A stretch of DNA of 64,000 nucleotides, from positions 1-64,000 of the IMG/VR virus record IMGVR_UViG_3300021467_000093. One strand, 5' to 3'. Position numbers and translations under genes: made by a program. The DNA is from a virus. The notes under the pieces are model-generated. The model ran no database searches. It was not told where the DNA came from and saw only the letters and a list, made by a program, of their open reading frames with translations. This document shows positions 1 through 64,000 of this stretch, piece after piece (position 1 is the first letter of the stretch; every line of letters begins with the position of its first letter).

Positions 1-1172
1 AAGTTCTTTTGAAAGTAGGAGAAAGTTCCGGGGCCAGTGGATGTGATTTCCATGTTGAAGGACATTCTGATAAATTTCCTTCTGATACCAATCAATCAGG
101 TGACCTTCGTTTTGTAGATAATGATGGCACTACTTTTTTAAATTTTTGGGTAGAAAAAGTAGAAGGAACAGCACCCAATAGAGTGGCTTATTGTTGGGTT
201 AAGATAAACGATAATTTAGATTCGGATGTCGATATTTATTGTTATTATGGTAATTCTGAAGCGAGTAATGTAAGCAATGGAGTGACAACCTTTGATTTCT
301 TTGACGATTTCAGTACAAATACCCTTTCAAATTACGATCTGGTTTCAGTAATACGTTATGGCGATTCCACCGAAAAGAAAAAAGTAGGAACTTACGATGC
401 AACTAATCATAGAGTACTCATAAACACAGATGACAACTACGAGACAGTTTATTCCCCAAAAAACTTCACTATCAAAAATTTCTATGCACAGGCTAAGTTT
501 CTTGCCACAGGGGGGTATCCCGATGGCGCTAAGGGTGTAGTGGCAGGTCGGTATCAAGACGATGATAATACGTATGTAGGTGTGAAGGTAGCAGAGCAGT
601 TTAGTCAGACAGGTGGTACTGGCTCTTACTGCAGTTACGAATCCCCTCAACTATACAAATGGGTTGCGAGTAATCAAAGTATTATTGCCTCACCTCCATC
701 AAATAATTACATTTCGATGAATACCGAGACTATACTAGCTCTAGCAATATATGAAAACAATATAAAATTCTTTGTCGACGGCGTAGAGGTTTTATCGGCT
801 ACAGATTCCGATTTACTCAATGCGGGCAGAGTGGCATTTGGAGGGGGCCAGTGGAATGGTTGGATGGATGAAATTAGAGTTCGAAAATATGTCTTACCAG
901 AACCTTCTTTTGCCTATGAAGTTAAGCCGGTATATTTTTATGATGGTTATGTATACGAAAACGGCATTCCTCGATCTAGATTAGTGCGTTTGTATGACAG
1001 GGAGACAGGTACATTACAAGACGAGGGTTATTCTGATCCTGTTACTGGTAAGTATTATTTAGAAACGTCTATAAGTGGGATGCATTTTTTAGTAGCATTT
1101 GATGATGATGAAGGGTATGAGTATAATGCGTTGATTTTAGATAAGGTATACCCAAAAGGTAAAGTGCCATAG
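1..1172 (+). CDS. DUF2341/LamG-like surface protein, 5' truncated
   Basis: The reading frame is open to the left edge, so the gene starts upstream; the first in-frame start-like codon (TTG at 9) falls inside the domain. The N-terminal part (CDFHV, GDLRFVDND, FWVEKVEG, YCYYGN) matches the DUF2341 domain of the paralogue at 1251-3920 almost residue for residue. A LamG-like jelly-roll segment follows (FDDF, MDEIRVRKY), then a carboxypeptidase-regulatory-like module (RLVRLYDRETGTL to NALILDKVYP). The family is known from carbohydrate-binding surface proteins and phage tail or receptor-binding proteins. A tail or adhesin role is inferred; no catalytic motif is seen. Confidence 0.75.
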   Translation, partial: VLLKVGESSGASGCDFHVEGHSDKFPSDTNQSGDLRFVDNDGTTFLNFWVEKVEGTAPNRVAYCWVKINDNLDSDVDIYCYYGNSEASNVSNGVTTFDFFDDFSTNTLSNYDLVSVIRYGDSTEKKKVGTYDATNHRVLINTDDNYETVYSPKNFTIKNFYAQAKFLATGGYPDGAKGVVAGRYQDDDNTYVGVKVAEQFSQTGGTGSYCSYESPQLYKWVASNQSIIASPPSNNYISMNTETILALAIYENNIKFFVDGVEVLSATDSDLLNAGRVAFGGGQWNGWMDEIRVRKYVLPEPSFAYEVKPVYFYDGYVYENGIPRSRLVRLYDRETGTLQDEGYSDPVTGKYYLETSISGMHFLVAFDDDEGYEYNALILDKVYPKGKVP

Positions 1173-1181
1173 GAGTAAATT

Positions 1182-1241
1182 ATGAGCTTGAAAGCAGGTT
1201 GTTATATAGAGATTAAAAGCAGACGGTGTACTGGTTATTAG
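1182..1241 (+). CDS. Possible 19-residue micro-ORF
   Basis: ATG at 1182 is preceded by AGGAG (1171-1175) at 6-base spacing and runs 19 codons to a TAG. That stop overlaps the AGGAGGT ribosome binding site of the next gene. The peptide (MSLKAGCYIEIKSRR and four more) starts like its neighbour (MTLKAS), so it may be a remnant of a duplicated N-terminus or a coupling leader. Only spacing and ribosome binding site support it. Confidence 0.2.
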   Translation: MSLKAGCYIEIKSRRCTGY

Positions 1242-1250
1242 GAGGTAAAC

Positions 1251-3920
1251 ATGACTCTCAAAGCGTCAACTTCAATTTTTGGCCCATATTCTTCCGATGC
1301 AGTAAGCACTACTTGGAGTGGGTCTAATCTTCGTATAGTTATTTCATCGTTTTTAATATCGAATAACAGTGATAAAACTCAGTTAAAGTTGATGGGTTAT
1401 GCTGGTTATACATGGAGTTTTACAGATTGTTTTATTGGGTATCAAGCTTCTTCTGGAGACCCATACGATTTTGATGGAACTCCTGTCCGTGTAACTTTTG
1501 GGGGCGCAAATAATGTGTCTGTTGATGCAAATGGTGTTTTCTCAGACAGTATAGACTTTTCTATTGATTTGAGCAAGAATTTAGTTATCTCATTTTATTT
1601 TAATGACTCTTCTTATGATGATATTCCACAACTAGTGAATGTAACTATTTCTGGAGTTCAGTGTTATTCTTATTTTGGGGCTAATGAGGCTGGAAATGTA
1701 GATGCTAGCTCTGGTTATACTATTCAGCCGATAGGGCGGCTTTTTTGTGTAGCGGAGATATTTGATTATGGCCCTCTTTTTATGTATTATACAATGGATA
1801 CTATTTCTGGTTCAACGCTTTATGATGAAACGAATCATAATGTAGATATTACTCTTCAAGGAACTACTTTTCCTTCCCAAGTAACTGGTAAAATTGGGCA
1901 GGCATTGGAATTTGATAATGATGAGTGGGGTTATGCCGACCCATCTGAAAAACTTACTAATGATATGGCGATCTCTGTATGGGTCAAGTTTACCTCATTG
2001 GGAACAAGCAGCTCATACCCTATACTTTTTGGTTTGGCAGATGGGGCAAATAATACAGGAATTGCACTGCTTCGTACTTATGGAGGCAAGAGAATCCACC
2101 TTGCACGAAGCGGGCCGTATTCAAATAAAGGTTTTGATGTTCATCAATACAATAATGAGAGCGAAGGATTTACTCCTTCTTTAAATACATGGTATCATTT
2201 CGTTTATCAATATAGAACAAGCGATGACCGCATCCAGTTATGGGTAAATGGTAATCTTCATATTGATACGACTTACTCACAATATGGCTCGTCTGATGGC
2301 AGTGGTCACTATGCTACTTTGAGGTATTATGGAGCCGATGGTCAAATGGATTGTGTTATAGATCAACTAAAAATTTTTGATTTTAGGTACCGCAGCTGGT
2401 TGACTCCAGATGAAATTTACGAACTTTATACAGAAGAGCCTCTTTTTCATTGGGCTTATAAAAAAAAGTTGACTATTTCTGGTTCTACCGGTGCCGGTAG
2501 TAATTACCAAGTTCTTCTTAAAGTAGGAGAAAGTGCTACGGCTAGTGGGTGTGATTTTCATGTTCAGGGGTGTTCTTATAATTTTCCATCGAGCACTAAT
2601 CAATCTGGCGATTTACGTTTTGTTGATAATGATGACGTTAGCATTTTACCATTTTGGGTAGAGAAAGTAGAGGGCACATCGCCTAGTAGAACTGCGTATT
2701 GTTGGGTTAAAATAAAAGATAATTTAGATGTAGATACAATTATTTATTGTTATTACGGTAATTCATCAGCGGAAAATGTGAGTAATGGAAAAAATACATT
2801 TATAATTTTTGATGATTTTGATGATGATTCGATGGATACTGCGTGGTCCACGGTTGATGTTGATAACACAGCAGGCACGTCTTTTACTGAAACTGCAGAA
2901 CAAATGCAGATAAAGGCAGGCGGTAGTGATACATGGACTAGCAGTGATCAATACGGAGCGGTATACCAATCTGTAACAGGGGATTTTGTTGCTACAGTCA
3001 AGGTAATTGAACAGCAAAATACAAATAATTGGGCAAAAGCTGGATTAGCAGTTAGAAATGATATGACAGGGGCTGGTTCATCGTTGGGGTATGCCTTCTT
3101 AGCTATCACTCCTGGTAATGGTTGGAATCTTCAAACAGATTCTGATGGAAACGGGTATTTAGATTCCAACATTCAATCTGGATCTTCATCTTATCCTGCA
3201 TATTTAAGGTTAATTAAAGAAGGTACAAATTTTAGTGGTTATTATAGTACAGATGGTGAAAATTGGAGTTTAATAGGTTCAGTTACTTTATCCAGCGCAT
3301 ATTCGACGCAGGATATTGGTATGAGTGTTACGTCTCATAATGCATCTACGCTTTCTTTGGTAAAATTTGATAATTTTATAGTTAGAAAGTATACTTATCC
3401 AGAGCCTTCTTTTGTTTCTGCGGTTAATGCGATTGTATTTTCTAGCCCTTATCCTTATCAAACAACGGTTTATGATAAGATACAATCATTGAAAATAATT
3501 CCTAATACTAATGGAGAACTAAGTAGTTATGAAGTAAATTTTTATAATAAAAATGGAAATCAGCTTATTAGTACCGTGTCTGGGAGTGATAATGTTGAAG
3601 TAACAACTTCTGGTATAACTTGGAGTGGTGGAGAGAATGTATGGTATGTTAGTGTGCCCGGAATGGGCACTAGTGAAGATTATTATTTTTGGGTTAAATT
3701 TATCTGTTCAGGTACTGTTGAGGTTGATGGTGTAACTACTTCTGGAATATTAATTAGACTATATAATAGAGAGACAGGCAATTTAGTGGGAAGCACGGTG
3801 TCTTCCGGTAATGGTAAATTTTCTGTTACGTCTGCATCTGATGGTGCACATTTTATCGTAGCTTATTATGGTGATGATTCTCGCAATGCATTAATTTATG
3901 ATTGGGTAATACCTGAGTAA
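1251..3920 (+). CDS. Multidomain LamG-DUF2341 surface/tail-type protein
   Basis: ATG follows AGGAGGT. Order in 889 residues: a unique N-terminal beta-rich part (1-170); a LamG/concanavalin-like domain (about 175-395; FDNDEWGY, ISVWVKF, WYHFVYQY, IDQLKIFD); DUF2341 (about 400-510; HWAYKKKLTISG, GDLRFVDND, FWVEKVEG); a DUF1349-like jelly roll (about 520-715; DDFDDDSMD, AGLAVRND, VKFDNFIVRKY); a linker; and a C-terminal carboxypeptidase-regulatory-like module (IRLYNRETGNLVG to NALIYDWVIPE). The DUF2341 and C-terminal modules recur in the truncated upstream gene, so the two are tandem paralogues. LamG and DUF2341 modules bind glycans or decorate surfaces; host-receptor or capsid-surface binding is inferred. 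Confidence 0.75.
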   Translation: MTLKASTSIFGPYSSDAVSTTWSGSNLRIVISSFLISNNSDKTQLKLMGYAGYTWSFTDCFIGYQASSGDPYDFDGTPVRVTFGGANNVSVDANGVFSDSIDFSIDLSKNLVISFYFNDSSYDDIPQLVNVTISGVQCYSYFGANEAGNVDASSGYTIQPIGRLFCVAEIFDYGPLFMYYTMDTISGSTLYDETNHNVDITLQGTTFPSQVTGKIGQALEFDNDEWGYADPSEKLTNDMAISVWVKFTSLGTSSSYPILFGLADGANNTGIALLRTYGGKRIHLARSGPYSNKGFDVHQYNNESEGFTPSLNTWYHFVYQYRTSDDRIQLWVNGNLHIDTTYSQYGSSDGSGHYATLRYYGADGQMDCVIDQLKIFDFRYRSWLTPDEIYELYTEEPLFHWAYKKKLTISGSTGAGSNYQVLLKVGESATASGCDFHVQGCSYNFPSSTNQSGDLRFVDNDDVSILPFWVEKVEGTSPSRTAYCWVKIKDNLDVDTIIYCYYGNSSAENVSNGKNTFIIFDDFDDDSMDTAWSTVDVDNTAGTSFTETAEQMQIKAGGSDTWTSSDQYGAVYQSVTGDFVATVKVIEQQNTNNWAKAGLAVRNDMTGAGSSLGYAFLAITPGNGWNLQTDSDGNGYLDSNIQSGSSSYPAYLRLIKEGTNFSGYYSTDGENWSLIGSVTLSSAYSTQDIGMSVTSHNASTLSLVKFDNFIVRKYTYPEPSFVSAVNAIVFSSPYPYQTTVYDKIQSLKIIPNTNGELSSYEVNFYNKNGNQLISTVSGSDNVEVTTSGITWSGGENVWYVSVPGMGTSEDYYFWVKFICSGTVEVDGVTTSGILIRLYNRETGNLVGSTVSSGNGKFSVTSASDGAHFIVAYYGDDSRNALIYDWVIPE

Positions 3921-3933
3921 AAGGAACTTTTAA

Positions 3934-5982
3934 ATGGCTTATAGTAATAGACCACCATTTACTAACATTCCATTTAAATTTACTGAAACTGGTTATACAG
4001 CTCCAGATTTTACAAATGTACGTTTTAGCTTTGGGCTGCCTAATACTGCTGATTTGAGAGCTTCTTTACAAGCTTTTGGTATACATACACATACCACTTA
4101 TACATATTTAAAATCTTGTCCTACTATTACAATCTCCTATCCTGGATCAATTCAGATATTACATCTTCCATGTATTTATGGCGGTATACGTGATGTCAGT
4201 GGTTATATATATGCTAATCCATTTAATGCTGATTTATCTGCGCATGTGTATGTTAGTGCAAATTTTCTTGATTTAAATGCTTATGTGCGTAGTACTATTC
4301 AAGCATATTATAATATTGGTGTTACTATAAGGTCTATACCGCCTTTTAATTTATATGCTTCTTTACATGGTTTTGCTACTTCAGGTATAACCGCTTTGCT
4401 TGCCGGGTTTGATACGTCAGATATTTCATCTATTATTGCTATGCATTTGCCTGTTAATTTATCAGCGTATTTGAATGTTATAGAAATTCGTGATTTGCTT
4501 TCTTATATTAACGGTGAATGGTGGCATGGTAGTTTAAATTTAAGTGGTAATATCTATAAAATTTATCAACGCGGTATTAAATACTTACGCGGTAAGTTAC
4601 ATAGTTATGATACTTTTGATTTATTAGGTTTAATAGCTTCTGTTTATAAATATGATTTGCCGGCTATAATTCAATCTACAACTTTGGCGAATTTATCCGC
4701 AGCTATTGAAATTATAGGCCCAGTTAATTTATATGGCAGCGCACACGGCTTTGCTATTAAATCGTTATTGTCTTTTATTAACGGTAAATATGGGCCAGGC
4801 CATTTGCGGGCAGCCGTATTTGCTGTTGAACCGGAATATTTGGAAGCGTCAATTCATGGATATAAAGGTATTAAGGTTCCTTTTAATTTACGTGCTATCA
4901 TTAGTAGTTTTTATGAATATCTATTGCCAGCTAAAATTGCTGGAGTTGAAGGTAAAAATTTAGCTGCCATACTTATACCAAGAGGGTCTTCTATTGAATT
5001 ATATGCAAAAATAATACCAAAAGTAGTGCATTTGAAGAAAGTTTTACTTATATCTTTATTGGAGCACAAGGATCTTAATGCTATTATTAATTATTCATGT
5101 TTTGCTTCATCTTTTAGTAATTTATTTGGTTACTTATATACTATATACAAAAAAGATCTTAAAGCATCTGTTTTTCCATTAAGAGCTAGCAACGAGTATT
5201 TAGATTTGTCGGCTAGTGTTAATGCAGAATCGTATTATGTTGAGGATAAAACTACTTACAGTTTTCTACCTGAAGTGTTAAAATATACTGTAGATAGAGT
5301 TGTGATTAGACCTAAACGCAGCTATTATAATGTTAATACTATAGATATTTTGTATGGTAATTATTATATGAAGAATTTATATGCTGTTGTGCAAGGTATA
5401 TTACGATCTTCCGATTTGTCAGCGAGCATACGACCTGTATTACAGCCGAATTATAGTGAATTGCCAGAATATATTAAACCGAAGACCCATGAGGTAGTTA
5501 TAAAGTTAGATTCTAGGGGCAGAGAGCAGTGGCGTCGTTTTGTTGAATTAATGTTTAGGAAAGATGGTGCTGAGCCCTATCATTATTTTTATGTAAGTGG
5601 GGAAAATAAGGTTTATAAGGTGGATAGGGGTAGGCATTGGACTATTTGGGCATACTCATATATTCATGATGATAATAGTATGATTGAACGGAGAGCAGTA
5701 AGATCTAAGTTTATTTTTAATATTAATAATTATAATTCGATAGACGAGGCCGTTCGAGATTTAATAGATCGGGTTTCTGCATATAGAGAATGTGATTTAA
5801 CAGCTAGTATTTATCCGTTTATTGATAAATTAAGTAGTTTAAAGGCCAGCATAGCTTCACGTGGAAGACCCAAACATAGATGGGCTAGCTATTTAGCAGC
5901 AAGTATTAATCAATCAGACTTTAATTTCGTCGATAAGGGGTACACACCTCCAAGTGAATATGATTTTAATTTTAAAAAATAG
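3934..5982 (+). CDS. Repetitive beta-rich structural protein
   Basis: 682 residues starting 13 bases after the previous stop with an AAGGA site. Most of the protein is an irregular tandem repeat of about 20-30 residues with the core DL-x-A-x-I or NL-x-A-x-I/L (DLRASLQAFG, DLSAHVYVS, NLYASLHGF, DLPAIIQS, DLSASIRPV, DLTASIYPF). The ends mirror each other: GYTAPDFTNVRFSF near the N-terminus and GYTPPSEYDFNF at the C-terminus. Residues about 505-590 (EVVIKLDSRGREQWRRFVELMFR) break the repeat and look like a separate domain. Position next to LamG/DUF2341 proteins suggests a tail or baseplate component; no specific family is recognised. Confidence 0.55.
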   Translation: MAYSNRPPFTNIPFKFTETGYTAPDFTNVRFSFGLPNTADLRASLQAFGIHTHTTYTYLKSCPTITISYPGSIQILHLPCIYGGIRDVSGYIYANPFNADLSAHVYVSANFLDLNAYVRSTIQAYYNIGVTIRSIPPFNLYASLHGFATSGITALLAGFDTSDISSIIAMHLPVNLSAYLNVIEIRDLLSYINGEWWHGSLNLSGNIYKIYQRGIKYLRGKLHSYDTFDLLGLIASVYKYDLPAIIQSTTLANLSAAIEIIGPVNLYGSAHGFAIKSLLSFINGKYGPGHLRAAVFAVEPEYLEASIHGYKGIKVPFNLRAIISSFYEYLLPAKIAGVEGKNLAAILIPRGSSIELYAKIIPKVVHLKKVLLISLLEHKDLNAIINYSCFASSFSNLFGYLYTIYKKDLKASVFPLRASNEYLDLSASVNAESYYVEDKTTYSFLPEVLKYTVDRVVIRPKRSYYNVNTIDILYGNYYMKNLYAVVQGILRSSDLSASIRPVLQPNYSELPEYIKPKTHEVVIKLDSRGREQWRRFVELMFRKDGAEPYHYFYVSGENKVYKVDRGRHWTIWAYSYIHDDNSMIERRAVRSKFIFNINNYNSIDEAVRDLIDRVSAYRECDLTASIYPFIDKLSSLKASIASRGRPKHRWASYLAASINQSDFNFVDKGYTPPSEYDFNFKK

Positions 5983-6011
5983 TTAACAAAATTGAATTTT
6001 TGTGTTATAAT
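5983..6011 (+). promoter_or_regulatory. Vegetative-type promoter for the replication block
   Basis: TTAACA (5983-5988), a 17-base spacer, then TATAAT (6006-6011) with an extended -10 TG at 6003-6004. It sits in the gap before the sliding-clamp gene, whose ribosome binding site is GAGAGGTGG. Confidence 0.8.
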
Positions 6012-6037
6012 ATAGATAAAAAGTTGAGAGGTGGATT

Positions 6038-7159
6038 ATGGAATTTAAGATTTCTGTGGTAGAATTACAGCAAATTTTTAATAAACTCAATAATATAGTG
6101 AGACAGGCAGAAGATAGTGTGGTTGGCATGGTATGTATGGAAGCAAGAGACGCACTTTATTTTAAAGCCACGAACGGTTCAATATCTATAGTTATAAAGT
6201 CTGATACAGCTACTATTGTTGAAGAAGGCATCGCATTATTCAAATTTAGAGATTTAAAGGGCTATATTGCTAAATTTAAACCGTTTTTAGAGGTTAGCGG
6301 CACTAAGGAGTTTCATTTTTTAATTACTAAATCTGGTCTAGTGAAAGCCAAAACATTTTTTGAGGATGGCAAATATTCCTACCGTAAATTACATTTTGAT
6401 ATTTATAATCCCGCCATGTTTCCAATAATAAAAATTAGCAAACAGGCCGATTTAATTTTAAACAGCAGTATTCTTAAAGATGGCATTATAAAAACACTAC
6501 ATGTAATTAATCCTAGTGAGATTAGAAAGGCTTTGGCTAGTTTATATATAAAAATTTATAAGGACAAGATAGTTTTTGTTGGTACTGATGGCCTTAGGTT
6601 GGCAGAATATATAATACCAGTGCAAACTGATATAGATGAGAGGGTAGCACTGTTTAGTTATGGTTTAGCTAGCGTACTTCGTAGTTTACTTGATTTAGAT
6701 CGACAAGTATTTATAAAATTTGGTTCTAAATATGCATATTTACAGTTTGATAATATATTTTTATCTGGATCATTAATAATTAATGAAGAATACCCAAATT
6801 ATAAGGATTTATTGAGTAATGTAAGTAAAATCTATAAATTCCCTAGACTAGCGGTGTATGATACGTTAAAAACTATATCCGACACTTTTGATGCTGAGGA
6901 CGATAATAGAGTTATTTTTGAATTTTATGAAAATAAAATTAATGTTAAAAATATACGAGTTGAAACTACATATGATTTAGATTATAATATAGATCAACCA
7001 TTTTCATTTGCTGTTAACGGTAGGCTATTAGAGAGCGTGTTGGAATTTTTTATGTACGATGTTATAGATTTATGTATAAACGATGATTTAAAATTCGTTG
7101 TTTTTAAATCTGATGAAGAACACTATATCACATTAGTTTCTACATTGAAAATGATATGA
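6038..7159 (+). CDS. dnaN: DNA polymerase sliding clamp (beta-clamp family)
   Basis: 373 residues, close to bacterial DnaN length (about 366), with three tandem clamp folds. Typical landmarks: the N-terminal FKISVVELQQIFNKLNNIV, the second-domain phrase FVGTDGLRLAEY (bacterial ATDGHRLA) and EEYPNYKDLL (bacterial FPDYRRVL). It should form the ring tethering the family A polymerase encoded at 31.6 kb and be loaded by the DnaX-like protein at 30.6 kb. It has its own promoter and a GAGAGGTGG site. The stop overlaps the next ATG as ATGA, indicating translational coupling. Confidence 0.9.
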   Translation: MEFKISVVELQQIFNKLNNIVRQAEDSVVGMVCMEARDALYFKATNGSISIVIKSDTATIVEEGIALFKFRDLKGYIAKFKPFLEVSGTKEFHFLITKSGLVKAKTFFEDGKYSYRKLHFDIYNPAMFPIIKISKQADLILNSSILKDGIIKTLHVINPSEIRKALASLYIKIYKDKIVFVGTDGLRLAEYIIPVQTDIDERVALFSYGLASVLRSLLDLDRQVFIKFGSKYAYLQFDNIFLSGSLIINEEYPNYKDLLSNVSKIYKFPRLAVYDTLKTISDTFDAEDDNRVIFEFYENKINVKNIRVETTYDLDYNIDQPFSFAVNGRLLESVLEFFMYDVIDLCINDDLKFVVFKSDEEHYITLVSTLKMI

Positions 7160-7761
7160 AAACATTTGATATTTTTAGCGGAGAAGATTTTGATAAAAAG
7201 CAGTTAGATGAAGCTATGCGTATTGTTGAAGAGCATGGCTATAGAGTAGTGCGCTCTAAAGAAGAGGCCCGCGATCTAGCTATTGAAGCTGGGTATAAGG
7301 TGTTAGAGCCTATTATTATTGATGAAAAAATAACGACGTTGAAAGATTTGCGTAAGTTATTTTATAATAGATTATATGAAAAATACCATTTGGATGCAAA
7401 TACTTACGTTTTTGGTAATTATCAAGTGGATTTAAAGTATTTACGTTTATTAGTAGAGTCTAGAGAAGCAGAGGGATTAAATTATTTTAATGCTATTCAG
7501 GAGGCTGCTGCTATTATTAATACTATTTTTGATAATATTGAGGAATTTAATTTTGATAGGATACCAGATATTCGTATTTTAGGTCAAAAGAAGATGGCAT
7601 GGGTTACTGATAAAGCATTGAGATTAATGAATAGAATAAGTGAACAAAATAGGGCGGTGGAGACTGAAGCTATTTCAGATAACATAGAAGAGCAAATTGA
7701 AAAAGAAATAGAGACTTCTACTGATAATTTACAAAAAATATTAAATGGATTAGAGGGGTAA
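7156..7761 (+). CDS. Hypothetical protein coupled to the clamp gene
   Basis: 201 residues, not recognised. It overlaps the clamp stop by four bases and ends two bases before recA. The sequence is charged and mostly helical, with a possible compact region at 75-165 (YVFGNYQVDLKYLRLLVESRE to DKALRLMNRI) and an acidic, Glu-rich tail. Position between clamp and RecA suggests a replication or recombination accessory factor; that is inference from context only. Confidence 0.6.
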   Translation: MKTFDIFSGEDFDKKQLDEAMRIVEEHGYRVVRSKEEARDLAIEAGYKVLEPIIIDEKITTLKDLRKLFYNRLYEKYHLDANTYVFGNYQVDLKYLRLLVESREAEGLNYFNAIQEAAAIINTIFDNIEEFNFDRIPDIRILGQKKMAWVTDKALRLMNRISEQNRAVETEAISDNIEEQIEKEIETSTDNLQKILNGLEG

Positions 7762-7763
7762 TT

Positions 7764-8792
7764 ATGGCTAAAAAGAAAAAATCTAAGGAAAAAGTTAGTA
7801 CTTTAGAATTAGCAAAAAAAGCAATTATTCAGAAATATGGTAGTGAAGTAATTAGTGAGTTGAAATCTCATGAAGATTTAAAAGTGGAAGTTATACCTAC
7901 AGGCTGTTTAGCATTGGATTCTGCTTTAGGTATTGGTGGTTTAGCCCGTGGAAGATTGCATGAAATGTATGGCCCAAATAGCAGTGGGAAATCAACGTTG
8001 GCTTTAAGTGTATGTATGCAAGCCTTGAAGCAAGGATTAAAGGTAGCATATATCGATGCTGAACATTCATTAGATCCTAAATTAGTTAGAAATATGGGAG
8101 CTTCTGTAGGTGTAAATCCAGATTCTATGGATATAGTACAGGCATATACTGGAGATGATAATTTACAAATAGCCGAAATGTTAATGAAGACTGGAGAATT
8201 GTCAGTTTTGGTAATAGACAGTGTTTCAGCGCTATTACCTAAAGATATGGCTGAAGGAGAAATTGGGGATAATTATATAGGGTTATTGGCAAGGTTAATG
8301 AGTAAAGCATGTGTAAAGCTGACCCCTGTGGCGAATTACACTAATACTTTATTAATTTTTGTAAATCAAATACGACATAATATAGGTAAATGGGGTAACA
8401 ATGAAGTCCCAACTGGTGGTGAGGCATTGTCATTTTATTCGACCACTCGTATTAAGGTTGACGGCGGCGAAACTGGATCATCACGCATTATATCTGATGA
8501 AGGTATAGTTATAGGACATAGATGTAAATTTACTGTTGTTAAGAATAAATTAGCAGCACCTTGGCGCACTGCTAGTATCGATTTAATTTATGGTCAAGGT
8601 TATAATTATCTCGGTGAAGTTGTTGATCTAGCTATCCAATTTGGTTTGATAAATCAAAAAGGCGCCTGGTTTGAATATGAGGGTGAAAATATACAAGGTA
8701 AAGATAATTTGATTTTTATGATAAAAAATGATGATAAAAAGAGTGAAGTACTCAAAAATGAAGTTATAAAGATGTTGGGATTAAATAAATAG
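7764..8792 (+). CDS. recA: RecA/UvsX-family recombinase
   Basis: 342 residues. The N-terminal LALDSALGIGGLARGRLHEMYG leads into a Walker A GPNSSGKST (bacterial GPESSGKT). Then come AYIDAEHSLDP (AFIDAEHALDP in RecA), Walker B LSVLVIDSVSALLP and the loop region NQIRHNIG before TGGEALSFYST. The C-terminal part is shorter than in E. coli RecA. It catalyses ATP-dependent strand exchange. An AGAGGGG site precedes ATG, and an endonuclease gene begins one base after the stop. Confidence 0.93.
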   Translation: MAKKKKSKEKVSTLELAKKAIIQKYGSEVISELKSHEDLKVEVIPTGCLALDSALGIGGLARGRLHEMYGPNSSGKSTLALSVCMQALKQGLKVAYIDAEHSLDPKLVRNMGASVGVNPDSMDIVQAYTGDDNLQIAEMLMKTGELSVLVIDSVSALLPKDMAEGEIGDNYIGLLARLMSKACVKLTPVANYTNTLLIFVNQIRHNIGKWGNNEVPTGGEALSFYSTTRIKVDGGETGSSRIISDEGIVIGHRCKFTVVKNKLAAPWRTASIDLIYGQGYNYLGEVVDLAIQFGLINQKGAWFEYEGENIQGKDNLIFMIKNDDKKSEVLKNEVIKMLGLNK

Positions 8793-8793
8793 T

Positions 8794-9843
8794 ATGCCTA
8801 AAAAACTAACAACTAATTATGTTAAGGACGTATTGGCTAAGGAAGGATATGTGTTGTTAAATGATTATTGTGGTTATTACTCCACTTTGTTTGTTAGATG
8901 TCCAGAGGGACACGAGTATATAACTACTTTTGCTAATTGGAGATCTAGTGTAAGGTGTTCTATTTGTACTAAACGCATCAAGTGGACATATGCAGACGTT
9001 AAGGAAGCTTTTGAAAGAGAAGGTTATATGTTGTTAACCACTGTTTATAAAAATAATAAGCAAAAATTGTATTTTATTTGTCCTAACGGCCATTATGGTA
9101 ACATTTTATGGGGTAATTGGCAAAAGGGTCATAGATGTTTTGAGTGTGGTAGATTAAAAGCAGCTAGTAAACAGCGAAAATCTATTGAACATATTGAAAA
9201 TGAATTTAAAAAAGAGGGCTACGTATTATTAACCAAAGAGTATATTAATAGAAATAGCAAATTAAAATTTAAATGTCCTAACGGGCATTTTTATTATACG
9301 ACATGGAGAGATTGGGTAAATGGTAAGCGATGCGCGATATGTGCTGGAAATGCTAAGCTTTCTTATGAATATGTTAAAGAAGCATTTATTCGTGAAGGCT
9401 ATGAGCTATTAAGTAAAGTATATATTAATAGTAGCACGAAACTAAAATATAAGTGTCCCAATGGACATGTAGCTTATATAACATGGGATAAGTGGAAACA
9501 AGGTAGGAGATGTCCTATATGCAATAGAATTAACAAGTTTGGTTCAGGGAATCCGATGTGGAGAGGCGGCATATCTTTTGAGCCTTATTGTGATTTGTGG
9601 CGTGATAGTGAATTTAAAGAGTTTATAAAATGGCGTGATGGCTATATGTGTAATAACGCTGGGTGTTATAATACTAATGATTTAGTTGTACACCATATAG
9701 ATTACAATAAAAAGAACTGTAATTTATCTAATTTAATAACATTATGTAGAAGTTGTAATAGTAGAGTTAATAAACATCGTGGATGGTATATGAAATGGTT
9801 TAGACGTTTGTTGTCTCTTAAATATGGTTTTAAATATGAGTAA
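8794..9843 (+). CDS. HNH homing-type endonuclease with four CPNGH zinc modules
   Basis: 349 residues. Four tandem modules of about 50 residues share the pattern Y-x-VK-x(3)-x-x-EGY-x-LL, then KL-x(3)-CPNGH-x-Y-x(3)-W-x-x-W-x-x-G-x-RC-x-x-C; each has two Cys pairs plus the His of CPNGH, so likely one zinc. A linker with NPMWRGG leads to an HNH core: FIKWRDGYMCNN, HHIDYNKKNC, LITLCRSCNSR. HNH enzymes nick or cut DNA with a beta-beta-alpha-metal site; the modules probably bind DNA. It follows recA by one base with no clear ribosome binding site, as expected of a mobile gene inserted between operon genes. Confidence 0.85.
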   Translation: MPKKLTTNYVKDVLAKEGYVLLNDYCGYYSTLFVRCPEGHEYITTFANWRSSVRCSICTKRIKWTYADVKEAFEREGYMLLTTVYKNNKQKLYFICPNGHYGNILWGNWQKGHRCFECGRLKAASKQRKSIEHIENEFKKEGYVLLTKEYINRNSKLKFKCPNGHFYYTTWRDWVNGKRCAICAGNAKLSYEYVKEAFIREGYELLSKVYINSSTKLKYKCPNGHVAYITWDKWKQGRRCPICNRINKFGSGNPMWRGGISFEPYCDLWRDSEFKEFIKWRDGYMCNNAGCYNTNDLVVHHIDYNKKNCNLSNLITLCRSCNSRVNKHRGWYMKWFRRLLSLKYGFKYE

Positions 9844-10183
9844 ACTAGCTGATAAAACATATGATCTTTTAAGAACTATTTTTCCGTTTTATACAATAGT
9901 GCCTGAGTATTATATTTATTATAAAGGTACTAGGCTGTTTTTTGATTTTTTTATAAAAGAACTTAATTTACTTATAGAGGTGCAGGGTAAACAGCACTAT
10001 TTTTTTGTTAAGCATTTTCATACTGATAAAGAAGGTTTTTTGAAATCTAAATATAGGGATAATTTGAAACAAGAATATTGTCAAGCTAATAACATTCTTT
10101 TATTGTATATTCATTCTGAAGACGAATTGAGTAAAGATTATTTATTGAATAGGTTAATGCATCTATTGAAAGAGGTGGGATAA
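9836..10183 (+). CDS. Small Vsr/DUF559-like PD-(D/E)XK endonuclease
   Basis: About 115 residues from ATG 9836 (overlapping the previous stop by 8 bases); an in-frame ATG at 9824 is the alternative. The core FFDFFIKELNLLIEVQGKQHY carries the D-x(n)-E-x-Q/K arrangement of the Vsr/DUF559 branch, followed by the helix KYRDNLKQEYCQANNILLLYI seen in phage nucleases of this fold. The single compact domain has none of the CPNGH modules of its neighbour. A repair or recombination role beside RecA, or a solo homing nuclease, are both possible. Confidence 0.65.
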   Translation: MSKLADKTYDLLRTIFPFYTIVPEYYIYYKGTRLFFDFFIKELNLLIEVQGKQHYFFVKHFHTDKEGFLKSKYRDNLKQEYCQANNILLLYIHSEDELSKDYLLNRLMHLLKEVG

Positions 10184-10186
10184 GAT

Positions 10187-10453
10187 ATGGTAGATATAAT
10201 AACTGATAAAAAGAAAGACCCAAGAGATCCTGATATGGAAAAAGATTGTCCAGATTTTGTTCCATTAGATGATGGCACTATAAAGGGGGATTGGAAATAT
10301 TGTAATTTATCGTTTCAATGTAGGCAAATAGGCATGTTGAGTGATTATGTTGAATTTACAGATGAAAATGGTAATGTAATCGCTAGAGATTATTTATGTA
10401 CTGGCAAACGTCCTATTTGGGAAGAAAGAAGTGAAGATGAGAAAGCATGTTAA
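10187..10453 (+). CDS. Small hypothetical protein
   Basis: 88 residues, starting three bases after the previous stop with GAGGTGGGA upstream. It is acidic, with four spaced cysteines (KDCPDFV, KYCNLSFQC, DYLCTG) but no CxxC pair. The 3' end overlaps the methylase start by 23 bases. Not recognised. Confidence 0.5.
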   Translation: MVDIITDKKKDPRDPDMEKDCPDFVPLDDGTIKGDWKYCNLSFQCRQIGMLSDYVEFTDENGNVIARDYLCTGKRPIWEERSEDEKAC

Positions 10454-11240
10454 ATCACCTTTGAAATGGGCTGGTAGTAAAACCAAGAGTCTGGATTTTA
10501 TTGTAGGCGCTATATCAGTGAAACCAAAGCGTTTTGTAGAGCCATTCGCAGGTTCAGCTGTAGTTTCTTTTAATATTGAAGCCGATGAATATTTAATAGC
10601 TGATATTAATAATGATGTTATTAACTTTTTCAATATATTAAAAGAGTATAGAATGGATTTTATTGAATATTGTAAACAATTGTTTATTGATGGGAATAAT
10701 AAGGATATTTATTATTATAACAGGAGAATTTTTAATAATTTAGATTTTGATTATTATAGAGCAGCACTTTTTTTATATTTAAACAGGCATTGTTTTAATG
10801 GGTTGTGTAGATATAATGCAAGTGGTAAATTTAATGTTCCTTTTGGTAAATATAAAAATATTTATTTTCCAGAGGAAGAAATGCTGTCTTTGTTAAGTAG
10901 AATAAACAGATACATTTTTAAATGTCAAAGTTTTGAGGCTACTTTTAATGAATGTAGCAAAAATGATGTTATTTACTGTGATCCTCCATATTTGCCGTTA
11001 ACAGATACTTCTAATTTTACTGATTATACTAGCGAAGGTTTTACTTTCGAGATGCATGAAAAACTAGTTAAGTTAGCTGAAAAATCATCGTCCTTAGTTT
11101 TAATTTCTAATCATTGGATTCCTGGTGTTACTGATATATTATATAAGAATGGAGACGTTAGCAGAAGGAAAATTACTTGTAGGTATATAAGTGCTTATAG
11201 CCGTCCAAAAGTTGAAGAAGTGTTAGTTGTGTATGATTAA
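10431..11240 (+). CDS. dam: DNA adenine methylase, D12/Dam class
   Basis: 269 residues. SAM-binding motif I is VEPFAGSAVVSFN, preceded by the D12-class N-terminus SPLKWAGSKTK. Motif IV is DVIYCDPPYLP (the DPPY catalytic loop for N6-adenine methylation). The size matches Dam (about 270). ATG 10431 is used; ATG 10437 is an alternative start. The gene overlaps its neighbour. It probably modifies GATC or a related site to protect phage DNA from restriction or to mark strands; the recognition site cannot be read from sequence. Confidence 0.88.
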   Translation: MKMRKHVKSPLKWAGSKTKSLDFIVGAISVKPKRFVEPFAGSAVVSFNIEADEYLIADINNDVINFFNILKEYRMDFIEYCKQLFIDGNNKDIYYYNRRIFNNLDFDYYRAALFLYLNRHCFNGLCRYNASGKFNVPFGKYKNIYFPEEEMLSLLSRINRYIFKCQSFEATFNECSKNDVIYCDPPYLPLTDTSNFTDYTSEGFTFEMHEKLVKLAEKSSSLVLISNHWIPGVTDILYKNGDVSRRKITCRYISAYSRPKVEEVLVVYD

Positions 11241-11264
11241 TGGAAAGGAAAAGGAGGTATTATT

Positions 11265-11741
11265 ATGAGTATTCAAGGAAAAATTGCTAATTTAAATGGG
11301 CGGGATTTGGAACATCGTGTAGAGGAATTAATTAAAAATTATGATGTAATAAGCTTAACATATAAAGAGTGGATATCTGGTAGATTCGGTGTTGACACAG
11401 AATATATCCTATTAAAAAACGTCCCTTATACGACTATATATGGTAGTAGCGGTAGAAGCGAATTTTTGTTGTTGAAAGATGGTTATTCATTAGATAATGG
11501 TATTCGAATTGAGTGCCGATCTCAACAAGTAAATGGGTCGGTTGATGAAAAACTCCCCTATCTTTTTGAATCTGCTCTTGCATTTAGGCAGCATAACGTT
11601 ATTATAGTTTTGGAAGGAGACGGGTTTAAAAGAGGAGCACGGGAATGGTTAAAAGCACGTTGTGCTGCTATTAAGTACAAAAATATCAGAGTATTAACTT
11701 TTGAAGAATTTAGACAATGGTTAGAATTTAACTTGAGGTAA
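11265..11741 (+). CDS. PD-(D/E)XK nuclease-like protein
   Basis: 158 residues behind a strong AAGGAGG site. The stretch SGRSEFLLL, then GIRIECRSQQVNGSVDEKLPYL, resembles small phage PD-(D/E)XK nucleases in which E-x-K lies next to Q-x-x-G-S-x-DEKLPYL; here the Lys of E-C-K is Arg (ECRSQQ). The C-terminal WLKARC and VLTFEEFRQWL complete an alpha/beta fold. A nuclease acting with the adjacent helicase and primase is inferred; the E-C-R variant leaves activity uncertain. Confidence 0.6.
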   Translation: MSIQGKIANLNGRDLEHRVEELIKNYDVISLTYKEWISGRFGVDTEYILLKNVPYTTIYGSSGRSEFLLLKDGYSLDNGIRIECRSQQVNGSVDEKLPYLFESALAFRQHNVIIVLEGDGFKRGAREWLKARCAAIKYKNIRVLTFEEFRQWLEFNLR

Positions 11742-11746
11742 TAATT

Positions 11747-12220
11747 ATGGACGCTATAAGCACTTATTTAAGTAAACGGGCTGAGGATTTAATGCTATTT
11801 AAAATGCCAAAGAATAACATTTTAATGGAAGAAATTTTTAGCTTTAATCCGCAAGCATTGGAACAAATCTCCTCTGCTGATATAAGTAGGTATACTATCG
11901 GTCTTGCACAATTTTTAATTTACTTCACTTCTCAAACTAATGCTTCTAAAGTAAAACTTATGCAGAAGAAACACTTGTTGGAAAGAAAATTAAATATGTC
12001 TGAGGTTAAAGCTAAAACTAAAGCAGAAAAACTCATCAAATTAGGTGAGATGGATGCTACTGTTAAACGTTTAGTTGAAGATATTGAAATTTTAGAGTAT
12101 GAACTTAAATTGACAGAAAATTTAGAGAAATATTACGTAGAATTGATAAACGCATTCAAACGAGAGTTGAATAGACGGGAATTTGAATACAAATTAGTTA
12201 AAACGGAGAGGCGCATATAA
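11747..12220 (+). CDS. Helical protein, possible recombination mediator
   Basis: 157 residues, almost entirely helical, Lys/Glu-rich from residue 65 on (KAKTKAEKLIKLGEMDATVKR), predicted coiled coil at about 70-150. Size, helical layout and position in a RecA-helicase-primase block resemble UvsY-type mediators of T4-like phages. This is an analogy of context and composition, not a recognised homology. Confidence 0.45.
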   Translation: MDAISTYLSKRAEDLMLFKMPKNNILMEEIFSFNPQALEQISSADISRYTIGLAQFLIYFTSQTNASKVKLMQKKHLLERKLNMSEVKAKTKAEKLIKLGEMDATVKRLVEDIEILEYELKLTENLEKYYVELINAFKRELNRREFEYKLVKTERRI

Positions 12221-12222
12221 AT

Positions 12223-13680
12223 ATGGATGATGTAAAGACTAAATTTAGTTTTAAGCAGAGTTTTTATGAGAGAGCGTTATTATCTTATTGTTTTAAGAGT
12301 TTGGATAATTATTATGTTATTTCTATTTTTATTAATGCTAGCGATTTTTTGGATGATGAGCATAAATTAATATGGATGATTTTTGAGGATTTAATAAGGA
12401 AAAGGATTAAGCATTTAGATGTGCATTTGGTTATTAATGAAGCTAGGAAAAATAACATACTGAATGATCGCTTGCAAAGTTATATTACTGCGTTAGCCGA
12501 TATGGATTTGTCAAGCTTGAATTTAAATTTTTGCATCCAAGTAGTATTGAATGCAAGCGCTAAATATAAATTGTATAGCAAACTAACCGAAAATGTCAAG
12601 CTGGTTGAAAAAGCAGCAGAAGAAGATGAGCTTAAAGCTGCTGATCTTATTGGTAAAGTTAGTAAAGAATTATTGGATTTGTCTTTGAGTTCAAAGGCTA
12701 TTAAAGAAGCCAAGGATTTAGCTGACGGCATTGATGAATATTTAGAGGAGCGCCGTCAAAATGAAGTTGAATTTTGTGGCTTACCGACTGGATTTTCTAT
12801 TTTGGATAAACGTATAGACGGTTTAATACCAGGAACGTTAACAGTGCTATGTGCAAGGCCAAAGCAAGGCAAAAGCACTTTTTTAAGTAATGTAGCAGCT
12901 TATGTAGCTTATAATTTAAGAAAACCAGTTTTATATGTTGATACTGAAATGGATTTTAATCAATGGAGAAGTAGAATATTATCAATGCTTTCCAATGTTC
13001 CTGAGCGACGGATAACACACGGCGGTTATAGTGATGAAGAATATGATAGATTAAAATTGGCGGCTTCGATAATTAAAAAAGGAAAGCTGTTTCATGAGTT
13101 TATGCCAGGATATACATTAGATAAATTAACAGCGTTGTATAATAAATATAAACATATTGAGGATATAGGTCTGGCCATATTTGACTATATTAAAGCTCCA
13201 GGACAAGCAGATTTTAGGAATAAGAAAGAATATCAAATATTAGGAGATGTTACAACTGCATTAAAAGATTTAGCTGGAGAACTTGAAATACCGTTTTTAT
13301 GTGCTAATCAAATTAATAGGCAAAATGATATAGCGGACAGCGATCGAATATTGAGATACTCTGATGTGGTCATGGTTTTTAAACCAAAAACTAAAGAGGA
13401 GTTTGATAAAGTCCATCCTTTCGAAAAAGATTATGGTAATTATAAATTGGTTATAACAGATAGCAGGAGAGGGGGAACAACGCCGGAGGAAGGTATTGGG
13501 TATTATTTTTTAAAACGCTTGTTGAAAGTTGAGGAGGCATCAAAACAACTTATAGACTATGATAATTACGTTAATAAAGAAAAAGATGAGATTATGTTTA
13601 GTGATGAAGATACTAGCATTGAAGAGGTTTTTGAGGAGTCAATAGATGATGGCGAAGACGAAAAAGAGCAGCTATTCTGA
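12223..13680 (+). CDS. dnaB: Replicative DNA helicase, DnaB family
   Basis: 485 residues. The N-terminal helical domain (1-120) has the DnaB-like HKLIWMIFEDLI and LDVHLVINEAR. The RecA-fold domain starts at GLPTGFSILDKRIDGLIPGTL with Walker A ARPKQGKSTF, the H1a-type LYVDTEMD, and Walker B LAIFDYIKAP, followed by PFLCANQINRQ and the arginine-finger region DSRRGG. An acidic tail (DEDTSIEEVFEESIDDGEDEKEQLF region) is typical of phage helicases. It is the 5'-3' fork unwinding motor. The 3' end overlaps the primase gene by about 32 bases. Confidence 0.92.
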   Translation: MDDVKTKFSFKQSFYERALLSYCFKSLDNYYVISIFINASDFLDDEHKLIWMIFEDLIRKRIKHLDVHLVINEARKNNILNDRLQSYITALADMDLSSLNLNFCIQVVLNASAKYKLYSKLTENVKLVEKAAEEDELKAADLIGKVSKELLDLSLSSKAIKEAKDLADGIDEYLEERRQNEVEFCGLPTGFSILDKRIDGLIPGTLTVLCARPKQGKSTFLSNVAAYVAYNLRKPVLYVDTEMDFNQWRSRILSMLSNVPERRITHGGYSDEEYDRLKLAASIIKKGKLFHEFMPGYTLDKLTALYNKYKHIEDIGLAIFDYIKAPGQADFRNKKEYQILGDVTTALKDLAGELEIPFLCANQINRQNDIADSDRILRYSDVVMVFKPKTKEEFDKVHPFEKDYGNYKLVITDSRRGGTTPEEGIGYYFLKRLLKVEEASKQLIDYDNYVNKEKDEIMFSDEDTSIEEVFEESIDDGEDEKEQLF

Positions 13681-14698
13681 TGAAGATAGACGTTATAGAA
13701 TAGAGCGGTTGAAAGAAGCTGTTGATGCAAGAGCATTATTAGAATCGTTAGGTTTTGTTATTTATAAAGAAACTGCTAAGGAAGTAAGAGCTGCTTGTAA
13801 AGTACATGGCGGTGATAATAAAACTGCATTTAGAATGAATAAAGCGACTAAAAATTGGGTTTGTTTTTCTCACCATTGTCATGAAGAAATTGGATATGAC
13901 GTAATTAGTTTAATTATGTACATGTTGGATTTAAACTTTAGAGAAGCCATTGAATATTTAGAAAATATTACTGGGCTAAATGTTAATGATCCTCAACTAT
14001 TTGCTAAGTATAAAGATGATTTAGATAAAAAGAAATTTATTCAGGAAATTTTTAATAATCAATATATGCCGCCGGCACTGGTTAATGAGGAATATTTAGA
14101 TAGTTTTAAGAAATTTAGGACTAATTTTTTTGAAAAACCTAAGAATGGTGGATTTCCCAAAGAAGTGTTGGATCACTTTGAAGTTGGCGGTGGGTATGTA
14201 GATAAATTTGGATTGCAAAGAGAAGTTATTCCTATTAGAGATGAAAATGGTGTGTTAGTTGCCTATAGCTGTAGAGATATTACTGGACAGGCTGAAGATA
14301 ACTGTAAATATATACTGACTGAAAATTTTAAAAAGAATGATGTTTTGTACAATTTATATAATGCTAAGATGTATATGGGAAGTGGAAGAGAAATAATTGT
14401 AGTAGAAGGATTTAAATCTGTATGGAAGCTATTTATGGCAGGCTATAAAAATGTGGTAGCTTGTATGGGCAGTAGAATTACAGAAGGGCAACAAGCCTTA
14501 TTATATAAATATGTTAAATGTGTTTATCTTCTTTTTGATGCAGATAAGGCTGGTATAGAAGGTACTATAGATGCATTAGAAAATATGAAGGATAAGATTG
14601 ACGTTAAACCGATATTTTTACCATATACAGGTAAAGATCCTGCTGATTTATCTATTAATGAACTTAAATTATTATTAGGAGGTATAATTAATGCCTAA
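13649..14698 (+). CDS. dnaG: DNA primase, DnaG type (zinc finger plus TOPRIM)
   Basis: About 349 residues; ATG 13646 and 13649 are adjacent alternatives with GAGGAG at 13632-13637. The N-terminal zinc finger ACKVHGGDNKTAFRMN to CFSHHC is CHC2-like. TOPRIM motifs are IIVVEGFKS (Glu) and LLFDADKAG (DxD). The core between them (VIPIRDENGVLVAYSCRDI) is typical of phage and plasmid primases. No C-terminal helicase domain is fused; the DnaB-like helicase is the overlapping gene upstream. Confidence 0.9.
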   Translation: MAKTKKSSYSDEDRRYRIERLKEAVDARALLESLGFVIYKETAKEVRAACKVHGGDNKTAFRMNKATKNWVCFSHHCHEEIGYDVISLIMYMLDLNFREAIEYLENITGLNVNDPQLFAKYKDDLDKKKFIQEIFNNQYMPPALVNEEYLDSFKKFRTNFFEKPKNGGFPKEVLDHFEVGGGYVDKFGLQREVIPIRDENGVLVAYSCRDITGQAEDNCKYILTENFKKNDVLYNLYNAKMYMGSGREIIVVEGFKSVWKLFMAGYKNVVACMGSRITEGQQALLYKYVKCVYLLFDADKAGIEGTIDALENMKDKIDVKPIFLPYTGKDPADLSINELKLLLGGIINA

Positions 14699-15065
14699 GA
14701 AAAAAATGAAAAGGGATAAAAGTACAGAGGTTATTGGTACTCCAACAATGTTATTGTTACCTTCTAGAAATTATAAATTTAAAGTATCCAATACACAATA
14801 TAGTGTACGTTTGCCAAGATGTGGAAAATATAGTGATTTGGATAGTAAATTGTTTAGTGATAAGGATGGAGATTTTGATGTTTTATTGCATGATGATAAA
14901 TATAATGCGGATGTAGTTCTCTTACCAAATATATCAAAGTTGATGTTTGTGACATCACAATACCCTGATATGAAAGATAATCAGGCATTTGCTCCAGTAG
15001 CTTTAATAATTCATGAAGATTATGTAGATGTTGTTGGAAATTTGATTGAAATGATGGAGGTCTAA
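14691..15065 (+). CDS. Hypothetical protein after primase
   Basis: 124 residues, GGAGG ribosome binding site, eight-base overlap with the primase stop. The basic N-terminus (KKKMKRDK) is followed by a compact beta-rich domain (TMLLLPSRNYKFKV, KLFSDKDGDFDVLL, ALIIHEDYVDVVGN). No family recognised; it is coupled to replication genes. Confidence 0.55.
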   Translation: MPKKKMKRDKSTEVIGTPTMLLLPSRNYKFKVSNTQYSVRLPRCGKYSDLDSKLFSDKDGDFDVLLHDDKYNADVVLLPNISKLMFVTSQYPDMKDNQAFAPVALIIHEDYVDVVGNLIEMMEV

Positions 15066-15066
15066 T

Positions 15067-15429
15067 ATGAAATGTCCTAATTGCGGTAGTATAGATTTGT
15101 TGGATGTCGGTGATGATGTTTTTAAATGCGATGATTGTGGTTCTGAAGTAAAAATAAGATATTTAGTCTGTAAAAAATGTTTTTGTTCAATACGTTTAAA
15201 AAACGATAAGTTTTTTGACATTATAGAATTGGCGCCGGATGCTATCGATTTGTTAAATAATGATTTATCTGAATTAGATGATTATGTAGAGATAGAGGAT
15301 AATGGAAATAATGAGCATGCATCAATGTCAGATTTAATTGATAATTGTTTGAGGTGCGGTAATCCAGTAATTAGAGAAGGTAATGTTTATATTTGCCCAA
15401 ACTGCAATTTTAGTTGGGAGACTATATAA
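15067..15429 (+). CDS. Double zinc-ribbon protein
   Basis: 120 residues with three Cys-pair sets: CPNCGSIDLL to CDDCGS, CKKCFCS, and a C-terminal CLRCGNPV to CPNCNFSWE. This suggests two treble-clef/zinc-ribbon units joined by an acidic linker. Such phage proteins are usually of unknown role; nucleic-acid binding or transcription-factor mimicry are possibilities. The stop shares bases with the ruvC start (TAATG). Confidence 0.65.
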   Translation: MKCPNCGSIDLLDVGDDVFKCDDCGSEVKIRYLVCKKCFCSIRLKNDKFFDIIELAPDAIDLLNNDLSELDDYVEIEDNGNNEHASMSDLIDNCLRCGNPVIREGNVYICPNCNFSWETI

Positions 15430-15884
15430 TGAAAGTTCTTTCTTTAGATGTGTCTTCTGTATCTACTGGCTGGGCTTTGATAAATGAAGATGCTAAATTA
15501 TTACATTTTGGTACTATATCTATACCGAATTTAGATGTTATGGCAAAATTGTATTGGTTTCATAATTATTTAGAATCTTTGATATTTACTTTAGAGCCAG
15601 ATATAATATTAGTAGAAGAGACATATTTAAAGAACGTTAAAACATTAAAAACCCTATCACAATTTATAGGGATGGTAAATTTTTTAGTGTTTAAGCACCA
15701 TAAACCCGCTGTCTATTTGAATCCTAATGCTGTTAGAGCATTTTTTAAATTACGAACTAAAGCAGATGTTTTTGATTTTGTGAAGAATAAGTATAAGAGT
15801 AAGTTGAAAGAATTAACATTTAATAATGGCAATGATATAACAGACGCTATACTACAAGCGTTATACTATATTGAAAATAATTGA
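15429..15884 (+). CDS. ruvC: RuvC-like Holliday junction resolvase
   Basis: 151 residues from ATG 15429, placed by GGGAG eight bases upstream and the TAATG overlap. RNase H-fold motifs: MKVLSLDVSSVSTGWAL (first Asp), DIILVEETYL (Glu), and NNGNDITDAILQA (C-terminal Asp pair). It cleaves branched DNA from recombination or before packaging. It lies in the same run as RecA, helicase and primase. Confidence 0.85.
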   Translation: MKVLSLDVSSVSTGWALINEDAKLLHFGTISIPNLDVMAKLYWFHNYLESLIFTLEPDIILVEETYLKNVKTLKTLSQFIGMVNFLVFKHHKPAVYLNPNAVRAFFKLRTKADVFDFVKNKYKSKLKELTFNNGNDITDAILQALYYIENN

Positions 15885-15893
15885 GGTGATAAG

Positions 15894-17030
15894 ATGAATG
15901 ATATAATAATGGTTTCTGCCACTAGGCTGTCAATGTTTTTGCAATGCAAATGGAAATATTGGTGTAATTATGTTTTAAAACTGCCAAGAAAACCTAATTT
16001 GTCATTTAAATTAGGGTTAGCCGTGCATGGCGCATTATTTCTAGCTGGTCAAATATGGCAGAAGCAAGAAAAATTTACTGCTGAGGATATAAAAAGAATA
16101 CGTGAAGAATACAGCAGTATAGCTGCTAAAGAAGGTATTGAAGATCCTGTCATTTACAAAGATGGTATGGACATGGTAATGGAGAGATTGAAAAACTTTG
16201 TAAATGGTAAAATAATAGCAGTTGAAGAAAGATTTAGAGTGACGACAGATACTGGTGTTATATTAATAGGAGCAATGGATAAAATTGAGGAAATTAATAA
16301 TGACACACTTTTAGTGACTGATTATAAGACATCTAAGTATTTTGAAACTCAGGATGAATTAAAATCTGATATACAGTTATCAATTTATGATTTAGTGGCT
16401 TCTATTAAGTACCCAAAATATAAACGTATTGTTTTATCATTGGATTATTTACGTGGAGATCCTGTTTATACATACAGAACTGTTGAGGAAAGGCAAAGTT
16501 TTTTAGAGTATGTTACTGTGATTTATAATGAAATGTTGAAGTTGGAGAAAGAAGACGCTAAACCTACATTAAATGATATGTGTAATTGGTGTGATTTTAC
16601 AGAAAATTGCACGGCTTATCAAGAAGCTGTAGGCGGTAAGGTTTTTATTAAAAGAAAGCCAGAAGATTATAGTGATGAAGATTTAATTAAAGAATATCTT
16701 GATATACAAAGCAAAAAGCGAATTATAGATAAAAGAGAACGAGAGCTTAAGAACTATATTTTACGTAAGATAGAGTCTACACAGAAAAATTTAATAGCTA
16801 ATGGAAAAGAGCTTTATCCAAGACAGCGTTTATCTACGGTGTATGATCCTAAATTGGTTTATGAGAATGTACCTCTTCAGGATTTTTTAAGAATGATATC
16901 TATCTCTAAAAAAGAAGCTGATAAATATTTTGAGAAAAATCCAGCGGCAAAAGTTATTGTACAAGAGAATGCTAGAAAATCTTATACTTCACCGTTTATA
17001 GGAGTTAAAAATTTAAAAAAATCAAAATAA
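15894..17030 (+). CDS. RecB/Cas4-like PD-(D/E)XK exonuclease with Fe-S-type cysteines
   Basis: 378 residues. The nuclease core has LGLAVHGAL, then VEERFRV, GAMDKIEE and LLVTDYKTSKY (D...DYKT). QLSIYDLVA is the Q-x(3)-Y motif of the RecB family. A Cys near the N-terminus (FLQCKWKYWC) plus CNWCDFTENC match the iron-sulphur anchor of Cas4/AddB-type nucleases. A roughly 120-residue helical C-terminal extension follows. A role in end processing for recombination is likely. It is not next to cas genes, so an adaptation role is not suggested. Confidence 0.8.
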   Translation: MNDIIMVSATRLSMFLQCKWKYWCNYVLKLPRKPNLSFKLGLAVHGALFLAGQIWQKQEKFTAEDIKRIREEYSSIAAKEGIEDPVIYKDGMDMVMERLKNFVNGKIIAVEERFRVTTDTGVILIGAMDKIEEINNDTLLVTDYKTSKYFETQDELKSDIQLSIYDLVASIKYPKYKRIVLSLDYLRGDPVYTYRTVEERQSFLEYVTVIYNEMLKLEKEDAKPTLNDMCNWCDFTENCTAYQEAVGGKVFIKRKPEDYSDEDLIKEYLDIQSKKRIIDKRERELKNYILRKIESTQKNLIANGKELYPRQRLSTVYDPKLVYENVPLQDFLRMISISKKEADKYFEKNPAAKVIVQENARKSYTSPFIGVKNLKKSK

Positions 17031-17048
17031 TATTAAGGTGGATTTATT

Positions 17049-17984
17049 ATGAGTTATCAAAAAATGGTTATGAGAGATATATTTATTAATAATAGCAAAA
17101 ATTTATTTGATAATAATGTTAAGGTTTTGTTAAATGAGTTAAAATCTTATACTGATTTAGAAATTACGTCTGGTCCTATAGGAGAATTAGATATAGTTTG
17201 TTTGATAAATGATGTATTATATGTCTTTAGTCTGTATAAATTTAATTTAATTTATGAAGATGAATTGCGTAAAAGGGTGATTAGACCTAGATTATATATG
17301 CGTGATAAACTATTAGCGTTGCAGTCAGAAGGCATCTCACTGGTCCAGTTTTTTGAAGACGAGATTATGTATAAATTACCAATTGTTTTATCCGTAATAA
17401 AAAATAAGCTTAACTTATCTAAACGGTTATGTGGCGCAAGAGAATGTACAATCTCTCCAATTGGCACACAACTTGCTAATAGATTTTTAGATGATAATCA
17501 TATACATGGTAGGAATTATGGAAAAAAGTTTGATTTAGGGGCTTTTTATAATGGTCGTTTGGTTGGTGTAATGTCATTTCGTCAAGGAAATTTATCTAGA
17601 AACAGTCACGCCCTTGAAATGGACAGGTTTTGTTCGTTACTGAATAATAACATACCTGGATTGGCTAGTAAGATGTTCTTAAATTTTGTTAGATATTATG
17701 CTGATAGAGATATTACTACTTATGCTGATTTAAGATTTACTACGGGAAATGTGTATAGTAAATTGGGATTTGAATTTGTTAAAATGACACAAACTAATTA
17801 TTTTTATGTTATTAATGATAAACGAACTCATAGGTTTTCATTTCGTAAATCTGTATTATCTAAGAAATTAGATAAATTTGATCCAAATAAAACTGAATAT
17901 GAAAACATGTTAGAAAATGGTATAGATAGAGTTTGGGATTGTGGGCATAAAAAATTCATATGGAAACATGGGCCGCAAATATAG
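17049..17984 (+). CDS. EDxHD (Vsr-like) homing endonuclease, core partly degenerate
   Basis: 311 residues. The C-terminal half is the second domain typical of I-Bth0305I-like enzymes: FFEDEIMYKLPIVLSVIKNKL, RFLDDNHIHGRNYG, GRLVGVMSFR, ADLRFTTGNVYSKLGFEFVK, NYFYV, FDPNKTEYENMLENGIDRVWDCG. The N-terminal nuclease keeps IGELDIV but the usual AIEF-x-G-x-YWH stretch reads VLYVFSLYKFNLI, so the second catalytic position looks lost. It may be an inactive or altered homing nuclease. It overlaps the next endonuclease gene by 17 bases. Confidence 0.7.
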   Translation: MSYQKMVMRDIFINNSKNLFDNNVKVLLNELKSYTDLEITSGPIGELDIVCLINDVLYVFSLYKFNLIYEDELRKRVIRPRLYMRDKLLALQSEGISLVQFFEDEIMYKLPIVLSVIKNKLNLSKRLCGARECTISPIGTQLANRFLDDNHIHGRNYGKKFDLGAFYNGRLVGVMSFRQGNLSRNSHALEMDRFCSLLNNNIPGLASKMFLNFVRYYADRDITTYADLRFTTGNVYSKLGFEFVKMTQTNYFYVINDKRTHRFSFRKSVLSKKLDKFDPNKTEYENMLENGIDRVWDCGHKKFIWKHGPQI

Positions 17985-20370
17985 TTTTGAGTATGTGAAA
18001 AATATAATAGAATTGGAAGGTTATAGGTTAATATCAAAAAATTATGTTGGCGCTTATGGAAAATTAAAAATTGAATGTGCTAATAAACATGTTTTTGAAT
18101 TAACTTTTAATAGCTGGAAGAAGGGGCGTAGATGCCCATTTTGTTCATATAAAGTACATTATGATGATGTTAAACGCCTGTTTGAAAAAGAAGGTTATGT
18201 ATTGTTAATTGATGCAAAACAATATAAAAATACTAAACAAAAATTAAAATGTGAATGTCCAAGTGGACATATATTAGAAATTTCTTATCAATCTTTTAAG
18301 CGCGGTACTAGATGTAGGAAATGTTATTTTAACAAAAAACGTATATCTAAAGAAATATTATTAGAGCTTTTACATTCTATGAATCTTGTGTTATTATATT
18401 ATAAAGGACCATTTAAAGGCGCAGATTCTAAAATTGTTGTAAAATGTAAGAACGGCCATATTTTTACCACATATTATTCTAAATTGAAAGCTGGCCATGG
18501 TTGCAAACAGTGTCATTATATTAAATTATCGAATAAATATAAATTAAATTACGCTTATATAAGACAACATATAGAAAAAGAAAATTATAAGTTGATAAGC
18601 TCTGAATATAATAACGCATTTACTAAATTAAAGTTAGAGTGCCCAAATGGACATACATATTTTGTGAGATGGAATGATTGGCAGCAAGGTTGTAGATGCC
18701 CAAGATGCGGCGTAAATATTTCATCAGGCGAACAAGAAATTATAGACTTGTTAAACGAATATAATATAAAATATAAATTACACGACAGGGAATTGATATA
18801 CCCCTTAGAATTAGATGTTGTTATTCCTGATTGTGAATTAGCGATTGAATATTGTGGTTTATATTGGCATTCTGATAAATTTGTAGATTATGACTATCAC
18901 AAAATTAAGTTGGATAGATGTAATGAAGTTGGATATAGACTATTAACTATTTTTTCTGATGACCTTGAATTATATAAAAATGACGTCAAAAGATTTATTT
19001 TAGATAGTTGTGGTATTAAGGTAGATAATCTACGTGATATAGAAACGCACGAGATAGACTATATGGAATATCTGATTGATTTATATGATCGATATATTGA
19101 TTATAGTTCTATTAAGCATTTTATTAATAGGTTTAAAAATTATTATAAGTTAATACTTTGCATGGACAATAGAATATATGACGTTAATTTTTTTAAGGGT
19201 TTAGGATTTAAAGTAAAATACACATTAGAACCTCAGAGATGGCATGTTACGGATAAAAATGTAAGGACTAAAATTAACGGTAGGTACGGAATTTATGATT
19301 GCGGTATAACTATAGTTGAGAAGGTCAACAGAGTGTCATTAGACTATGTTAAACATTCTTTTGAGTTAGAAGGGTATGAATTAATAGGCAGCGAAAAAGT
19401 TAATGGACGTACCAAGTATAAATATAGATGTCCTAATGGCCATGAGCATAGTATTTCATGGACTAATTGGAAAAAAGGTGCTAGGTGTTATTATTGTTCA
19501 AGAAATGTTCCAGTGTCAATTGAGTTTATACGAAATGAAATGGCTAAAGAGGGATATATATTATTATCTGATAAGTACATAAACCGTAAATTTAAATTAG
19601 ATGTGTTATGTCCTAACGGACATTTCTTTAGAATAGGGTGGAATGCTTGGTCGGCTGGTAAACATAGATGTAAATATTGTAATGGCGGAGCCAGATATTC
19701 ATATGACTATATTAAAAACGCATTTGAGAAAGAAGGTTATAAGCTATTAACTAAAAAGTATATTAATAACAAACAAAAACTAGTATTTATTTGTCCTAAT
19801 GGGCATAAATATTATATAACTTGGTCGAATTGGAAATTAGGGTATAGATGTGCTAAATGTGCCAATAATATTAAAAAGACTATATATGAAGTTAAGCAAA
19901 GTTTTGAAAACGAAGGTTATTATTTATTGACTACTGAATATAAAAATAATAAACAAAAATTAAAATGTATTTGTCCAAATGATCATATTTGGGAAGTTAG
20001 TTGGTCTGACTGGGTACAAGGTTATCGATGTAGATACTGTTATTATGATAATATTACTGGTGAAGGAAATGTTAATTGGGAAGGGGGCGTGTCTAGAGAT
20101 GAATATTGTAAAGAATGGTATATAAAAGGGTTTAAAGAAGCAATTAAAAAGAGGGATGGTTATAGGTGTTTAAATCCATTATGTGATCGAATTGATCAAG
20201 ATGATTTAACTGTACATCATATCGATTATGATAAAAAGAATTGTGAACCAACTAATTTAATAACGCTATGTAGACGTTGTAATATTAAAGCTAATTCAGA
20301 TAGGAAATGGTTTAAGGATTATTATGATACATTATTAAAAATAAGATTACGGAGGTTTGATAATGGCTAA
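17968..20370 (+). CDS. Dual-nuclease homing protein: eight zinc modules, Vsr-like core and HNH core
   Basis: About 800 residues from ATG 17968 (GTG 17941 is possible but has no ribosome binding site). Order: four CPNGH-type modules; a Vsr/EDxHD core (SGEQEIIDLLNEYNIKY, LELDVVIPDCELAIEYCGLYWHSD); a shortened companion domain ending YGIYDCG; four more modules; then an HNH core (RDGYRCLNPLC, HHIDYDKKNCEPTNLITLCRRCN). It looks like two endonucleases of the local family fused head to tail. The last four modules and HNH are close to the protein at 8.8 kb. The function is probably lateral mobility. Confidence 0.8.
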   Translation: MGRKYSFEYVKNIIELEGYRLISKNYVGAYGKLKIECANKHVFELTFNSWKKGRRCPFCSYKVHYDDVKRLFEKEGYVLLIDAKQYKNTKQKLKCECPSGHILEISYQSFKRGTRCRKCYFNKKRISKEILLELLHSMNLVLLYYKGPFKGADSKIVVKCKNGHIFTTYYSKLKAGHGCKQCHYIKLSNKYKLNYAYIRQHIEKENYKLISSEYNNAFTKLKLECPNGHTYFVRWNDWQQGCRCPRCGVNISSGEQEIIDLLNEYNIKYKLHDRELIYPLELDVVIPDCELAIEYCGLYWHSDKFVDYDYHKIKLDRCNEVGYRLLTIFSDDLELYKNDVKRFILDSCGIKVDNLRDIETHEIDYMEYLIDLYDRYIDYSSIKHFINRFKNYYKLILCMDNRIYDVNFFKGLGFKVKYTLEPQRWHVTDKNVRTKINGRYGIYDCGITIVEKVNRVSLDYVKHSFELEGYELIGSEKVNGRTKYKYRCPNGHEHSISWTNWKKGARCYYCSRNVPVSIEFIRNEMAKEGYILLSDKYINRKFKLDVLCPNGHFFRIGWNAWSAGKHRCKYCNGGARYSYDYIKNAFEKEGYKLLTKKYINNKQKLVFICPNGHKYYITWSNWKLGYRCAKCANNIKKTIYEVKQSFENEGYYLLTTEYKNNKQKLKCICPNDHIWEVSWSDWVQGYRCRYCYYDNITGEGNVNWEGGVSRDEYCKEWYIKGFKEAIKKRDGYRCLNPLCDRIDQDDLTVHHIDYDKKNCEPTNLITLCRRCNIKANSDRKWFKDYYDTLLKIRLRRFDNG

Positions 20371-21703
20371 AAGGAAAAGTAGAAAAGGAGTAGTTGTTAA
20401 GCAGGGAAAGCAGGCAAAGAAGAAAATTAAGGTTTTAGGATACTGCGATAGTCCTACGTGTGCGACTGGGTTTGCTACAGTGAGTCGTAATATTTTTGAA
20501 GGGTTGTATAGGACTGGTAGATTTGATATTGAGATTCTGGGGATTAATTATTGGGGCGATCCGCATGATTTTCCTTATAGAATATGGCCTACTGGGACAA
20601 ATAATCAAAAAGATCCGTATGGAAGGCAGAAAGTTTTAAATATGATCCCATTAATGGATTTCGATTTATTGTTCTTTTTACAAGATAGCTTTATTTTAAA
20701 TTTTGTGCCCATGTTATTAGAATATTTAAAGAATAATAGAACTAAACCATTTAGATCTATTTGTTATTATCCAGTAGATTCTATTATTAAAGATGAATGG
20801 GCGGCTAATATAAAGAATGTCGATTATTTAGTTGCATACTCTGAGTTTGGGAAACAAGAAACTCTAAAAAGAATTGACAGAGATATATTGGTTATACCAC
20901 ACGGTGTTAATACAAGAGAGTTTCATCCTTTGCCAAAAGAAGAGGTTATGAATTTTAGGAAACAATATTTTGGTCCATTAGCTGATAAATTTATTATTAC
21001 GAATGTGAATAGGAATCAACAACGTAAGGATATACCAAGAACAATTGCCGTTCTTGAAGAGTTTAGAAAATATGTGCCTGATTCACTGCTTTACTGTCAT
21101 ATGGCTATTAAAGATCAAGGCTGGGACTTAGCTGAAGTATGTAAAACTTTTGGTTTTGATACGTCTAAAGACGTTATTTTCCCTAAAAATTTTGGTCCTA
21201 ATCAAGGCTATCCACGAGAAGTTTTGAATTTAATTTATAATGCTAGCGATGTTGTTATAAGCACTACCCATGGCGAGGGCATGGGCTTAGCGTGGCTCGA
21301 ATCCTTAGCAACTAAAACACCTATATTAATGCCTAATAATACAGTTATGCCAGAATTTATAACAGAAGATATAGGGTGGCTAGCTAAAAGTGGTTCTAAT
21401 CCATCACTATGGACTACTATTCAGTTTGATAATGAAGTAAGGCGTCCCATGGTAGATGTTGAAGATATGGTAGAAAAATTATTGGAAATTTATAATAATC
21501 CTGAAGAAGCTAAACGTAGAGCTGAAAATGGTTATAAATGGGTAACTACAAAAATGGATTGGCAAAAACATATAGTACCACAATGGGTAAAATTATTTGA
21601 TAAAGCATATACTGATATGTTATTAGATGTAAATAGGCAAGAGAGGGGTATGTCAGATACTATAGATAGTTCGGCTAAGGTAATCGATACGGAGGAATTT
21701 TGA
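20363..21703 (+). CDS. Glycosyltransferase, GT4-like
   Basis: 446 residues from ATG 20363 (GGAGG at 20351-20355). A basic N-terminal tail precedes VLGYCDSPTCATGFATVSRNIFEGL, the glycine-rich acceptor domain. The nucleotide-sugar domain has NVNRNQQRKDIPRTI, HGEGMGLAWLESLATKTPILMP and VMPEFI, the E-x(7)-E pattern of GT4 retaining enzymes. First gene of the glycan island; it overlaps the endonuclease stop by 8 bases and the next gene by one. Confidence 0.85.
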   Translation: MAKRKSRKGVVVKQGKQAKKKIKVLGYCDSPTCATGFATVSRNIFEGLYRTGRFDIEILGINYWGDPHDFPYRIWPTGTNNQKDPYGRQKVLNMIPLMDFDLLFFLQDSFILNFVPMLLEYLKNNRTKPFRSICYYPVDSIIKDEWAANIKNVDYLVAYSEFGKQETLKRIDRDILVIPHGVNTREFHPLPKEEVMNFRKQYFGPLADKFIITNVNRNQQRKDIPRTIAVLEEFRKYVPDSLLYCHMAIKDQGWDLAEVCKTFGFDTSKDVIFPKNFGPNQGYPREVLNLIYNASDVVISTTHGEGMGLAWLESLATKTPILMPNNTVMPEFITEDIGWLAKSGSNPSLWTTIQFDNEVRRPMVDVEDMVEKLLEIYNNPEEAKRRAENGYKWVTTKMDWQKHIVPQWVKLFDKAYTDMLLDVNRQERGMSDTIDSSAKVIDTEEF

Positions 21704-22833
21704 TGAAACTTAAAGGTATAAAATATATAGGGCCAGTTTTTGATATATCTGGCTACGCACAAGCTGCAAGGGATTATATTATAGCATTACATAGAAAAGG
21801 CATACCAATTACTGTTACACCTGTAACTTTTGAAGGAAATAAAGCTGATTGTGGGGAAAAAGGTAGAATAATAGAGTCTCTTGTTAATAAATCTATAGAT
21901 TATAATGTAGTAATTACGCATTTGACTGTTGAACATTATGAGAAACATTATGAACCGGGGAAGGTGAATATAGGCTATTCGATTTGGGAAGCTAATAAAA
22001 TTCATGATGATTGGGTTAGATGGATTAATAAATATACCGATGGAGTGATTACTGCTACTCAATGGGGAGTAGACGTTTATAAAAATTCTGGAGTAAAGGT
22101 GCCTATATTCGCTGTTTCTCATATAATTGATGTTGATGACTATGCTAATATAAAACCATATGGAATAGGTAGGGTAAAGCCAGATGCGTATAAATTTTAT
22201 GCTATTTTTCAGTTTTTTGAAAGAAAACATCCAACCGCGTTATTAAAGGCTTATTGGTATGCCTTTCAAAATAATGAAAATGTTGCATTAATTTTGAAAA
22301 CATATAGAGCAGGGTTTAATGATCAAGAAAAAGATGTTGTTAGAAATACGATAAAAAGACTAAAGCAAGTTATGCCTATGGATAATTACCCACCAACTTA
22401 TTTGATTTTGGATAGGTTAAGTAATGCAGAAATATTAGGAATCCATAAAGCATGCGATTGTTTAGTTCATGTTGATAGAGGTGAGGGATGGGGTTTAGTG
22501 CCAGCTGCTGCTGGCGCTGTAGGAAACCCAGTAATTGTAACTGGATGGGGAGGAGTTTTGGATTATGTCAATAATGAGACAGGCTATTTGATAAATCATA
22601 CCTTGACACCCGTGTTTGGTATGCCGTGGTCTCCGTATTATAAAGGCGATCAATTGTGGGCTGAGCCTGATATTTATCATGCTGCGCAATTAATGCGTCA
22701 TGTTTACAATAATAGGGAAGAAGCTAAACAGAAAGGGTTAGCGTTGCAGAAACATTTGAGAGAAAATTTCAATTACTATGTAATAGGCAATAGATTTTTG
22801 AATGCAGTAAATAACATTTTAAAATCTAAGTAG
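21703..22833 (+). CDS. Glycosyltransferase, GT4-like
   Basis: 376 residues from ATG 21703 (TGATG junction). It begins GIKYIGPVFDISGYAQAARDYI, an N-terminal nucleotide-binding loop seen in bacterial GT4 enzymes. The C-terminal domain contains LILDRLSNAEILGIHKACDCLVHVDRGEGWGLVPAAAGAVGNPVIVTGWGG, with catalytic-type E-G-W-G-L-V-P. It probably acts on the same glycan as the previous enzyme; the sugar donor cannot be told. Confidence 0.82.
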   Translation: MKLKGIKYIGPVFDISGYAQAARDYIIALHRKGIPITVTPVTFEGNKADCGEKGRIIESLVNKSIDYNVVITHLTVEHYEKHYEPGKVNIGYSIWEANKIHDDWVRWINKYTDGVITATQWGVDVYKNSGVKVPIFAVSHIIDVDDYANIKPYGIGRVKPDAYKFYAIFQFFERKHPTALLKAYWYAFQNNENVALILKTYRAGFNDQEKDVVRNTIKRLKQVMPMDNYPPTYLILDRLSNAEILGIHKACDCLVHVDRGEGWGLVPAAAGAVGNPVIVTGWGGVLDYVNNETGYLINHTLTPVFGMPWSPYYKGDQLWAEPDIYHAAQLMRHVYNNREEAKQKGLALQKHLRENFNYYVIGNRFLNAVNNILKSK

Positions 22834-22851
22834 CGTTTAAAAATTATTAAG

Positions 22852-22880
22852 TTTACAATTATAGATTTTTATGTTATAAT
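22852..22880 (+). promoter_or_regulatory. Promoter inside the glycan island
   Basis: TTTACA (22852-22857), 17-base spacer, extended -10 TG then TATAAT (22875-22880), in the 68-base gap after the second glycosyltransferase. Transcription should start near 22887, making ATG 22902 (with GGAG at 22892-22895) the likely first start. Confidence 0.8.
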
Positions 22881-22901
22881 TAGGATGAAATGGAGAACAA
22901 T

Positions 22902-23387
22902 ATGTCGAGATTTTCTTTAAATATAGGCTGCGGTGATAAGATTCTAAAAAGTATAAGTGGGTATAAATGTATTAATGTTGATATACGTCCATTAAAAGAT
23001 GTGGATGTAGTATGTGATGTACGATATTTACCATTCAAAGATGAATTTTTTGAACGTATTTTAGCATCTGATGTAATTGAGCATTTTCCAATTAGTGAGA
23101 CAGACGAATTATTAAAGGAGTGGTCGCGCGTTTTAAAGATTGGCGGCCACATAAAGTTTAGAACCCCAAGTTTAAAGTGGGTAGCTAACACTTATTTACA
23201 AACTAGGGATGCTAAATTTATTTCATGGCATATTTTTGGTGGGCAGGATTATGATACTAATTTTCACTATGTAATTTTTGATGATAAATGGTTATCAAGT
23301 TTATGCGCAAAACACAACCTTTATACAATTGATTATAAAGAAGTACATTCAAATTTTGAACTGGTATGCGAAAAGAGAGAAGCATGA
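22902..23387 (+). CDS. SAM-dependent methyltransferase, class I
   Basis: 161 residues from ATG 22902; ATG 22890 lies too close to the predicted transcript start. Motif I is SLNIGCGDKIL, followed by INVDIRPLKDVDVVCDVRYLPFKDEFFERILASDVIEHF and VLKIGGHIKFRTPS, the type 11/UbiE-like pattern. Sugar O-methylation is plausible from neighbours; the substrate is unproven. The stop overlaps the next start (ATGA). Confidence 0.8.
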   Translation: MSRFSLNIGCGDKILKSISGYKCINVDIRPLKDVDVVCDVRYLPFKDEFFERILASDVIEHFPISETDELLKEWSRVLKIGGHIKFRTPSLKWVANTYLQTRDAKFISWHIFGGQDYDTNFHYVIFDDKWLSSLCAKHNLYTIDYKEVHSNFELVCEKREA

Positions 23388-24046
23388 AATTAATACACTC
23401 TGGATTTGCACGAGATGAATCATATTGTATAGGATATATGCTTGAAAGTATATTGCCATATGTTGAAGAGAGTTATATAGTTTTTGATGATAGAGCTACT
23501 GAAGAAACTATTAAAATAGCTGAATCGTTTGGGTGTCATATAAAACTAGCCAAGTTTGAAAATTTTGGCAAATTTAAAAATACACAGCTGGCATGGATAA
23601 ATAATAAGGCAGATTGGGTATTTGGCTTAGCACCCGATGAAACTATTTCTAAGGAGTTAGGAACGCATTTAAATGAAATAGTAGAGAAAATTCATGAAAC
23701 AGATATTGATAGTGCATTTTTTTCTAGGCGTCATTGGGGCGATTTAGAGATGACCAAAGAAATTAGAGGGAATGAAGGGTTAAAAGGTGAGTCTGAATGG
23801 TATCCAGATTGGCAACAGCGTTTACTACGCCTTGATTATCCTAGAATACATGCTATTAGATACGTACATGAAATTATTGTTGGTGTTAGAAGGGCTCTTA
23901 AAATACAATTAGATATTAACCATTTTAACACATACTGGAAACCCAAACTTGGTATTGATTGGGGTAAAATGTTAGAATTCTATGACTATTTGAAACAACT
24001 GCAAAGCAGAGAAGGGGGCTATAATATTTGGCCGGATAAGGAGTAG
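23384..24046 (+). CDS. Glycosyltransferase, GT2-like
   Basis: 220 residues from ATG 23384 with GAGAGAAG upstream. The GT-A fold begins IHSGFARDESYCIGYMLESILPYVEESYIVFDDRATEETIK and the metal site is FGLAPDETI (a D-x-E form). It is short for a GT2 enzyme but covers the catalytic domain. Part of the glycan operon. Confidence 0.72.
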   Translation: MKLIHSGFARDESYCIGYMLESILPYVEESYIVFDDRATEETIKIAESFGCHIKLAKFENFGKFKNTQLAWINNKADWVFGLAPDETISKELGTHLNEIVEKIHETDIDSAFFSRRHWGDLEMTKEIRGNEGLKGESEWYPDWQQRLLRLDYPRIHAIRYVHEIIVGVRRALKIQLDINHFNTYWKPKLGIDWGKMLEFYDYLKQLQSREGGYNIWPDKE

Positions 24047-24049
24047 ATT

Positions 24050-25066
24050 ATGAAAATAGCTGTTATTGGAGCAGGTTATTGGGGACCAAACTTAATGCGT
24101 AATTTATTCGAACTGGGCGTGTTAACACATGTATGTGATAAGAGTAAAAAAGCGCTTGATAAAGCAAGCAAACTACCTCAATGTCATAGAGTTAATTTGG
24201 TTCAGGATGCTGATGTTATAATGACTGATAAAACTATAGATGCGGTTGTTATTGCTACACAACCAAATGCACATTACCCGTTAGCTAAACAAGCACTATT
24301 AGCAAATAAGCATGTTTTTGTAGAAAAGCCATTAACATTAAATAGTGTAGAAGCAGAGAAGCTAGTTGAGTTGGCCGATAAAAAGGGGCTAGTACTGATG
24401 GTGGGCCATACGTTTTTGTACAGTCCTGATATTTTATTTCTTAAAAAAATGGTTACAAATGGCGAATTTGGAGACGTCTATTATATGTATAGTAGACGTT
24501 TAAATTTAGGTAAAATTCAGAGTGCCGCAAATGTTGTTCAAGACTTGGCTCCGCATGACATCTCTATTTTTCAATATTTATTAAATAAAAGGTGTTTAGG
24601 CGTACAGGCTTATGGTGGAAGTTATATTTTAGAAAATATAGAAGAAGTAGCATTTATTAATTTTATGTATGAGAACGAGATTATTGTAAATTTACATTTA
24701 AGTTGGATTGATCCTTTAAAAATTAGGGAATTAATAGTTGTTGGTTCTAAACAAATGATAAAATGTGATTCATTAAATAAAAAAATTCATTTATATAATA
24801 AAGGTGTAGATATTGATAGACGAAGTTTTAAAAGTAAAGGAAGCTATGCTGAGCATTTGTTAAATTATAGGTATGGAGACGAAGTTATACCATATATAGA
24901 ATCATATGAACCATTGAAAGCGGAGATGGAGGATTTTATTGCGTGCATTAAAAATCCTGAAAACTCAAAGCCCAGATCTAATGGTGTTTTAGGTTTAGAG
25001 GTAGTTAGAATTTTAGAAGCTATACAGAATTCATTGAGGAGGAAGGGCGAATGGATATTATTTTAG
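24050..25066 (+). CDS. Gfo/Idh/MocA-type NAD(P)-dependent sugar dehydrogenase
   Basis: 338 residues. The Rossmann start is MKIAVIGAGYWGPNLMRNL; VEKPLTLN holds the catalytic-type Lys of the family; the C-terminal domain has HLSWIDPLKIRELIVVGS. It resembles WlbA/WbpB-type 3-dehydrogenases that oxidise a UDP- or dTDP-sugar before transamination. The DegT aminotransferase and acyltransferases downstream fit that pathway. Substrate assignment is inference. Confidence 0.82.
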   Translation: MKIAVIGAGYWGPNLMRNLFELGVLTHVCDKSKKALDKASKLPQCHRVNLVQDADVIMTDKTIDAVVIATQPNAHYPLAKQALLANKHVFVEKPLTLNSVEAEKLVELADKKGLVLMVGHTFLYSPDILFLKKMVTNGEFGDVYYMYSRRLNLGKIQSAANVVQDLAPHDISIFQYLLNKRCLGVQAYGGSYILENIEEVAFINFMYENEIIVNLHLSWIDPLKIRELIVVGSKQMIKCDSLNKKIHLYNKGVDIDRRSFKSKGSYAEHLLNYRYGDEVIPYIESYEPLKAEMEDFIACIKNPENSKPRSNGVLGLEVVRILEAIQNSLRRKGEWILF

Positions 25067-26919
25067 CTGGTGTTTTTATCACATATCAATGTGTGTTGTT
25101 AGACTATCCATTAGAGGCTGCTATTAGATGTGCTTTAGATCTGTGTGATTATGTAGTGATTAATGATGGAGGATCTACGGACGGTACTTTAGGGTTATTG
25201 GAAGCTTTGAGAGATGAGCATGGTGAAGACAGGGTAAAGATTATATATAGAAATTGGATTCACGATCGTGGGTTTTGGGCTAGAGAGCGAAATTATGTGT
25301 TAGAGACTATCCCATTGGAGCATTATGTTATAAATTTAGCGGCTGATGAATGTTTTCACGAAGATGACTTGGAGACTATTCGTTCTTTAATATTGTCCCT
25401 AAATGGTAGAGCTATGCGGTTCACTCCTTTACATTTTTATGGTAGACCTGGCTATACAATTAAAGGTAAACATTGGGCTACTGTACTAACCAAGTTATGG
25501 CAGAATAAGAACCGTATTTTATACTACAATATTCCACGTGGTTGTGCTGACGATCCATTATGGCCTGACGGGTCCCCTGCGCATTGGCGTAATTGTTTGG
25601 ATAGTGGTGTAAGAGTTTATCATTATGGGCATTGTAGAAATCCTAAAGCGTTAGCCACTAAGAATGAAAAGGCCCATTCATTATATAGAAACGAGAATTT
25701 TTATGTAGATGGCTCGTTTCCTATTATAAAAGAGTTTGATTATGAATTAGACAAGTATTTAGCCGGGTATGATGGAGACAAAGTTGAAAAGTTTAAAGGA
25801 AGGCACCCAAAGTATATTAGACGGTGGTGTAAACAGCATGCAAGACAAGAACTATCGTATAATGCAGAAGCTAAAGATCCTGTGCGAGAAAAAATATACG
25901 ATTTTACAGTTAATGTTACTCATATAGAGAAGATAGATGGTCCGTTACGTATTATTTTGGCATTAACTGCGCGTGATGAGCTGAAGTATGGCAAACACAT
26001 TTTTATGCAGCTAGACGATGCTGTAAAGCGTGATTATGACGAAATTGTTGTGTTAGATGATGGCAGTACTGATGGGACATGGGAGGTGTTGCAAGATTAT
26101 GCTAAAAAATACAATAACATACATATAAAAAGGAATGAGGTTAATAGTATAGTAGCCAAAGGAGAAAATAGGTGGATAACATTAATTCGAGAGTGTGAAA
26201 AATATCATCCTACATGGATACATTTTAGAGCATGTGATCAACTACACAGTAAAATATTCAATGAAAAAATTAGAGAAATAGTTACATATTTTCATGAACG
26301 TGGTGGGTGGTTAATAAAAATACCGCTAGTGCATTTATGGCGCAGTGAAGGGTGGTTTCGGCATGATGATGTGTGGTTGCATGATTACCTAGATCATACT
26401 AGACGTCAGCTTTGGAGATTCTACAAAGATTATGAGTATAAGCCACATAGGACTATTGCTGCTTTTCATTTAGGCGGTCATTTACCTAATAAATTATCGC
26501 CGCATGATGTAGTGCCGGCATATAATATTAATAGTTATCTGAAACGAACATTATCGAAAAGGTACTGGCCTATAGTCGTGTTGCATTATGGTCATACAAC
26601 GCATGAAAAGAAAGAAATTAAATTTAGGCTGACTATGGAGGCCGCTAGTAAAGGTATTAGCTATGGCTGCCCATCTCCAGATAAAATGCCTCATCCAAAG
26701 CACTGGTTAGATTACAATGGATATAAAGGGTTTCATGAGTTTAATTTATGCATAAAAAAAGTTCCTCAAATGTGGTTTGATCACCCCATTGATTATACAG
26801 TACCAGAAGTTAAATCTTTTTATGATGTCATAGCTGAATATAGGCCGGATAGGGCTAAAGAGTACCAATTGTTATTTGAAAGGAATAAAGATAAAATCCC
26901 TATTATTGTAAAGGGGTAA
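25051..26919 (+). CDS. Two-domain glycosyltransferase (GT2-GT2)
   Basis: 622 residues with two GT-A domains: the first at about 1-250 (VVINDGGSTDGTLGLLEAL, NLAADECFHEDD) and the second at about 300-600 (IVVLDDGSTDGTWEVLQDY, HFRACDQLHSK). Each has a separate DGGSTDGT/DDGSTDGT nucleotide loop and both acidic sites appear intact, suggesting two sugar transfers by one polypeptide. The start overlaps the dehydrogenase stop by 16 bases, with GGAGGAAGGG upstream. Confidence 0.8.
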   Translation: MDIILAGVFITYQCVLLDYPLEAAIRCALDLCDYVVINDGGSTDGTLGLLEALRDEHGEDRVKIIYRNWIHDRGFWARERNYVLETIPLEHYVINLAADECFHEDDLETIRSLILSLNGRAMRFTPLHFYGRPGYTIKGKHWATVLTKLWQNKNRILYYNIPRGCADDPLWPDGSPAHWRNCLDSGVRVYHYGHCRNPKALATKNEKAHSLYRNENFYVDGSFPIIKEFDYELDKYLAGYDGDKVEKFKGRHPKYIRRWCKQHARQELSYNAEAKDPVREKIYDFTVNVTHIEKIDGPLRIILALTARDELKYGKHIFMQLDDAVKRDYDEIVVLDDGSTDGTWEVLQDYAKKYNNIHIKRNEVNSIVAKGENRWITLIRECEKYHPTWIHFRACDQLHSKIFNEKIREIVTYFHERGGWLIKIPLVHLWRSEGWFRHDDVWLHDYLDHTRRQLWRFYKDYEYKPHRTIAAFHLGGHLPNKLSPHDVVPAYNINSYLKRTLSKRYWPIVVLHYGHTTHEKKEIKFRLTMEAASKGISYGCPSPDKMPHPKHWLDYNGYKGFHEFNLCIKKVPQMWFDHPIDYTVPEVKSFYDVIAEYRPDRAKEYQLLFERNKDKIPIIVKG

Positions 26920-26923
26920 TGAT

Positions 26924-27583
26924 ATGGACAATACTATTAGAACCGAAATGCTGTCTCTTAGTTATATTTTTCCAAAAACGGAGCTTGGCAGTAATGTAGT
27001 AATTTTTCCGTATGCTGTAATAGGTAGGCCTAGCTATGTTCCTGAAGGCACTACTGCTAGAAAAATAAATATGGAGCAAGAACCTACAATTATTGGTGAT
27101 AATTCAGTTATAGGTGCAGGTTCGATTATTTATCATGGTAGCATAATTGGAAAAAATTGTTTGATAGGAGACCAAGCAAAATTAATGAATAACGTTAAAA
27201 TTGGGGATTATAGTCTAATTGCAATTAATGTGAAAGTTGGGTATCAAGCAGTTATAGGCCACCACACTAAAATTATGGATTTAACAAACGTTGCTGGTAG
27301 AGCTGTCATTGGAAATAATGTTTTTATAGGGCCGGCTGTTGTGATGGGAAATGATAATAAAATGGGTAGGGCTGGTGGCGAAGGGGATATTGGGCCTATA
27401 ATTGAAGATTATGTTACTATTGGTATGAATGCAACTATCTTACCAGGAGTGCGTATAGGACAAGATTCTATTATCGCAGCTGGCTCTGTTGTGACAAATG
27501 ATGTACCGCCTGGTTGTTTATATATGGGCGTGCCAGCAAGATTTAAACGTGAATTAAGGGAGGATGAAAAACGATGTCTATAG
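26924..27583 (+). CDS. Left-handed beta-helix acyltransferase
   Basis: 219 residues, mostly hexapeptide repeats ([LIV]-G-x(4)): IGDNSVIGAG, IGKNCLIGD, VIGNNVFIGP, VTIGMNATILPGVRIGQDSIIAAGSVV, then the closing PPGCLYMGVPARFKR typical of WbpD/sugar N-acetyltransferases. It probably acylates the amino group added by the DegT-type enzyme, using acetyl-CoA. Confidence 0.82.
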   Translation: MDNTIRTEMLSLSYIFPKTELGSNVVIFPYAVIGRPSYVPEGTTARKINMEQEPTIIGDNSVIGAGSIIYHGSIIGKNCLIGDQAKLMNNVKIGDYSLIAINVKVGYQAVIGHHTKIMDLTNVAGRAVIGNNVFIGPAVVMGNDNKMGRAGGEGDIGPIIEDYVTIGMNATILPGVRIGQDSIIAAGSVVTNDVPPGCLYMGVPARFKRELREDEKRCL

Positions 27584-28077
27584 GTTTATATAATATCATT
27601 GAAAAAAACGTTGTTTTGGCAGAGCAGGCGGTAATTGGTAATTTTAATTATATTCAAAATAACGTTGTTATAGGAGAAAACACAATAATTAGTGATTATT
27701 GTAGAGTAGAAGAGAATGTTAAAATTGGGGCTAATTGTAAATTCCAAGGTTATAATAGAATAGGATCAGGAACTGTTATTGGAGATAATGTTATTGTGAA
27801 AATTTATACAGAAATTACAGACGGAGCCATAATTAAAAATGGAGTGTTTTTAGGACCTTCGGTGATGTTTTTAGGTTCTAATCTAAAAGAAAAAATTTAT
27901 GGGACAGAACTTGGTGAAAATGTGTTTATAGGAGCTAATTGTGTTATTGGTCCTGGTGTTAAAATTTGTCCTAATACTATTATAGGTGCGAATAGTTTTG
28001 TTAATAAAGATATTACAGCTCCTGGTATTTATGGCGGTTCTCCTATTAAATTTATAAAACATATAACGGGGATTTAA
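27574..28077 (+). CDS. Second left-handed beta-helix acyltransferase
   Basis: 167 residues, overlapping the previous gene by 10 bases with GGGAGG upstream. Hexapeptide coils run from VVLAEQAVIGNFNYI to VFIGANCVIGPGVKICPNTIIGANSFV, closing with APGIYGGSPIKFIKHI. It is shorter and diverged from its neighbour, so it is probably a second acyltransferase with another acceptor or a partner subunit. Confidence 0.78.
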   Translation: MSIGLYNIIEKNVVLAEQAVIGNFNYIQNNVVIGENTIISDYCRVEENVKIGANCKFQGYNRIGSGTVIGDNVIVKIYTEITDGAIIKNGVFLGPSVMFLGSNLKEKIYGTELGENVFIGANCVIGPGVKICPNTIIGANSFVNKDITAPGIYGGSPIKFIKHITGI

Positions 28078-28078
28078 T

Positions 28079-28249
28079 ATGCAAATTGTAAATAAAATAG
28101 AGTTGAATTTTGAATGCCCTATTTGTGGAGCTGGTGTATATAATGCTACTGAACAAATAACAAAATGTCCAGTGTGTGGCCACACTAAGCTTCTGGTTGT
28201 TAAACCCATAACATACGTATTAAATAAAGGAGAGGAGCATGGAAGTTAA
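28079..28249 (+). CDS. Small zinc-ribbon protein
   Basis: 56 residues (ATG 28079, stop 28247-28249), overlapping the next start by 11 bases. Two Cys pairs 17 residues apart (CPICGAGVY and CPVCGHTKL) make a single rubredoxin-like knuckle. Codons are used as in neighbouring genes and the gene fills an otherwise empty 160-base gap. Function unknown. Confidence 0.6.
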   Translation: MQIVNKIELNFECPICGAGVYNATEQITKCPVCGHTKLLVVKPITYVLNKGEEHGS

Positions 28250-29348
28250 ATTTGTAGATTTAGCCCTACAATACCAACCATATATAGATAGAATTACAAA
28301 AGAATTAAAAAAAGTCATAGCATCGGCATCCTTTGTGGGCGGGCCAGCACTAAAGGAATTTGAAGTAGAAGTAGCTAAATACATTGGTACAGATAACTGT
28401 GTTGGTGTCGGTTCAGGTACAGACGCATTATATTTATCTCTATTGGCTTACGGTATAGGGCCAGGAGACGAAGTGATTGTGCCGGCAAACACTTTTATTG
28501 CAACAGCTTTTGCTGTTTCTTTGACAGGTGCTAAGGTCGTGTTTGTTGATGTAGATCCTAAAACTTATCTAATGGATTTGCATAAAATGTTTGATGCTAT
28601 TACTTCTGATACTAAAGCTATCATTCCTGTTCATTTATACGGTCAATGCTGTGATATAGTTGCTATTAAGTCTTTATTAGGTGGCAGGGATATTAAGATT
28701 ATTGAAGATTGTGCTCAAGCTTTTGGTAGCAGGTATAAGAATTTTAAAGCTGGTTCTATGGGCGATGTTGGATGTTTTTCATTTTATCCTGCAAAAAATC
28801 TAGGTGGTTTAGGGCAAGGCGGGTGTATAACCACTAATCATAAAGAAATTGCTGATAAAGTACGATCACTCGGGGATGTTGGTAGATTACTTACTAACAG
28901 ATGGGAACATTCAGTAGTTGGATTTAATTCTAGATTAGATGCTATTAATGCTAAATTTATATATTTAATGCTTGAACATATTTCTGATTGGAATGCAAAA
29001 AGAGCATATTTTGCCAATCTTTACAACTTGGGATTAGAGGGCGTTAAGGAAGTAAGAACTCCGTATGCTAGTACAGATAGTTATCATATTTATCATTTAT
29101 ATGAGTTGAAATGTAGAAATAAAGAGGAAAGAGATGCTCTAAGAGAGTTTTTGTCCTCAAAATATATACAGACTGGATTGCATTATCCAATACCATGCCA
29201 TAAACAAAAACCATATGAAAAATTAAATTATAAATTACCTGTAGCGGAAGAGTTAGCAGATACGCTAATTTCTTTGCCTATGCATCCTAATCTAAATGAA
29301 GTAGAAATTGATTATGTGTGCAGTAAAATAAAAGAATTTTATAATTGA
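28239..29348 (+). CDS. DegT/DnrJ/EryC1/StrS-family sugar aminotransferase
   Basis: 369 residues, typical length. Motifs: VKFVDLALQYQPYIDRI start, SGTDALYLSL (PLP phosphate loop), GDEVIVPANTFIATAFAV, IIEDCAQAFGS (PLP Asp), and FSFYPAKNLGGLGQGG with the PLP-binding Lys. It transfers an amino group to a nucleotide-linked keto-sugar. Paired with the Gfo/Idh dehydrogenase and acyltransferases, it suggests a 3-acylamino sugar. Confidence 0.9.
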   Translation: MEVKFVDLALQYQPYIDRITKELKKVIASASFVGGPALKEFEVEVAKYIGTDNCVGVGSGTDALYLSLLAYGIGPGDEVIVPANTFIATAFAVSLTGAKVVFVDVDPKTYLMDLHKMFDAITSDTKAIIPVHLYGQCCDIVAIKSLLGGRDIKIIEDCAQAFGSRYKNFKAGSMGDVGCFSFYPAKNLGGLGQGGCITTNHKEIADKVRSLGDVGRLLTNRWEHSVVGFNSRLDAINAKFIYLMLEHISDWNAKRAYFANLYNLGLEGVKEVRTPYASTDSYHIYHLYELKCRNKEERDALREFLSSKYIQTGLHYPIPCHKQKPYEKLNYKLPVAEELADTLISLPMHPNLNEVEIDYVCSKIKEFYN

Positions 29349-29386
29349 GATATTGCTATGAATATTTTTTTATAAGGATGAAAATA

Positions 29387-30031
29387 ATGGAAGCACAACA
29401 CGTATCGTTAAATTTTTGGATAAGTAGAAAACAGTACCCTTATTACCCATCTGTCTTACAAAGACGCCTCATTGATACTAATTTCGTAGTAAATAAGGTG
29501 GTCGGTGCTAGGTCAGTGTTAGATATAGGGTGCGGCGATGGTTTTATGTTATTAGCTTTGCGTGAGTTTACAGATATTGAATTGTTTTATGGATATGATA
29601 TTGCACCAAACCTTATAAAAAGTTTGTTAAGTAAATGGGGTGATGTGCCTGGACTTAAAACAAAAATTGTAAATTTGGTTGAGTTAGAAAAATTACCTCG
29701 AACAGATGTATCTTTGGCTTTAGGATTATTCGGATATATTTTTGATGACGAGAAGTTACATAATATATTAAAAAATATAAAATCAAATTTATTAATAGTA
29801 AGAACTAGATGCACACTTAAAAAAAGCGATGAAGTTGTAAATAAGTTTTCTGAAGATTTAAATGCTGAGTATGCTGCTATTTATAGAACTTTGTCTAGTT
29901 ATGTATCTATTTTATCTGAACATTTTGTAATTTCTGAAGTTACTAGGGCTTATCCTGACGAGATAGAAAGTAAATATGGCACCAAGCAATTTTTCTTTGT
30001 ATGTGAAAGGCGTGGTATTCGAAAGAAATGA
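29387..30031 (+). CDS. SAM-dependent methyltransferase
   Basis: 214 residues from ATG 29387, placed by AAGGATG 7 bases upstream. Motif I is SVLDIGCGDGFMLLAL, then FYGYDIAPNLIKSLLSKWG, and a Lys-rich post-core. Members of this fold methylate sugars, small molecules or proteins; the context suggests a glycan precursor. Confidence 0.72.
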   Translation: MEAQHVSLNFWISRKQYPYYPSVLQRRLIDTNFVVNKVVGARSVLDIGCGDGFMLLALREFTDIELFYGYDIAPNLIKSLLSKWGDVPGLKTKIVNLVELEKLPRTDVSLALGLFGYIFDDEKLHNILKNIKSNLLIVRTRCTLKKSDEVVNKFSEDLNAEYAAIYRTLSSYVSILSEHFVISEVTRAYPDEIESKYGTKQFFFVCERRGIRKK

Positions 30032-30066
30032 TAATTATCGTTTAGATATTGGTGGGAAGTGGAATA

Positions 30067-30558
30067 ATGAATGAAATAAAACAAATAAAATTAATAGTTT
30101 CGGAAATAGATGGTGTTCTAACTGACGGCACTTATGCTGAAGATGAGTTAGGAAATGTATTATATAAACACTTTCAAGGCAAAGATTTTGATGCTATAAA
30201 TATTTTAAAAAAAGATTACAAAGTCGTATTTTTGTCTGAGGATAATCGTATTAATTATAATATGTGCCGTAGAAGAAACTTACCATTTTATTGGGGTAAG
30301 AACACAGATGAAAAATATGATAGATTAGTGGAAATATTGAGACGATATAATTGTACTCCGGAAGAGGTGGTTTTTATAGCATCCAAATTAAGTGATTTAA
30401 AATGTTGTCAGTTAATACCAAAATCATTATGTCCAGCTGATGCCGGAGAGTATTTAATGTCTAAGTGTTGGGCTGAATTTAAAACGAATGGCGGAAAAGG
30501 AATTTTTGTTGAGTTATTATATCTATTAACTACATTAAAAAATTTACATATTGAATAA
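30067..30558 (+). CDS. KdsC-like HAD protein with altered nucleophile
   Basis: 163 residues from ATG 30067. It follows the KdsC/NeuA-HAD pattern: IDGVLTDGTYAEDELGNVLYKHFQGKDFDAINIL, VVFLSEDNRIN, YWGKNTDEKYDRL, CPADAG. In KdsC the first motif is D-x-D-G with the first Asp as phosphoryl nucleophile; here it reads E-I-D-G. That change usually abolishes phosphatase activity, so it may be a regulatory or binding relative. Last gene of the glycan island. Confidence 0.75.
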   Translation: MNEIKQIKLIVSEIDGVLTDGTYAEDELGNVLYKHFQGKDFDAINILKKDYKVVFLSEDNRINYNMCRRRNLPFYWGKNTDEKYDRLVEILRRYNCTPEEVVFIASKLSDLKCCQLIPKSLCPADAGEYLMSKCWAEFKTNGGKGIFVELLYLLTTLKNLHIE

Positions 30559-30571
30559 TTTGTGTTATAAT
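30543..30571 (+). promoter_or_regulatory. Promoter for clamp loader/polymerase block
   Basis: TTTACA (30543-30548), 17-base spacer, extended TG and TATAAT (30566-30571). The -35 overlaps the last codons of the HAD gene. It drives the clamp loader gene starting at 30589. Confidence 0.8.
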
Positions 30572-30588
30572 ACCATTGGGGTGAGCTT

Positions 30589-31632
30589 ATGATTATTAAA
30601 CGAGGAAAAGGCGATTTAAATGTTATTTATAGGCCGTGTAGAATTGATGAAGTGAAAGGCCATGAGACAATTAAAAATATGATAGCAAATGCAATTGAGA
30701 ATAATAAATTGCCTCATGCTTTATTATTTACCGGTCCATCAGGCTGCGGAAAAACAAGTTTTGCACGTATTATAGCGTTAGGTTTAAACTGTGAAAATGG
30801 ACCAACCGCAAATCCATGCTGTAAATGCGAATCATGTAGATCAATATTAAATTTGAATAGCATGTCAGTGATTGAATTGGATGCTGGTAGAACTGGTGAT
30901 GTGGCTACAGTTCGACAAATCATAAATGATTTACCAGCAGCGCCGTTCAATACTCGTTATAAAGTAGCCATTTTTGATGAGGCGCATTTATTAGGTGGTA
31001 CTTCTAAATCTGAAGATGCTCTACTTAAATTTTTAGAAGATACTCCATCCCATGTATACATTATATTTTGTACTAATTATCCTGAAAAATTAAAGGAAGT
31101 TACAAGAAATAGGTGCAAAATAATCAGATTTGAGCGATTAACTACACAAGACATTTTTAGTTTGTTGGAAGAAGTTAGTCAATTTGAAGGATACACCTAT
31201 AATAAAGAGGTTTTACAGTATATAGCCGAAGAATCGGGCGGAGTACCAAGAGCAGCTTTATCTTTTTTACAGCAAGTAGCTATGGAAGGTTCATGGACTA
31301 AAGATGCAGCATCTTCAATTATAAATGCTGGAGTTGATGTTGAATACGGGGAAATTATCGATTTATGTAAGTCTATTTTGCATGGTAAATTTAAACAAGC
31401 TATGGATATATTTAAGACCATTAAGAAAATTCCTGCTGAAAATGTACGTATATCAATTTGTGGGTATTTTGTTGGATGCTTAAAGCGTGCACGACGAATT
31501 GATGAAGCAACAAAATTTTCTCGTATAATTGATCTTTTTTCCACGCCTTATTTTAATAACCCTAAGCCTGAGCATATATTAATCAATTCAATATTTAAAG
31601 CATGTAGTATTATTTTAGATAGGGATAGATAA
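30589..31632 (+). CDS. dnaX: Clamp loader ATPase, DnaX/RFC-like
   Basis: 347 residues. RPCRIDEVKGHETIKNMIANAI, Walker A TGPSGCGKTSF, the four-Cys zinc insert NPCCKCESCRSI, Walker B VAIFDEAHLL, and the sensor 1 region VYIIFCTNYPEKL with arginine-finger-type TRNRCKIIRF. As in bacterial gamma/tau but short, with no tau-type C-terminal extension. A single subunit type is visible here; partners may lie elsewhere. It loads the clamp encoded at 6.0 kb. Confidence 0.9.
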   Translation: MIIKRGKGDLNVIYRPCRIDEVKGHETIKNMIANAIENNKLPHALLFTGPSGCGKTSFARIIALGLNCENGPTANPCCKCESCRSILNLNSMSVIELDAGRTGDVATVRQIINDLPAAPFNTRYKVAIFDEAHLLGGTSKSEDALLKFLEDTPSHVYIIFCTNYPEKLKEVTRNRCKIIRFERLTTQDIFSLLEEVSQFEGYTYNKEVLQYIAEESGGVPRAALSFLQQVAMEGSWTKDAASSIINAGVDVEYGEIIDLCKSILHGKFKQAMDIFKTIKKIPAENVRISICGYFVGCLKRARRIDEATKFSRIIDLFSTPYFNNPKPEHILINSIFKACSIILDRDR

Positions 31633-31641
31633 GGAGAATAT

Positions 31642-33864
31642 ATGTCTTTAATTACGTTAAATAATTTAGGTGAATTGCCACGTCCTAAATTCAAATATAT
31701 TACATCTACAGAAGAAGCCCTTAAACATTTGGAATTTATTGAAAAACACCCAGTTATGGAGATTGATACTGAGACAACCGGATTAGATCCTTTTACAGAT
31801 AAGGTTGTTCTTCTCCAAATTGGGGTAGATGGACAGCCTTTTGTCTTTGATGTTAGAGAAGGTAATGTTGATATTAATATTTTTAGAAATTTATTAGAAT
31901 CTAATAATAATTTGAAGTTGTTACAAAATGCTCTTTTTGATGCTAAAATGTTAAAAAGTAATTTTGGTATTACTATTAAGCGTTTGTATGATACAATGTT
32001 AGCAGAGCAATTATTATTTTTAGGATTAAAACCAGAAGCTAATTTACAATATTTAGTGGCAAAATATTTAAGATTGTATATGCCGAAAGATATAGCAACA
32101 TCATTTAAAGATTATTACCAAGAGTATTCTGAAAGGCAACTGGTGTATGCTGCTAATGATGTAGTTATCCTTAAAGATATATATAATTTACAATTGAAAC
32201 AATTAAAAAATAAGAATTTAATTCGAGCAGCTAAACTAGAATTTGATTTTGTTAGAGCTTTAAGTGAAATCGAATTAAATGGAATGTTATTAGATGTAAA
32301 TAAATGGCGTGATATACTTAAAGATATTGAAATTGAACGTGATAAAGTAGGAATCCAATTACAACAAATTTTAGGTGAAACTAGCAGTCAGAATACATTA
32401 TTCGGTGTTTCATTAATAAATTTAGATAGTCCAATTCAATTAGTTAAAGCATTGAATAAACTTGGTATTAATGTCGAAAGTACTGATGTAAAAGCACTTA
32501 AGAAATATAGCAATAACCCAGTAATTAAGTTACTATTAGAATATAGAAAGTATGAAAAATTTTTGACAACATATGGTGAAGCATTAATAGAAAGAATTCA
32601 CCCTAAAACAGGGCGTTTACATAGTGATTTTAAACAGATGGTTGATACTGGTAGGTTGAGTTCTTCAAACCCTAATTTACAAAACATACCATCTGAAAAA
32701 ATATATAGAGCTTGTTTTATTGCGCGGCCTGGCCATAAATTAATAACTTCTGATATGTCTCAAGCAGAATTACGTATTTTAGCTGCTTATTCAAAAGACC
32801 CTGTATTCTTGGAAGCATTTGAAAAAGGGTTGGATTTACATGCTCGAACAGCAGCTGATTTATTTGGAGTAACATATGAAGAAGTTTTAGCGGATAAAAA
32901 GTTGCCTGATGATGATCCTAATAAGAAGCATTATAGAAGCCATGTGAAAGCGCTTAACTTCGGGCTTTGCATAAAGGAAGGTACTGAGATATTAACAGTA
33001 AATGGTTTAGTACCTATAGAAAGTATTAAGTTGGGTGATGTTATAATTCATGATGTTGGTCAAGGTGAAGTAATTGATTTTAAATTTATGGGATATAAAA
33101 AAACTGTATGTTTAGAGTTAGATAATGGTTATAAATTAGTAGCTACTCCAGATCATATAGTTAAAGTTATTAGTAATAATATTTATATGGATAAAGCTAT
33201 TAAAGATTTAAATAAATTTGATTTGGTTCGTGTTATGGATTTTAATAATCTAGTTATAAAAACTAGTGGAATTAAGAGTATTATGAATGACGGCACGTAT
33301 AGGGTATATGATATTTCTGTTAATAACCATCCATATTATATTGCTAATGGGGTTGTTGTTCATAATTGTTATGGATTAACTAAAGTTGGATTAGCCCTTA
33401 GGTTGGGTGTTTCTGAAGAGAAAGCTCAAAAATTAATTGATCAGTATTTTGCTAAATATACTAAAGTTGCTAAGTGGTTGGAAGCCGCTGGAAAATTTGC
33501 ATTACAAAATGGCTATAGTTTATCAAGAAGTGGGAGACGTAGGCATTATAAAATTCCAAACCCATCTGATCCTGAGTATAATAGATTGAAAGGTCATATT
33601 GAAAGACAAGGTAAAAATATGCCGATCCAATCAACGAATGCAGATACAATTAAGCAGGCTATGATTTACATAGTAGATAGAATAGACAAAGCTAAATTAT
33701 TATCAACAGTACATGATGAAGTTATAGTAGAGACGAAAGAAGAAGACGCTGAGGAAGTAGCACATGAAGTATCAAAAGCACTATGTGATGGTTTTGCTGA
33801 ATTTGTACCTGAGGTACAAATGAAAGCAGATGCTGTTATTGAAAATTATTGGAGTAAAGACTAG
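31642..33864 (+). CDS. polA: Family A DNA polymerase with 3'-5' exonuclease, split by a mini-intein
   Basis: 740 residues as encoded, about 607 after splicing. Exonuclease motifs: MEIDTETTGLDP, QNALFDAKML, and YAANDVVIL (D-x(3)-D). Polymerase motifs: SSSNPNLQNIP, motif A SDMSQAELRILA, motif B HVKALNFGL joined across the intein to CYGLTKVG, and motif C LSTVHDEVIVE. The 5'-3' exonuclease domain is absent, as usual in phage enzymes. Ribosome binding site AAGGAG. It probably is the replicative polymerase working with the clamp and clamp loader. Confidence 0.92.
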   Translation: MSLITLNNLGELPRPKFKYITSTEEALKHLEFIEKHPVMEIDTETTGLDPFTDKVVLLQIGVDGQPFVFDVREGNVDINIFRNLLESNNNLKLLQNALFDAKMLKSNFGITIKRLYDTMLAEQLLFLGLKPEANLQYLVAKYLRLYMPKDIATSFKDYYQEYSERQLVYAANDVVILKDIYNLQLKQLKNKNLIRAAKLEFDFVRALSEIELNGMLLDVNKWRDILKDIEIERDKVGIQLQQILGETSSQNTLFGVSLINLDSPIQLVKALNKLGINVESTDVKALKKYSNNPVIKLLLEYRKYEKFLTTYGEALIERIHPKTGRLHSDFKQMVDTGRLSSSNPNLQNIPSEKIYRACFIARPGHKLITSDMSQAELRILAAYSKDPVFLEAFEKGLDLHARTAADLFGVTYEEVLADKKLPDDDPNKKHYRSHVKALNFGLCIKEGTEILTVNGLVPIESIKLGDVIIHDVGQGEVIDFKFMGYKKTVCLELDNGYKLVATPDHIVKVISNNIYMDKAIKDLNKFDLVRVMDFNNLVIKTSGIKSIMNDGTYRVYDISVNNHPYYIANGVVVHNCYGLTKVGLALRLGVSEEKAQKLIDQYFAKYTKVAKWLEAAGKFALQNGYSLSRSGRRRHYKIPNPSDPEYNRLKGHIERQGKNMPIQSTNADTIKQAMIYIVDRIDKAKLLSTVHDEVIVETKEEDAEEVAHEVSKALCDGFAEFVPEVQMKADAVIENYWSKD
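32968..33366 (+). other. Mini-intein (133 aa) in polymerase motif B
   Basis: Residues 443-575 of the polymerase. It starts CIKEGTEILTVNG (Cys1, block A), has block B KLVATPDHIVKV (T-x-x-H), and ends YRVYDISV to NGVVVHN (blocks F and G, terminal Asn) followed by Cys+1. No LAGLIDADG or other endonuclease lies between B and F. Removing it restores NFGL-CYGL, the O-helix region essential for catalysis, so the polymerase should be inactive until splicing. Confidence 0.9.
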
Positions 33865-33871
33865 TTTTCTA

Positions 33872-35158
33872 ATGGCAAAATGTTTGACTATTGACGTAAT
33901 TAGAGAATCATTTTTAAAAGAGGGGTATGAGTTATTAACTAAAGTATACGTTAATAGTTTGCAAAAATTAGTTTATAGATGTCCAAATGGACATATTCAT
34001 TATGTAAGTTGGCGCCATTGGCGGCATTCAAATCAACGTTGCCCATATTGTAAAGGACGTGATAAGTATTTTTATAGTAAAGTTAAAAAAATATTTAAAA
34101 AACATGGCTATCAATTATTAGAGTCTAATTATGAGAATAAATTGACAAGAATGAAATGTATTTGTCCTAACGGACATGTCATATATAAATCACTAGATTC
34201 TTTATTACGTGGCTATAAATGCTATAAATGTGTAAAAAACGAGAGATTGTCGATTGATTTTATAAAAAAAGAGTTTGCTAAGGAGGGTTATACTTTATTA
34301 ACAACGGAATATAAAAATAATAAACAGAAGTTACGTTATCGGTGTCCATTAGGTCATGAGGGGGTTATTAGGTTTGATAGTTGGAGGTCTGGTCGAAGGT
34401 GTGGTAAATGTAAAAGTTTAAAATTATCTGAGCGCATGAGTTTGGACAAGCATTGGAATTGGAAAGGAGGGCTGTCTTTTGAGCCTTATTGTTCGTTGTG
34501 GACCAATAAGGAGTTTAAGGAAGCGATAAAGGAGCGCGATAATTATAAATGTATGAACCCATACTGCACGCATAAATGTACTAAATTAGTTATTCATCAT
34601 ATTGATTATAATAAACAAAACTGTAATCCATATAATTTAATTACTTTATGCGTGTCGTGCAATTCAAGAGTTAATTATAATCGAGATTATTATAAACAAT
34701 TGTTTATAAAAATTATGGAGGGTAATTATATGGAAGTATTAATTAAAAAATTACATGAAGATGCTAAAATTCCAATATATGCAACTGAAGGTTCTGCAGG
34801 ATTAGATTTATATGCTATTGAAAATTATACATTACGACCAGGAGATGTAAAATGTATAAGAAGTGGTATCGCTGTTGCACCTCCGAATGGTTACTACTTT
34901 GAAATATTTTCTAGAAGTAGTTTGGCGTGTAAGAAGCAATGTATAATTTTAAATAGTGTTCCTATAATAGATGAAGATTTTAGAGGTGAGTTACTAATAT
35001 ACATGAAAAATATTAGTAATAATGTCGTTACTATAAAAAAAGGCGATAGATATGCACAGATGATTCTTAAGAAAAAAATACTTGTTGTTTTTAAGGAAGT
35101 TGATGAATTACCCAAAACTGATAGAGGAGCTGGTGGATTTGGATCGACTGGAAATTAA
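33872..35158 (+). CDS. HNH homing-type endonuclease continuous with dUTPase
   Basis: From ATG 33872, eight bases after the polymerase stop, one frame runs 428 residues. It encodes three CPNGH zinc modules, a linker NWKGGLSFEPYCSLW, an HNH core (RDNYKCMNPYC, HHIDYNKQNCNPYNLITLCVSCNSR) and then, without any stop, a complete dUTPase. An upstream in-frame start at 33830 lies inside the polymerase. The nuclease half is very like the proteins at 8.8 and 17.9 kb. Translation may give a fusion, while an internal start gives dUTPase alone. A stop-codon loss after insertion is the simplest origin. Confidence 0.75.
   Translation: MAKCLTIDVIRESFLKEGYELLTKVYVNSLQKLVYRCPNGHIHYVSWRHWRHSNQRCPYCKGRDKYFYSKVKKIFKKHGYQLLESNYENKLTRMKCICPNGHVIYKSLDSLLRGYKCYKCVKNERLSIDFIKKEFAKEGYTLLTTEYKNNKQKLRYRCPLGHEGVIRFDSWRSGRRCGKCKSLKLSERMSLDKHWNWKGGLSFEPYCSLWTNKEFKEAIKERDNYKCMNPYCTHKCTKLVIHHIDYNKQNCNPYNLITLCVSCNSRVNYNRDYYKQLFIKIMEGNYMEVLIKKLHEDAKIPIYATEGSAGLDLYAIENYTLRPGDVKCIRSGIAVAPPNGYYFEIFSRSSLACKKQCIILNSVPIIDEDFRGELLIYMKNISNNVVTIKKGDRYAQMILKKKILVVFKEVDELPKTDRGAGGFGSTGN
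34730..35158 (+). CDS. dut: dUTPase (internal start in the fused frame)
   Basis: ATG 34730 is in the same frame as the endonuclease and has GGAGGG (34717-34722) seven bases upstream, so a free 142-residue enzyme is expected. Trimeric dUTPase motifs are all present: GSAGLDLYA (1), FSRSSLACK (2), NSVPIIDEDFRGEL (3), KKGDRYAQMIL (4) and DRGAGGFGSTG (5). It hydrolyses dUTP to dUMP, limiting uracil in DNA and feeding dTMP synthesis, next to ribonucleotide reductase. Confidence 0.88.
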   Translation: MEVLIKKLHEDAKIPIYATEGSAGLDLYAIENYTLRPGDVKCIRSGIAVAPPNGYYFEIFSRSSLACKKQCIILNSVPIIDEDFRGELLIYMKNISNNVVTIKKGDRYAQMILKKKILVVFKEVDELPKTDRGAGGFGSTGN

Positions 35159-35170
35159 GGGGGGTACTCT

Positions 35171-37699
35171 ATGTTTATTAACGAGTTTCAGAAAGAGCTA
35201 TGGGAAGATAAATACCAGTATAATAACGAATTGTTTGAAGATTATTGTCACCGTATAAGTTTTACTATTTTTAAAGATGATAAGCAAAAACAAAAGATAT
35301 TATATGATAGATTATATAACTTTGAAGTATTATTTGGTGGTAGGATAAATGCAAATATAGGTATTAGTGAAGAAGGATTGACTTTATTTAATTGTTTTAT
35401 ACTACCTACTCCTGCAGGATCTGATTCGTTAGAAGGTATTTTTGATCTTGCTGAAAAATATGCGCTAACATTGAAGAGTGAAGGCGGCGCTGGTTTTTGC
35501 AGTAATTTTTTAAGGCCTAGAAATACGCTGATTAAGAAGATCGGCGTTACTACTCCTGGGCTGGTTAAATTTTTAGAACTATACGACATAAGCTCAAACA
35601 TTATTACTTCTGGTAGTGTAGATAAGGAGAATGCTTATCAAGGAGAGCCTACTAAGAAAAGTATACGTAAAGGCGCCACTATGGTAACTATCAGTGTTTG
35701 CCATCCTGAAGTGGTTAATTTTATTACTGCTAAAAGTATTCCAAATAAATTAACTAAAATGAACATGTCTGTGTTAATTACTGACGCATTTATTTATGCT
35801 GTCGAAAATGATTTAGATTGGAATTTATGGTATCCAGACATACATTTTGAAAAATATGATTCGGAATGGGATGGCGATTTTGAAAAATGGGCAAGTAAAG
35901 GCTATCCTTATGTAATTTATGAAACAGTTAAAGCGAGAGAGTTATGGGATTTATTATTAAAAAATTGCTATAATAGAAACGAGCCCGGTATTATTTTTAT
36001 CGATACTGTACGACGTTTTGACAATTTACATTATTTAAAAGATACTAATGTCAATGCATCTAATCCTTGTAGTGAAGTATTTGATAATGTTGGGATTGTC
36101 AAATATAAAGGGAGAGAATATCAAATAGGCGGCGTGTGTAATTTAGGCTCAGTTAATATTACAAAATTTTACGATATGGAAAGTAAAAAATTTGATTATG
36201 ATGGATTCATTGATGCTGCAAAATTATTAGTTGAGGCGCTAGATAATATAATAGATATTTCGAATTATCCATTAGATATTTATGAAAATGGAGCTAAACT
36301 TAAACGAAAAGTTGGTGTAGGGATTGCTGGTATAGGGTCATTAATGATGATGATGGATATACGCTATGGCAGCGAGGAATGTATAGAATTTTTAGACGAC
36401 CTTGGATATAAATTTATAAATGCTTTATATTGTAAATCAGCTGAGTTAGCTCGTGAAAAAGGCCCGTTCCCATTGTATAATAAAAAGGAAATATTTAAGG
36501 GCGGTTATATAGCAAATGGCTATTTAAGTGAAGAGACTTTACAGCTAATTAAACAATACGGATTACGAAATAGCGCTGTATCTGCTATAGCGCCTAATGG
36601 TTCGTTAGCGATACTCGCCGGCAATATATCCGGTGGTATTGAACCAGTGTTTGCTAGAGAATATTTTAGGTGGAAAAGAATTACACATAAAAAAATAGAT
36701 TTTAAATATCCAGATATATCTAAAGGAGAATGGTTTGAAACAGATTTTTTTAAATTTTCAAAAGTTGGAGATGAAGAGATTTTAATTTCTAATGATGGTC
36801 GATATAGAATAGATAAAAATATTGGTTTGTGTGAACAAACTCTTGTTAAGGATTATGGTTATATTTTAGCTGAGAAATATGGTAATAAAAATATAGCAAC
36901 TGCAAAGGAGTTATCAATTGAGGAGCATTTAAGAGTTTTGGCTACTATGGCGAAATATGTGGATTTAAGTATATCAAAAACTATTAATTTACCAGAAAAT
37001 ATAACATTTGATGAGTTTAAAGATGTATACTCTAATATTTTTAAATTGGGTATTAAGGGATGCACTGTATATAGAGAAGGTAGCTCCGTTGCAGTTTTGG
37101 AATCTACTAAGAAAACCCATGAAAAAGATATTAAACAGCAACAAGAGGAGTTTTTAGAAGCGTTTGAAAATCAAAAAGGGAATGGAGTAGTAAAGCACGT
37201 TAAGCTGCCAGATAAATATCCGGCTTTTGGGTATATATTACGGAGTGAAGGCAAGAAATGGTATGTACATGTAGCATTTAAAGATAAGGCATTAACTAAA
37301 CCTTTCGCTATTTTTGTGAATACCAATAGTAGAGAAGACAATATATCGACATTTAATACATTAGATAAGCTAGAAGAATTGGCCAGGTCTAAAGGCCTAG
37401 ATCCAGAATTGATTGAAGAAGTGAAAGTAAAATATTCATATCAAAAGAACCCAGTAAAAATTTGTAGAATGTTGGGATTTCTTTTGAGACATAACGTGGA
37501 TATTATAGATATAGTAAAGACTATGGATCTAGTTGAGCAGGCTATACCAGGTACGTTTGTACATCGTATGAAGAAATTTTTGGCTCAATTTATAACAGAG
37601 ATAGGCGATCCAGTATTATGCCCAAACTGTAATACTAAAGGGTTAGTATTTCAAGAAGGATGTTATTTATGCACAAATTGTGGCTATACTAAGTGTTAG
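35171..37699 (+). CDS. nrdJ: Adenosylcobalamin-dependent (class II) ribonucleotide reductase
   Basis: 842 residues. LFNCFILPTPAGSDSLEGIF and SEGGAGFCSNFLRP begin the barrel; NASNPCSEVF holds the thiyl Cys and Glu; GGVCNLGSVNITKF carries the partner Cys; AIAPNGSLAILAGNISGGIEPVF forms the base of the site. A TSCPD-type domain (GYILRSEGKKWYVHVAF) and a zinc ribbon (CPNCNTKG, CTNCGYTKC) close the protein. This layout is that of NrdJ, so no small radical subunit is needed, but host B12 is. Confidence 0.9.
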   Translation: MFINEFQKELWEDKYQYNNELFEDYCHRISFTIFKDDKQKQKILYDRLYNFEVLFGGRINANIGISEEGLTLFNCFILPTPAGSDSLEGIFDLAEKYALTLKSEGGAGFCSNFLRPRNTLIKKIGVTTPGLVKFLELYDISSNIITSGSVDKENAYQGEPTKKSIRKGATMVTISVCHPEVVNFITAKSIPNKLTKMNMSVLITDAFIYAVENDLDWNLWYPDIHFEKYDSEWDGDFEKWASKGYPYVIYETVKARELWDLLLKNCYNRNEPGIIFIDTVRRFDNLHYLKDTNVNASNPCSEVFDNVGIVKYKGREYQIGGVCNLGSVNITKFYDMESKKFDYDGFIDAAKLLVEALDNIIDISNYPLDIYENGAKLKRKVGVGIAGIGSLMMMMDIRYGSEECIEFLDDLGYKFINALYCKSAELAREKGPFPLYNKKEIFKGGYIANGYLSEETLQLIKQYGLRNSAVSAIAPNGSLAILAGNISGGIEPVFAREYFRWKRITHKKIDFKYPDISKGEWFETDFFKFSKVGDEEILISNDGRYRIDKNIGLCEQTLVKDYGYILAEKYGNKNIATAKELSIEEHLRVLATMAKYVDLSISKTINLPENITFDEFKDVYSNIFKLGIKGCTVYREGSSVAVLESTKKTHEKDIKQQQEEFLEAFENQKGNGVVKHVKLPDKYPAFGYILRSEGKKWYVHVAFKDKALTKPFAIFVNTNSREDNISTFNTLDKLEELARSKGLDPELIEEVKVKYSYQKNPVKICRMLGFLLRHNVDIIDIVKTMDLVEQAIPGTFVHRMKKFLAQFITEIGDPVLCPNCNTKGLVFQEGCYLCTNCGYTKC

Positions 37700-37708
37700 G
37701 AGGGCGTC

Positions 37709-38005
37709 ATGGCAAAGGTAAGATGTAAATATTGTAAATATGAAGAGTCTGGAAGGTGCATTAAAAAGAAATCCACGGTTAAATTAAATAAAAGACGAAA
37801 GTGTGAATTGTATAGTGGTGATCAACAGAAAATTGCTGCATCTGAAGTTAAAATAAATAAAGCTGAAACATTTAAAGTTACAACTGAATCTTCATCTAAT
37901 ATTAGCTCTGGCTTAGATTTTTCTAAATTTAGAACGACTGTAGATATGAAACACCCATTAACAGGAAATTTGAATAAATTTATAAAAGGTGATTATCATG
38001 AGTAA
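37709..38005 (+). CDS. Small Cys-rich N-terminal zinc protein
   Basis: 98 residues with AGGAGGG upstream. The N-terminus CKYCKYEESGRC plus RKCELY is a four-Cys knuckle common in phage proteins beside ribonucleotide reductase genes; the rest is low-complexity Ser/Lys-rich. Function unknown. Confidence 0.55.
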   Translation: MAKVRCKYCKYEESGRCIKKKSTVKLNKRRKCELYSGDQQKIAASEVKINKAETFKVTTESSSNISSGLDFSKFRTTVDMKHPLTGNLNKFIKGDYHE

Positions 38006-38171
38006 TTGTCGTATATGCAACACAGAACTTACTTCTGTTGATACGGGCGGAATTTGTCGTTATTGTAAACAATCTCTAATTTATGGGTGCGCCAATTTAA
38101 ATTTTGGTTGGGTTTGCCCTAAGTGTGGAAGGGCGTTTTCATTCTTTTATAGTCGAATGTTATTATTGTAA
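37998..38171 (+). CDS. Zinc-ribbon protein, probably frameshifted at its 3' end
   Basis: ATG 37998 with AAAGGTG upstream. CRICNTELTS, CRYCKQSL and GWVCPKCGRAFSFF are followed by YSRMLLL and a stop. Skipping one T in the TTTT run near 38146 gives IVECYYCNANIPRE, which restores the second Cys pair expected of this common phage motif. It ends at 38205, overlapping the RNase HII start like other junctions here. This is either a sequence error, a mutation or an unrecognised +1 shift. Confidence 0.6.
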   Translation: MSNCRICNTELTSVDTGGICRYCKQSLIYGCANLNFGWVCPKCGRAFSFFYSRMLLL

Positions 38172-38197
38172 TGCAAATATTCCAAGAGAGGATACTA

Positions 38198-38797
38198 ATG
38201 AATAAAGTTTCTCTTAATTTTGAATTAAAATACAGAGATTTAGGATATAAATACATTATAGGTGTAGATGAGGCAGGGGCTGGTTGTTTGGCAGGTCCGT
38301 TAGTCGTAGCTGCTGTACACATACCGGAAGGATTTGATATTACTGGTATTAAGGATTCAAAAAAGTTAACGCCGAAGAAGCGCGAGGAAATGGCATCGCG
38401 GTTGATGAATAACTGCGAATTTAGGATAGTAGAAATAAATGAAAAATTAATAGACGAGATTAATATAAGGAATGCACGAATGGTAGGTATGGGACATGTA
38501 ATAAATCAAATAGAAGAGGCTGATTTAGCATTAATAGATGGTGATTTTATACCTGAATTTATAGATGTTCATGCCGTACCAATTATTAATGGTGATAATT
38601 TGTCTGCTTCTATCGCGGCGGCTAGTATAATTGCTAAAGTACATAGAGATTCATTAATGATGACTTTTCATAAAAAATATCCTGTGTATGGGTGGGATAA
38701 GAATAAAGGTTACGGTACGCAACAACATAGAGATGCATTAAAGGAATATGGCCCTTCCCCATTACATAGGAAAAGTTTCAAAGGTGTTTTACAGTAA
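38198..38797 (+). CDS. rnhB: Ribonuclease HII
   Basis: 199 residues from ATG 38198 with GAGAGG upstream. YIIGVDEAGAGCLAGPLVVAAV contains the Asp-Glu catalytic pair; DLALIDGDF gives the third Asp; SASIAAASIIAKVHRDSLM the fourth, followed by KKYPVYGWDKNKGYGTQQHRDAL. It removes ribonucleotides or RNA primers from DNA, fitting a polymerase without a 5'-3' exonuclease domain. Confidence 0.92.
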   Translation: MNKVSLNFELKYRDLGYKYIIGVDEAGAGCLAGPLVVAAVHIPEGFDITGIKDSKKLTPKKREEMASRLMNNCEFRIVEINEKLIDEINIRNARMVGMGHVINQIEEADLALIDGDFIPEFIDVHAVPIINGDNLSASIAAASIIAKVHRDSLMMTFHKKYPVYGWDKNKGYGTQQHRDALKEYGPSPLHRKSFKGVLQ

Positions 38798-38820
38798 AAT
38801 TAGTAAAAGGGGGGTTATTC

Positions 38821-39063
38821 ATGTCTAAATTATATGATAGAAATATACCTGATGCTAAGTTTTATCAATCTTCGGCACATATTGGTGCCAAAGGTTATAA
38901 TCCTACACGCATAGAGTATTATGGAAGTGACGATAAGATAGTAAGAATTGAGGAAATTTTTGATGGTAAAAAATATGCTCAAACCATATCTGGTTCTGGT
39001 TATGCGCAACAATGGCCAAATTACTCATATTCAATAACATATTATCCATGGGAAGAAGTTTAA
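38821..39063 (+). CDS. Small hypothetical protein
   Basis: 80 residues behind GGGGGG. Tyr-rich and beta-like (RIEYYGSDDKIVRIEEIFDGKKYAQTISGSGYAQQWPNY region). No motif recognised. Confidence 0.5.
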   Translation: MSKLYDRNIPDAKFYQSSAHIGAKGYNPTRIEYYGSDDKIVRIEEIFDGKKYAQTISGSGYAQQWPNYSYSITYYPWEEV

Positions 39064-39081
39064 TAGGAGGCCTATTTATTT

Positions 39082-39336
39082 ATGCAAATAATCAGTTACG
39101 ATAATAAAATATTATCATTTTACTGTGAGCATTGTGATATTCATGGTGAGTATGATTTATCCTCTATTTTGACTGACAATTGTGTAGTAGATGTCGATGT
39201 TATTTGTGATAAATGTGGGGATTCTAATGTTGTATATATATTGATATGTTATGATCAGAGTATAGCTCCACTTTTGGAAGCTAAATTAGCTAGCATAAAG
39301 GAAGAGAGGTATATTACTAATGGCAATAACACCTAA
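39082..39336 (+). CDS. Hypothetical protein with two Cys pairs
   Basis: 84 residues, AGGAGG site 11 bases upstream. FYCEHCDIHGEY and VICDKCGDSN form a likely single zinc ribbon followed by a short beta-alpha tail. It overlaps the next gene by 17 bases. Function unknown. Confidence 0.5.
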   Translation: MQIISYDNKILSFYCEHCDIHGEYDLSSILTDNCVVDVDVICDKCGDSNVVYILICYDQSIAPLLEAKLASIKEERYITNGNNT

Positions 39337-39514
39337 ACATAAAACTGAAATTTTAGAGGATAAAATTAATTCGCAAAAGAATGAGCTAAAACAATTAGAA
39401 GAAGCGTTATTAGATGTAATTATAGATTCTATGAATTTATTAACTAGTATAGACAGTTTATATAAGCTGCAGGACGTAGTAAATGATTTAATAAGTAAAT
39501 GGAGCGACACTTAA
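39320..39514 (+). CDS. Small coiled-coil protein
   Basis: 64 residues, AGAGG upstream. A single long amphipathic helix (ILEDKINSQKNELKQLEEALL) and a second short helix. Not recognised. Confidence 0.45.
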   Translation: MAITPKHKTEILEDKINSQKNELKQLEEALLDVIIDSMNLLTSIDSLYKLQDVVNDLISKWSDT

Positions 39515-39530
39515 ATTTAGGAGGGAATTA

Positions 39531-40025
39531 ATGAAAAACGTAGATTGGGATAGTTTCTTTATGTCTATGGTTTATCTGGTGGCTTCAAGAAGTAAAGACG
39601 CAAAAACACATGTTGGAGCTGTTATTGTAGGACAGAATAATGAGGTTAGGTCAGTGGGGTATAATAGTTTTCCTCGTAAAATAAACGATAATGTACCAGA
39701 AAGGCAAGAACGCCCTGAAAAATACTATTGGTTTGCGCACGCTGAAGCGAATGCTATTGCTAATGCTGCACTAGTAGGTACGCCTATAAAAAATTGTAAA
39801 TTATATACGAATGGAGTGCCATGCAGTTCCTGTGCTTTAATTGTAATTAATAGTGGAATTTCAGAAATTATAGTGGATAAGTATTGGGACGATTTAAATT
39901 CCGAATTATGGAGAGAGCAGGCAGAAAGGTCTCTTGTTATGTTTGATGAAGCTGGAGTTAAAGTTAGGTATTGGATAGGCGATTTATTAAATATACAGAG
40001 GTTTAGAAATGGTAAATTTATATAA
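39531..40025 (+). CDS. dCMP deaminase (ComEB/T4 Cd-like)
   Basis: 164 residues with AGGAGGG upstream. Zinc site: WFAHAEANAIANAA (His and catalytic Glu) and NGVPCSSCALIVINSGI (Cys pair). The N-terminal W-D-x-F-F-M-x-M-V-Y-L-V-A-S-R-S-K-D and THVGAVIV phrases are those of dCMP deaminases. It makes dUMP from dCMP, complementing the dUTPase for thymidylate supply. Confidence 0.88.
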   Translation: MKNVDWDSFFMSMVYLVASRSKDAKTHVGAVIVGQNNEVRSVGYNSFPRKINDNVPERQERPEKYYWFAHAEANAIANAALVGTPIKNCKLYTNGVPCSSCALIVINSGISEIIVDKYWDDLNSELWREQAERSLVMFDEAGVKVRYWIGDLLNIQRFRNGKFI

Positions 40026-40049
40026 ATTTAATATAAATAAGGAGACCAT

Positions 40050-40601
40050 ATGCTTAATAATAAACTTTTGCCTCGTCGACAAGTGTATTCTACTAAGTAT
40101 AAAAAGAGTGTTAAAACTAAGGAGGAGTTTGTTAAGAAGTTTAATTACTATTTATTAAAAAAATATGCGCGTGTAGAATTACGTATTCCTAATACTAATA
40201 TTTTCAATTATGATTTGTCAAAGAAAATTTCATATGATTTAGTTTTGATAGGGAAGTATAAACGAAAGAAAAATAATATAAATGAATGTATTTTAGCTAA
40301 TATTATATTAAAATTTATTAATAAGCCCAATTTTAATAAGTCTACTGAATTAAGAATAGATGCAACGGAATTAGATAGGTTATCAACTGTTCCACTTACA
40401 TTTTTAATTTTGATTAATCATGATAATGTTTATTTGTTAAATGTGAAACATATAAATAAATATAAAATATTAGATAATGGATATGCTATTTTAGCCCGTA
40501 GAGAAAATTATAAAGCTAAATGGCCATTATATGTTAAATGTGGCTGGAAGAAAGTTTTTTCTGAAATGGAAAAAATTATAAAAAAATCAAATTTTTTGTA
40601 A
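40050..40601 (+). CDS. Basic hypothetical protein
   Basis: 183 residues, AAGGAG upstream. Very Lys/Asn-rich, alternating beta strands and helices (YARVELRI, YDLVLIGKYKRKK, LRIDATEL, LTFLILINHDNVYLLNVKHI). The layout recalls a small nuclease-type alpha/beta fold but no catalytic set is clear. Not recognised. Confidence 0.5.
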   Translation: MLNNKLLPRRQVYSTKYKKSVKTKEEFVKKFNYYLLKKYARVELRIPNTNIFNYDLSKKISYDLVLIGKYKRKKNNINECILANIILKFINKPNFNKSTELRIDATELDRLSTVPLTFLILINHDNVYLLNVKHINKYKILDNGYAILARRENYKAKWPLYVKCGWKKVFSEMEKIIKKSNFL

Positions 40602-40608
40602 AAAAAGG

Positions 40609-40637
40609 TTTACAAAATTAAAAAAATATTTTATAAT
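40609..40637 (+). promoter_or_regulatory. Promoter
   Basis: TTTACA (40609-40614), 17-base spacer, TATAAT (40632-40637), without the extended TG. A perfect inverted repeat starts about four bases after the expected transcription start. Confidence 0.75.
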
Positions 40638-40646
40638 ATAAGTGAT

Positions 40647-40673
40647 GGGGTTAGTGTTTTATACACTAACCCC
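40647..40673 (+). promoter_or_regulatory. Perfect 11-bp hairpin in the 5' leader
   Basis: GGGGTTAGTGT (40647-40657) pairs without mismatch with ACACTAACCCC (40663-40673), loop TTTAT. It lies at the very 5' end of the transcript from 40609-40637 and 27 bases before the next ATG. No U-run follows, so a simple terminator is unlikely. It could stabilise the 5' end of the mRNA, or the palindromic DNA could be an operator. Confidence 0.6.
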
Positions 40674-40699
40674 TTTATACTAATGAGGAGGGAAATACT

Positions 40700-41212
40700 A
40701 TGACTAGCGAGTTCGATTTTTATCAAATTACACCTGGAGAGCTTGGAAAAGATTGGGAATTTCAAGGCGACCAAGTACATATGAATAGGGCGCCTTCAGA
40801 TAAAATATCCAATTCAGAATATTATTTTGTGGGCAGCCGTATGGCTGTAGATAGAACTAAAGTAGTTTTTGGGTATGATAGGAAAGAGAATCCTGAAAGA
40901 GAAATTAATGATGGATTTTTAGGTTTTGGCGTAGATTGGTCTCTTTTTAATTACAATCCATACGGTGGACGTGGAGACGGGAAAAATCCTAATTTCAGAG
41001 TTCTTAATGATTGGTTACAAATTACAGGTCTTGGCAACCTCAATGTTGAGACACGAGATGTTATGGACAGGAAAGAAGTAGATGCTTCTGGAATGATGAA
41101 GTACTATAACTATCCTACTGAAGGGTATAGTTCATTTGGTAAGAAAACTGGTGGAGCCTCTGGCGATAAACGTTGGAAATGGCAAGGTAATACTTGGGTT
41201 CCCGGCGACTAA
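40700..41212 (+). CDS. Hypothetical protein with its own promoter and leader hairpin
   Basis: 170 residues with GAGGAGGG upstream. Aromatic- and Gly-rich, little Lys/Ile compared with neighbours (YQITPGELGKDWEFQG, FLGFGVDWSLFNYNPYGGRGDG, GSSFGKK-like tail). Its dedicated promoter and hairpin suggest high expression, as for a virion or abundant early protein. No family recognised. Confidence 0.55.
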   Translation: MTSEFDFYQITPGELGKDWEFQGDQVHMNRAPSDKISNSEYYFVGSRMAVDRTKVVFGYDRKENPEREINDGFLGFGVDWSLFNYNPYGGRGDGKNPNFRVLNDWLQITGLGNLNVETRDVMDRKEVDASGMMKYYNYPTEGYSSFGKKTGGASGDKRWKWQGNTWVPGD

Positions 41213-41230
41213 TTAAATAGAATAAAATAG

Positions 41231-41259
41231 TTTACAAAAATTAATTTTTATGTTATAAT
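41231..41259 (+). promoter_or_regulatory. Promoter
   Basis: TTTACA (41231-41236), 17-base spacer, extended TG and TATAAT (41254-41259), followed by AGGAGG at 41266-41271. Confidence 0.8.
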
Positions 41260-41279
41260 ATAGACAGGAGGCTCGTATA

Positions 41280-41498
41280 GTGGAAACCGATGATCAAGCC
41301 ACCTCATATACCTGTGTAGTTTGTGGCATTAAATGGGGTGGTAAACAGGAAAACAATACATCTGGTATTTGCATCAAATGTTTTGCTAAATGGGCTATTA
41401 AAAATTACAAATGTTTTGGTAAGTATGGGTCAATGGATAATTGTTTAACATGTAAAATAAGTAAATATTGTAGAGAATATTATGAATCACAACGATAA
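41280..41498 (+). CDS. Small Cys-rich protein, GTG start
   Basis: 72 residues from GTG 41280, chosen because AGGAGG lies eight bases upstream. Cys sets CVVCGIKW, CIKCFAKW and CLTCKISKYC suggest two zinc sites. It overlaps the next gene by 17 bases. Unknown role. Confidence 0.55.
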   Translation: METDDQATSYTCVVCGIKWGGKQENNTSGICIKCFAKWAIKNYKCFGKYGSMDNCLTCKISKYCREYYESQR

Positions 41499-41679
41499 AT
41501 ATCCATGTAATTGTAAAGATATGGTATTTGTTATCGATAATGTTGATCTAATAGATAATTTTGACAAGTATTGGATTATTAAATGGAAGGAATTAGATAA
41601 AACGGCTAAAGGCATAAACATAGAAAATCTAGCTGTACGAATTTATTATTGTCCATTTTGTGGGCGCAAATTAATTTAA
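41482..41679 (+). CDS. Small protein with terminal zinc knuckle
   Basis: 65 residues. YPCNCKDM near the N-terminus and YYCPFCGRKLI at the C-terminus bring four Cys together, a pattern common in small phage proteins of unknown function. Confidence 0.5.
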   Translation: MNHNDKYPCNCKDMVFVIDNVDLIDNFDKYWIIKWKELDKTAKGINIENLAVRIYYCPFCGRKLI

Positions 41680-41691
41680 GGAGGAATTATC

Positions 41692-42162
41692 ATGATTAAA
41701 GGGAAAAGGACAAAAACAAGGGAAAGGATTAATAAGGCATTAAAATATTTGGATAGGCGCAAAGTAAAAGAGGCATTAAAACAGTTTGAATTAGCTATTA
41801 GAGAAGGGGACGGTCATAAACTGGAACGTGATGTGGCTGCGTGGTGGATGTATAATTTAGCTAAATATAGACGTGAATGGAAAAAAAGAAGGTACGGAAA
41901 TGCTCATATTTATGACTATGATGAAGTAAATGCTTGGGCTGCTTGGTCTGATATAGAAATAGCGGTAGTACTTACCGCACCTAATACACGACGAATTAAT
42001 AATTATCTTACGAGATTTTTAGGAAGAAACATTGAAGCTATACGTTTTCAAAGACGATACGCTCATGGACAACCACTTAAATCATGGCAAAATGAAAGTG
42101 GCGAGCGTTATGTACGATATACACAAAACAAAGTGGTGAGGACAAAATTAGGGTTCTGTTAA
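41692..42162 (+). CDS. Basic Trp/Arg-rich hypothetical protein
   Basis: 156 residues with AAGGAGG upstream. Strongly basic and helical (KYLDRRKVKEALKQFELAI, AWWMYNLAKYRREWKKRRYG, RRINNYLTRFLGRN). Nucleic-acid binding is likely from charge; it is encoded immediately upstream of the structured RNA at 42168, which could be its ligand. That link is speculation from position. Confidence 0.5.
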   Translation: MIKGKRTKTRERINKALKYLDRRKVKEALKQFELAIREGDGHKLERDVAAWWMYNLAKYRREWKKRRYGNAHIYDYDEVNAWAAWSDIEIAVVLTAPNTRRINNYLTRFLGRNIEAIRFQRRYAHGQPLKSWQNESGERYVRYTQNKVVRTKLGFC

Positions 42163-42167
42163 GTGTA

Positions 42168-42278
42168 ACAGTGCTCTGTGGCAGCCGGAACACAATGATA
42201 GTATTATATACATTGTCCTAACATTGTGCTATGACGATAGGCTGCATCGACATAGCGTGGTGTTCCGCAGAGCGCTGT
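42168..42278 (+). ncRNA. Putative structured RNA with closing stem and pseudoknot
   Basis: A 14-bp closing stem (42168-42181 with 42265-42278, two G-U pairs) encloses several nested elements. CACAATG (42191-42197) pairs with CATTGTG (42222-42228). A hairpin formed by GCTATG/CATAGC (about 42228-42233 with 42251-42256) extends through CGAT/ATCG to the loop AGGCTGC. That loop pairs with GCAGCC (42181-42186), a pseudoknot. GGAACAC (42187-42193) can also pair with GTGTTCC (42260-42266). No convincing protein is encoded here, and base composition is GC-richer than the surroundings. I cannot match it to a known class. Confidence 0.6.
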
Positions 42279-42287
42279 CTACATATA

Positions 42288-42316
42288 GTGTGGCGAAGAT
42301 TGAATTTTCGCCACAC
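42288..42316 (+). terminator. Strong hairpin after the structured RNA (weak terminator)
   Basis: GTGTGGCGAA (42288-42297) pairs perfectly with TTCGCCACAC (42307-42316) around a 9-base loop. The following sequence is A/T-rich but not a U-run, so termination would be partial; it may rather bound or stabilise the RNA upstream. Confidence 0.45.
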
Positions 42317-42383
42317 ATTATAAAAATTTAAATTTCTTAGCGCATGTGAGAGTGCTGGAATTGTAAAAAATGAAAGGATGTAA

Positions 42384-42740
42384 ATGGTAAACGATAAAAA
42401 AAATATATTAGTGGTTGACTTTTTAATTAACCGCATTATATTTTTTATCGAAGCGTTTGGACATTATAACTTGGATGTTATAGAAAATAGTGAAGGGGCC
42501 ATTGAATATTTAAAAAGTAAAACTTATGATTATGTTTTATTGAGCGGTAATTTAGCAAATGGAGATACTTGTTTGAGGGTAGCCGAGTTTTTATACGATA
42601 ATCCCTCTATAAATAACACAGCAGAAGTAATTATATACACATGGAATTTAGAAGTAGCGGATAAGATACTTTCATTATTGTCGAAAGCGAAGTATTTACC
42701 TTTTAACACAAAAATATTTTCTACGCTTTTACTAGATTAA
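42384..42740 (+). CDS. Receiver-like protein, degenerate (cREC type)
   Basis: 118 residues with GAAAGGA upstream. ILVVDFLINRIIFFIEAF, AIEYLKSKTYDYVLLSGNL, AEVIIYTWN and YLPFNT follow the receiver fold and best resemble the cyclic-phosphate-processing receiver (cREC) pattern. The acidic DD pair reads DF and the usual LDHDL reads LSGNL. Phosphorylation or the cREC catalytic site therefore looks lost, and a binding role is likelier. Confidence 0.5.
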   Translation: MVNDKKNILVVDFLINRIIFFIEAFGHYNLDVIENSEGAIEYLKSKTYDYVLLSGNLANGDTCLRVAEFLYDNPSINNTAEVIIYTWNLEVADKILSLLSKAKYLPFNTKIFSTLLLD

Positions 42741-42746
42741 TGTAGT

Positions 42747-42769
42747 TGCACCCAACTGATGAGGGTGCA
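42747..42769 (+). promoter_or_regulatory. Hairpin in the Hsp20 leader
   Basis: TGCACCC (42747-42753) pairs with GGGTGCA (42763-42769), loop of nine. It lies 15 bases before the AAGGAGGTG site. The 5' arm could alternatively pair GCACC with GGTGT of the ribosome binding site, so a translational switch is possible but weakly supported. Confidence 0.35.
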
Positions 42770-42799
42770 CAAATAAAATAAATAAAGGAGGTGTCTGTT

Positions 42800-43276
42800 A
42801 TGATGAAAGATCTGATTCCTGTGTTCGGCTCTACGAGCGCTCCAGCTATCAGACGTTTCAGAGACAGGTTGGATTCTTTGTTTGATCAATTTTTTGAGGA
42901 TTTTTTAGATTTTGATCTGGCTATGTTTGATGGTTTGCAACCCAAGACTTCATTTCCAAAAGTCAATGTAATAGAGTCCGACGATAAATATGAAGTGGAA
43001 GTTGCTATAGCGGGATTTGATAAGGACGATATTAAATTAGAGCTGAAAGATAATGATTTATTTATACAAGGAAGTAAACAAGAAGATCAACATGATGAAA
43101 ATAAGAAATTCTTACGTAGAGAAATATCGTCTAGAGCATTTAAACGTATTATAAGATTACCATCTAAAATTGACACAGATTCAATAAAGGCGGAATATAA
43201 GAATGGTATTATTAAGATAGTGATTGATAAGGATAAAGTTGAGGAACCTAATAAAATAGAAATTAAAGTCGAATAA
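42800..43276 (+). CDS. Small heat shock protein, Hsp20/alpha-crystallin family
   Basis: 158 residues from ATG 42800 (AAGGAGGTG at 42785-42793). The alpha-crystallin domain spans about 50-150: PKVNVIESDDKYEVEVAIAGF, DIKLELKDNDLFIQG, FLRREISSRAFKRIIRLP, IKAEYKNGIIKIVI (the A-x-x-x-N-G-[IV] motif) and a C-terminal I-x-I anchor (KIEIKVE). An ATP-independent holdase, common in large phages, that may assist virion protein folding. Confidence 0.92.
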   Translation: MMKDLIPVFGSTSAPAIRRFRDRLDSLFDQFFEDFLDFDLAMFDGLQPKTSFPKVNVIESDDKYEVEVAIAGFDKDDIKLELKDNDLFIQGSKQEDQHDENKKFLRREISSRAFKRIIRLPSKIDTDSIKAEYKNGIIKIVIDKDKVEEPNKIEIKVE

Positions 43277-43307
43277 ATAAATGGAGTATGGAATGAAAAA
43301 TTAATGG

Positions 43308-43355
43308 ACAATAGCCACATCTTAAGATTTAAACATAGGTGTGGCTATTGTTTTT
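43308..43355 (+). terminator. Rho-independent terminator after Hsp20
   Basis: ACAATAGCCACA (43308-43319) pairs with TGTGGCTATTGT (43340-43351), extended by three more pairs, followed by a T-run. It separates the Hsp20 unit from the metallopeptidase unit. Confidence 0.85.
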
Positions 43356-43377
43356 GAAAAGGAAAGGAGCTAAAATT

Positions 43378-43845
43378 ATGGGAAGGTATTATGAAGCGGA
43401 TGAGGGAGTTTATGCAGTATTAAGGGAATTAATTAATACTAGATTCAATGGTTTGAGAAATACAAACTTTAAAATTTTAATGGATACAAAACCAAAAATT
43501 GATAAATTATTAGGGAAAATAGTATTTGCTTATGTTAAGTTACCTAATGAAGTAGAACGATATTTAACTACAGAAATCGAAAATAGAGAAGTGGACTACT
43601 TTATTTTTGTTAGTGATTTGGTATGGAGTTTAGCTAGCGATAAAGATAAAAAACGTATTTTATCTCATGAATTAAGGCATTGTTTTATAGATGAAAAAGG
43701 TAATTATAAAATTATTAAACACGATATTGAGGATTTCTACGAAGAGTTAAAATTGAATGAAGATGACCCAATGTGGGCTCAATCATTGGGTACGATTGCT
43801 ATAACAAAATACGAACAATTAAAAGCAGAGGCAAAACAAAAATAA
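43378..43845 (+). CDS. Phage-type putative metallopeptidase
   Basis: 155 residues from ATG 43378 (AAGGAG upstream). RILSHELRHCFIDEKGNYKIIKHDIEDFYEEL contains HELRH, a zincin HExxH motif, and a downstream H-D/E-D-F segment that may give the third ligand. This matches the family called putative phage metallopeptidase. Its target is unknown. The N-terminus (VFAYVKLPNEVERYL) matches the family's beta sheet. Confidence 0.75.
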   Translation: MGRYYEADEGVYAVLRELINTRFNGLRNTNFKILMDTKPKIDKLLGKIVFAYVKLPNEVERYLTTEIENREVDYFIFVSDLVWSLASDKDKKRILSHELRHCFIDEKGNYKIIKHDIEDFYEELKLNEDDPMWAQSLGTIAITKYEQLKAEAKQK

Positions 43846-43857
43846 AGGAGAAGCATT

Positions 43858-44316
43858 ATGAGGGAATTTAGTGGAAAAGAAGAATTAATTGACAATTGGA
43901 ATAAAGTAATAATTGCAATTGTCAAGGCACAGAGTGGTGAAAGTAATGTGCGGTATTTAAAAAAGGATGATAAAGTAATAGGATTGAATGTCGAAGTTGT
44001 TTTGCAATTTGGAGAGGCTCTGCAAGAAAAAGAATTAGACAATTACGATAAAATTTTAGCAGAAGCGAAAAAAGAGGCTGATCAATTATTGTTAAATAAA
44101 GGAGAGGTAACATCCAAACAAAGAGTTCTAATTGACTCTATTCTTGTTCGAAACGCAATTATCAAAGCTGAAACTGGAGAACTAAAAATAAATATGCATA
44201 AAAATAATGCTGCTGGTGGGCTTTTAGTAGGGCTGTCTGCTGATTTAGTCGTAAATTTTGCAGAGCCGTTAGAAATGCTAGACTTAAACGAGCAAACTGA
44301 GATAAGCGGCGAATAA
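43858..44316 (+). CDS. Hypothetical protein with internal duplication
   Basis: 152 residues, AAAGGAG upstream. Two halves appear related: NKVIIAIVKAQSGE to GLNVEVVLQFGEAL and ILVRNAIIKAETGE to VGLSADLVVNFAEPL. Each would be a beta-rich unit of about 45 residues joined by a Lys/Glu helix. No family recognised. Confidence 0.55.
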   Translation: MREFSGKEELIDNWNKVIIAIVKAQSGESNVRYLKKDDKVIGLNVEVVLQFGEALQEKELDNYDKILAEAKKEADQLLLNKGEVTSKQRVLIDSILVRNAIIKAETGELKINMHKNNAAGGLLVGLSADLVVNFAEPLEMLDLNEQTEISGE

Positions 44317-44355
44317 ATAAACTAACTATTTATTTATAGAAGTTATATTTAAATC

Positions 44356-45117
44356 ATGCTAGACAAACTTATATTTTTGAAGACACCGTCTGATCTACGT
44401 AATTTAGAATACGTAAATAGATTATCCAATGAGTTTTTTGAATATTGTGCGGAAAATCTTTGTGTTGGTGTATCTAAATTAGAAATAGAAGAGTGGTTTA
44501 TACATTTTTGTGAAAAGTATAATGTTAAGTCTGCATTTTTTAATTATAAGGGTTTTCCTAATCAATTATGTATTAGTGTAAACAATGAAATAATACACGG
44601 AACGGTTTCTGATTATTGTTTAAAAGATGGCGATATTATAACACTCGATGTTGGATTAGATTATAATGGATTTATAAGTGATAATGCTAATACATTTATG
44701 ATAGGAAATTGTTTTTCGAAAGCTTCTGAATTAATAAAACATACTTATGAAGCTCTATATAAAGCTATAGAAAATTTATATCCATTTAAACGCGTGTCTT
44801 CAATATCTGAAACGATTTATAATGTTGCTATACAAAATAATATAAAAGTATTACAAAATTTTGGAGGGCATGGAGTAGGTTATTTTTTACATGAAAAGCC
44901 AAGCATTCCAAATATACCTTTAAAAGTTGGTATCGATTGGCGCTTAAGACCGGGTATGGTTATTGCAATTGAACCAATTTTTTTATTAGACAATTCAAAA
45001 ATTGAATTTATGGATAATGGTTGGACACTTATATCCGATGATTTAAGTGCCCACGTTGAACGTTCAGTAGCCATTTTGACTAATGGTTATAAAATATTAA
45101 GCGAGGAGGAAATATAA
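44356..45117 (+). CDS. map: Methionine aminopeptidase, type I
   Basis: 253 residues. All five metal ligands are present: ITLDVGLDYNGFISDNANTF (two Asp), NFGGHGVGYFLHEKP (His), MVIAIEPIF (Glu), and SAHVERSVAI (Glu; usual SAQFEHT is changed but the Glu kept). NEIIHG is the substrate-binding region. There is no obvious ribosome binding site upstream. It trims initiator Met from nascent proteins, a host-like function seen in some large phages. Confidence 0.85.
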   Translation: MLDKLIFLKTPSDLRNLEYVNRLSNEFFEYCAENLCVGVSKLEIEEWFIHFCEKYNVKSAFFNYKGFPNQLCISVNNEIIHGTVSDYCLKDGDIITLDVGLDYNGFISDNANTFMIGNCFSKASELIKHTYEALYKAIENLYPFKRVSSISETIYNVAIQNNIKVLQNFGGHGVGYFLHEKPSIPNIPLKVGIDWRLRPGMVIAIEPIFLLDNSKIEFMDNGWTLISDDLSAHVERSVAILTNGYKILSEEEI

Positions 45118-45118
45118 T

Positions 45119-45613
45119 ATGAAGAATGCGCATGATAAATTTATGGAGGATTTGTCCAAGTCTCTATTGAAAGCTAAAGCAGCTATTGAAGAAGCAGACA
45201 TCATAGTAGCATCAATTGAAGAGGAAGAGCTGTGTGATGAAAATTATGAAATAGCAAAAATTTGTGGTAGCAAGACACTACCAATAGATGATAGGGCAGA
45301 GTGGGATGGCGATGCTGCCCGTGCTAGAATAGCTAAATGGGCTGGTGGGCCAGATAAAGACAAAATTAATTGGAAAAAATACGGTAAAGGTTTTGTTTGG
45401 GTAACGCCTGGCCAAGAAGAAAAATTTGGTGGGTATAAATTACCGTTTGCAGATGTTATAAATGGTGAATTGAAAGCTACTTGGGGTGGTGTAAGCAACG
45501 CTATGAAAGCAGTCAGGGGAGCTAGGAAAAAGCTAGTTGGTGTAGATGTTAAAAAAGCCTATAACTTTTTGGCTGCTTATTATAAAAAATTCAAAAAAGA
45601 AGTACCTAAATAA
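45119..45613 (+). CDS. Prohead-protease-type accessory domain protein
   Basis: 164 residues, GGAGG upstream. A helical N-terminus leads into LPIDDRAEWDGDAARARIAKWAGG, INWKKYGKGFVWV, GYKLPFADVINGELKATWGGVSNAMKAVRGA. The WDGDAA-to-YKLPFADV domain often occurs fused to phage prohead proteases or head-maturation proteins. Here it stands alone, so a head assembly role is inferred. Confidence 0.6.
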   Translation: MKNAHDKFMEDLSKSLLKAKAAIEEADIIVASIEEEELCDENYEIAKICGSKTLPIDDRAEWDGDAARARIAKWAGGPDKDKINWKKYGKGFVWVTPGQEEKFGGYKLPFADVINGELKATWGGVSNAMKAVRGARKKLVGVDVKKAYNFLAAYYKKFKKEVPK

Positions 45614-45635
45614 AATAAGGAAAGGAGTGAAGATA

Positions 45636-46067
45636 ATGGGCCTTAAAGAAGCAATAGCTAAGGTAAATGAAGCCATTAAAAATGCTGATGATGTAGCCAA
45701 AAAACTTACTACGAAAGAACGAAAGAAATTAAAAAAATCAGTTTTTTGTGGGCCTAATAAATCATTTCCTGTACCTGATTGTAAACACGTAGCTGTAGCA
45801 AAAGCTTATTTGAATAGATCTAAGTTTTCTAAAGCTACTAAACAAAAAATAGCTGCTTGTATAAACAGACGCGCAAAACAATTAGGTTGTAGTACAACAA
45901 AACCAGCTAAAGCTAAAGGAGAGCTAGAACATGCTTTTGATGCTTTGCCAGATGATTTGAGGGTACTAGCTGATAGCTCTATTTTTAAAAGTACTAAAGA
46001 ATTAGTAGATAAGTCCTTAGATAATGCAGGACTGCATTTAGATTTTAATTGTACTGAGTGTGATTAA
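45636..46067 (+). CDS. Prohead-associated domain protein (DUF6582-like)
   Basis: 143 residues from ATG 45636 (AAAGGAG upstream). KKSVFCGPNKSFPVPDCKHVAVAKAYLNRSKFSK to INRRAKQLGC matches the small domain (F-P-x-P-D-C-x-H) often found C-terminal to prohead proteases. A helical acidic C-terminus follows. Adjacent to the preceding partner domain, it looks like the split parts of one maturation protein. Confidence 0.55.
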   Translation: MGLKEAIAKVNEAIKNADDVAKKLTTKERKKLKKSVFCGPNKSFPVPDCKHVAVAKAYLNRSKFSKATKQKIAACINRRAKQLGCSTTKPAKAKGELEHAFDALPDDLRVLADSSIFKSTKELVDKSLDNAGLHLDFNCTECD

Positions 46068-46080
46068 TATGGAGGTAACC

Positions 46081-46524
46081 ATGGTTTGTGGTGATGAATT
46101 AGCTGGAATATTATTTAATGCAGTTCAATCAGGTGTTTTAGTAATTGATGCTATGACTAAAACAATAATCGATGTAAACCCGGCCGCTATGTTTCTTATT
46201 GGGCAGCAATATGATGATATAATAGGTAATCAGTGTGACCTAGTATTATGTAAAAACTGCGATTTGTTTTGTAAATATAGTGCTATTGATGATGGGCCGG
46301 CACTTAAGGAAATTAAAATTGAAAGAGATGATGGTAGCATTAAATATGCAGAATTTGCAGTTGTTAGCCGTTTTTATAAAGAAAAACATATTTATATAGT
46401 CACTCTTATCGATATAACTGAGAAAAAAGAAGCCGAACTAGCTCTTCATGAGGTATGGAATGAAGCTAAACAAGTGTTGATTAAAAATTTAGATAATCTA
46501 AAGACAAAGGCGACGATAGAGTAA
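46081..46524 (+). CDS. PAS-domain protein
   Basis: 147 residues from ATG 46081 (GGAGGT upstream). LFNAVQSGVLVIDAMTKTIIDVNPAAMFLIGQQYDDIIGNQCD is a PAS domain, with a Cys-rich segment CDLVLCKNCDLFCKY and a PAC-type end IYIVTLIDITEKKEAELAL, then a helix. No kinase or output domain is attached. It could act as a sensor adaptor to a host regulator. Confidence 0.72.
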   Translation: MVCGDELAGILFNAVQSGVLVIDAMTKTIIDVNPAAMFLIGQQYDDIIGNQCDLVLCKNCDLFCKYSAIDDGPALKEIKIERDDGSIKYAEFAVVSRFYKEKHIYIVTLIDITEKKEAELALHEVWNEAKQVLIKNLDNLKTKATIE

Positions 46525-46525
46525 A

Positions 46526-47023
46526 ATGACTACAAATAATAAAAATGGTATAAGTACAGCAAATTTATTATTTGAAGCAACACAGTATTTTGTTAATAAT
46601 TTAAATGCTGGTCTAAATAAATTAGAAGATCAGTATAAAAAAATTGATAATAAAATAAATACTCCGCCGCGTACTGAGGAATTGTATGAGCGTCAGGGCA
46701 ATATGACTGAGAAACTGGATGCAGTTATATCATTACTATCATCACTTAAGAATACATTTAAAAGTACGTTGTTATATATAAAAATATTTGCTACAGCAAT
46801 TTCAATAGCGATAATTGTTGGCGGAATTATAATTTATTACGGTAACCAAAAAACTAGCATGGCTAAAATAGAAACTAGGATTGAAGAGCGTATGAATAAA
46901 CAAATTGAAAAGCATTTCGATGAATTTAATAAACAGTTTTACGATTTCAGAATTACAATTGAAAGACGTTTAGACCGATTGGAAAAGAGCCGTAATAATG
47001 GAATTACAAATGAACGAAGATAA
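46526..47023 (+). CDS. Single-pass membrane protein with coiled coils
   Basis: 165 residues. A helical N-terminus (NLLFEATQYFVNNLNAGLNKLEDQY), one hydrophobic helix (about 85-107, ILYIKIFATAISIAIIVGGIII region), and a charged coiled coil after it (KIETRIEERMNKQIEKHFDEFNKQ). Resembles phage membrane/holin-neighbour or spanin-like proteins only in layout. Confidence 0.5.
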   Translation: MTTNNKNGISTANLLFEATQYFVNNLNAGLNKLEDQYKKIDNKINTPPRTEELYERQGNMTEKLDAVISLLSSLKNTFKSTLLYIKIFATAISIAIIVGGIIIYYGNQKTSMAKIETRIEERMNKQIEKHFDEFNKQFYDFRITIERRLDRLEKSRNNGITNERR

Positions 47024-47231
47024 CATTACTTACTTGGACTGCAAATGGTATATGGGGGACGGTCAATGTAAAATGCCGTCGATCAATGGGGGATTTTCTG
47101 CGTGTATATCTTTAAATAAATTAGATCCATTTTGTGCGTGGTTAATACCATTTTTAAATACCGAAAGTAATAATAACAATGATGATGTTGAGTTACCGAC
47201 GAGTTTTAAATTAGATAATGGTGCTTATTAG
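46998..47231 (+). CDS. Small Cys-containing protein
   Basis: 77 residues, ATG 46998 (ATG 47010 is an alternative). Cys at DCKWYMGDGQCKM, SACISL and DPFCAWL, then an Asn-rich acidic tail. The TAG stop touches the first CRISPR-like repeat. Not recognised. Confidence 0.45.
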   Translation: MELQMNEDNITYLDCKWYMGDGQCKMPSINGGFSACISLNKLDPFCAWLIPFLNTESNNNNDDVELPTSFKLDNGAY

Positions 47232-47258
47232 GTCGCTTGATAGCGCATGAATTGAAAC
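47231..47258 (+). repeat. CRISPR-repeat-like unit R1 (type I-C-like)
   Basis: A 28-base unit starting GGTCGC and ending ATGAATTGAAAC, with the hairpin CGCT-TGAT-AGCG (47234-47245). The last 12 bases are identical to those of R2 and R3 at 50.1 kb. Type I-C repeats typically begin GTCGC and end G-x-G-R-ATTGAAAC. It stands alone and is followed 25 bases later by a rho-independent terminator, so a short RNA carrying one repeat is plausible. Confidence 0.7.
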
Positions 47259-47283
47259 AAAAAACAAACGCCTATGAACTTAT

Positions 47284-47339
47284 GCACTAATTGACATAAA
47301 TTATAACTGTTTTTAAGTGTCGATTAGTGCTATTTTTTT
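47284..47339 (+). terminator. Rho-independent terminator
   Basis: GCACTAATTGACA (47284-47296) pairs with TGTCGATTAGTGC (47318-47330), 13 pairs with one G-U, then a run of seven T. It ends any transcript that contains R1. Confidence 0.85.
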
Positions 47340-47350
47340 CAAAAAAAATG

Positions 47351-47379
47351 TTTACAATATTGAAAATATATTCCATAAT
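47351..47379 (+). promoter_or_regulatory. Promoter of the PrkA block
   Basis: TTTACA (47351-47356), 17-base spacer, CATAAT (47374-47379), between the terminator and the gene at 47416. Confidence 0.7.
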
Positions 47380-47415
47380 ATATATAGAGAATTACATTAG
47401 TTTGGAGGTGGCAGA

Positions 47416-47733
47416 ATGCCAGAAATTACAAAAAATTATATTCGAATACCAGTTAAACGAAAACGAAAATCTAATGAATTAAGAACTATAACTTTAGGAA
47501 AAGGAATTAAGGCACTATACGATGTTAAACGCAAAATAATAGTTACCTACCTGTTTGATAAAACAAAATATACAATGAAAGAGGCAAAGGAGTGGGTTAA
47601 AAAACATAGTAATAATGCAACATTGGAATTGGTTGCTAAAAATTTGATATTGGCAAATGAGTTACATTTGTCATTAGAGAATATAAAAGAGGAAGTTTTT
47701 AATAGAATAAATGAAAAAGGAGAAGATCTATGA
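47416..47733 (+). CDS. Small basic protein, first gene of the PrkA operon
   Basis: 105 residues with GGAGGTGG upstream, overlapping the PrkA start by 4 bases. A basic N-terminus (IPVKRKRKSNELRTITLGKG) and a helical half (KYTMKEAKEWVKKHSNNATLEL). It looks DNA- or RNA-binding by charge; not recognised. Confidence 0.5.
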   Translation: MPEITKNYIRIPVKRKRKSNELRTITLGKGIKALYDVKRKIIVTYLFDKTKYTMKEAKEWVKKHSNNATLELVAKNLILANELHLSLENIKEEVFNRINEKGEDL

Positions 47734-49676
47734 ACTTTGAAGAAATCATAGCCAAGCAAAAAGAGGAGCAAAAATTTGAAAATTGGGAAGGTACTTTAAT
47801 TGATTATCTAGAACTAGTTAAAAGTAATCCTAAAATTGCTACATTTGCGCCTGGTCGAATCTATAATTTGATTATTAATAAAGGAGTTGAAGAAGTCGAC
47901 GAATCGTTAAAATTGCGAGGTTATGAAGATTTAGTCAAATATAAATTTTTTGACGGAAAAATATTTGGCGCATTAGAACCTATTCATGATATAATGAAAT
48001 TTTTAAAAGCAGCTGCTAGGCGTACTGAGACTGGTAAACGTATTTTAATTTTAGTCGGTCCTGTTAGTAGTGGTAAATCTACAATAGCTGCATTATTGAA
48101 AAGAGGTTTGGAAAATGATCCGATCCCAAAATACGCTATTAAAGGATGCCCAGTACATGAAGAACCACTTCATGCTATACCACTGAGCGATAGAGAATTT
48201 TGGGAAGAGCAGTTAAATGTTAAAATAGAAGGAGTATTGTGTCCAGTATGTCAATATAGATTAGATACAGAGTTCACTAAAGATGGTATTGCTAATTGGG
48301 ATAAATTACCTGTAGAACGTATTAGATTTTCTGAACAAAAGAGAGTTGGTATTGGTACTTTTCAACCATCAGATCCAAAAAGCCAAGATGTAACAGAATT
48401 GATTGGTAGAGTAAATATGGCTAAAGTAGCACGATATGGAGAAACAGACCCGCGTGCATTTTCGTTTGATGGAGAACTTCAGGTTGCCAATGGCGGATTA
48501 ATTGAAATGGTTGAATTATTAAAAACAGATATTAAGTTACAATATGTCTTAATATCATTGGCACAAGAACAAGTTATCAAGTCGCCTGGTTTTCCACAAA
48601 TGTATATAGACACTCTTGTGATTGCTCATACCAATATGACTGAATTTGATATTTTTAAAGCTGATAAGAAAAATGAGGCTCTCCATGATAGAATGTATCC
48701 TGTATTTGTTCCTTGGAATTTGAGAGTTGACGATGAGATCAAGATTTATGAAAAAATGATCAGAGAGTCTGATTTTAGAGATATACATATTGCTCCATAT
48801 ACATTAAAAATAGCAGCACAGTTTGCAGTATTAACAAGATTAGTTGATTCTGCAAAAGTTTCAAATAAAATTGAAAAAATGAAACTGTATAATGGGGAAA
48901 TATCAGAAGGATTTAAAAAGACTGATATTGATATTAAAGAATTGCGCCAAGAAGGTAGAGATAAAGGTGAAGGATTGAAAGGTATTTCACCTCGATTTAT
49001 TATAAATGCATTGAATGTAGCATTAGGAGCGAAAGAAGATAAGAAATGTGTGAATCCTATTGATATAATAAGAGCCTTAAGAGATAATTTTAAACATCAT
49101 ATAGGAATAAATGAAGAAGAAATAGATCATTATTTGAATTTATTAATTGGCGACAAAGATTCAGTGAGTGCTGAATACAAAGAGATAGCTAAAAAAGAAG
49201 TTAATATGGCCTTTTTATATGCTTATGATGATCAAGCTAATGCACTTTTTGAGAACTATATGAAAAATATTTCAGCTTATTGTTTAAAAGAAAAAGTGTA
49301 CGACTCTGTAACTGGGGAGTATTCAGATCCTGATGAAAAATTGATGAGATCATTAGAAGAGTTGATTCCAGTACCTGAAAATTCAAAATCGGAGTTTAGA
49401 AATGGTGTATTTGTATATAAATCGCATGCATTAGAGCAAGGAAAGCAATTTAAATATACTGATTACCCGCCATTACAAGAGGCTATAGAGAAGAAACTGA
49501 TGGCAGATTTAAAACCTATGGTAAGTTTGTCGTTAGCAGATAAATCCGTAACTAATCCTAAAGCTAAAAAACGTAGAGAAAAAGCATTGCAGACATTATT
49601 AGAAAAAGGTTATTGTGAAGAATGTGCAAATGTTTTATTGGCTTTTGTCGGTGAAATATTACGTAAGGAAGAATAA
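47730..49676 (+). CDS. prkA: PrkA/YeaG-family AAA+ serine-kinase-type protein
   Basis: 648 residues, the family's usual size (about 640). N-terminal AAA: ILILVGPVSSGKSTIAALLKRG (Walker A), then the PrkA signatures GCPVHEEPLHAIP and GVLCPVCQYRL, FQPSDPKSQDVTELIGRVN, FSFDGELQVANGGLIEMVELLK and LVIAHTNMTEF. The C-terminal kinase-like part contains LPVPENS-type phrases near LEELIPVPENSKSEFRNGVF. PrkA acts with a DUF444 protein and SpoVR in bacteria under stress or sporulation; its mechanism is unsettled. Here all three are within 8 kb. Confidence 0.92.
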   Translation: MNFEEIIAKQKEEQKFENWEGTLIDYLELVKSNPKIATFAPGRIYNLIINKGVEEVDESLKLRGYEDLVKYKFFDGKIFGALEPIHDIMKFLKAAARRTETGKRILILVGPVSSGKSTIAALLKRGLENDPIPKYAIKGCPVHEEPLHAIPLSDREFWEEQLNVKIEGVLCPVCQYRLDTEFTKDGIANWDKLPVERIRFSEQKRVGIGTFQPSDPKSQDVTELIGRVNMAKVARYGETDPRAFSFDGELQVANGGLIEMVELLKTDIKLQYVLISLAQEQVIKSPGFPQMYIDTLVIAHTNMTEFDIFKADKKNEALHDRMYPVFVPWNLRVDDEIKIYEKMIRESDFRDIHIAPYTLKIAAQFAVLTRLVDSAKVSNKIEKMKLYNGEISEGFKKTDIDIKELRQEGRDKGEGLKGISPRFIINALNVALGAKEDKKCVNPIDIIRALRDNFKHHIGINEEEIDHYLNLLIGDKDSVSAEYKEIAKKEVNMAFLYAYDDQANALFENYMKNISAYCLKEKVYDSVTGEYSDPDEKLMRSLEELIPVPENSKSEFRNGVFVYKSHALEQGKQFKYTDYPPLQEAIEKKLMADLKPMVSLSLADKSVTNPKAKKRREKALQTLLEKGYCEECANVLLAFVGEILRKEE

Positions 49677-49696
49677 TTCTATGAATGGAGGTAAAT

Positions 49697-49867
49697 ATGT
49701 TTGAAGATATTTTAGGACATGAATATAAGGAATGCTCTCAAAAAGATGAGATACTACGATATCCAAAGTCATGTCCATACTGTGGAGCATCAGATATTGG
49801 ATTGGGATCTGTGGATGGGCATACAACTTATTTTTTTTGTGCTAAATGTGGTTATACTTGGGAGTAA
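49697..49867 (+). CDS. Small zinc-ribbon protein A
   Basis: 56 residues from ATG 49697 (GGAGG six bases upstream). CPYCGASDIG and CAKCGYTWE form one zinc ribbon. Its start MFEDIL and C-terminal layout match the following gene (MFDDIL), so the two are tandem duplicates sitting between PrkA and DUF444. Confidence 0.6.
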   Translation: MFEDILGHEYKECSQKDEILRYPKSCPYCGASDIGLGSVDGHTTYFFCAKCGYTWE

Positions 49868-49872
49868 TTCTA

Positions 49873-50064
49873 ATGTTTGATGATATTTTATCTACAACCA
49901 ATGATAAAGACAAGTTAGAGCATTCTGATGTTGAGAATAGTGATTTTGTTTATGCTTACAGTTGTCCAATTTGTGGTTCTGTTAATCTTACTATACACAC
50001 ATTTGGCAACGGTAAAGTAACTTTGTACTGCGTTAACTGTAATTTTCTATGGAATAGTGACTGA
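49873..50064 (+). CDS. Small zinc-ribbon protein B
   Basis: 63 residues from ATG 49873 (GGGAGT upstream). CPICGSVNLT and CVNCNFLWN repeat the ribbon of the previous gene with an acidic insert. A nucleic-acid or protein adaptor role in the PrkA module is a guess. Confidence 0.6.
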   Translation: MFDDILSTTNDKDKLEHSDVENSDFVYAYSCPICGSVNLTIHTFGNGKVTLYCVNCNFLWNSD

Positions 50065-50097
50065 CAAATATTTAATGAGGACTCCCTTGATTTAATA

Positions 50098-50126
50098 GTT
50101 ACACTTGATAGTGCATGAATTGAAAC
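50098..50126 (+). repeat. CRISPR-repeat-like unit R2
   Basis: A 29-base unit starting GTTAC and ending ATGAATTGAAAC, with hairpin CACT-TGAT-AGTG (50102-50113). Relative to R1 both arms of the stem changed together (CGCT/AGCG to CACT/AGTG), i.e. compensatory change. R3 begins 20 bases later. Confidence 0.7.
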
Positions 50127-50146
50127 AGAAGATTGATAAATTTATA

Positions 50147-50176
50147 GGTCGCGCTTAATAACATATGAATTGAAAC
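50147..50176 (+). repeat. CRISPR-repeat-like unit R3
   Basis: A 30-base unit starting GGTCGCGC and ending ATGAATTGAAAC; 21 of 29 aligned positions match R2. The central stem is not preserved. It ends two bases before the GGAGG site of the DUF444 gene. R2-R3 spacing (20 bases) is shorter than normal I-C spacers (about 34). Confidence 0.6.
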
Positions 50177-50187
50177 ATGGAGGCTCT

Positions 50188-52806
50188 ATGACTATAATTT
50201 ATCATCCCGATTGGGATATGTCAGAAAAAGGAAAGAAAGATGTAGAACGTCATCATAAAAAGATAGATGACGCTATTCGTAAAAGTGTAAAAGATGTAAT
50301 AGCAGAAGAATCAATAATTACTAAGAAAAAAGGCAAAAAAGTTAGGATTCCAGTCCGTGGACTGAAAGATTATAAATTTATACATGGAGAAAAGGGCAAG
50401 GGAAAGGGAAAAGGGGATAAAAGTGAAGGAGAAGGAGAAAGTGAGGGAATTGGACAGGGCAAAGGTAAGCCTGGTGATATTATAGGCCGTAGACCAAAAC
50501 AAGGCCCCGGTAAAGGTGGAGAAGGCAAACCTGGAGATAAACCAGGAGAAGATTACATTGAAGCAGAAATTGATATTGATTATTTAATTGAAATAATGTT
50601 TGAAGACTTGGGGTTACCTTGGATACAAGAAAAAACGAAAGCTCAGCAATTAGTTCCTAGTGGTTGGAAATTTGAAACAGTATCTAAGGTTGGTATTTTA
50701 CCACGTTTACATAAAAAACGTACTATTTTAGAAGCTATTAAAAGAAACGAGTTATATGCTCGTGAAATTGTAGAAGAATTGAAATGTGGTTATGAATTAG
50801 CCCTTAAAGCACTAGTTCAGGCTAATGGAGATATAGATGATGCAATTCAATTAATTAAAAATAACGAAGTAAATGAAGATGTTGATCCATATATTATTAT
50901 TGAGGATGAAGATTTACGTTACAAACAAATAGAGCAAGATTTTGAATTACATTCTAATGCTGTAGTTATTGCAGCAATGGATACCAGCGGGTCGATGACC
51001 ACGGATAAAAAATACTTATGTCGTTCATTATTATTTTGGTTAGTAGAATTTTTAAAGAAAGTTTATGATTATGTAGATATAAAATTTATAGTACATACTA
51101 CTGAAGCTAAATTAGTAGACGAAGATACGTTTTTTTATAAAGGTGAATGTCATACTGATAATCACTATATTTTAATGCATGATGGTAGTATTAAAGACAT
51201 AAAAGATATAATTATTGGGGACAAGGTGGTTTCTATCAATAAGTTTGGTGAAAAGGAAATAAAACCAGTTACTAGAGTATATTCTAGAGAGGTCGAAGAT
51301 TTATTAGAAATAGATTTAGTAGGCGCTGGTAAATTAAAATGTACTCCTCAACACAGATATTTTGTTTTTAACATAGATAATGGAAATATATATGAGAAAA
51401 AAGCTGTGAATATTGATATAAACAAAGAATACTTATTAATGCCCAACATTAACTTATTTGAAGATGATGATGAAATTGATGAAATGAATTATGTTATTGG
51501 ATTTATATTTGGTGACGGGTATGTAAAAGATAGAAGCATCAACATTACTGATAAAGATGTACGCAATTTAGAATATTTAAAATCTATATTAGACAGGTTT
51601 AATATTAGTAATAATATAATTTGTGGTGACAGGAATAGATTATGGATCTATAGTAAAAAATTTTGTGATTATATACGTACTAATTATAGCGGTTGTTGTG
51701 AATTGTCACCAAAGAGATATATAAATAATAATATTAGTAAATTAGGCAATAAAAATTTAGCTTTATTTTTAAGTGGTTTGTTTGATGCTGAAGGACATGT
51801 AGGTGAAAAATCAATTCAACTGACAATGTCTAGTAAAAAAATTATTAAGCAAATATATAATTTATTATTAAGGTTTGGTATAGTATCGTCATATACATAT
51901 CAAAAACCGAGCTATAAATCATTTGGATGTGTCGATGGTAAAATTTATCATAAATTACAGATACAGGGTGATAATTTAATAAAATTTAATAAGTTAATTG
52001 GATTTAGGTCTAAGCAAAAAAATGAAGCATTAGAGTTGTTGTGTAATAATAGATCTAAGACATCAACTAAAACTAGGTCACCGGTAGTATTATTTGATAA
52101 ACATATAAGAGACTATATAAATTATACAACAACTAAATTAGATGGCTATAATTTTTTTAAATATGTACCACATAGATATTTTAATACTAAGATCTTACCA
52201 AGAAAATATGTTGAAAGATTATTAAATGATTTTAAATTTATTGATGATGATAATTTTGTTAGTGCTTATAGCAATTCATTTAATCTAGTAAAAATAAATT
52301 CTATAGAACCTATAAAAGATAAAACTAAGGTGTATGACTTAACAATTAAAGATAATAGTTCGTATATAATTGATGGGGTATATAGCCATAATTCTGGAGG
52401 AACGTTTTGTTGGACAGCAATAGACAAGGCTATATATTTAATTGAAACTGAATATCCAGTTGAAGAGTGGAATGTTTATTGTGTATATGTAAGCGATGGT
52501 GATGACTTTGATCCACAGAAAACTGTACGTTATATAGATGAACTAATGAAAAAAAGAATAAATATGTTCGCATATACAGAGGTTAAACCGCAATATTCTT
52601 CAATAAATCATACTATTAATTTAATGTGGGGGTCTCAGAATACATTAATTAATACTATTAAGAAAAAATGGAAGTTTAATTGTAGAGTTGAAGACGGGGC
52701 AGAGTTTTGTAGAAATGATAATTTGCATATGATTTTATCTACTATTAGAAATAAAAACCATGTATATCCAACTTTAAAACATATTTTGTTTGAGAAAGTA
52801 AAGTAA
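50188..52806 (+). CDS. yhbH: DUF444 (YhbH/YeaH) von Willebrand-type protein split by an intein
   Basis: 872 residues as encoded, about 457 after splicing. ATG 50188 is chosen for GGAGG at 50179-50183. The N-terminus (HPDWDMSEKGKKDVERHHKKIDDAIRK) is that of DUF444, followed by a Gly/Lys-rich linker, a helical part with a UBA-like segment (YELALKALVQANGDIDDAIQLI), then a VWA fold: AAMDTSGSMTTDKKYLCRSLLFWLVEFL and FFYKGE joined to SGGTFCWTAI. DUF444 proteins partner PrkA and SpoVR in bacteria. The intein sits at the conserved GE-SGGT junction. Confidence 0.9.
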   Translation: MTIIYHPDWDMSEKGKKDVERHHKKIDDAIRKSVKDVIAEESIITKKKGKKVRIPVRGLKDYKFIHGEKGKGKGKGDKSEGEGESEGIGQGKGKPGDIIGRRPKQGPGKGGEGKPGDKPGEDYIEAEIDIDYLIEIMFEDLGLPWIQEKTKAQQLVPSGWKFETVSKVGILPRLHKKRTILEAIKRNELYAREIVEELKCGYELALKALVQANGDIDDAIQLIKNNEVNEDVDPYIIIEDEDLRYKQIEQDFELHSNAVVIAAMDTSGSMTTDKKYLCRSLLFWLVEFLKKVYDYVDIKFIVHTTEAKLVDEDTFFYKGECHTDNHYILMHDGSIKDIKDIIIGDKVVSINKFGEKEIKPVTRVYSREVEDLLEIDLVGAGKLKCTPQHRYFVFNIDNGNIYEKKAVNIDINKEYLLMPNINLFEDDDEIDEMNYVIGFIFGDGYVKDRSINITDKDVRNLEYLKSILDRFNISNNIICGDRNRLWIYSKKFCDYIRTNYSGCCELSPKRYINNNISKLGNKNLALFLSGLFDAEGHVGEKSIQLTMSSKKIIKQIYNLLLRFGIVSSYTYQKPSYKSFGCVDGKIYHKLQIQGDNLIKFNKLIGFRSKQKNEALELLCNNRSKTSTKTRSPVVLFDKHIRDYINYTTTKLDGYNFFKYVPHRYFNTKILPRKYVERLLNDFKFIDDDNFVSAYSNSFNLVKINSIEPIKDKTKVYDLTIKDNSSYIIDGVYSHNSGGTFCWTAIDKAIYLIETEYPVEEWNVYCVYVSDGDDFDPQKTVRYIDELMKKRINMFAYTEVKPQYSSINHTINLMWGSQNTLINTIKKKWKFNCRVEDGAEFCRNDNLHMILSTIRNKNHVYPTLKHILFEKVK
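51148..52392 (+). other. LAGLIDADG intein (415 aa) in the DUF444 protein
   Basis: Residues 321-735: Cys1 (CHTDNHYILMHDG), block B LKCTPQHRYFV, two LAGLIDADG-type helices (VIGFIFGDGYV and LFLSGLFDAEGHVG), block F KVYDLTIKDNSSYIIDGVYSHN with terminal Asn, then Ser+1. Splicing restores GE-SGGT next to the VWA metal site region. Both acidic residues of the nuclease helices (GDG and DAEG) appear intact, so the intein is probably mobile. Confidence 0.9.
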
Positions 52807-54041
52807 TGGCACAAAAATTTACATATAATTATGTAAAAACTTATATAGAAGCGAATGGCTATAAATTACTAAGTACCGCATATATTAATACCCACACTAA
52901 ATTATTAATACAGTGTGAAAAGGAGCATATTTATAAACAATGTTTTAACGTCTTTAAAAAAGGACATAGATGTCCAATATGTGCTAGAAATTCTAGATAT
53001 AATTATAATGAGGTAAAGAAGTATTTTAAAAAATATAACCACATTATTATATCTGGCAAATACACTAATATACATAGCAAGTTATTAGTCAAGTGCACAT
53101 GTGGGAATATTTATGTAACTACGTTTAATAAATTTAAAAATAGAAAAAACAAATGCCCTGCATGTAATGATTATTTTGTAACTACTAAAAAAGTTAGACA
53201 ACATCTTAAACAATATGGACATATCTTACTTTCTGTCTATAAAGGTGCTAAACATAAACTAAAAATTAGATGTACTAACGGCCATATTTATTATAAAACA
53301 TGGAACAGTATAAAAGCTGGGCAATTATGCCCTATTTGCAATAGGCAAAAGAAATTATCTATAAATTATATAAAAAATCAAATGTTAAGAGAGGGTTATT
53401 GTTTAATAACTAGAGATTATATTAATAATAGAAGTATGTTGGAAGTTAAATGTCCTAATGGACATATTTATACTACATGTTGGAATTATTGGCAACAAGG
53501 AAATCGATGTCCTATATGTGCAGGAAATACAAAATATTCTCAAGAAGAATTAATCGCATATTTTAAACATTATGGTTATACATTGCTAAGTCCTTATAAA
53601 AATAATAAAACTAAATTAACGTTGTTATGTCCTAATAACCATAAATTTAAGATGACATTAAACAATTTTATGTGCGGACAACGTTGTCCGATTTGTATGA
53701 GATGGAGGTCTAAGTATGAGTTAGAATTAGAAAGTATTTTAAAGTCGTGGGGAATTGATTTTAGATCTAACGATAAAAGTATATTAAAAAATCCATACAC
53801 TGGTAGGCCGTTAGAGTTAGATTTTTACATACCGACGCTTAAAAAAGCTATTGAGTTTAACGGTAAATATTGGCATAATTTAGCCAAAATACAAAAAAGA
53901 GATATTATAAAAATGGAAGTCTGTGTTAGTAATAATGTAGAACTATTTGTTATTAATGAGGATGAGTGGCTCAGCAACAAAGTTAAAATTATTAAACAAT
54001 TAAAACAATTTCTAAATGTAAACTCTTCAATAAACAATTAA
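52806..54041 (+). CDS. Vsr-like homing endonuclease with five zinc modules
   Basis: 411 residues beginning in the stop of the DUF444 gene (TAATG), no ribosome binding site. Five modules with CPNGH or relatives (CEKEH, CTCGN, CTNGH, CPNGH, CPNNH) lead to a Vsr/EDxHD core: SKYELELESILKSWGIDFRSNDKS, RPLELDFYIPTLKKAIEFNGKYWHN, VELFVINEDEWL. ELDFYIP to EFNGKYWHN is the catalytic set. Modules 1-3 are more divergent than those at 8.8 kb. Confidence 0.82.
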   Translation: MAQKFTYNYVKTYIEANGYKLLSTAYINTHTKLLIQCEKEHIYKQCFNVFKKGHRCPICARNSRYNYNEVKKYFKKYNHIIISGKYTNIHSKLLVKCTCGNIYVTTFNKFKNRKNKCPACNDYFVTTKKVRQHLKQYGHILLSVYKGAKHKLKIRCTNGHIYYKTWNSIKAGQLCPICNRQKKLSINYIKNQMLREGYCLITRDYINNRSMLEVKCPNGHIYTTCWNYWQQGNRCPICAGNTKYSQEELIAYFKHYGYTLLSPYKNNKTKLTLLCPNNHKFKMTLNNFMCGQRCPICMRWRSKYELELESILKSWGIDFRSNDKSILKNPYTGRPLELDFYIPTLKKAIEFNGKYWHNLAKIQKRDIIKMEVCVSNNVELFVINEDEWLSNKVKIIKQLKQFLNVNSSINN

Positions 54042-54064
54042 TTTATTCGTTATAGGAGTAATAG

Positions 54065-55579
54065 ATGGAGCAAAATGAGTTACGTAGACTAATAAAAATA
54101 GAAAATCGTATAAATCAAATAGTAACTGAAGAATTAAAGCTTAATTGTTACCCAATTGAATTTGATGTGATCCCTGCTCAAAAAATGTTGGAAGTGATGG
54201 CCTATAACATCCCAACAAATATAAGTAATTGGAAATACGGGAGAGAATATGAAAGAGAAAAGACTATTTATGAACATAGTGGGAGATCCCTCCCATATGA
54301 GGTTGTGATTAACTCAAATCCAGCAAAAGCATATCTAATGAAGGAAAATAGATTTGCAGTGCAAGCCCTAGTTATTGCTCATGTTTATGGTCATGTTGCT
54401 TTTTTTACTAATAATAAGTATTTTCAAAATTCTAGACAAGATATTATAGGTATTATGTATGAAGCGTCTAAGCGTTTCAATGAGTATGAACGTCGGTATG
54501 GAATAGATGAGGTAGAAAAAACTATAGATGCTGGACATGCCTTACAAAGGCATTCTAGTCCATTTGAATTAGGAGAAACTGAAGACGAAAAAAGAAGAAG
54601 GATCTTTGAACAGAGGAAAAAGCAGTTATATACACATGGTGGAGAATTTTCCGATCTTACTAATTTTGAAGTTGATAAAATAAATGAAGATATTGAATTA
54701 TACAATCAAAAATTGTGGCGTAAATTAAAATTAAAAAGCCCGGTCGAGCCTACTGAAGATATATTGAGATATTTAATAGATAATTCAAGAGTTCTAGAAG
54801 ATTGGCAGAAAGATATTTTAGAAGTATTGCGTATGGAAGGTCAGTATTACTGGCCAATTATTAAGACTAAAATAATGAATGAGGGGTTTGCTGTTTTTAT
54901 CCATGAAAAAGTTATTAATCAATTATATAATGAGGGTTTAATAACAGATTCTGAACATGCTGAGTTCAATTATGCAAATTCACTAGTAAAAGCTGAAAAT
55001 CCATTTAGCATTAATCCATATTTAATAGGTTCTAAAATTTGGGAAGACATAGAGGATAGGTGGAATAAAGGACGTTATGGCAGAGAATGGGAAAATTGTG
55101 TAGATTCAAGAAAAAAAGCGGTTTGGGATACTAAAGAAATGAATGGGTGGCAGAAATGTAAAGAAGTTATGACCACTTATATCGATTGGTTTTTTATTCA
55201 AGAATTTTTAACCGCAGAATTAATTCAAAATCTAAACTTGTATTTATTTAGTGCTAAAGAAACAGCACAGTCGATTGATTATGTAATTACTAAACGAGAC
55301 GCAGAAGAAATTAAACAAAAAATTGTACAGTTTTTATCTATCAATAGAATTCCTACAATACTAGTTGAAGATGGTAATTTTAATAATAAAGGAGATTTAA
55401 AATTAAAACATAAATACGATGGATTACCATTAGATGTAACTAATGCTGAAGAAACTTTAAAGCATATTGAATATTTATGGGGTTCTAGAGTCGTATTATA
55501 TACGTATGATGATGAGGACCTACTTGTGTTAGTTTCAAGTGCTAATAAAGACGAAGAAGACGAGTCAGATGATGAATAA
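54065..55579 (+). CDS. spoVR: SpoVR-family protein
   Basis: 504 residues (family about 500) with AGGAGT upstream. CYPIEFDVIPAQKMLEVMAYNIPTNISNWKYGREYEREKTIYEH and LPYEVVINSNPAKAYLMKENRFAVQALVIAHVYGHVAFF are signature blocks, with NEGFAVFIHEKV, PYLIGSKIWEDIEDRW and SRVVLYTYDDEDLLVL further on. An acidic tail ends it. It is the third member of the PrkA-DUF444-SpoVR triad. SpoVR is needed for spore cortex in Bacillus; its chemistry is unknown. The tmRNA starts two bases after the stop. Confidence 0.93.
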   Translation: MEQNELRRLIKIENRINQIVTEELKLNCYPIEFDVIPAQKMLEVMAYNIPTNISNWKYGREYEREKTIYEHSGRSLPYEVVINSNPAKAYLMKENRFAVQALVIAHVYGHVAFFTNNKYFQNSRQDIIGIMYEASKRFNEYERRYGIDEVEKTIDAGHALQRHSSPFELGETEDEKRRRIFEQRKKQLYTHGGEFSDLTNFEVDKINEDIELYNQKLWRKLKLKSPVEPTEDILRYLIDNSRVLEDWQKDILEVLRMEGQYYWPIIKTKIMNEGFAVFIHEKVINQLYNEGLITDSEHAEFNYANSLVKAENPFSINPYLIGSKIWEDIEDRWNKGRYGREWENCVDSRKKAVWDTKEMNGWQKCKEVMTTYIDWFFIQEFLTAELIQNLNLYLFSAKETAQSIDYVITKRDAEEIKQKIVQFLSINRIPTILVEDGNFNNKGDLKLKHKYDGLPLDVTNAEETLKHIEYLWGSRVVLYTYDDEDLLVLVSSANKDEEDESDDE

Positions 55580-55581
55580 AT

Positions 55582-55948
55582 GGGGGCGAGTTAGATTCGA
55601 CGTGGTAGCCGAATCTTAGCTGCGATGCGTAGTGGCAACCTACGTTAAAAAGTTGTATAAAATAATAGATGGAAACTCCATCATAGACTACGCCAACCAT
55701 ATGCTGGAAGGCGTTCAACTTTACGCAACAGTTTAATGTTGTGTTCGGCTTTCCGTAGTTAGCTAGGAACAGAAAACTACGGCTGTAATAAACTTCCCTT
55801 ATGGTTTATTACAGTACTAAGTAAGGGCTTTTATAACCATTTTTGCTTATTTTGGGTTATAAAAGTAAATTAAAATAAGCAAATCATCGTACATCAGCGA
55901 AGAGGAGGTTATCGCGGACCTGGGAGGCAGAGCCCAGCGCCTCCACCA
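55582..55948 (+). ncRNA. ssrA: tmRNA with four pseudoknots and unusual T-loop
   Basis: GGGGGCG (55582-55588) pairs with CGCCTCC before ACCA (end 55948), including the G3-U70 pair that marks alanine tRNAs. GATTCGAC is the conserved 5' arm. H2: CTT-A-GCTG-CGATG with CATCG-TACAT-CAGC-GAAG. PK1 is at 55628-55655; PK2 pairs CCGTAGTT/AACTACGG and TGTTC/GAACA; PK3 pairs CTGTAATAAAC/GTTTATTACAG and CCCTTA/TAAGGG; PK4 pairs CTTTTATAACC/GGTTATAAAAG and TTGCTTATTTT/AAAATAAGCAA. The likely tag starts GNSIIDYAN (GGA at 55671) and ends VQLYATV before TAA (55734-55736). The T-stem is CTGGG/CCCAG but the loop reads AGGCAGAG, not TTCRANY. A T-run follows. Confidence 0.95.
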
Positions 55949-55977
55949 TTTTTTGTAAGGAAAAGGAGAGGCTTAGT

Positions 55978-56295
55978 ATGTGGTTAATTTATCAAATACT
56001 GGCGGTTATAGGTATAGTTTTAATACACACTTTTAATAGATGGGCTGGCACGTGTAATTTACCTTTCACGTATGTATGGCCAATAAATATAGTAGGGCAG
56101 GGTTGTATTGCCCCATTATTTATTTATTCATACAAACTAGCGCCTTCATTTTTACAACCATGGTTTGTAGGTACTATTTTAATAAATGCTTTAGGTTTTT
56201 GTTCGAGCATGTTATTTTTCAAAGAATCTATATATGCACACCATATTATAGCTATTATATTAGCAATAATAGCCTCAGTATTACTTGTTAAATAG
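55978..56295 (+). CDS. Small four-helix membrane protein (DMT/SMR-like)
   Basis: 105 residues, AAGGAG upstream. Four hydrophobic helices (WLIYQILAVIGIVLI, VGQGCIAPLFIYSY, FVGTILINALGFCSSMLFF, HIIAIILAIIASVLLV), the layout of small multidrug-resistance/DMT subunits, but the conserved N-terminal Glu of SMR pumps is not seen. Inner-membrane location is expected. Confidence 0.6.
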   Translation: MWLIYQILAVIGIVLIHTFNRWAGTCNLPFTYVWPINIVGQGCIAPLFIYSYKLAPSFLQPWFVGTILINALGFCSSMLFFKESIYAHHIIAIILAIIASVLLVK

Positions 56296-56306
56296 GAGAT
56301 TAAGCT

Positions 56307-56567
56307 ATGGAGAAAAAATGTAATATTCCAAAAACTAGTTGCACTGCTAGAAAAAATGGTTATTGTTTGTTAGGTATAGAATGCATGAAAATAATTGATA
56401 AATGTGAGGGCTGTGCTAAAATTGAGAATGGATATTGTAAATTATATATAAATCCGGCTATAAAGTGGAAATTGGGCATTTGTCCTGGAGCTACTCATGT
56501 CAAACGTGAAACTACGGAGGAACGTAAAAGGCGAATAGGCCAACAAAAACAGAAAAGAAAAAAATAG
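56307..56567 (+). CDS. Cys-rich small protein with PGATH motif
   Basis: 86 residues, GGAG upstream. Nine Cys in the first 65 residues (CNIPKTSCTARKNGYC, CEGCAKIENGYCKLY), then GICPGATHVKRE and a basic tail. The PxxxW-K-x-G-x-C-P-x-ATH end is shared by a small phage family of unknown function; metal binding is likely. Confidence 0.5.
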   Translation: MEKKCNIPKTSCTARKNGYCLLGIECMKIIDKCEGCAKIENGYCKLYINPAIKWKLGICPGATHVKRETTEERKRRIGQQKQKRKK

Positions 56568-56570
56568 ATC

Positions 56571-56599
56571 TTAACAAAAGTGAGAATTTGTGTTATAAT
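56571..56599 (+). promoter_or_regulatory. Promoter for the Rad52-Clp unit
   Basis: TTAACA (56571-56576), 17-base spacer, extended TG and TATAAT (56594-56599); very close to the clamp-gene promoter in sequence. Confidence 0.8.
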
Positions 56600-56637
56600 A
56601 TAGTAAAGAATTTGGACATTAGGAAAGGAGACGGACT

Positions 56638-57609
56638 ATGCATGAAGAAGTGTTAAAAAAATTAAAGGAGCCTTTTAATTTTAAGGCTAGAAAAGGGCAG
56701 GGCGGAAAAACTTTTTATTATGTTCCGTCAGATGACGTAGTTGAACGTATGAATGAAGTATTTAAAGGTAATTGGAGTACAGAAGTTTTATCAATAAAAG
56801 AAAAAGAAGGTTATGTATTAGCCCATGTTAGAGTTAGTGCGTTAGATCAAGAAACAGGTATAATGTTTAAACATGAAGGATTTGCAGGGCAATATATAGC
56901 TCGTTATACAGAAGGGCCGCGTAGAGGTCAAGTAGTTGATATAGGTAATTCTTATAAAGCGGCTATTTCAAAAGCTATTAAAGTTGCGTGTTCAAGGTGG
57001 GGCGTAGGTCTTCGTTTAGATCCAGATTTAATCGATTCTGAACAGCCTCCTGTTGATGGTATCCCACAATCTGTGCAACAATCATTAGGCCAGCAGAGCC
57101 CTGTACAAACAGTGCCTAATGATATTCCACAAGAATCTACGCAACCTGCAACCACAAATGTAGTAACACAAACACCGGATATACCGTTTTTTGATAATAG
57201 TCCTGTAGTTGATAAACCAGCGCCTGAGCAACAGACGCCAAGTCAAGTTGATCTACCTTCGGTTAATTTAGATCCTACTACTCCAGTAGTAGATCAGACC
57301 GTATCGACACCTTCTGAACCTCAGCCAAAAACAAGTCCTGCTACAGCTAATGCTGCTTCGCAAGCTGCTAATGTGCTGCCCGATATACCAGAGAATGTGA
57401 CAGACTCGTTGGAAATACCTCAAGATGTGGGGCCACAAAAGCTTACTTCAGTGCAGGAAACTGCTATTTCTATATTGATGGAGCAATATAATTTATCATA
57501 TGATGAGTTAGCTAAAAAAGCTTTAGGAAGGGACACATTTCCACCTCTTAGTGAGCTAGAATATAAAGATGCTGTGAAGATTTTACAATACGGTAATAAC
57601 TTGAAATAG
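56638..57609 (+). CDS. Rad52-like single-strand annealing protein
   Basis: 323 residues, AAAGGAG upstream. The N-terminal domain (1-140: YYVPSDDVVERMNEVFKGNWSTEV, VLAHVRVSALDQETG, DIGNSYKAAISKAIKVACSRWGVGLRL) is the Rad52/22 annealing fold. A Pro/Gln/Thr-rich linker (about 145-270) joins a small helical C-terminal domain (VQETAISILMEQYNLSYDELAKKAL). It anneals ssDNA, complementing RecA and the nearby nucleases. Confidence 0.82.
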   Translation: MHEEVLKKLKEPFNFKARKGQGGKTFYYVPSDDVVERMNEVFKGNWSTEVLSIKEKEGYVLAHVRVSALDQETGIMFKHEGFAGQYIARYTEGPRRGQVVDIGNSYKAAISKAIKVACSRWGVGLRLDPDLIDSEQPPVDGIPQSVQQSLGQQSPVQTVPNDIPQESTQPATTNVVTQTPDIPFFDNSPVVDKPAPEQQTPSQVDLPSVNLDPTTPVVDQTVSTPSEPQPKTSPATANAASQAANVLPDIPENVTDSLEIPQDVGPQKLTSVQETAISILMEQYNLSYDELAKKALGRDTFPPLSELEYKDAVKILQYGNNLK

Positions 57610-57620
57610 GAGATTAAAGA

Positions 57621-60600
57621 ATGGCTAATTATAAAATTGTTGAGGTAGAATTAAAATCAGTGAAAGATAAGGTTTTAATATACAAAATTCCTAAAGCTGA
57701 TATTAATGATAAACTTACATATTTTACACGAGAACGAGGATTAATAGCAAAAAGTCTATACGAGGACTTTTTAATAGCTACGTGTATAGCTAATATACAA
57801 GAATTTTTAGATAAATTGAAAAAGAAAGGTATAACATCAGAAAAACTATTAAAAATACGTACTGAATTAGTAGATAAAATACTAAAAGTAAATCCGATGA
57901 TGAGTGCGGATAATTTAGTGATTAATAAAAATAATGTAGTTAAAATTAAAGATGATGAAGAAATAGACGAATGTATTCTTTTAATTGATAATGAGTATTG
58001 GGACAGAGATGTTTATACTAAAAGCAATAATAAGAAACGTTTAAATAAAGATAAAATAGGCAATATACAAGATTTACCGCATGTTAAAGTTCAAAAGTTT
58101 TGGAAACGTATAGGACAATATATAACTATAAAACAATTTGATCCTGGTAGTGAATTAACAATTCTTGGTAATAGGAATTTTACAAGTAGACATTCCTTTG
58201 AACAGTATATAGTTACAGTTTGTATACATGAAGTTGAAGATTTATTTATTAGATTAGATATGCTGGGACTACCAAATCGAGTAGCTCCTCCTATACTTAT
58301 TCATGAATTATATGAGATTTGTAAAAAAGTGAACCCATTTTTAGATTATGATTTGTACAAAGACTCATTTTCAACTGGCGATGAAAGTGTAGATCCATTT
58401 GCAAATATGGAAGAGGCCTACGCTAATCCTGAGGAATTGCTTGATAGGACATTGCGGCCACATTCTAAACATGTAAAAACTTTCAGAGACATTGAATCAA
58501 AAGAATTACTAAAACTAGATAAAAAAATAAAAAAGAAAGTAATAGGACAAAATAACGCCGTTGATGATTTAGTTGAGGCTATACAACGCGCTAGTGTCGG
58601 TTTGAAAGACCCAGACAAACCTATAGGGGCTTTCTTATTTACTGGCAGAACAGGTATAGGTAAAAGCTATTGCGCTAAAGTTTTGGCAGAAGAGTTAATA
58701 GGTAATAAAAGAGCTATTGTAGTTATAGACTGCTCAGAATATGCTGCCGATCATGAATATGCTAAATTAATAGGTTGTTTTGTTCCCGGTACTAAAGTTT
58801 TAATGGATGATGGGTCATTAAAAAATATTGAAAATGTTAAAGTTGGCGATAGAGTTATAAGTCATACTGGACAAGTACGCGAAGTAAAAAATACTTTTGA
58901 ATATGAGCAGAATGGTGAAATGTTACAGATTTCTGTGGCTAATTCTAATGTGCCTATTATTACTACAAAAGGCCATGAAATATTAGCTATTAGGCATAAA
59001 TCATGTACAAAAGGCGAATCTCGTGAGTATAGAGTATGTAAACCAACATGTAGTCAAAAGTATTGCGTAGAACCGCCTTATAAGGATTATAAGCTAGAAT
59101 GGATACCGGCAGAAGAATTGCGTATTAATGATATTGTTGTTTATCCTAGATATAAAACAGCGGGGGAATATCCATCTAGAATTGATTTAGTTGATTATTT
59201 AAAAGAGACAAAAAATTATAAATATGACGATGATTATGTATGGGCGCAGAAACATGTTAAAGTACCACGTTATGTTTTAATCAATGAAGATTTTATGCGG
59301 TTAGCAGGTTACTATGTAAGTGAAGGTGGAGCTAGTTCTAGCGGTGGTACTGTAAATTTCACTTTTAATGTAAAAGAAATTAATTATGTTATAGAGGTAA
59401 TCAAGTTAATTAGAAAGATATTTGGTCAAGATGTTAGAATACGTATAGAAGATCGTAGTGAAAACAATAGTTATAGAATATATATTTCATCTAGAATTAT
59501 ATCTATATTGATGTCAGATTTATTTGGGGAGAATACATATAAAAAACAAGTTCCCAATTGGTTTATAAATTTACCAAATGATCATTTAATTAATTTTTTA
59601 GAAACAGCTATATTTGGTGATGGATGTACTACAATTCCAAGACGTGTTGATTATAGTACAGTCTCTCTTACACTGTTTTCACAAATGCAGTTAATGTTTA
59701 GGAAATTAGGGTATATTACATATGCATCATTGGAGAAAAAATCTAATCCTAAACATAGCGATCGTTATAGATTATACATTGGCGGTAATCAAATCGATAG
59801 ATTATTAGACGAATTTGCTGGTTTAAATATTGATTTGAAAGATTTAGGTATAACAAATATACAACGTAAAGCATGGATAGATGATAATTATATTTATCTG
59901 CAGATTAAAAACATAAAATCTGTTAATTATAAAGGAAAAGTATACGATTTACAAGTAGACACAGATACTTCATATGTTGTTGGTGGTATAGGCGGTATTA
60001 CAGTTCATAATAGCCCTGCTGGATACGTGGGCCATGAACAGGGCGGCTATTTAACAAACGCAGTAAGAAAAAATCCATTTTCAATAGTGTTGTTTGACGA
60101 AGTTGAAAAAGCTAGTGATAGAGTTCATCAATTAATGTTACAAATAATGGATGAAGGTAGGTTAACTGATGGTAAAGGAAAGCCCACATCATTTAAGGAT
60201 GTTGTTGTAATAATGACTTCTAATTTAGGTGTAGAAGAAGCTAAAAATGTAGAAAAGACAATCGGATTTGGAGATGTTAATAAGCTTACATCTGATAAAC
60301 AAAAACAAGCCATTGATGAAGCATTAAAGAAAAAATTTAAACCAGAATTTTTAAACAGGATTACACGAGTTATTAATTTTAATGACTTGACAAAAAAAGA
60401 TTATTTGAAAATTATTAAACTTGAATTAGAAAAACTTAAAACTAATTTAAAACTTAATAGAACAATCTATTCTAAATTAAAAATAGAATTTGATAAATCT
60501 GTTTATAATTATATTTATGAAAAAGGTATTGATGAAGAATATGGGGCCAGACCATTACTGAGAGCTATTGAAAAGGAAATTTCAACGCCATTAGCTAAAA

Positions 60601-60743
60601 AATTATTGAGAGAGCATGATAGAGATTGGTCTAGAACATTGGCAAAAATAAGCATTAAGAGTAATGAACTAAATATAGAATTACATGATATTGAAAAAGA
60701 ACACGATTCACCACCATTCTATATGGAGGCTACTTCTGAATGA
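57621..60743 (+). CDS. Clp-type AAA+ ATPase split by an intein
   Basis: 1040 residues as encoded, about 628 after splicing. An N-terminal 290 residues of unknown fold lead into a ClpA/ClpB second-module AAA domain: KKKVIGQNNAVDDLVEAI, Walker A FLFTGRTGIGKSYCAKVLAE, VIDCSEYAADHEYAKLIG joined to SPAGYVGHEQGGYLTNAV, Walker B SIVLFDEVEKA, sensor 1 VIMTSNLG, and the C-terminal small domain FLNRITRVINF to GARPLLRAIEKEI. Only one AAA module is present. An unfoldase or disaggregase role is likely; no ClpP is seen here. Confidence 0.88.
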   Translation: MANYKIVEVELKSVKDKVLIYKIPKADINDKLTYFTRERGLIAKSLYEDFLIATCIANIQEFLDKLKKKGITSEKLLKIRTELVDKILKVNPMMSADNLVINKNNVVKIKDDEEIDECILLIDNEYWDRDVYTKSNNKKRLNKDKIGNIQDLPHVKVQKFWKRIGQYITIKQFDPGSELTILGNRNFTSRHSFEQYIVTVCIHEVEDLFIRLDMLGLPNRVAPPILIHELYEICKKVNPFLDYDLYKDSFSTGDESVDPFANMEEAYANPEELLDRTLRPHSKHVKTFRDIESKELLKLDKKIKKKVIGQNNAVDDLVEAIQRASVGLKDPDKPIGAFLFTGRTGIGKSYCAKVLAEELIGNKRAIVVIDCSEYAADHEYAKLIGCFVPGTKVLMDDGSLKNIENVKVGDRVISHTGQVREVKNTFEYEQNGEMLQISVANSNVPIITTKGHEILAIRHKSCTKGESREYRVCKPTCSQKYCVEPPYKDYKLEWIPAEELRINDIVVYPRYKTAGEYPSRIDLVDYLKETKNYKYDDDYVWAQKHVKVPRYVLINEDFMRLAGYYVSEGGASSSGGTVNFTFNVKEINYVIEVIKLIRKIFGQDVRIRIEDRSENNSYRIYISSRIISILMSDLFGENTYKKQVPNWFINLPNDHLINFLETAIFGDGCTTIPRRVDYSTVSLTLFSQMQLMFRKLGYITYASLEKKSNPKHSDRYRLYIGGNQIDRLLDEFAGLNIDLKDLGITNIQRKAWIDDNYIYLQIKNIKSVNYKGKVYDLQVDTDTSYVVGGIGGITVHNSPAGYVGHEQGGYLTNAVRKNPFSIVLFDEVEKASDRVHQLMLQIMDEGRLTDGKGKPTSFKDVVVIMTSNLGVEEAKNVEKTIGFGDVNKLTSDKQKQAIDEALKKKFKPEFLNRITRVINFNDLTKKDYLKIIKLELEKLKTNLKLNRTIYSKLKIEFDKSVYNYIYEKGIDEEYGARPLLRAIEKEISTPLAKKLLREHDRDWSRTLAKISIKSNELNIELHDIEKEHDSPPFYMEATSE
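58776..60011 (+). other. LAGLIDADG intein (412 aa) in the Clp-type ATPase
   Basis: Residues 386-797: Cys1 (CFVPGTKVLMDDG), block B PIITTKGHEILAI, nuclease helices LAGYYVSEGGAS and LETAIFGDGCTT, block F KVYDLQVDTDTSYVVGG and terminal VHN, then Ser+1. The junction LIG-SPAGYVG is the conserved pore-loop region of ClpA/B, so the ATPase should be inactive before splicing. The first helix has Glu in place of Asp. Confidence 0.9.
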
Positions 60744-61111
60744 CAAATAAATTAAGCCAACCAATCTATACTGAAAAAGAGTGGGGTTCTGAAATTATTT
60801 GGGCTATAACTGATAGTTACATTTGTAAAACAATAGAAATTAGCCCATTAAAAGTAACTGACCTGATTGTATATGAAAATAAGTATAAATCTATTATAGT
60901 TGTAAATGGCCAACTTAGTTTAGCTATGGGAAAGTGTTGTGATGAATCAGATTTAGAATATTATGATTGCCCTGAAGGCTGGTCAATTTATATAGAGCCT
61001 GGGGTAATGCATAGATATGGAGCTACAAATAATAAAGTGCGTATTATTGAAGTATCAAGCTCCGGCATAGAAGAAGGTATAATAATTCCTGAACAGTTTA
61101 TCGGAGTGTAA
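60740..61111 (+). CDS. Cupin-fold protein
   Basis: 123 residues, start overlapping the previous stop (ATGA). EKEWGSEIIWAITDSYICKTIEI, YENKYKSIIVVNGQLSLAMG and YIEPGVMHRYGATNNKVRIIEVSS follow the single-domain cupin of mannose-6-phosphate isomerase type. The usual metal His of motif 1 is replaced by Lys/Tyr residues, while H in GVMHRYGA remains. It may bind a sugar ligand rather than catalyse. Confidence 0.65.
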   Translation: MTNKLSQPIYTEKEWGSEIIWAITDSYICKTIEISPLKVTDLIVYENKYKSIIVVNGQLSLAMGKCCDESDLEYYDCPEGWSIYIEPGVMHRYGATNNKVRIIEVSSSGIEEGIIIPEQFIGV

Positions 61112-61113
61112 CT

Positions 61114-61581
61114 ATGTTAGAAGCAGATGATGTTCAATTCATATTAGTATCGTTGTTAGAGCAATATGGTGTAGATTTTGAACGTGAAGATATTGAAGAT
61201 AGCGCTATTTTCAAAATACAAAAGTTTGGGACAAAAGTAGTTTATTTAAATGGACAGCCTTTTAAGAAAACGATTTTGACTGGCTGGCTTGTTGCCTGGG
61301 TTCACCCTGATTATACAATTGATAAAGCTAGGGAAGTTATTATTTATACATTAATGGAAGGCGGCTATTTTCATTATTTACGGTTTAATTTTCCTGGGGT
61401 ATATAAACGCATAATTTCAATGGAAGGTTGGGATAGAGATATATTGGAGGAAAGGTTAAGACGCTATAGAGAATTGCCTAAATATAATTATTTTAGAGAA
61501 TTGGATAGAGACGCTTTAACAGAATCATCTACTTATATTTTAGCTATTGATCCCGGTTTTTATGATTTTATGCCATCGTAG
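61114..61581 (+). CDS. Hypothetical protein
   Basis: 155 residues, GGAG upstream. An alpha/beta N-terminal domain (VVYLNGQPFKKTILTGWLVAWVHPDYT) and a Tyr/Arg-rich helical C-terminal part (LEERLRRYRELPKYNYFREL). No recognised motif. Confidence 0.5.
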   Translation: MLEADDVQFILVSLLEQYGVDFEREDIEDSAIFKIQKFGTKVVYLNGQPFKKTILTGWLVAWVHPDYTIDKAREVIIYTLMEGGYFHYLRFNFPGVYKRIISMEGWDRDILEERLRRYRELPKYNYFRELDRDALTESSTYILAIDPGFYDFMPS

Positions 61582-61594
61582 TGAGGGGTTAATT

Positions 61595-61816
61595 ATGTCA
61601 CATCTTAATTTAGTATTATTTATATATTTATCTGGAGTATTGGTTAGTTTTGGTCTTTTAGTTACATTAGATTCATATGGTTTGTTAACAGAAAATAACA
61701 ATACGGAAGTTACTTTAGGAGTAAAAATTTTAGCATCATTGTTTAGTTGGTTGCCTGTTATTTCATTTGTAATAGGCATTATAATTGGATTTATACATTA
61801 TTTACGAAATCGTTAG
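61595..61816 (+). CDS. Small two-helix membrane protein
   Basis: 73 residues from ATG 61595 (GAGGGG upstream). Two hydrophobic helices (LVLFIYLSGVLVSFGLLV and LASLFSWLPVISFVIGIIIGFI) with a short polar loop, a basic C-terminus. Holin-like in size, but two such proteins next door argue for a membrane module; function unproven. Confidence 0.55.
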   Translation: MSHLNLVLFIYLSGVLVSFGLLVTLDSYGLLTENNNTEVTLGVKILASLFSWLPVISFVIGIIIGFIHYLRNR

Positions 61817-61825
61817 GAGATCCTT

Positions 61826-62854
61826 ATGAAACTGTTAACATATTTTGAAATAGCAAAAATTATTACTTTTTTAGTATTTATGGGGGTACTAGTTTTTGGC
61901 GGTATAAGTGGTTATGGATGGTTAAAATCGCAACTTATGCTACAGGAAAATAAATTGAAGTTAGAATTAGAAGCTCAACGAAAGTATTTTGAGTTAAAAA
62001 TAAACGAGGTACGGGCTAATACTACAGTTACTAACGACAATTCTAAATTATGGAAAGCTGAGCTTGAAGAACTGAAAAAACAAAATCAAGAGTTGTTAGC
62101 ATTAATTAAAAAGAATGACGAAAAAATAACTAATATAGGTAAAATTACAACACAAACAAATGAACACCTTTCTTTAGAACTGCATAAACTTTCAGATCAT
62201 GTTTACAAAGCCGGTACTGGTGATGAAAATGAACAATACTTTAAAAAAATATATATTACAGAAAAAACAAAAGACGGTAAAAAAGTACGAATACCTGTCG
62301 CATGGGCTATTTTTTATCCTAATAGACCGGCTGCTAAAAAATGGAAAACTGGAGTTTACCCGCTTGAATTTAAAACTAAAATTGTTCAAACAGAACAAAA
62401 TGACGGTCAGTGGAATACTTACGTAGAGACATGGGCCGAAAATAATAAAGATAGTAAAAGTAAAGGTATTAAGCTCCCATTAAGAATTACTATTGCAGAT
62501 TTTAAGCAAGTAAAAAATAAAGATAAAGAATTTTATTGGTGGGCGCCGCATTTTAATTTAAATATAGATTTAGGTTCGGCTAATTTTAAAAATCAAAATG
62601 AAGATTCATTTATATATGGCGGAATAAGTTTTAGTGTTGCTGGGTATGGACGAACAAAAAATGATTTAACTTGGAGATTTTTGGATTTTGGCATAAGTAC
62701 GAACGGTGATGATACATATTTAAAGTTTTCCCCGGTAAATTATAACATTGGGGAACCATTACCATTTATTAATAATACATTTGTAGGCCCCTTTGTAGGC
62801 ATTTCAAATAAAGGAGAAAATGTTTATGGTGTGGGCCTTAGCGTACCCTTTTAA
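61826..62854 (+). CDS. Membrane-anchored coiled-coil protein with beta-rich C-terminus
   Basis: 342 residues, AGGAG upstream. An N-terminal hydrophobic helix (IAKIITFLVFMGVLVFGGISGYGWL), a coiled coil (about 40-125), then a beta-rich domain of 200 residues (VAWAIFYPNRPAAKKWKTGVYPLEF, INIDLGS-like strands, GPFVGISNKGENVYGVGLSVPF) resembling a small beta-barrel or sandwich. It may span or line the envelope. No family recognised. Confidence 0.5.
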   Translation: MKLLTYFEIAKIITFLVFMGVLVFGGISGYGWLKSQLMLQENKLKLELEAQRKYFELKINEVRANTTVTNDNSKLWKAELEELKKQNQELLALIKKNDEKITNIGKITTQTNEHLSLELHKLSDHVYKAGTGDENEQYFKKIYITEKTKDGKKVRIPVAWAIFYPNRPAAKKWKTGVYPLEFKTKIVQTEQNDGQWNTYVETWAENNKDSKSKGIKLPLRITIADFKQVKNKDKEFYWWAPHFNLNIDLGSANFKNQNEDSFIYGGISFSVAGYGRTKNDLTWRFLDFGISTNGDDTYLKFSPVNYNIGEPLPFINNTFVGPFVGISNKGENVYGVGLSVPF

Positions 62855-62867
62855 TTGGAGGTAAACT

Positions 62868-62996
62868 ATGAAATATATAATTGCTATATTGTTGAGTATT
62901 GTATTATTTACAGCTATTACGATTTATAATTCCAAATCAACCGAATTACCTCTTCCTACTATAATTAAATACTTGTCAGTTCAAAAAAAGGTTTAA
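62868..62996 (+). CDS. 42-residue single-helix membrane peptide
   Basis: ATG 62868 with GGAGGT 6 bases upstream, stop TAA 62994-62996. MKYIIAILLSIVLFTAITIYN is a membrane helix or uncleaved signal, followed by a short polar tail. It lies directly before a promoter whose -35 overlaps the stop. Confidence 0.5.
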   Translation: MKYIIAILLSIVLFTAITIYNSKSTELPLPTIIKYLSVQKKV

Positions 62997-63020
62997 ATTT
63001 TTAAAGTTTTGTGTTATAAT
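62992..63020 (+). promoter_or_regulatory. Promoter before the terminal secreted-protein genes
   Basis: TTTAAA (62992-62997), 17-base spacer, extended TG and TATAAT (63015-63020). Transcription is expected near 63026, right at the next ATG. Confidence 0.7.
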
Positions 63021-63024
63021 ACAT

Positions 63025-63270
63025 ATGAAAAGAGGAAATGCTATAACAACTAAACATTGGTTGGTCGTTGTATTACTTACTTTTTTAGTTACATCAGGAT
63101 TCTCCTTTTATAGTCTGTTTAAAGATACTGGAGATGGATATTCAATATTAATCGTTCCAAATGTTGGGGAGCATATTGAGATTGATTATTATGGCCAAGC
63201 AATTATATATAGACCTAGAGGGTTTGGAATGAAAAGCCCAAGAACATTAGATGGCGGGATGGGGGAATAA
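63025..63270 (+). CDS. Small membrane-anchored protein, possibly leaderless
   Basis: 81 residues. One N-terminal helix (WLVVVLLTFLVTSGFSFYSLF) then a beta-like polar domain (YSILIVPNVGEHIEIDYYGQAIIYRPRG). ATG 63025 is only four bases after the -10 box and has no ribosome binding site. It would be a leaderless mRNA, or translation begins at a later codon. Not recognised. Confidence 0.45.
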   Translation: MKRGNAITTKHWLVVVLLTFLVTSGFSFYSLFKDTGDGYSILIVPNVGEHIEIDYYGQAIIYRPRGFGMKSPRTLDGGMGE

Positions 63271-63271
63271 T

Positions 63272-63856
63272 ATGAAAAAACTTCTTATACTACTATTTAG
63301 CTTAATATTAATTGCATTACCATTAACAGCTAACAGCAAAACCTTAGTATTTCCACATTTAGCTGTAAACCATAATTGGTCGTTTGGCCTCGCAGTAGTA
63401 AATGCAAACCCAGAATCCGCTGATATAGTTAGAATAGAAATATGGAACGAAAGTAATCTTATTAGCACTGAACGAATTACTATAGAACCTACTGACAGAT
63501 GGCTATTTACTGGCTATGAATTAGATGTTGGGACTTATACTATAATAGTTTATTATTGTGCAGATTGGACATTTGGAACATTGATACGTACTTGGAAAGA
63601 CACCCCAATAGCAGAAGAGCCTGCCCAAGTTATTCCATACACAAGTGATTTACAGAGCTATAATTCAAAAGATTCTCGTTACTGGGTAATACTAAACACG
63701 ACTAAATATTATACAAAAGCAGGTAAATGTCCGTTTATGGCTAAATATCATTATATAAGATTTAATGAAGTGTTGAAAGAGATGTATTTACGATATAAAG
63801 ATATTAATGACATTGATCCTAAACCTTCTTTAGGTGATGCTAATGCTTCAACATGA
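63272..63856 (+). CDS. Secreted peptidase-like protein interrupted by in-frame TGA
   Basis: 194 residues from ATG 63272 (GGGGG upstream) with a signal peptide (MKKLLILLFSLILIALPLTANS). A beta domain (VFPHLAVNHNWSFGLAVVNANPESADIVRIE) leads to a helical part ending GDANAST and TGA (63854-63856). Beyond the TGA the same frame continues to the window edge and carries HSTGSAID, the H-x-x-G-x-A-x-D zinc motif of M15/VanY-type peptidases. The gene is probably a cell-wall peptidase with a nonsense codon or readthrough. Confidence 0.6.
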   Translation: MKKLLILLFSLILIALPLTANSKTLVFPHLAVNHNWSFGLAVVNANPESADIVRIEIWNESNLISTERITIEPTDRWLFTGYELDVGTYTIIVYYCADWTFGTLIRTWKDTPIAEEPAQVIPYTSDLQSYNSKDSRYWVILNTTKYYTKAGKCPFMAKYHYIRFNEVLKEMYLRYKDINDIDPKPSLGDANAST

Positions 63857-64000
63857 GAGGGTCATCCGGGTGGGTCTCACTCTACAGGATCTGCTATAGA
63901 TGTTAATTATTTTACATTAGGCCCGACCAATCATACACAATATATTCCTAATGGAGCTACGCGCGCAATTATATGGGATGATGATCAATTAGTAAACTTT
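63857..64000 (+). pseudogene. Downstream half of the interrupted M15-type peptidase, runs off the window
   Basis: In frame with the gene ending at 63856: EGHPGGSHSTGSAIDVNY, then FTLGPTNHT and WDDDQLVNF to the edge without a stop. HxxGxAxD provides His and Asp zinc ligands; the third (His) would lie beyond the window. If TGA were TGG (Trp) the protein would be continuous. Confidence 0.55.

What the first reader, a model, noticed from the sequence alone, without database searches (positions are those of the whole stretch)
47231..50176. Three type I-C-like CRISPR repeat units outside any array: candidate RNA anti-CRISPRs
R1 (47231-47258), R2 (50098-50126) and R3 (50147-50176) share an identical 12-base end ATGAATTGAAAC, the 5' handle type of I-C crRNAs, and R1 and R3 begin GGTCGC like I-C repeats. 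R1 and R2 form CGCT-TGAT-AGCG and CACT-TGAT-AGTG hairpins: two compensatory pair changes around the same loop, evidence of selection on RNA structure. No cas genes are visible. Solitary phage-borne repeats are known to act as RNA anti-CRISPRs (Racr) by loading Cas proteins into dead complexes. R1 is followed by a terminator, giving a defined short RNA.
Basis: partly seen in the sequence, partly recalled or inferred. Interest (0 to 1): 0.9.

Follow-up and report, generated by a model that had tools for sequence, protein, structure and literature searches.

The report
Phage-borne type I-C CRISPR repeat decoys
A large phage that carries none of the CRISPR genes searched for holds scattered copies of a bacterial CRISPR repeat, plus a two-spacer mini-array just past the window; they probably misdirect the host's own CRISPR proteins, but this has not been tested.

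Summary
The three units exist as described, with small corrections. They are not isolated. The same 68.4-kb virus record carries a real mini-CRISPR array (3 repeats, 34- and 36-nt spacers) 4 kb beyond the window. Its middle repeat differs by one base from a Kiritimatiellae type I-C array repeat. The 11-mer TGAATTGAAAC, exactly the length of the I-C 5' handle, occurs 5 times where about 0.05 is expected. All units lie outside genes, on the coding strand, although only about 4% of the record is outside plus-strand ORFs.

A close relative (PrkA 90% identical) has six units at different sites: a 3-spacer mini-array, one unit directly before a ribosome-binding site, and one inside its tmRNA gene. 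Its counterparts of R1-R3 are empty, so the units turn over fast. No cas5, cas7 or cas1 was found in either record. More distant relatives have none.

R1-R3 keep the handle perfectly while their hairpins have shrunk (R1, R2) or vanished (R3). The array adds a second, known possibility: targeting rival viruses. No spacer target was found. One compensatory pair change exists, not two.

The parts
46998..47231 (+). 77-aa ORF of unknown function whose TAG stop abuts R1; possible partner (acr-like position), no family match
47232..47258 (+). R1: short type I-C repeat unit GTCGCTTGATAGCGCATGAATTGAAAC, 4-pair hairpin, intact 11-nt handle TGAATTGAAAC
   Evidence: I-C model 19.0 bits, E 0.0032; fold
47284..47340 (+). 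terminator-like AU-rich 14-pair stem with long loop and U-run after R1
   Evidence: fold z -2.85; not found by the strict scan
50098..50126 (+). R2: GTTACACTTGATAGTGCATGAATTGAAAC, 4-pair hairpin, intact handle
   Evidence: 13.3 bits, E 0.23 on its own; near-identical to A1 from CTT onward; 50 bp from R3
50127..50147 (+). 21-nt gap between R2 and R3, too short for a normal I-C spacer (33-36 nt)
50148..50176 (+). R3: GTCGCGCTTAATAACATATGAATTGAAAC, 3' stem arm lost, intact handle, ends two bases before the GGAGG of the DUF444 gene
   Evidence: 17.9 bits, E 0.0073; no stem; sequence
50188..52806 (+). gene downstream of R2-R3: DUF444 (YeaH-like) protein with an intein; its leader holds R2 and R3
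   Evidence: Pfam PF04285, PF14890

Best explanation
The phage lineage has taken up repeats of its host's type I-C CRISPR array and keeps them, in sense orientation, in gaps between genes: R1 right after a stop codon and before a terminator-like hairpin, R2 and R3 in the leader of the DUF444 gene, and a two-spacer mini-array after thyX. Transcribed as part of phage operons, the units would be bound, and where a stem remains cut, by host Cas5d, giving RNAs that begin with the 11-nt I-C 5' handle UGAAUUGAAAC followed by phage sequence that targets nothing useful to the host. These occupy Cas5d, Cas8c and Cas7 and so act as RNA anti-CRISPR decoys (Racr-like). The mini-array could additionally program host Cascade. 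Shown: the repeat derivation, placement, orientation, handle conservation, absence of cas5, cas7 and cas1, and rapid gain and loss between close relatives. Inferred: transcription, Cas5d binding and cleavage, decoy action, and the identity of the host.
For: I-C model hits, against a background of only two weak hits (16.7 and 11.1 bits) in 28 related virus records. Middle array repeat 1 mismatch from a Kiritimatiellae I-C repeat; genomes with such repeats carry cas5, cas7 and cas1 near the array, or cas1 only in the fragmentary G003 contig. The 11-mer equals the 11-nt 5' handle reported for I-C crRNAs (PMC5965380; PMC3890593). In R1, R2, R3 and A1, 11 of 18 upstream columns vary and 0 of 11 handle columns do (Fisher P 0.001). 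All units are intergenic and sense, with only 4.1% (G000) and 6.9% (G001) of sequence outside + ORFs. The relative G001 has six units at other sites and none at the R1-R3 sites. R1 abuts the stop of a 77-aa ORF, resembling the tested acrIC5-racrIC1 order. Solitary I-C repeats in other viral contigs are also enriched before terminators (16/112 against 4.3%) and just before SD plus start (13/112 against 4.8%).
Against: Stems of R1 and R2 are short and weak, and R3 has none, yet Cas5d is reported to recognise both the hairpin and the 3' single strand. R2 on its own is within background (E 0.23). No promoter stands out before R1. The 77-aa ORF matches no family. The host is only inferred from repeat similarity: none of about 1,200 host spacers matches the phage. 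A weakened repeat is also what neutral decay of a former array would leave.
Confidence: 0.55

Rival explanations
1. Virus-borne mini-CRISPR system: the array at 68041-68206 makes crRNAs that, loaded on host I-C Cascade, attack rival viruses in coinfected cells; R1-R3 are side products or remnants of such arrays.
For: Two spacers of canonical I-C length (34 and 36 nt) between repeats, no cas5, cas7 or cas1, and a different array of three spacers in the close relative. The Sulfolobales precedent combines mini-arrays with stand-alone repeats (PMC6858448).
Against: No spacer target in related viruses, phage or plasmid collections, or IMG/VR by partial exact patterns. R1 has no spacer and R2-R3 are only 50 bp apart. 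A1 and A3 are degenerate. The arrays stand at different sites in the two phages.
Confidence: 0.15
2. Neutral remnants: repeats arrive by recombination with the host array or stray Cas1-Cas2 integration and decay without function.
For: Fast turnover between two related phages, degenerate stems, a broken tail in A3. Purifying selection against hits in genes would by itself leave only intergenic copies.
Against: The handle is unchanged in R1, R2, R3 and A1 while upstream columns diverge (P 0.001). All copies are in sense orientation. Similar placement recurs in unrelated viral contigs.
Confidence: 0.2
3. mRNA control: units in leaders (R2-R3; units before SD in the relative) are Cas5d sites that change translation or stability of the downstream phage gene when the host has a type I-C system.
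For: R3 ends 2 bases before GGAGG; a unit of the relative ends 3 bases before GGAGG; the last array repeat there lies just upstream of a gene. 13 of 112 solitary I-C units in other viral contigs lie within 25 nt of an SD plus start against 4.8% by chance.
Against: The downstream genes differ and are not known counter-defence genes; the leader position is not conserved between the two phages. Short intergenic gaps force closeness to start codons. R3 has lost its stem.
Confidence: 0.1

Closest known systems
RNA anti-CRISPRs (Racr), solitary repeat units; RacrIC1 of Bifidobacterium pseudocatenulatum prophage (PMC10651486)
   Same: CRISPR repeat mimics of type I-C in a virus without cas genes found, intergenic, R1 directly downstream of a small ORF as RacrIC1 is 11 nt downstream of acrIC5
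   Different: Several units per genome, a close pair and a mini-array in the same genome; stems shortened or lost; none of the units tested; no known acr gene recognised
Virus-borne mini-CRISPR arrays of Sulfolobales viruses SPV1 and SPV2 (PMC6858448)
   Same: One to three spacers, repeats like the host's, no cas genes found, stand-alone repeats in the same genomes, spacer turnover between close relatives
   Different: Bacterial type I-C repeats; no spacer target found; no leader recognised; terminal repeats degenerate; array sites differ between relatives
Type I-C CRISPR arrays of Kiritimatiellota and related bacteria
   Same: Middle array repeat one base from GTCGCGCCCCATGCGGGCGCGTGAATTGAAAC; same 11-nt handle
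   Different: R1, R2, R3 and A1 are shorter (27-29 nt) and AT-rich, a form not found in any host array here

Membership tests
RNA anti-CRISPR (Racr) / solitary repeat unit | similarity to a known CRISPR repeat subtype | tested here: met
   I-C covariance model: R1 E 0.0032, R3 E 0.0073; R2 weak, E 0.23
RNA anti-CRISPR (Racr) / solitary repeat unit | intergenic location in a mobile element | tested here: met
RNA anti-CRISPR (Racr) / solitary repeat unit | solitary: no other full or partial repeat within about 100 bp (SRUFinder rule) | tested here: inconclusive
   met by R1; not met by the R2-R3 pair (50 bp apart) or the array
RNA anti-CRISPR (Racr) / solitary repeat unit | host carries a CRISPR-Cas system of the same subtype | tested here: inconclusive
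   host unknown; genomes with the nearest repeats carry cas5, cas7 and cas1, or cas1 only in the fragmentary nearest match; no host spacer hits the phage
RNA anti-CRISPR (Racr) / solitary repeat unit | transcribed, binds Cas proteins and inhibits interference | not testable with these tools
   needs experiments
Virus-borne mini-CRISPR array | one or two (few) spacers between host-like repeats, without cas genes | tested here: met
   array at 68041-68206 of the record: 34- and 36-nt spacers; cas5, cas7 and cas1 not found. Record is a fragment
Virus-borne mini-CRISPR array | spacers match related viruses | tested here: not met
   no match in 1.7 Mb of related viral sequence and other collections; searches in IMG/VR were partial
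Type I-C CRISPR-Cas locus | cas genes next to the array | tested here: not met
   no Cas5, Cas7 or Cas1 match in the record

The most novel reading that the evidence does not exclude
The units in mRNA leaders (R2-R3 before the DUF444 gene; in the relative, a unit directly before an SD, the last array repeat just upstream of another gene, and one inside tmRNA) are host-Cas-operated switches: the phage uses host Cas5d as an RNA processing factor or sensor that cuts or coats its own mRNAs and tmRNA only in CRISPR-bearing hosts.
Probability: 0.1. Interest if true: 0.9.

Novelty: new variant of a known kind. Interest (0 to 1): 0.62.

Why it matters
Racr screens ask for a solitary, near-intact repeat (SRUFinder drops clustered hits and applies a bit-score cut-off of 41.1). 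This phage clade shows solitary units, a close pair and a mini-array in one genome, with several units eroded to little more than the 5' handle. If they work, many RNA anti-CRISPRs have been missed, and the 5' handle rather than the hairpin would be the part that matters against type I-C. The sense-strand placement next to ribosome-binding sites, seen also in other viral contigs, raises a testable question about host Cas5d acting on phage mRNAs.

Tried and rejected
Chance match: rejected. General leader or promoter motif of the phage: rejected; the record's over-represented promoter-like motif is TTTGTGTTATAATA, a different sequence at other places, one copy just after the mini-array. Phage-encoded CRISPR-Cas: cas5, cas7 and cas1 not found in the record or its relative, but both are fragments, so not excluded for the whole genome. 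Spacer targets: none in 1.7 Mb of related viruses, INPHARED phages, plasmids (one spacer) or IMG/VR by exact 20-22-mers (two spacers tested). Host spacers against the phage: 1,089 plus 122 spacers, no credible hit. Other viruses with the same short AT-rich subfamily: none by exact pattern. I-C repeats in more distant relatives (PrkA 63-71% identical): none credible. 77-aa ORF as a known Acr: no family or structure match.

Full report
Observation. R1, R2 and R3 are in the sequence and share ATGAATTGAAAC exactly. The repeat proper is R1 47232-47258 GTCGCTTGATAGCGCATGAATTGAAAC, R2 50098-50126 GTTACACTTGATAGTGCATGAATTGAAAC, R3 50148-50176 GTCGCGCTTAATAACATATGAATTGAAAC. In the whole record TGAATTGAAAC occurs 5 times where 0.05 is expected. 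The permissive count (20 hits at up to 2 mismatches against 17.6 expected) is uninformative by design.

What lies beyond the window. The window is bases 1-64000 of a 68,408-bp virus record. At 68041-68206 stands a mini-CRISPR array directly after the stop of a gene that I read as an intein-containing thyX (by eye, not searched): A1 ATCGTACTTAATAGTGCGTGAATTGAAAC, a 34-nt spacer, A2 GCCGCGCCCCATGCGGGCGCGTGAATTGAAAC, a 36-nt spacer, A3 GTCGCGCCCCGTACAGGGGCGCGTGAAT-aaTGAAA (a broken terminal repeat). A2 is one base from GTCGCGCCCCATGCGGGCGCGTGAATTGAAAC, an array repeat of a Kiritimatiellae MAG (7 copies, cas1 on the same contig) and of another genome of the same phylum. R1, R2, R3 and A1 form a short AT-rich subfamily; A1 and R2 are nearly identical from CTT onward. 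I found no host array and no other viral contig with this short form.

Model test. A covariance model of 36 I-C-type repeats from bacterial contigs, nearly all from arrays, finds A2 39.4, A3 19.8, R1 19.0, R3 17.9, A1 14.3 and R2 13.3 bits. Across 28 related virus records it gives only two weak hits, 16.7 and 11.1 bits. R2 therefore rests on its 50-bp distance to R3 and its likeness to A1, not on its own score. The repeats in the model were fetched with a pattern fixing GTCGC and GCGTGAATTGAAAC, so those columns are invariant by construction.

Relative. IMGVR_UViG_3300033141_005122 (34,758 bp; PrkA 90% identical, DNA mostly 65-90% identical and largely collinear) carries a 4-repeat, 3-spacer mini-array (spacers 34, 30, 30 nt) just upstream of a 343-aa gene, a unit ending 3 bases before the GGAGG of another gene (ACCGCGCTCTATGTGGGTGTGTGTATTGAAACAAAGGAGGTGTCTATG), and a unit inside its tmRNA gene. 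The sites of R1, R2-R3 and the thyX array are empty there, and its array and leader sites are empty in the window phage, whose tmRNA has ordinary sequence at the third. So six independent sites differ between two related phages: gain and loss is fast. More distant relatives show none.

Placement. Every unit is on the strand of the genes and outside gene-sized ORFs, though only 4.1% and 6.9% of the two records lie outside plus-strand ORFs of 60 aa or more (one unit of the relative overlaps only an upstream extension of an ORF). R1 begins on the base after a TAG stop; A1 overlaps the last base of the stop of the gene before it; R3 ends two bases before the GGAGG of the DUF444 gene (ATG at 50188). 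In 112 non-coding solitary I-C repeats from other IMG/VR contigs, 13 lie within 25 nt of an SD plus start (4.8% expected from random intergenic positions in the same contigs, P 0.003) and 16 precede a terminator (4.3% expected, P 3e-5). The two placements of R1 and R3 are thus recurrent. The controls are simple and the contig sample is capped, so treat these as indications.

Structure. R1 and R2 make 4-pair stems with one compensatory change between them; A1 makes 6 pairs; A2 and A3 make 7-8 GC-rich pairs; R3 has no stem. Across R1, R2, R3 and A1 the 11-nt handle never varies while 11 of 18 upstream columns do (P 0.001; alignment of the four by hand). I-C crRNAs carry an 11-nt 5' handle after Cas5d cleavage. 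The part kept is thus what would sit at the 5' end of a crRNA.

Function. Two precedents apply. Solitary repeats as RNA anti-CRISPRs, including a tested I-C case downstream of acrIC5 (PMC10651486); in that paper a non-targeting crRNA also reduced interference by competition, so even the array could act as a decoy. And cas-less virus-borne mini-arrays aimed at related viruses, which may co-occur with stand-alone repeats (PMC6858448). The window phage resembles both. I could not find a target for any spacer, which leaves the array's role open. I favour decoy action for R1-R3 at 0.55, neutral remnants at 0.2, targeting of rivals as the main role at 0.15 and mRNA control at 0.1.

Limits. Both records are linear fragments, so cas genes elsewhere in the genomes are not excluded. 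The host is inferred from repeat identity only. No transcription data exist here. Only cas5, cas7 and cas1 were searched for.

Noticed in passing
window 55582-55948; L203 8485-8736 (minus strand): The phage encodes a tmRNA (Rfam RF00023, 105 bits). In the relative the tmRNA is shorter (252 against 367 nt) and a type I-C repeat unit sits in the middle of it, where the tag reading frame would run through the repeat. Ten more distant relatives show no tmRNA at this locus.
   Followed up: partly
window 47730-55579: A prkA - zinc-ribbon ORFs - DUF444 (YeaH-like) - 504-aa ORF cluster, probably spoVR-like (the last by eye), is conserved in dozens of viral contigs; the DUF444 gene carries an intein with a LAGLIDADG domain here but not in the relative.
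   Followed up: partly
window 5999, 30559, 56587, 63008 and record position 68229: Over-represented motif TTTGTGTTATAATA, exact at five places, looks like a phage promoter -10 region; the last copy follows the mini-array. A second motif, ATTTGTCCTAACGG, is exact at 9076 and 34160.
   Followed up: no
L317 and L326 (IMGVR_UViG_3300031673_000079), L350 (IMGVR_UViG_3300032069_000010), L363 and L364 (IMGVR_UViG_3300020171_000101): Other viral contigs also carry two to four dispersed copies of one I-C repeat on one strand, several just before ribosome-binding sites; multi-copy repeats in phages may be a wider pattern.
   Followed up: partly
L203 10-95 (minus strand): The relative has a tRNA-Ser after its thyX-like gene, where the window phage has the mini-array.
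   Followed up: no
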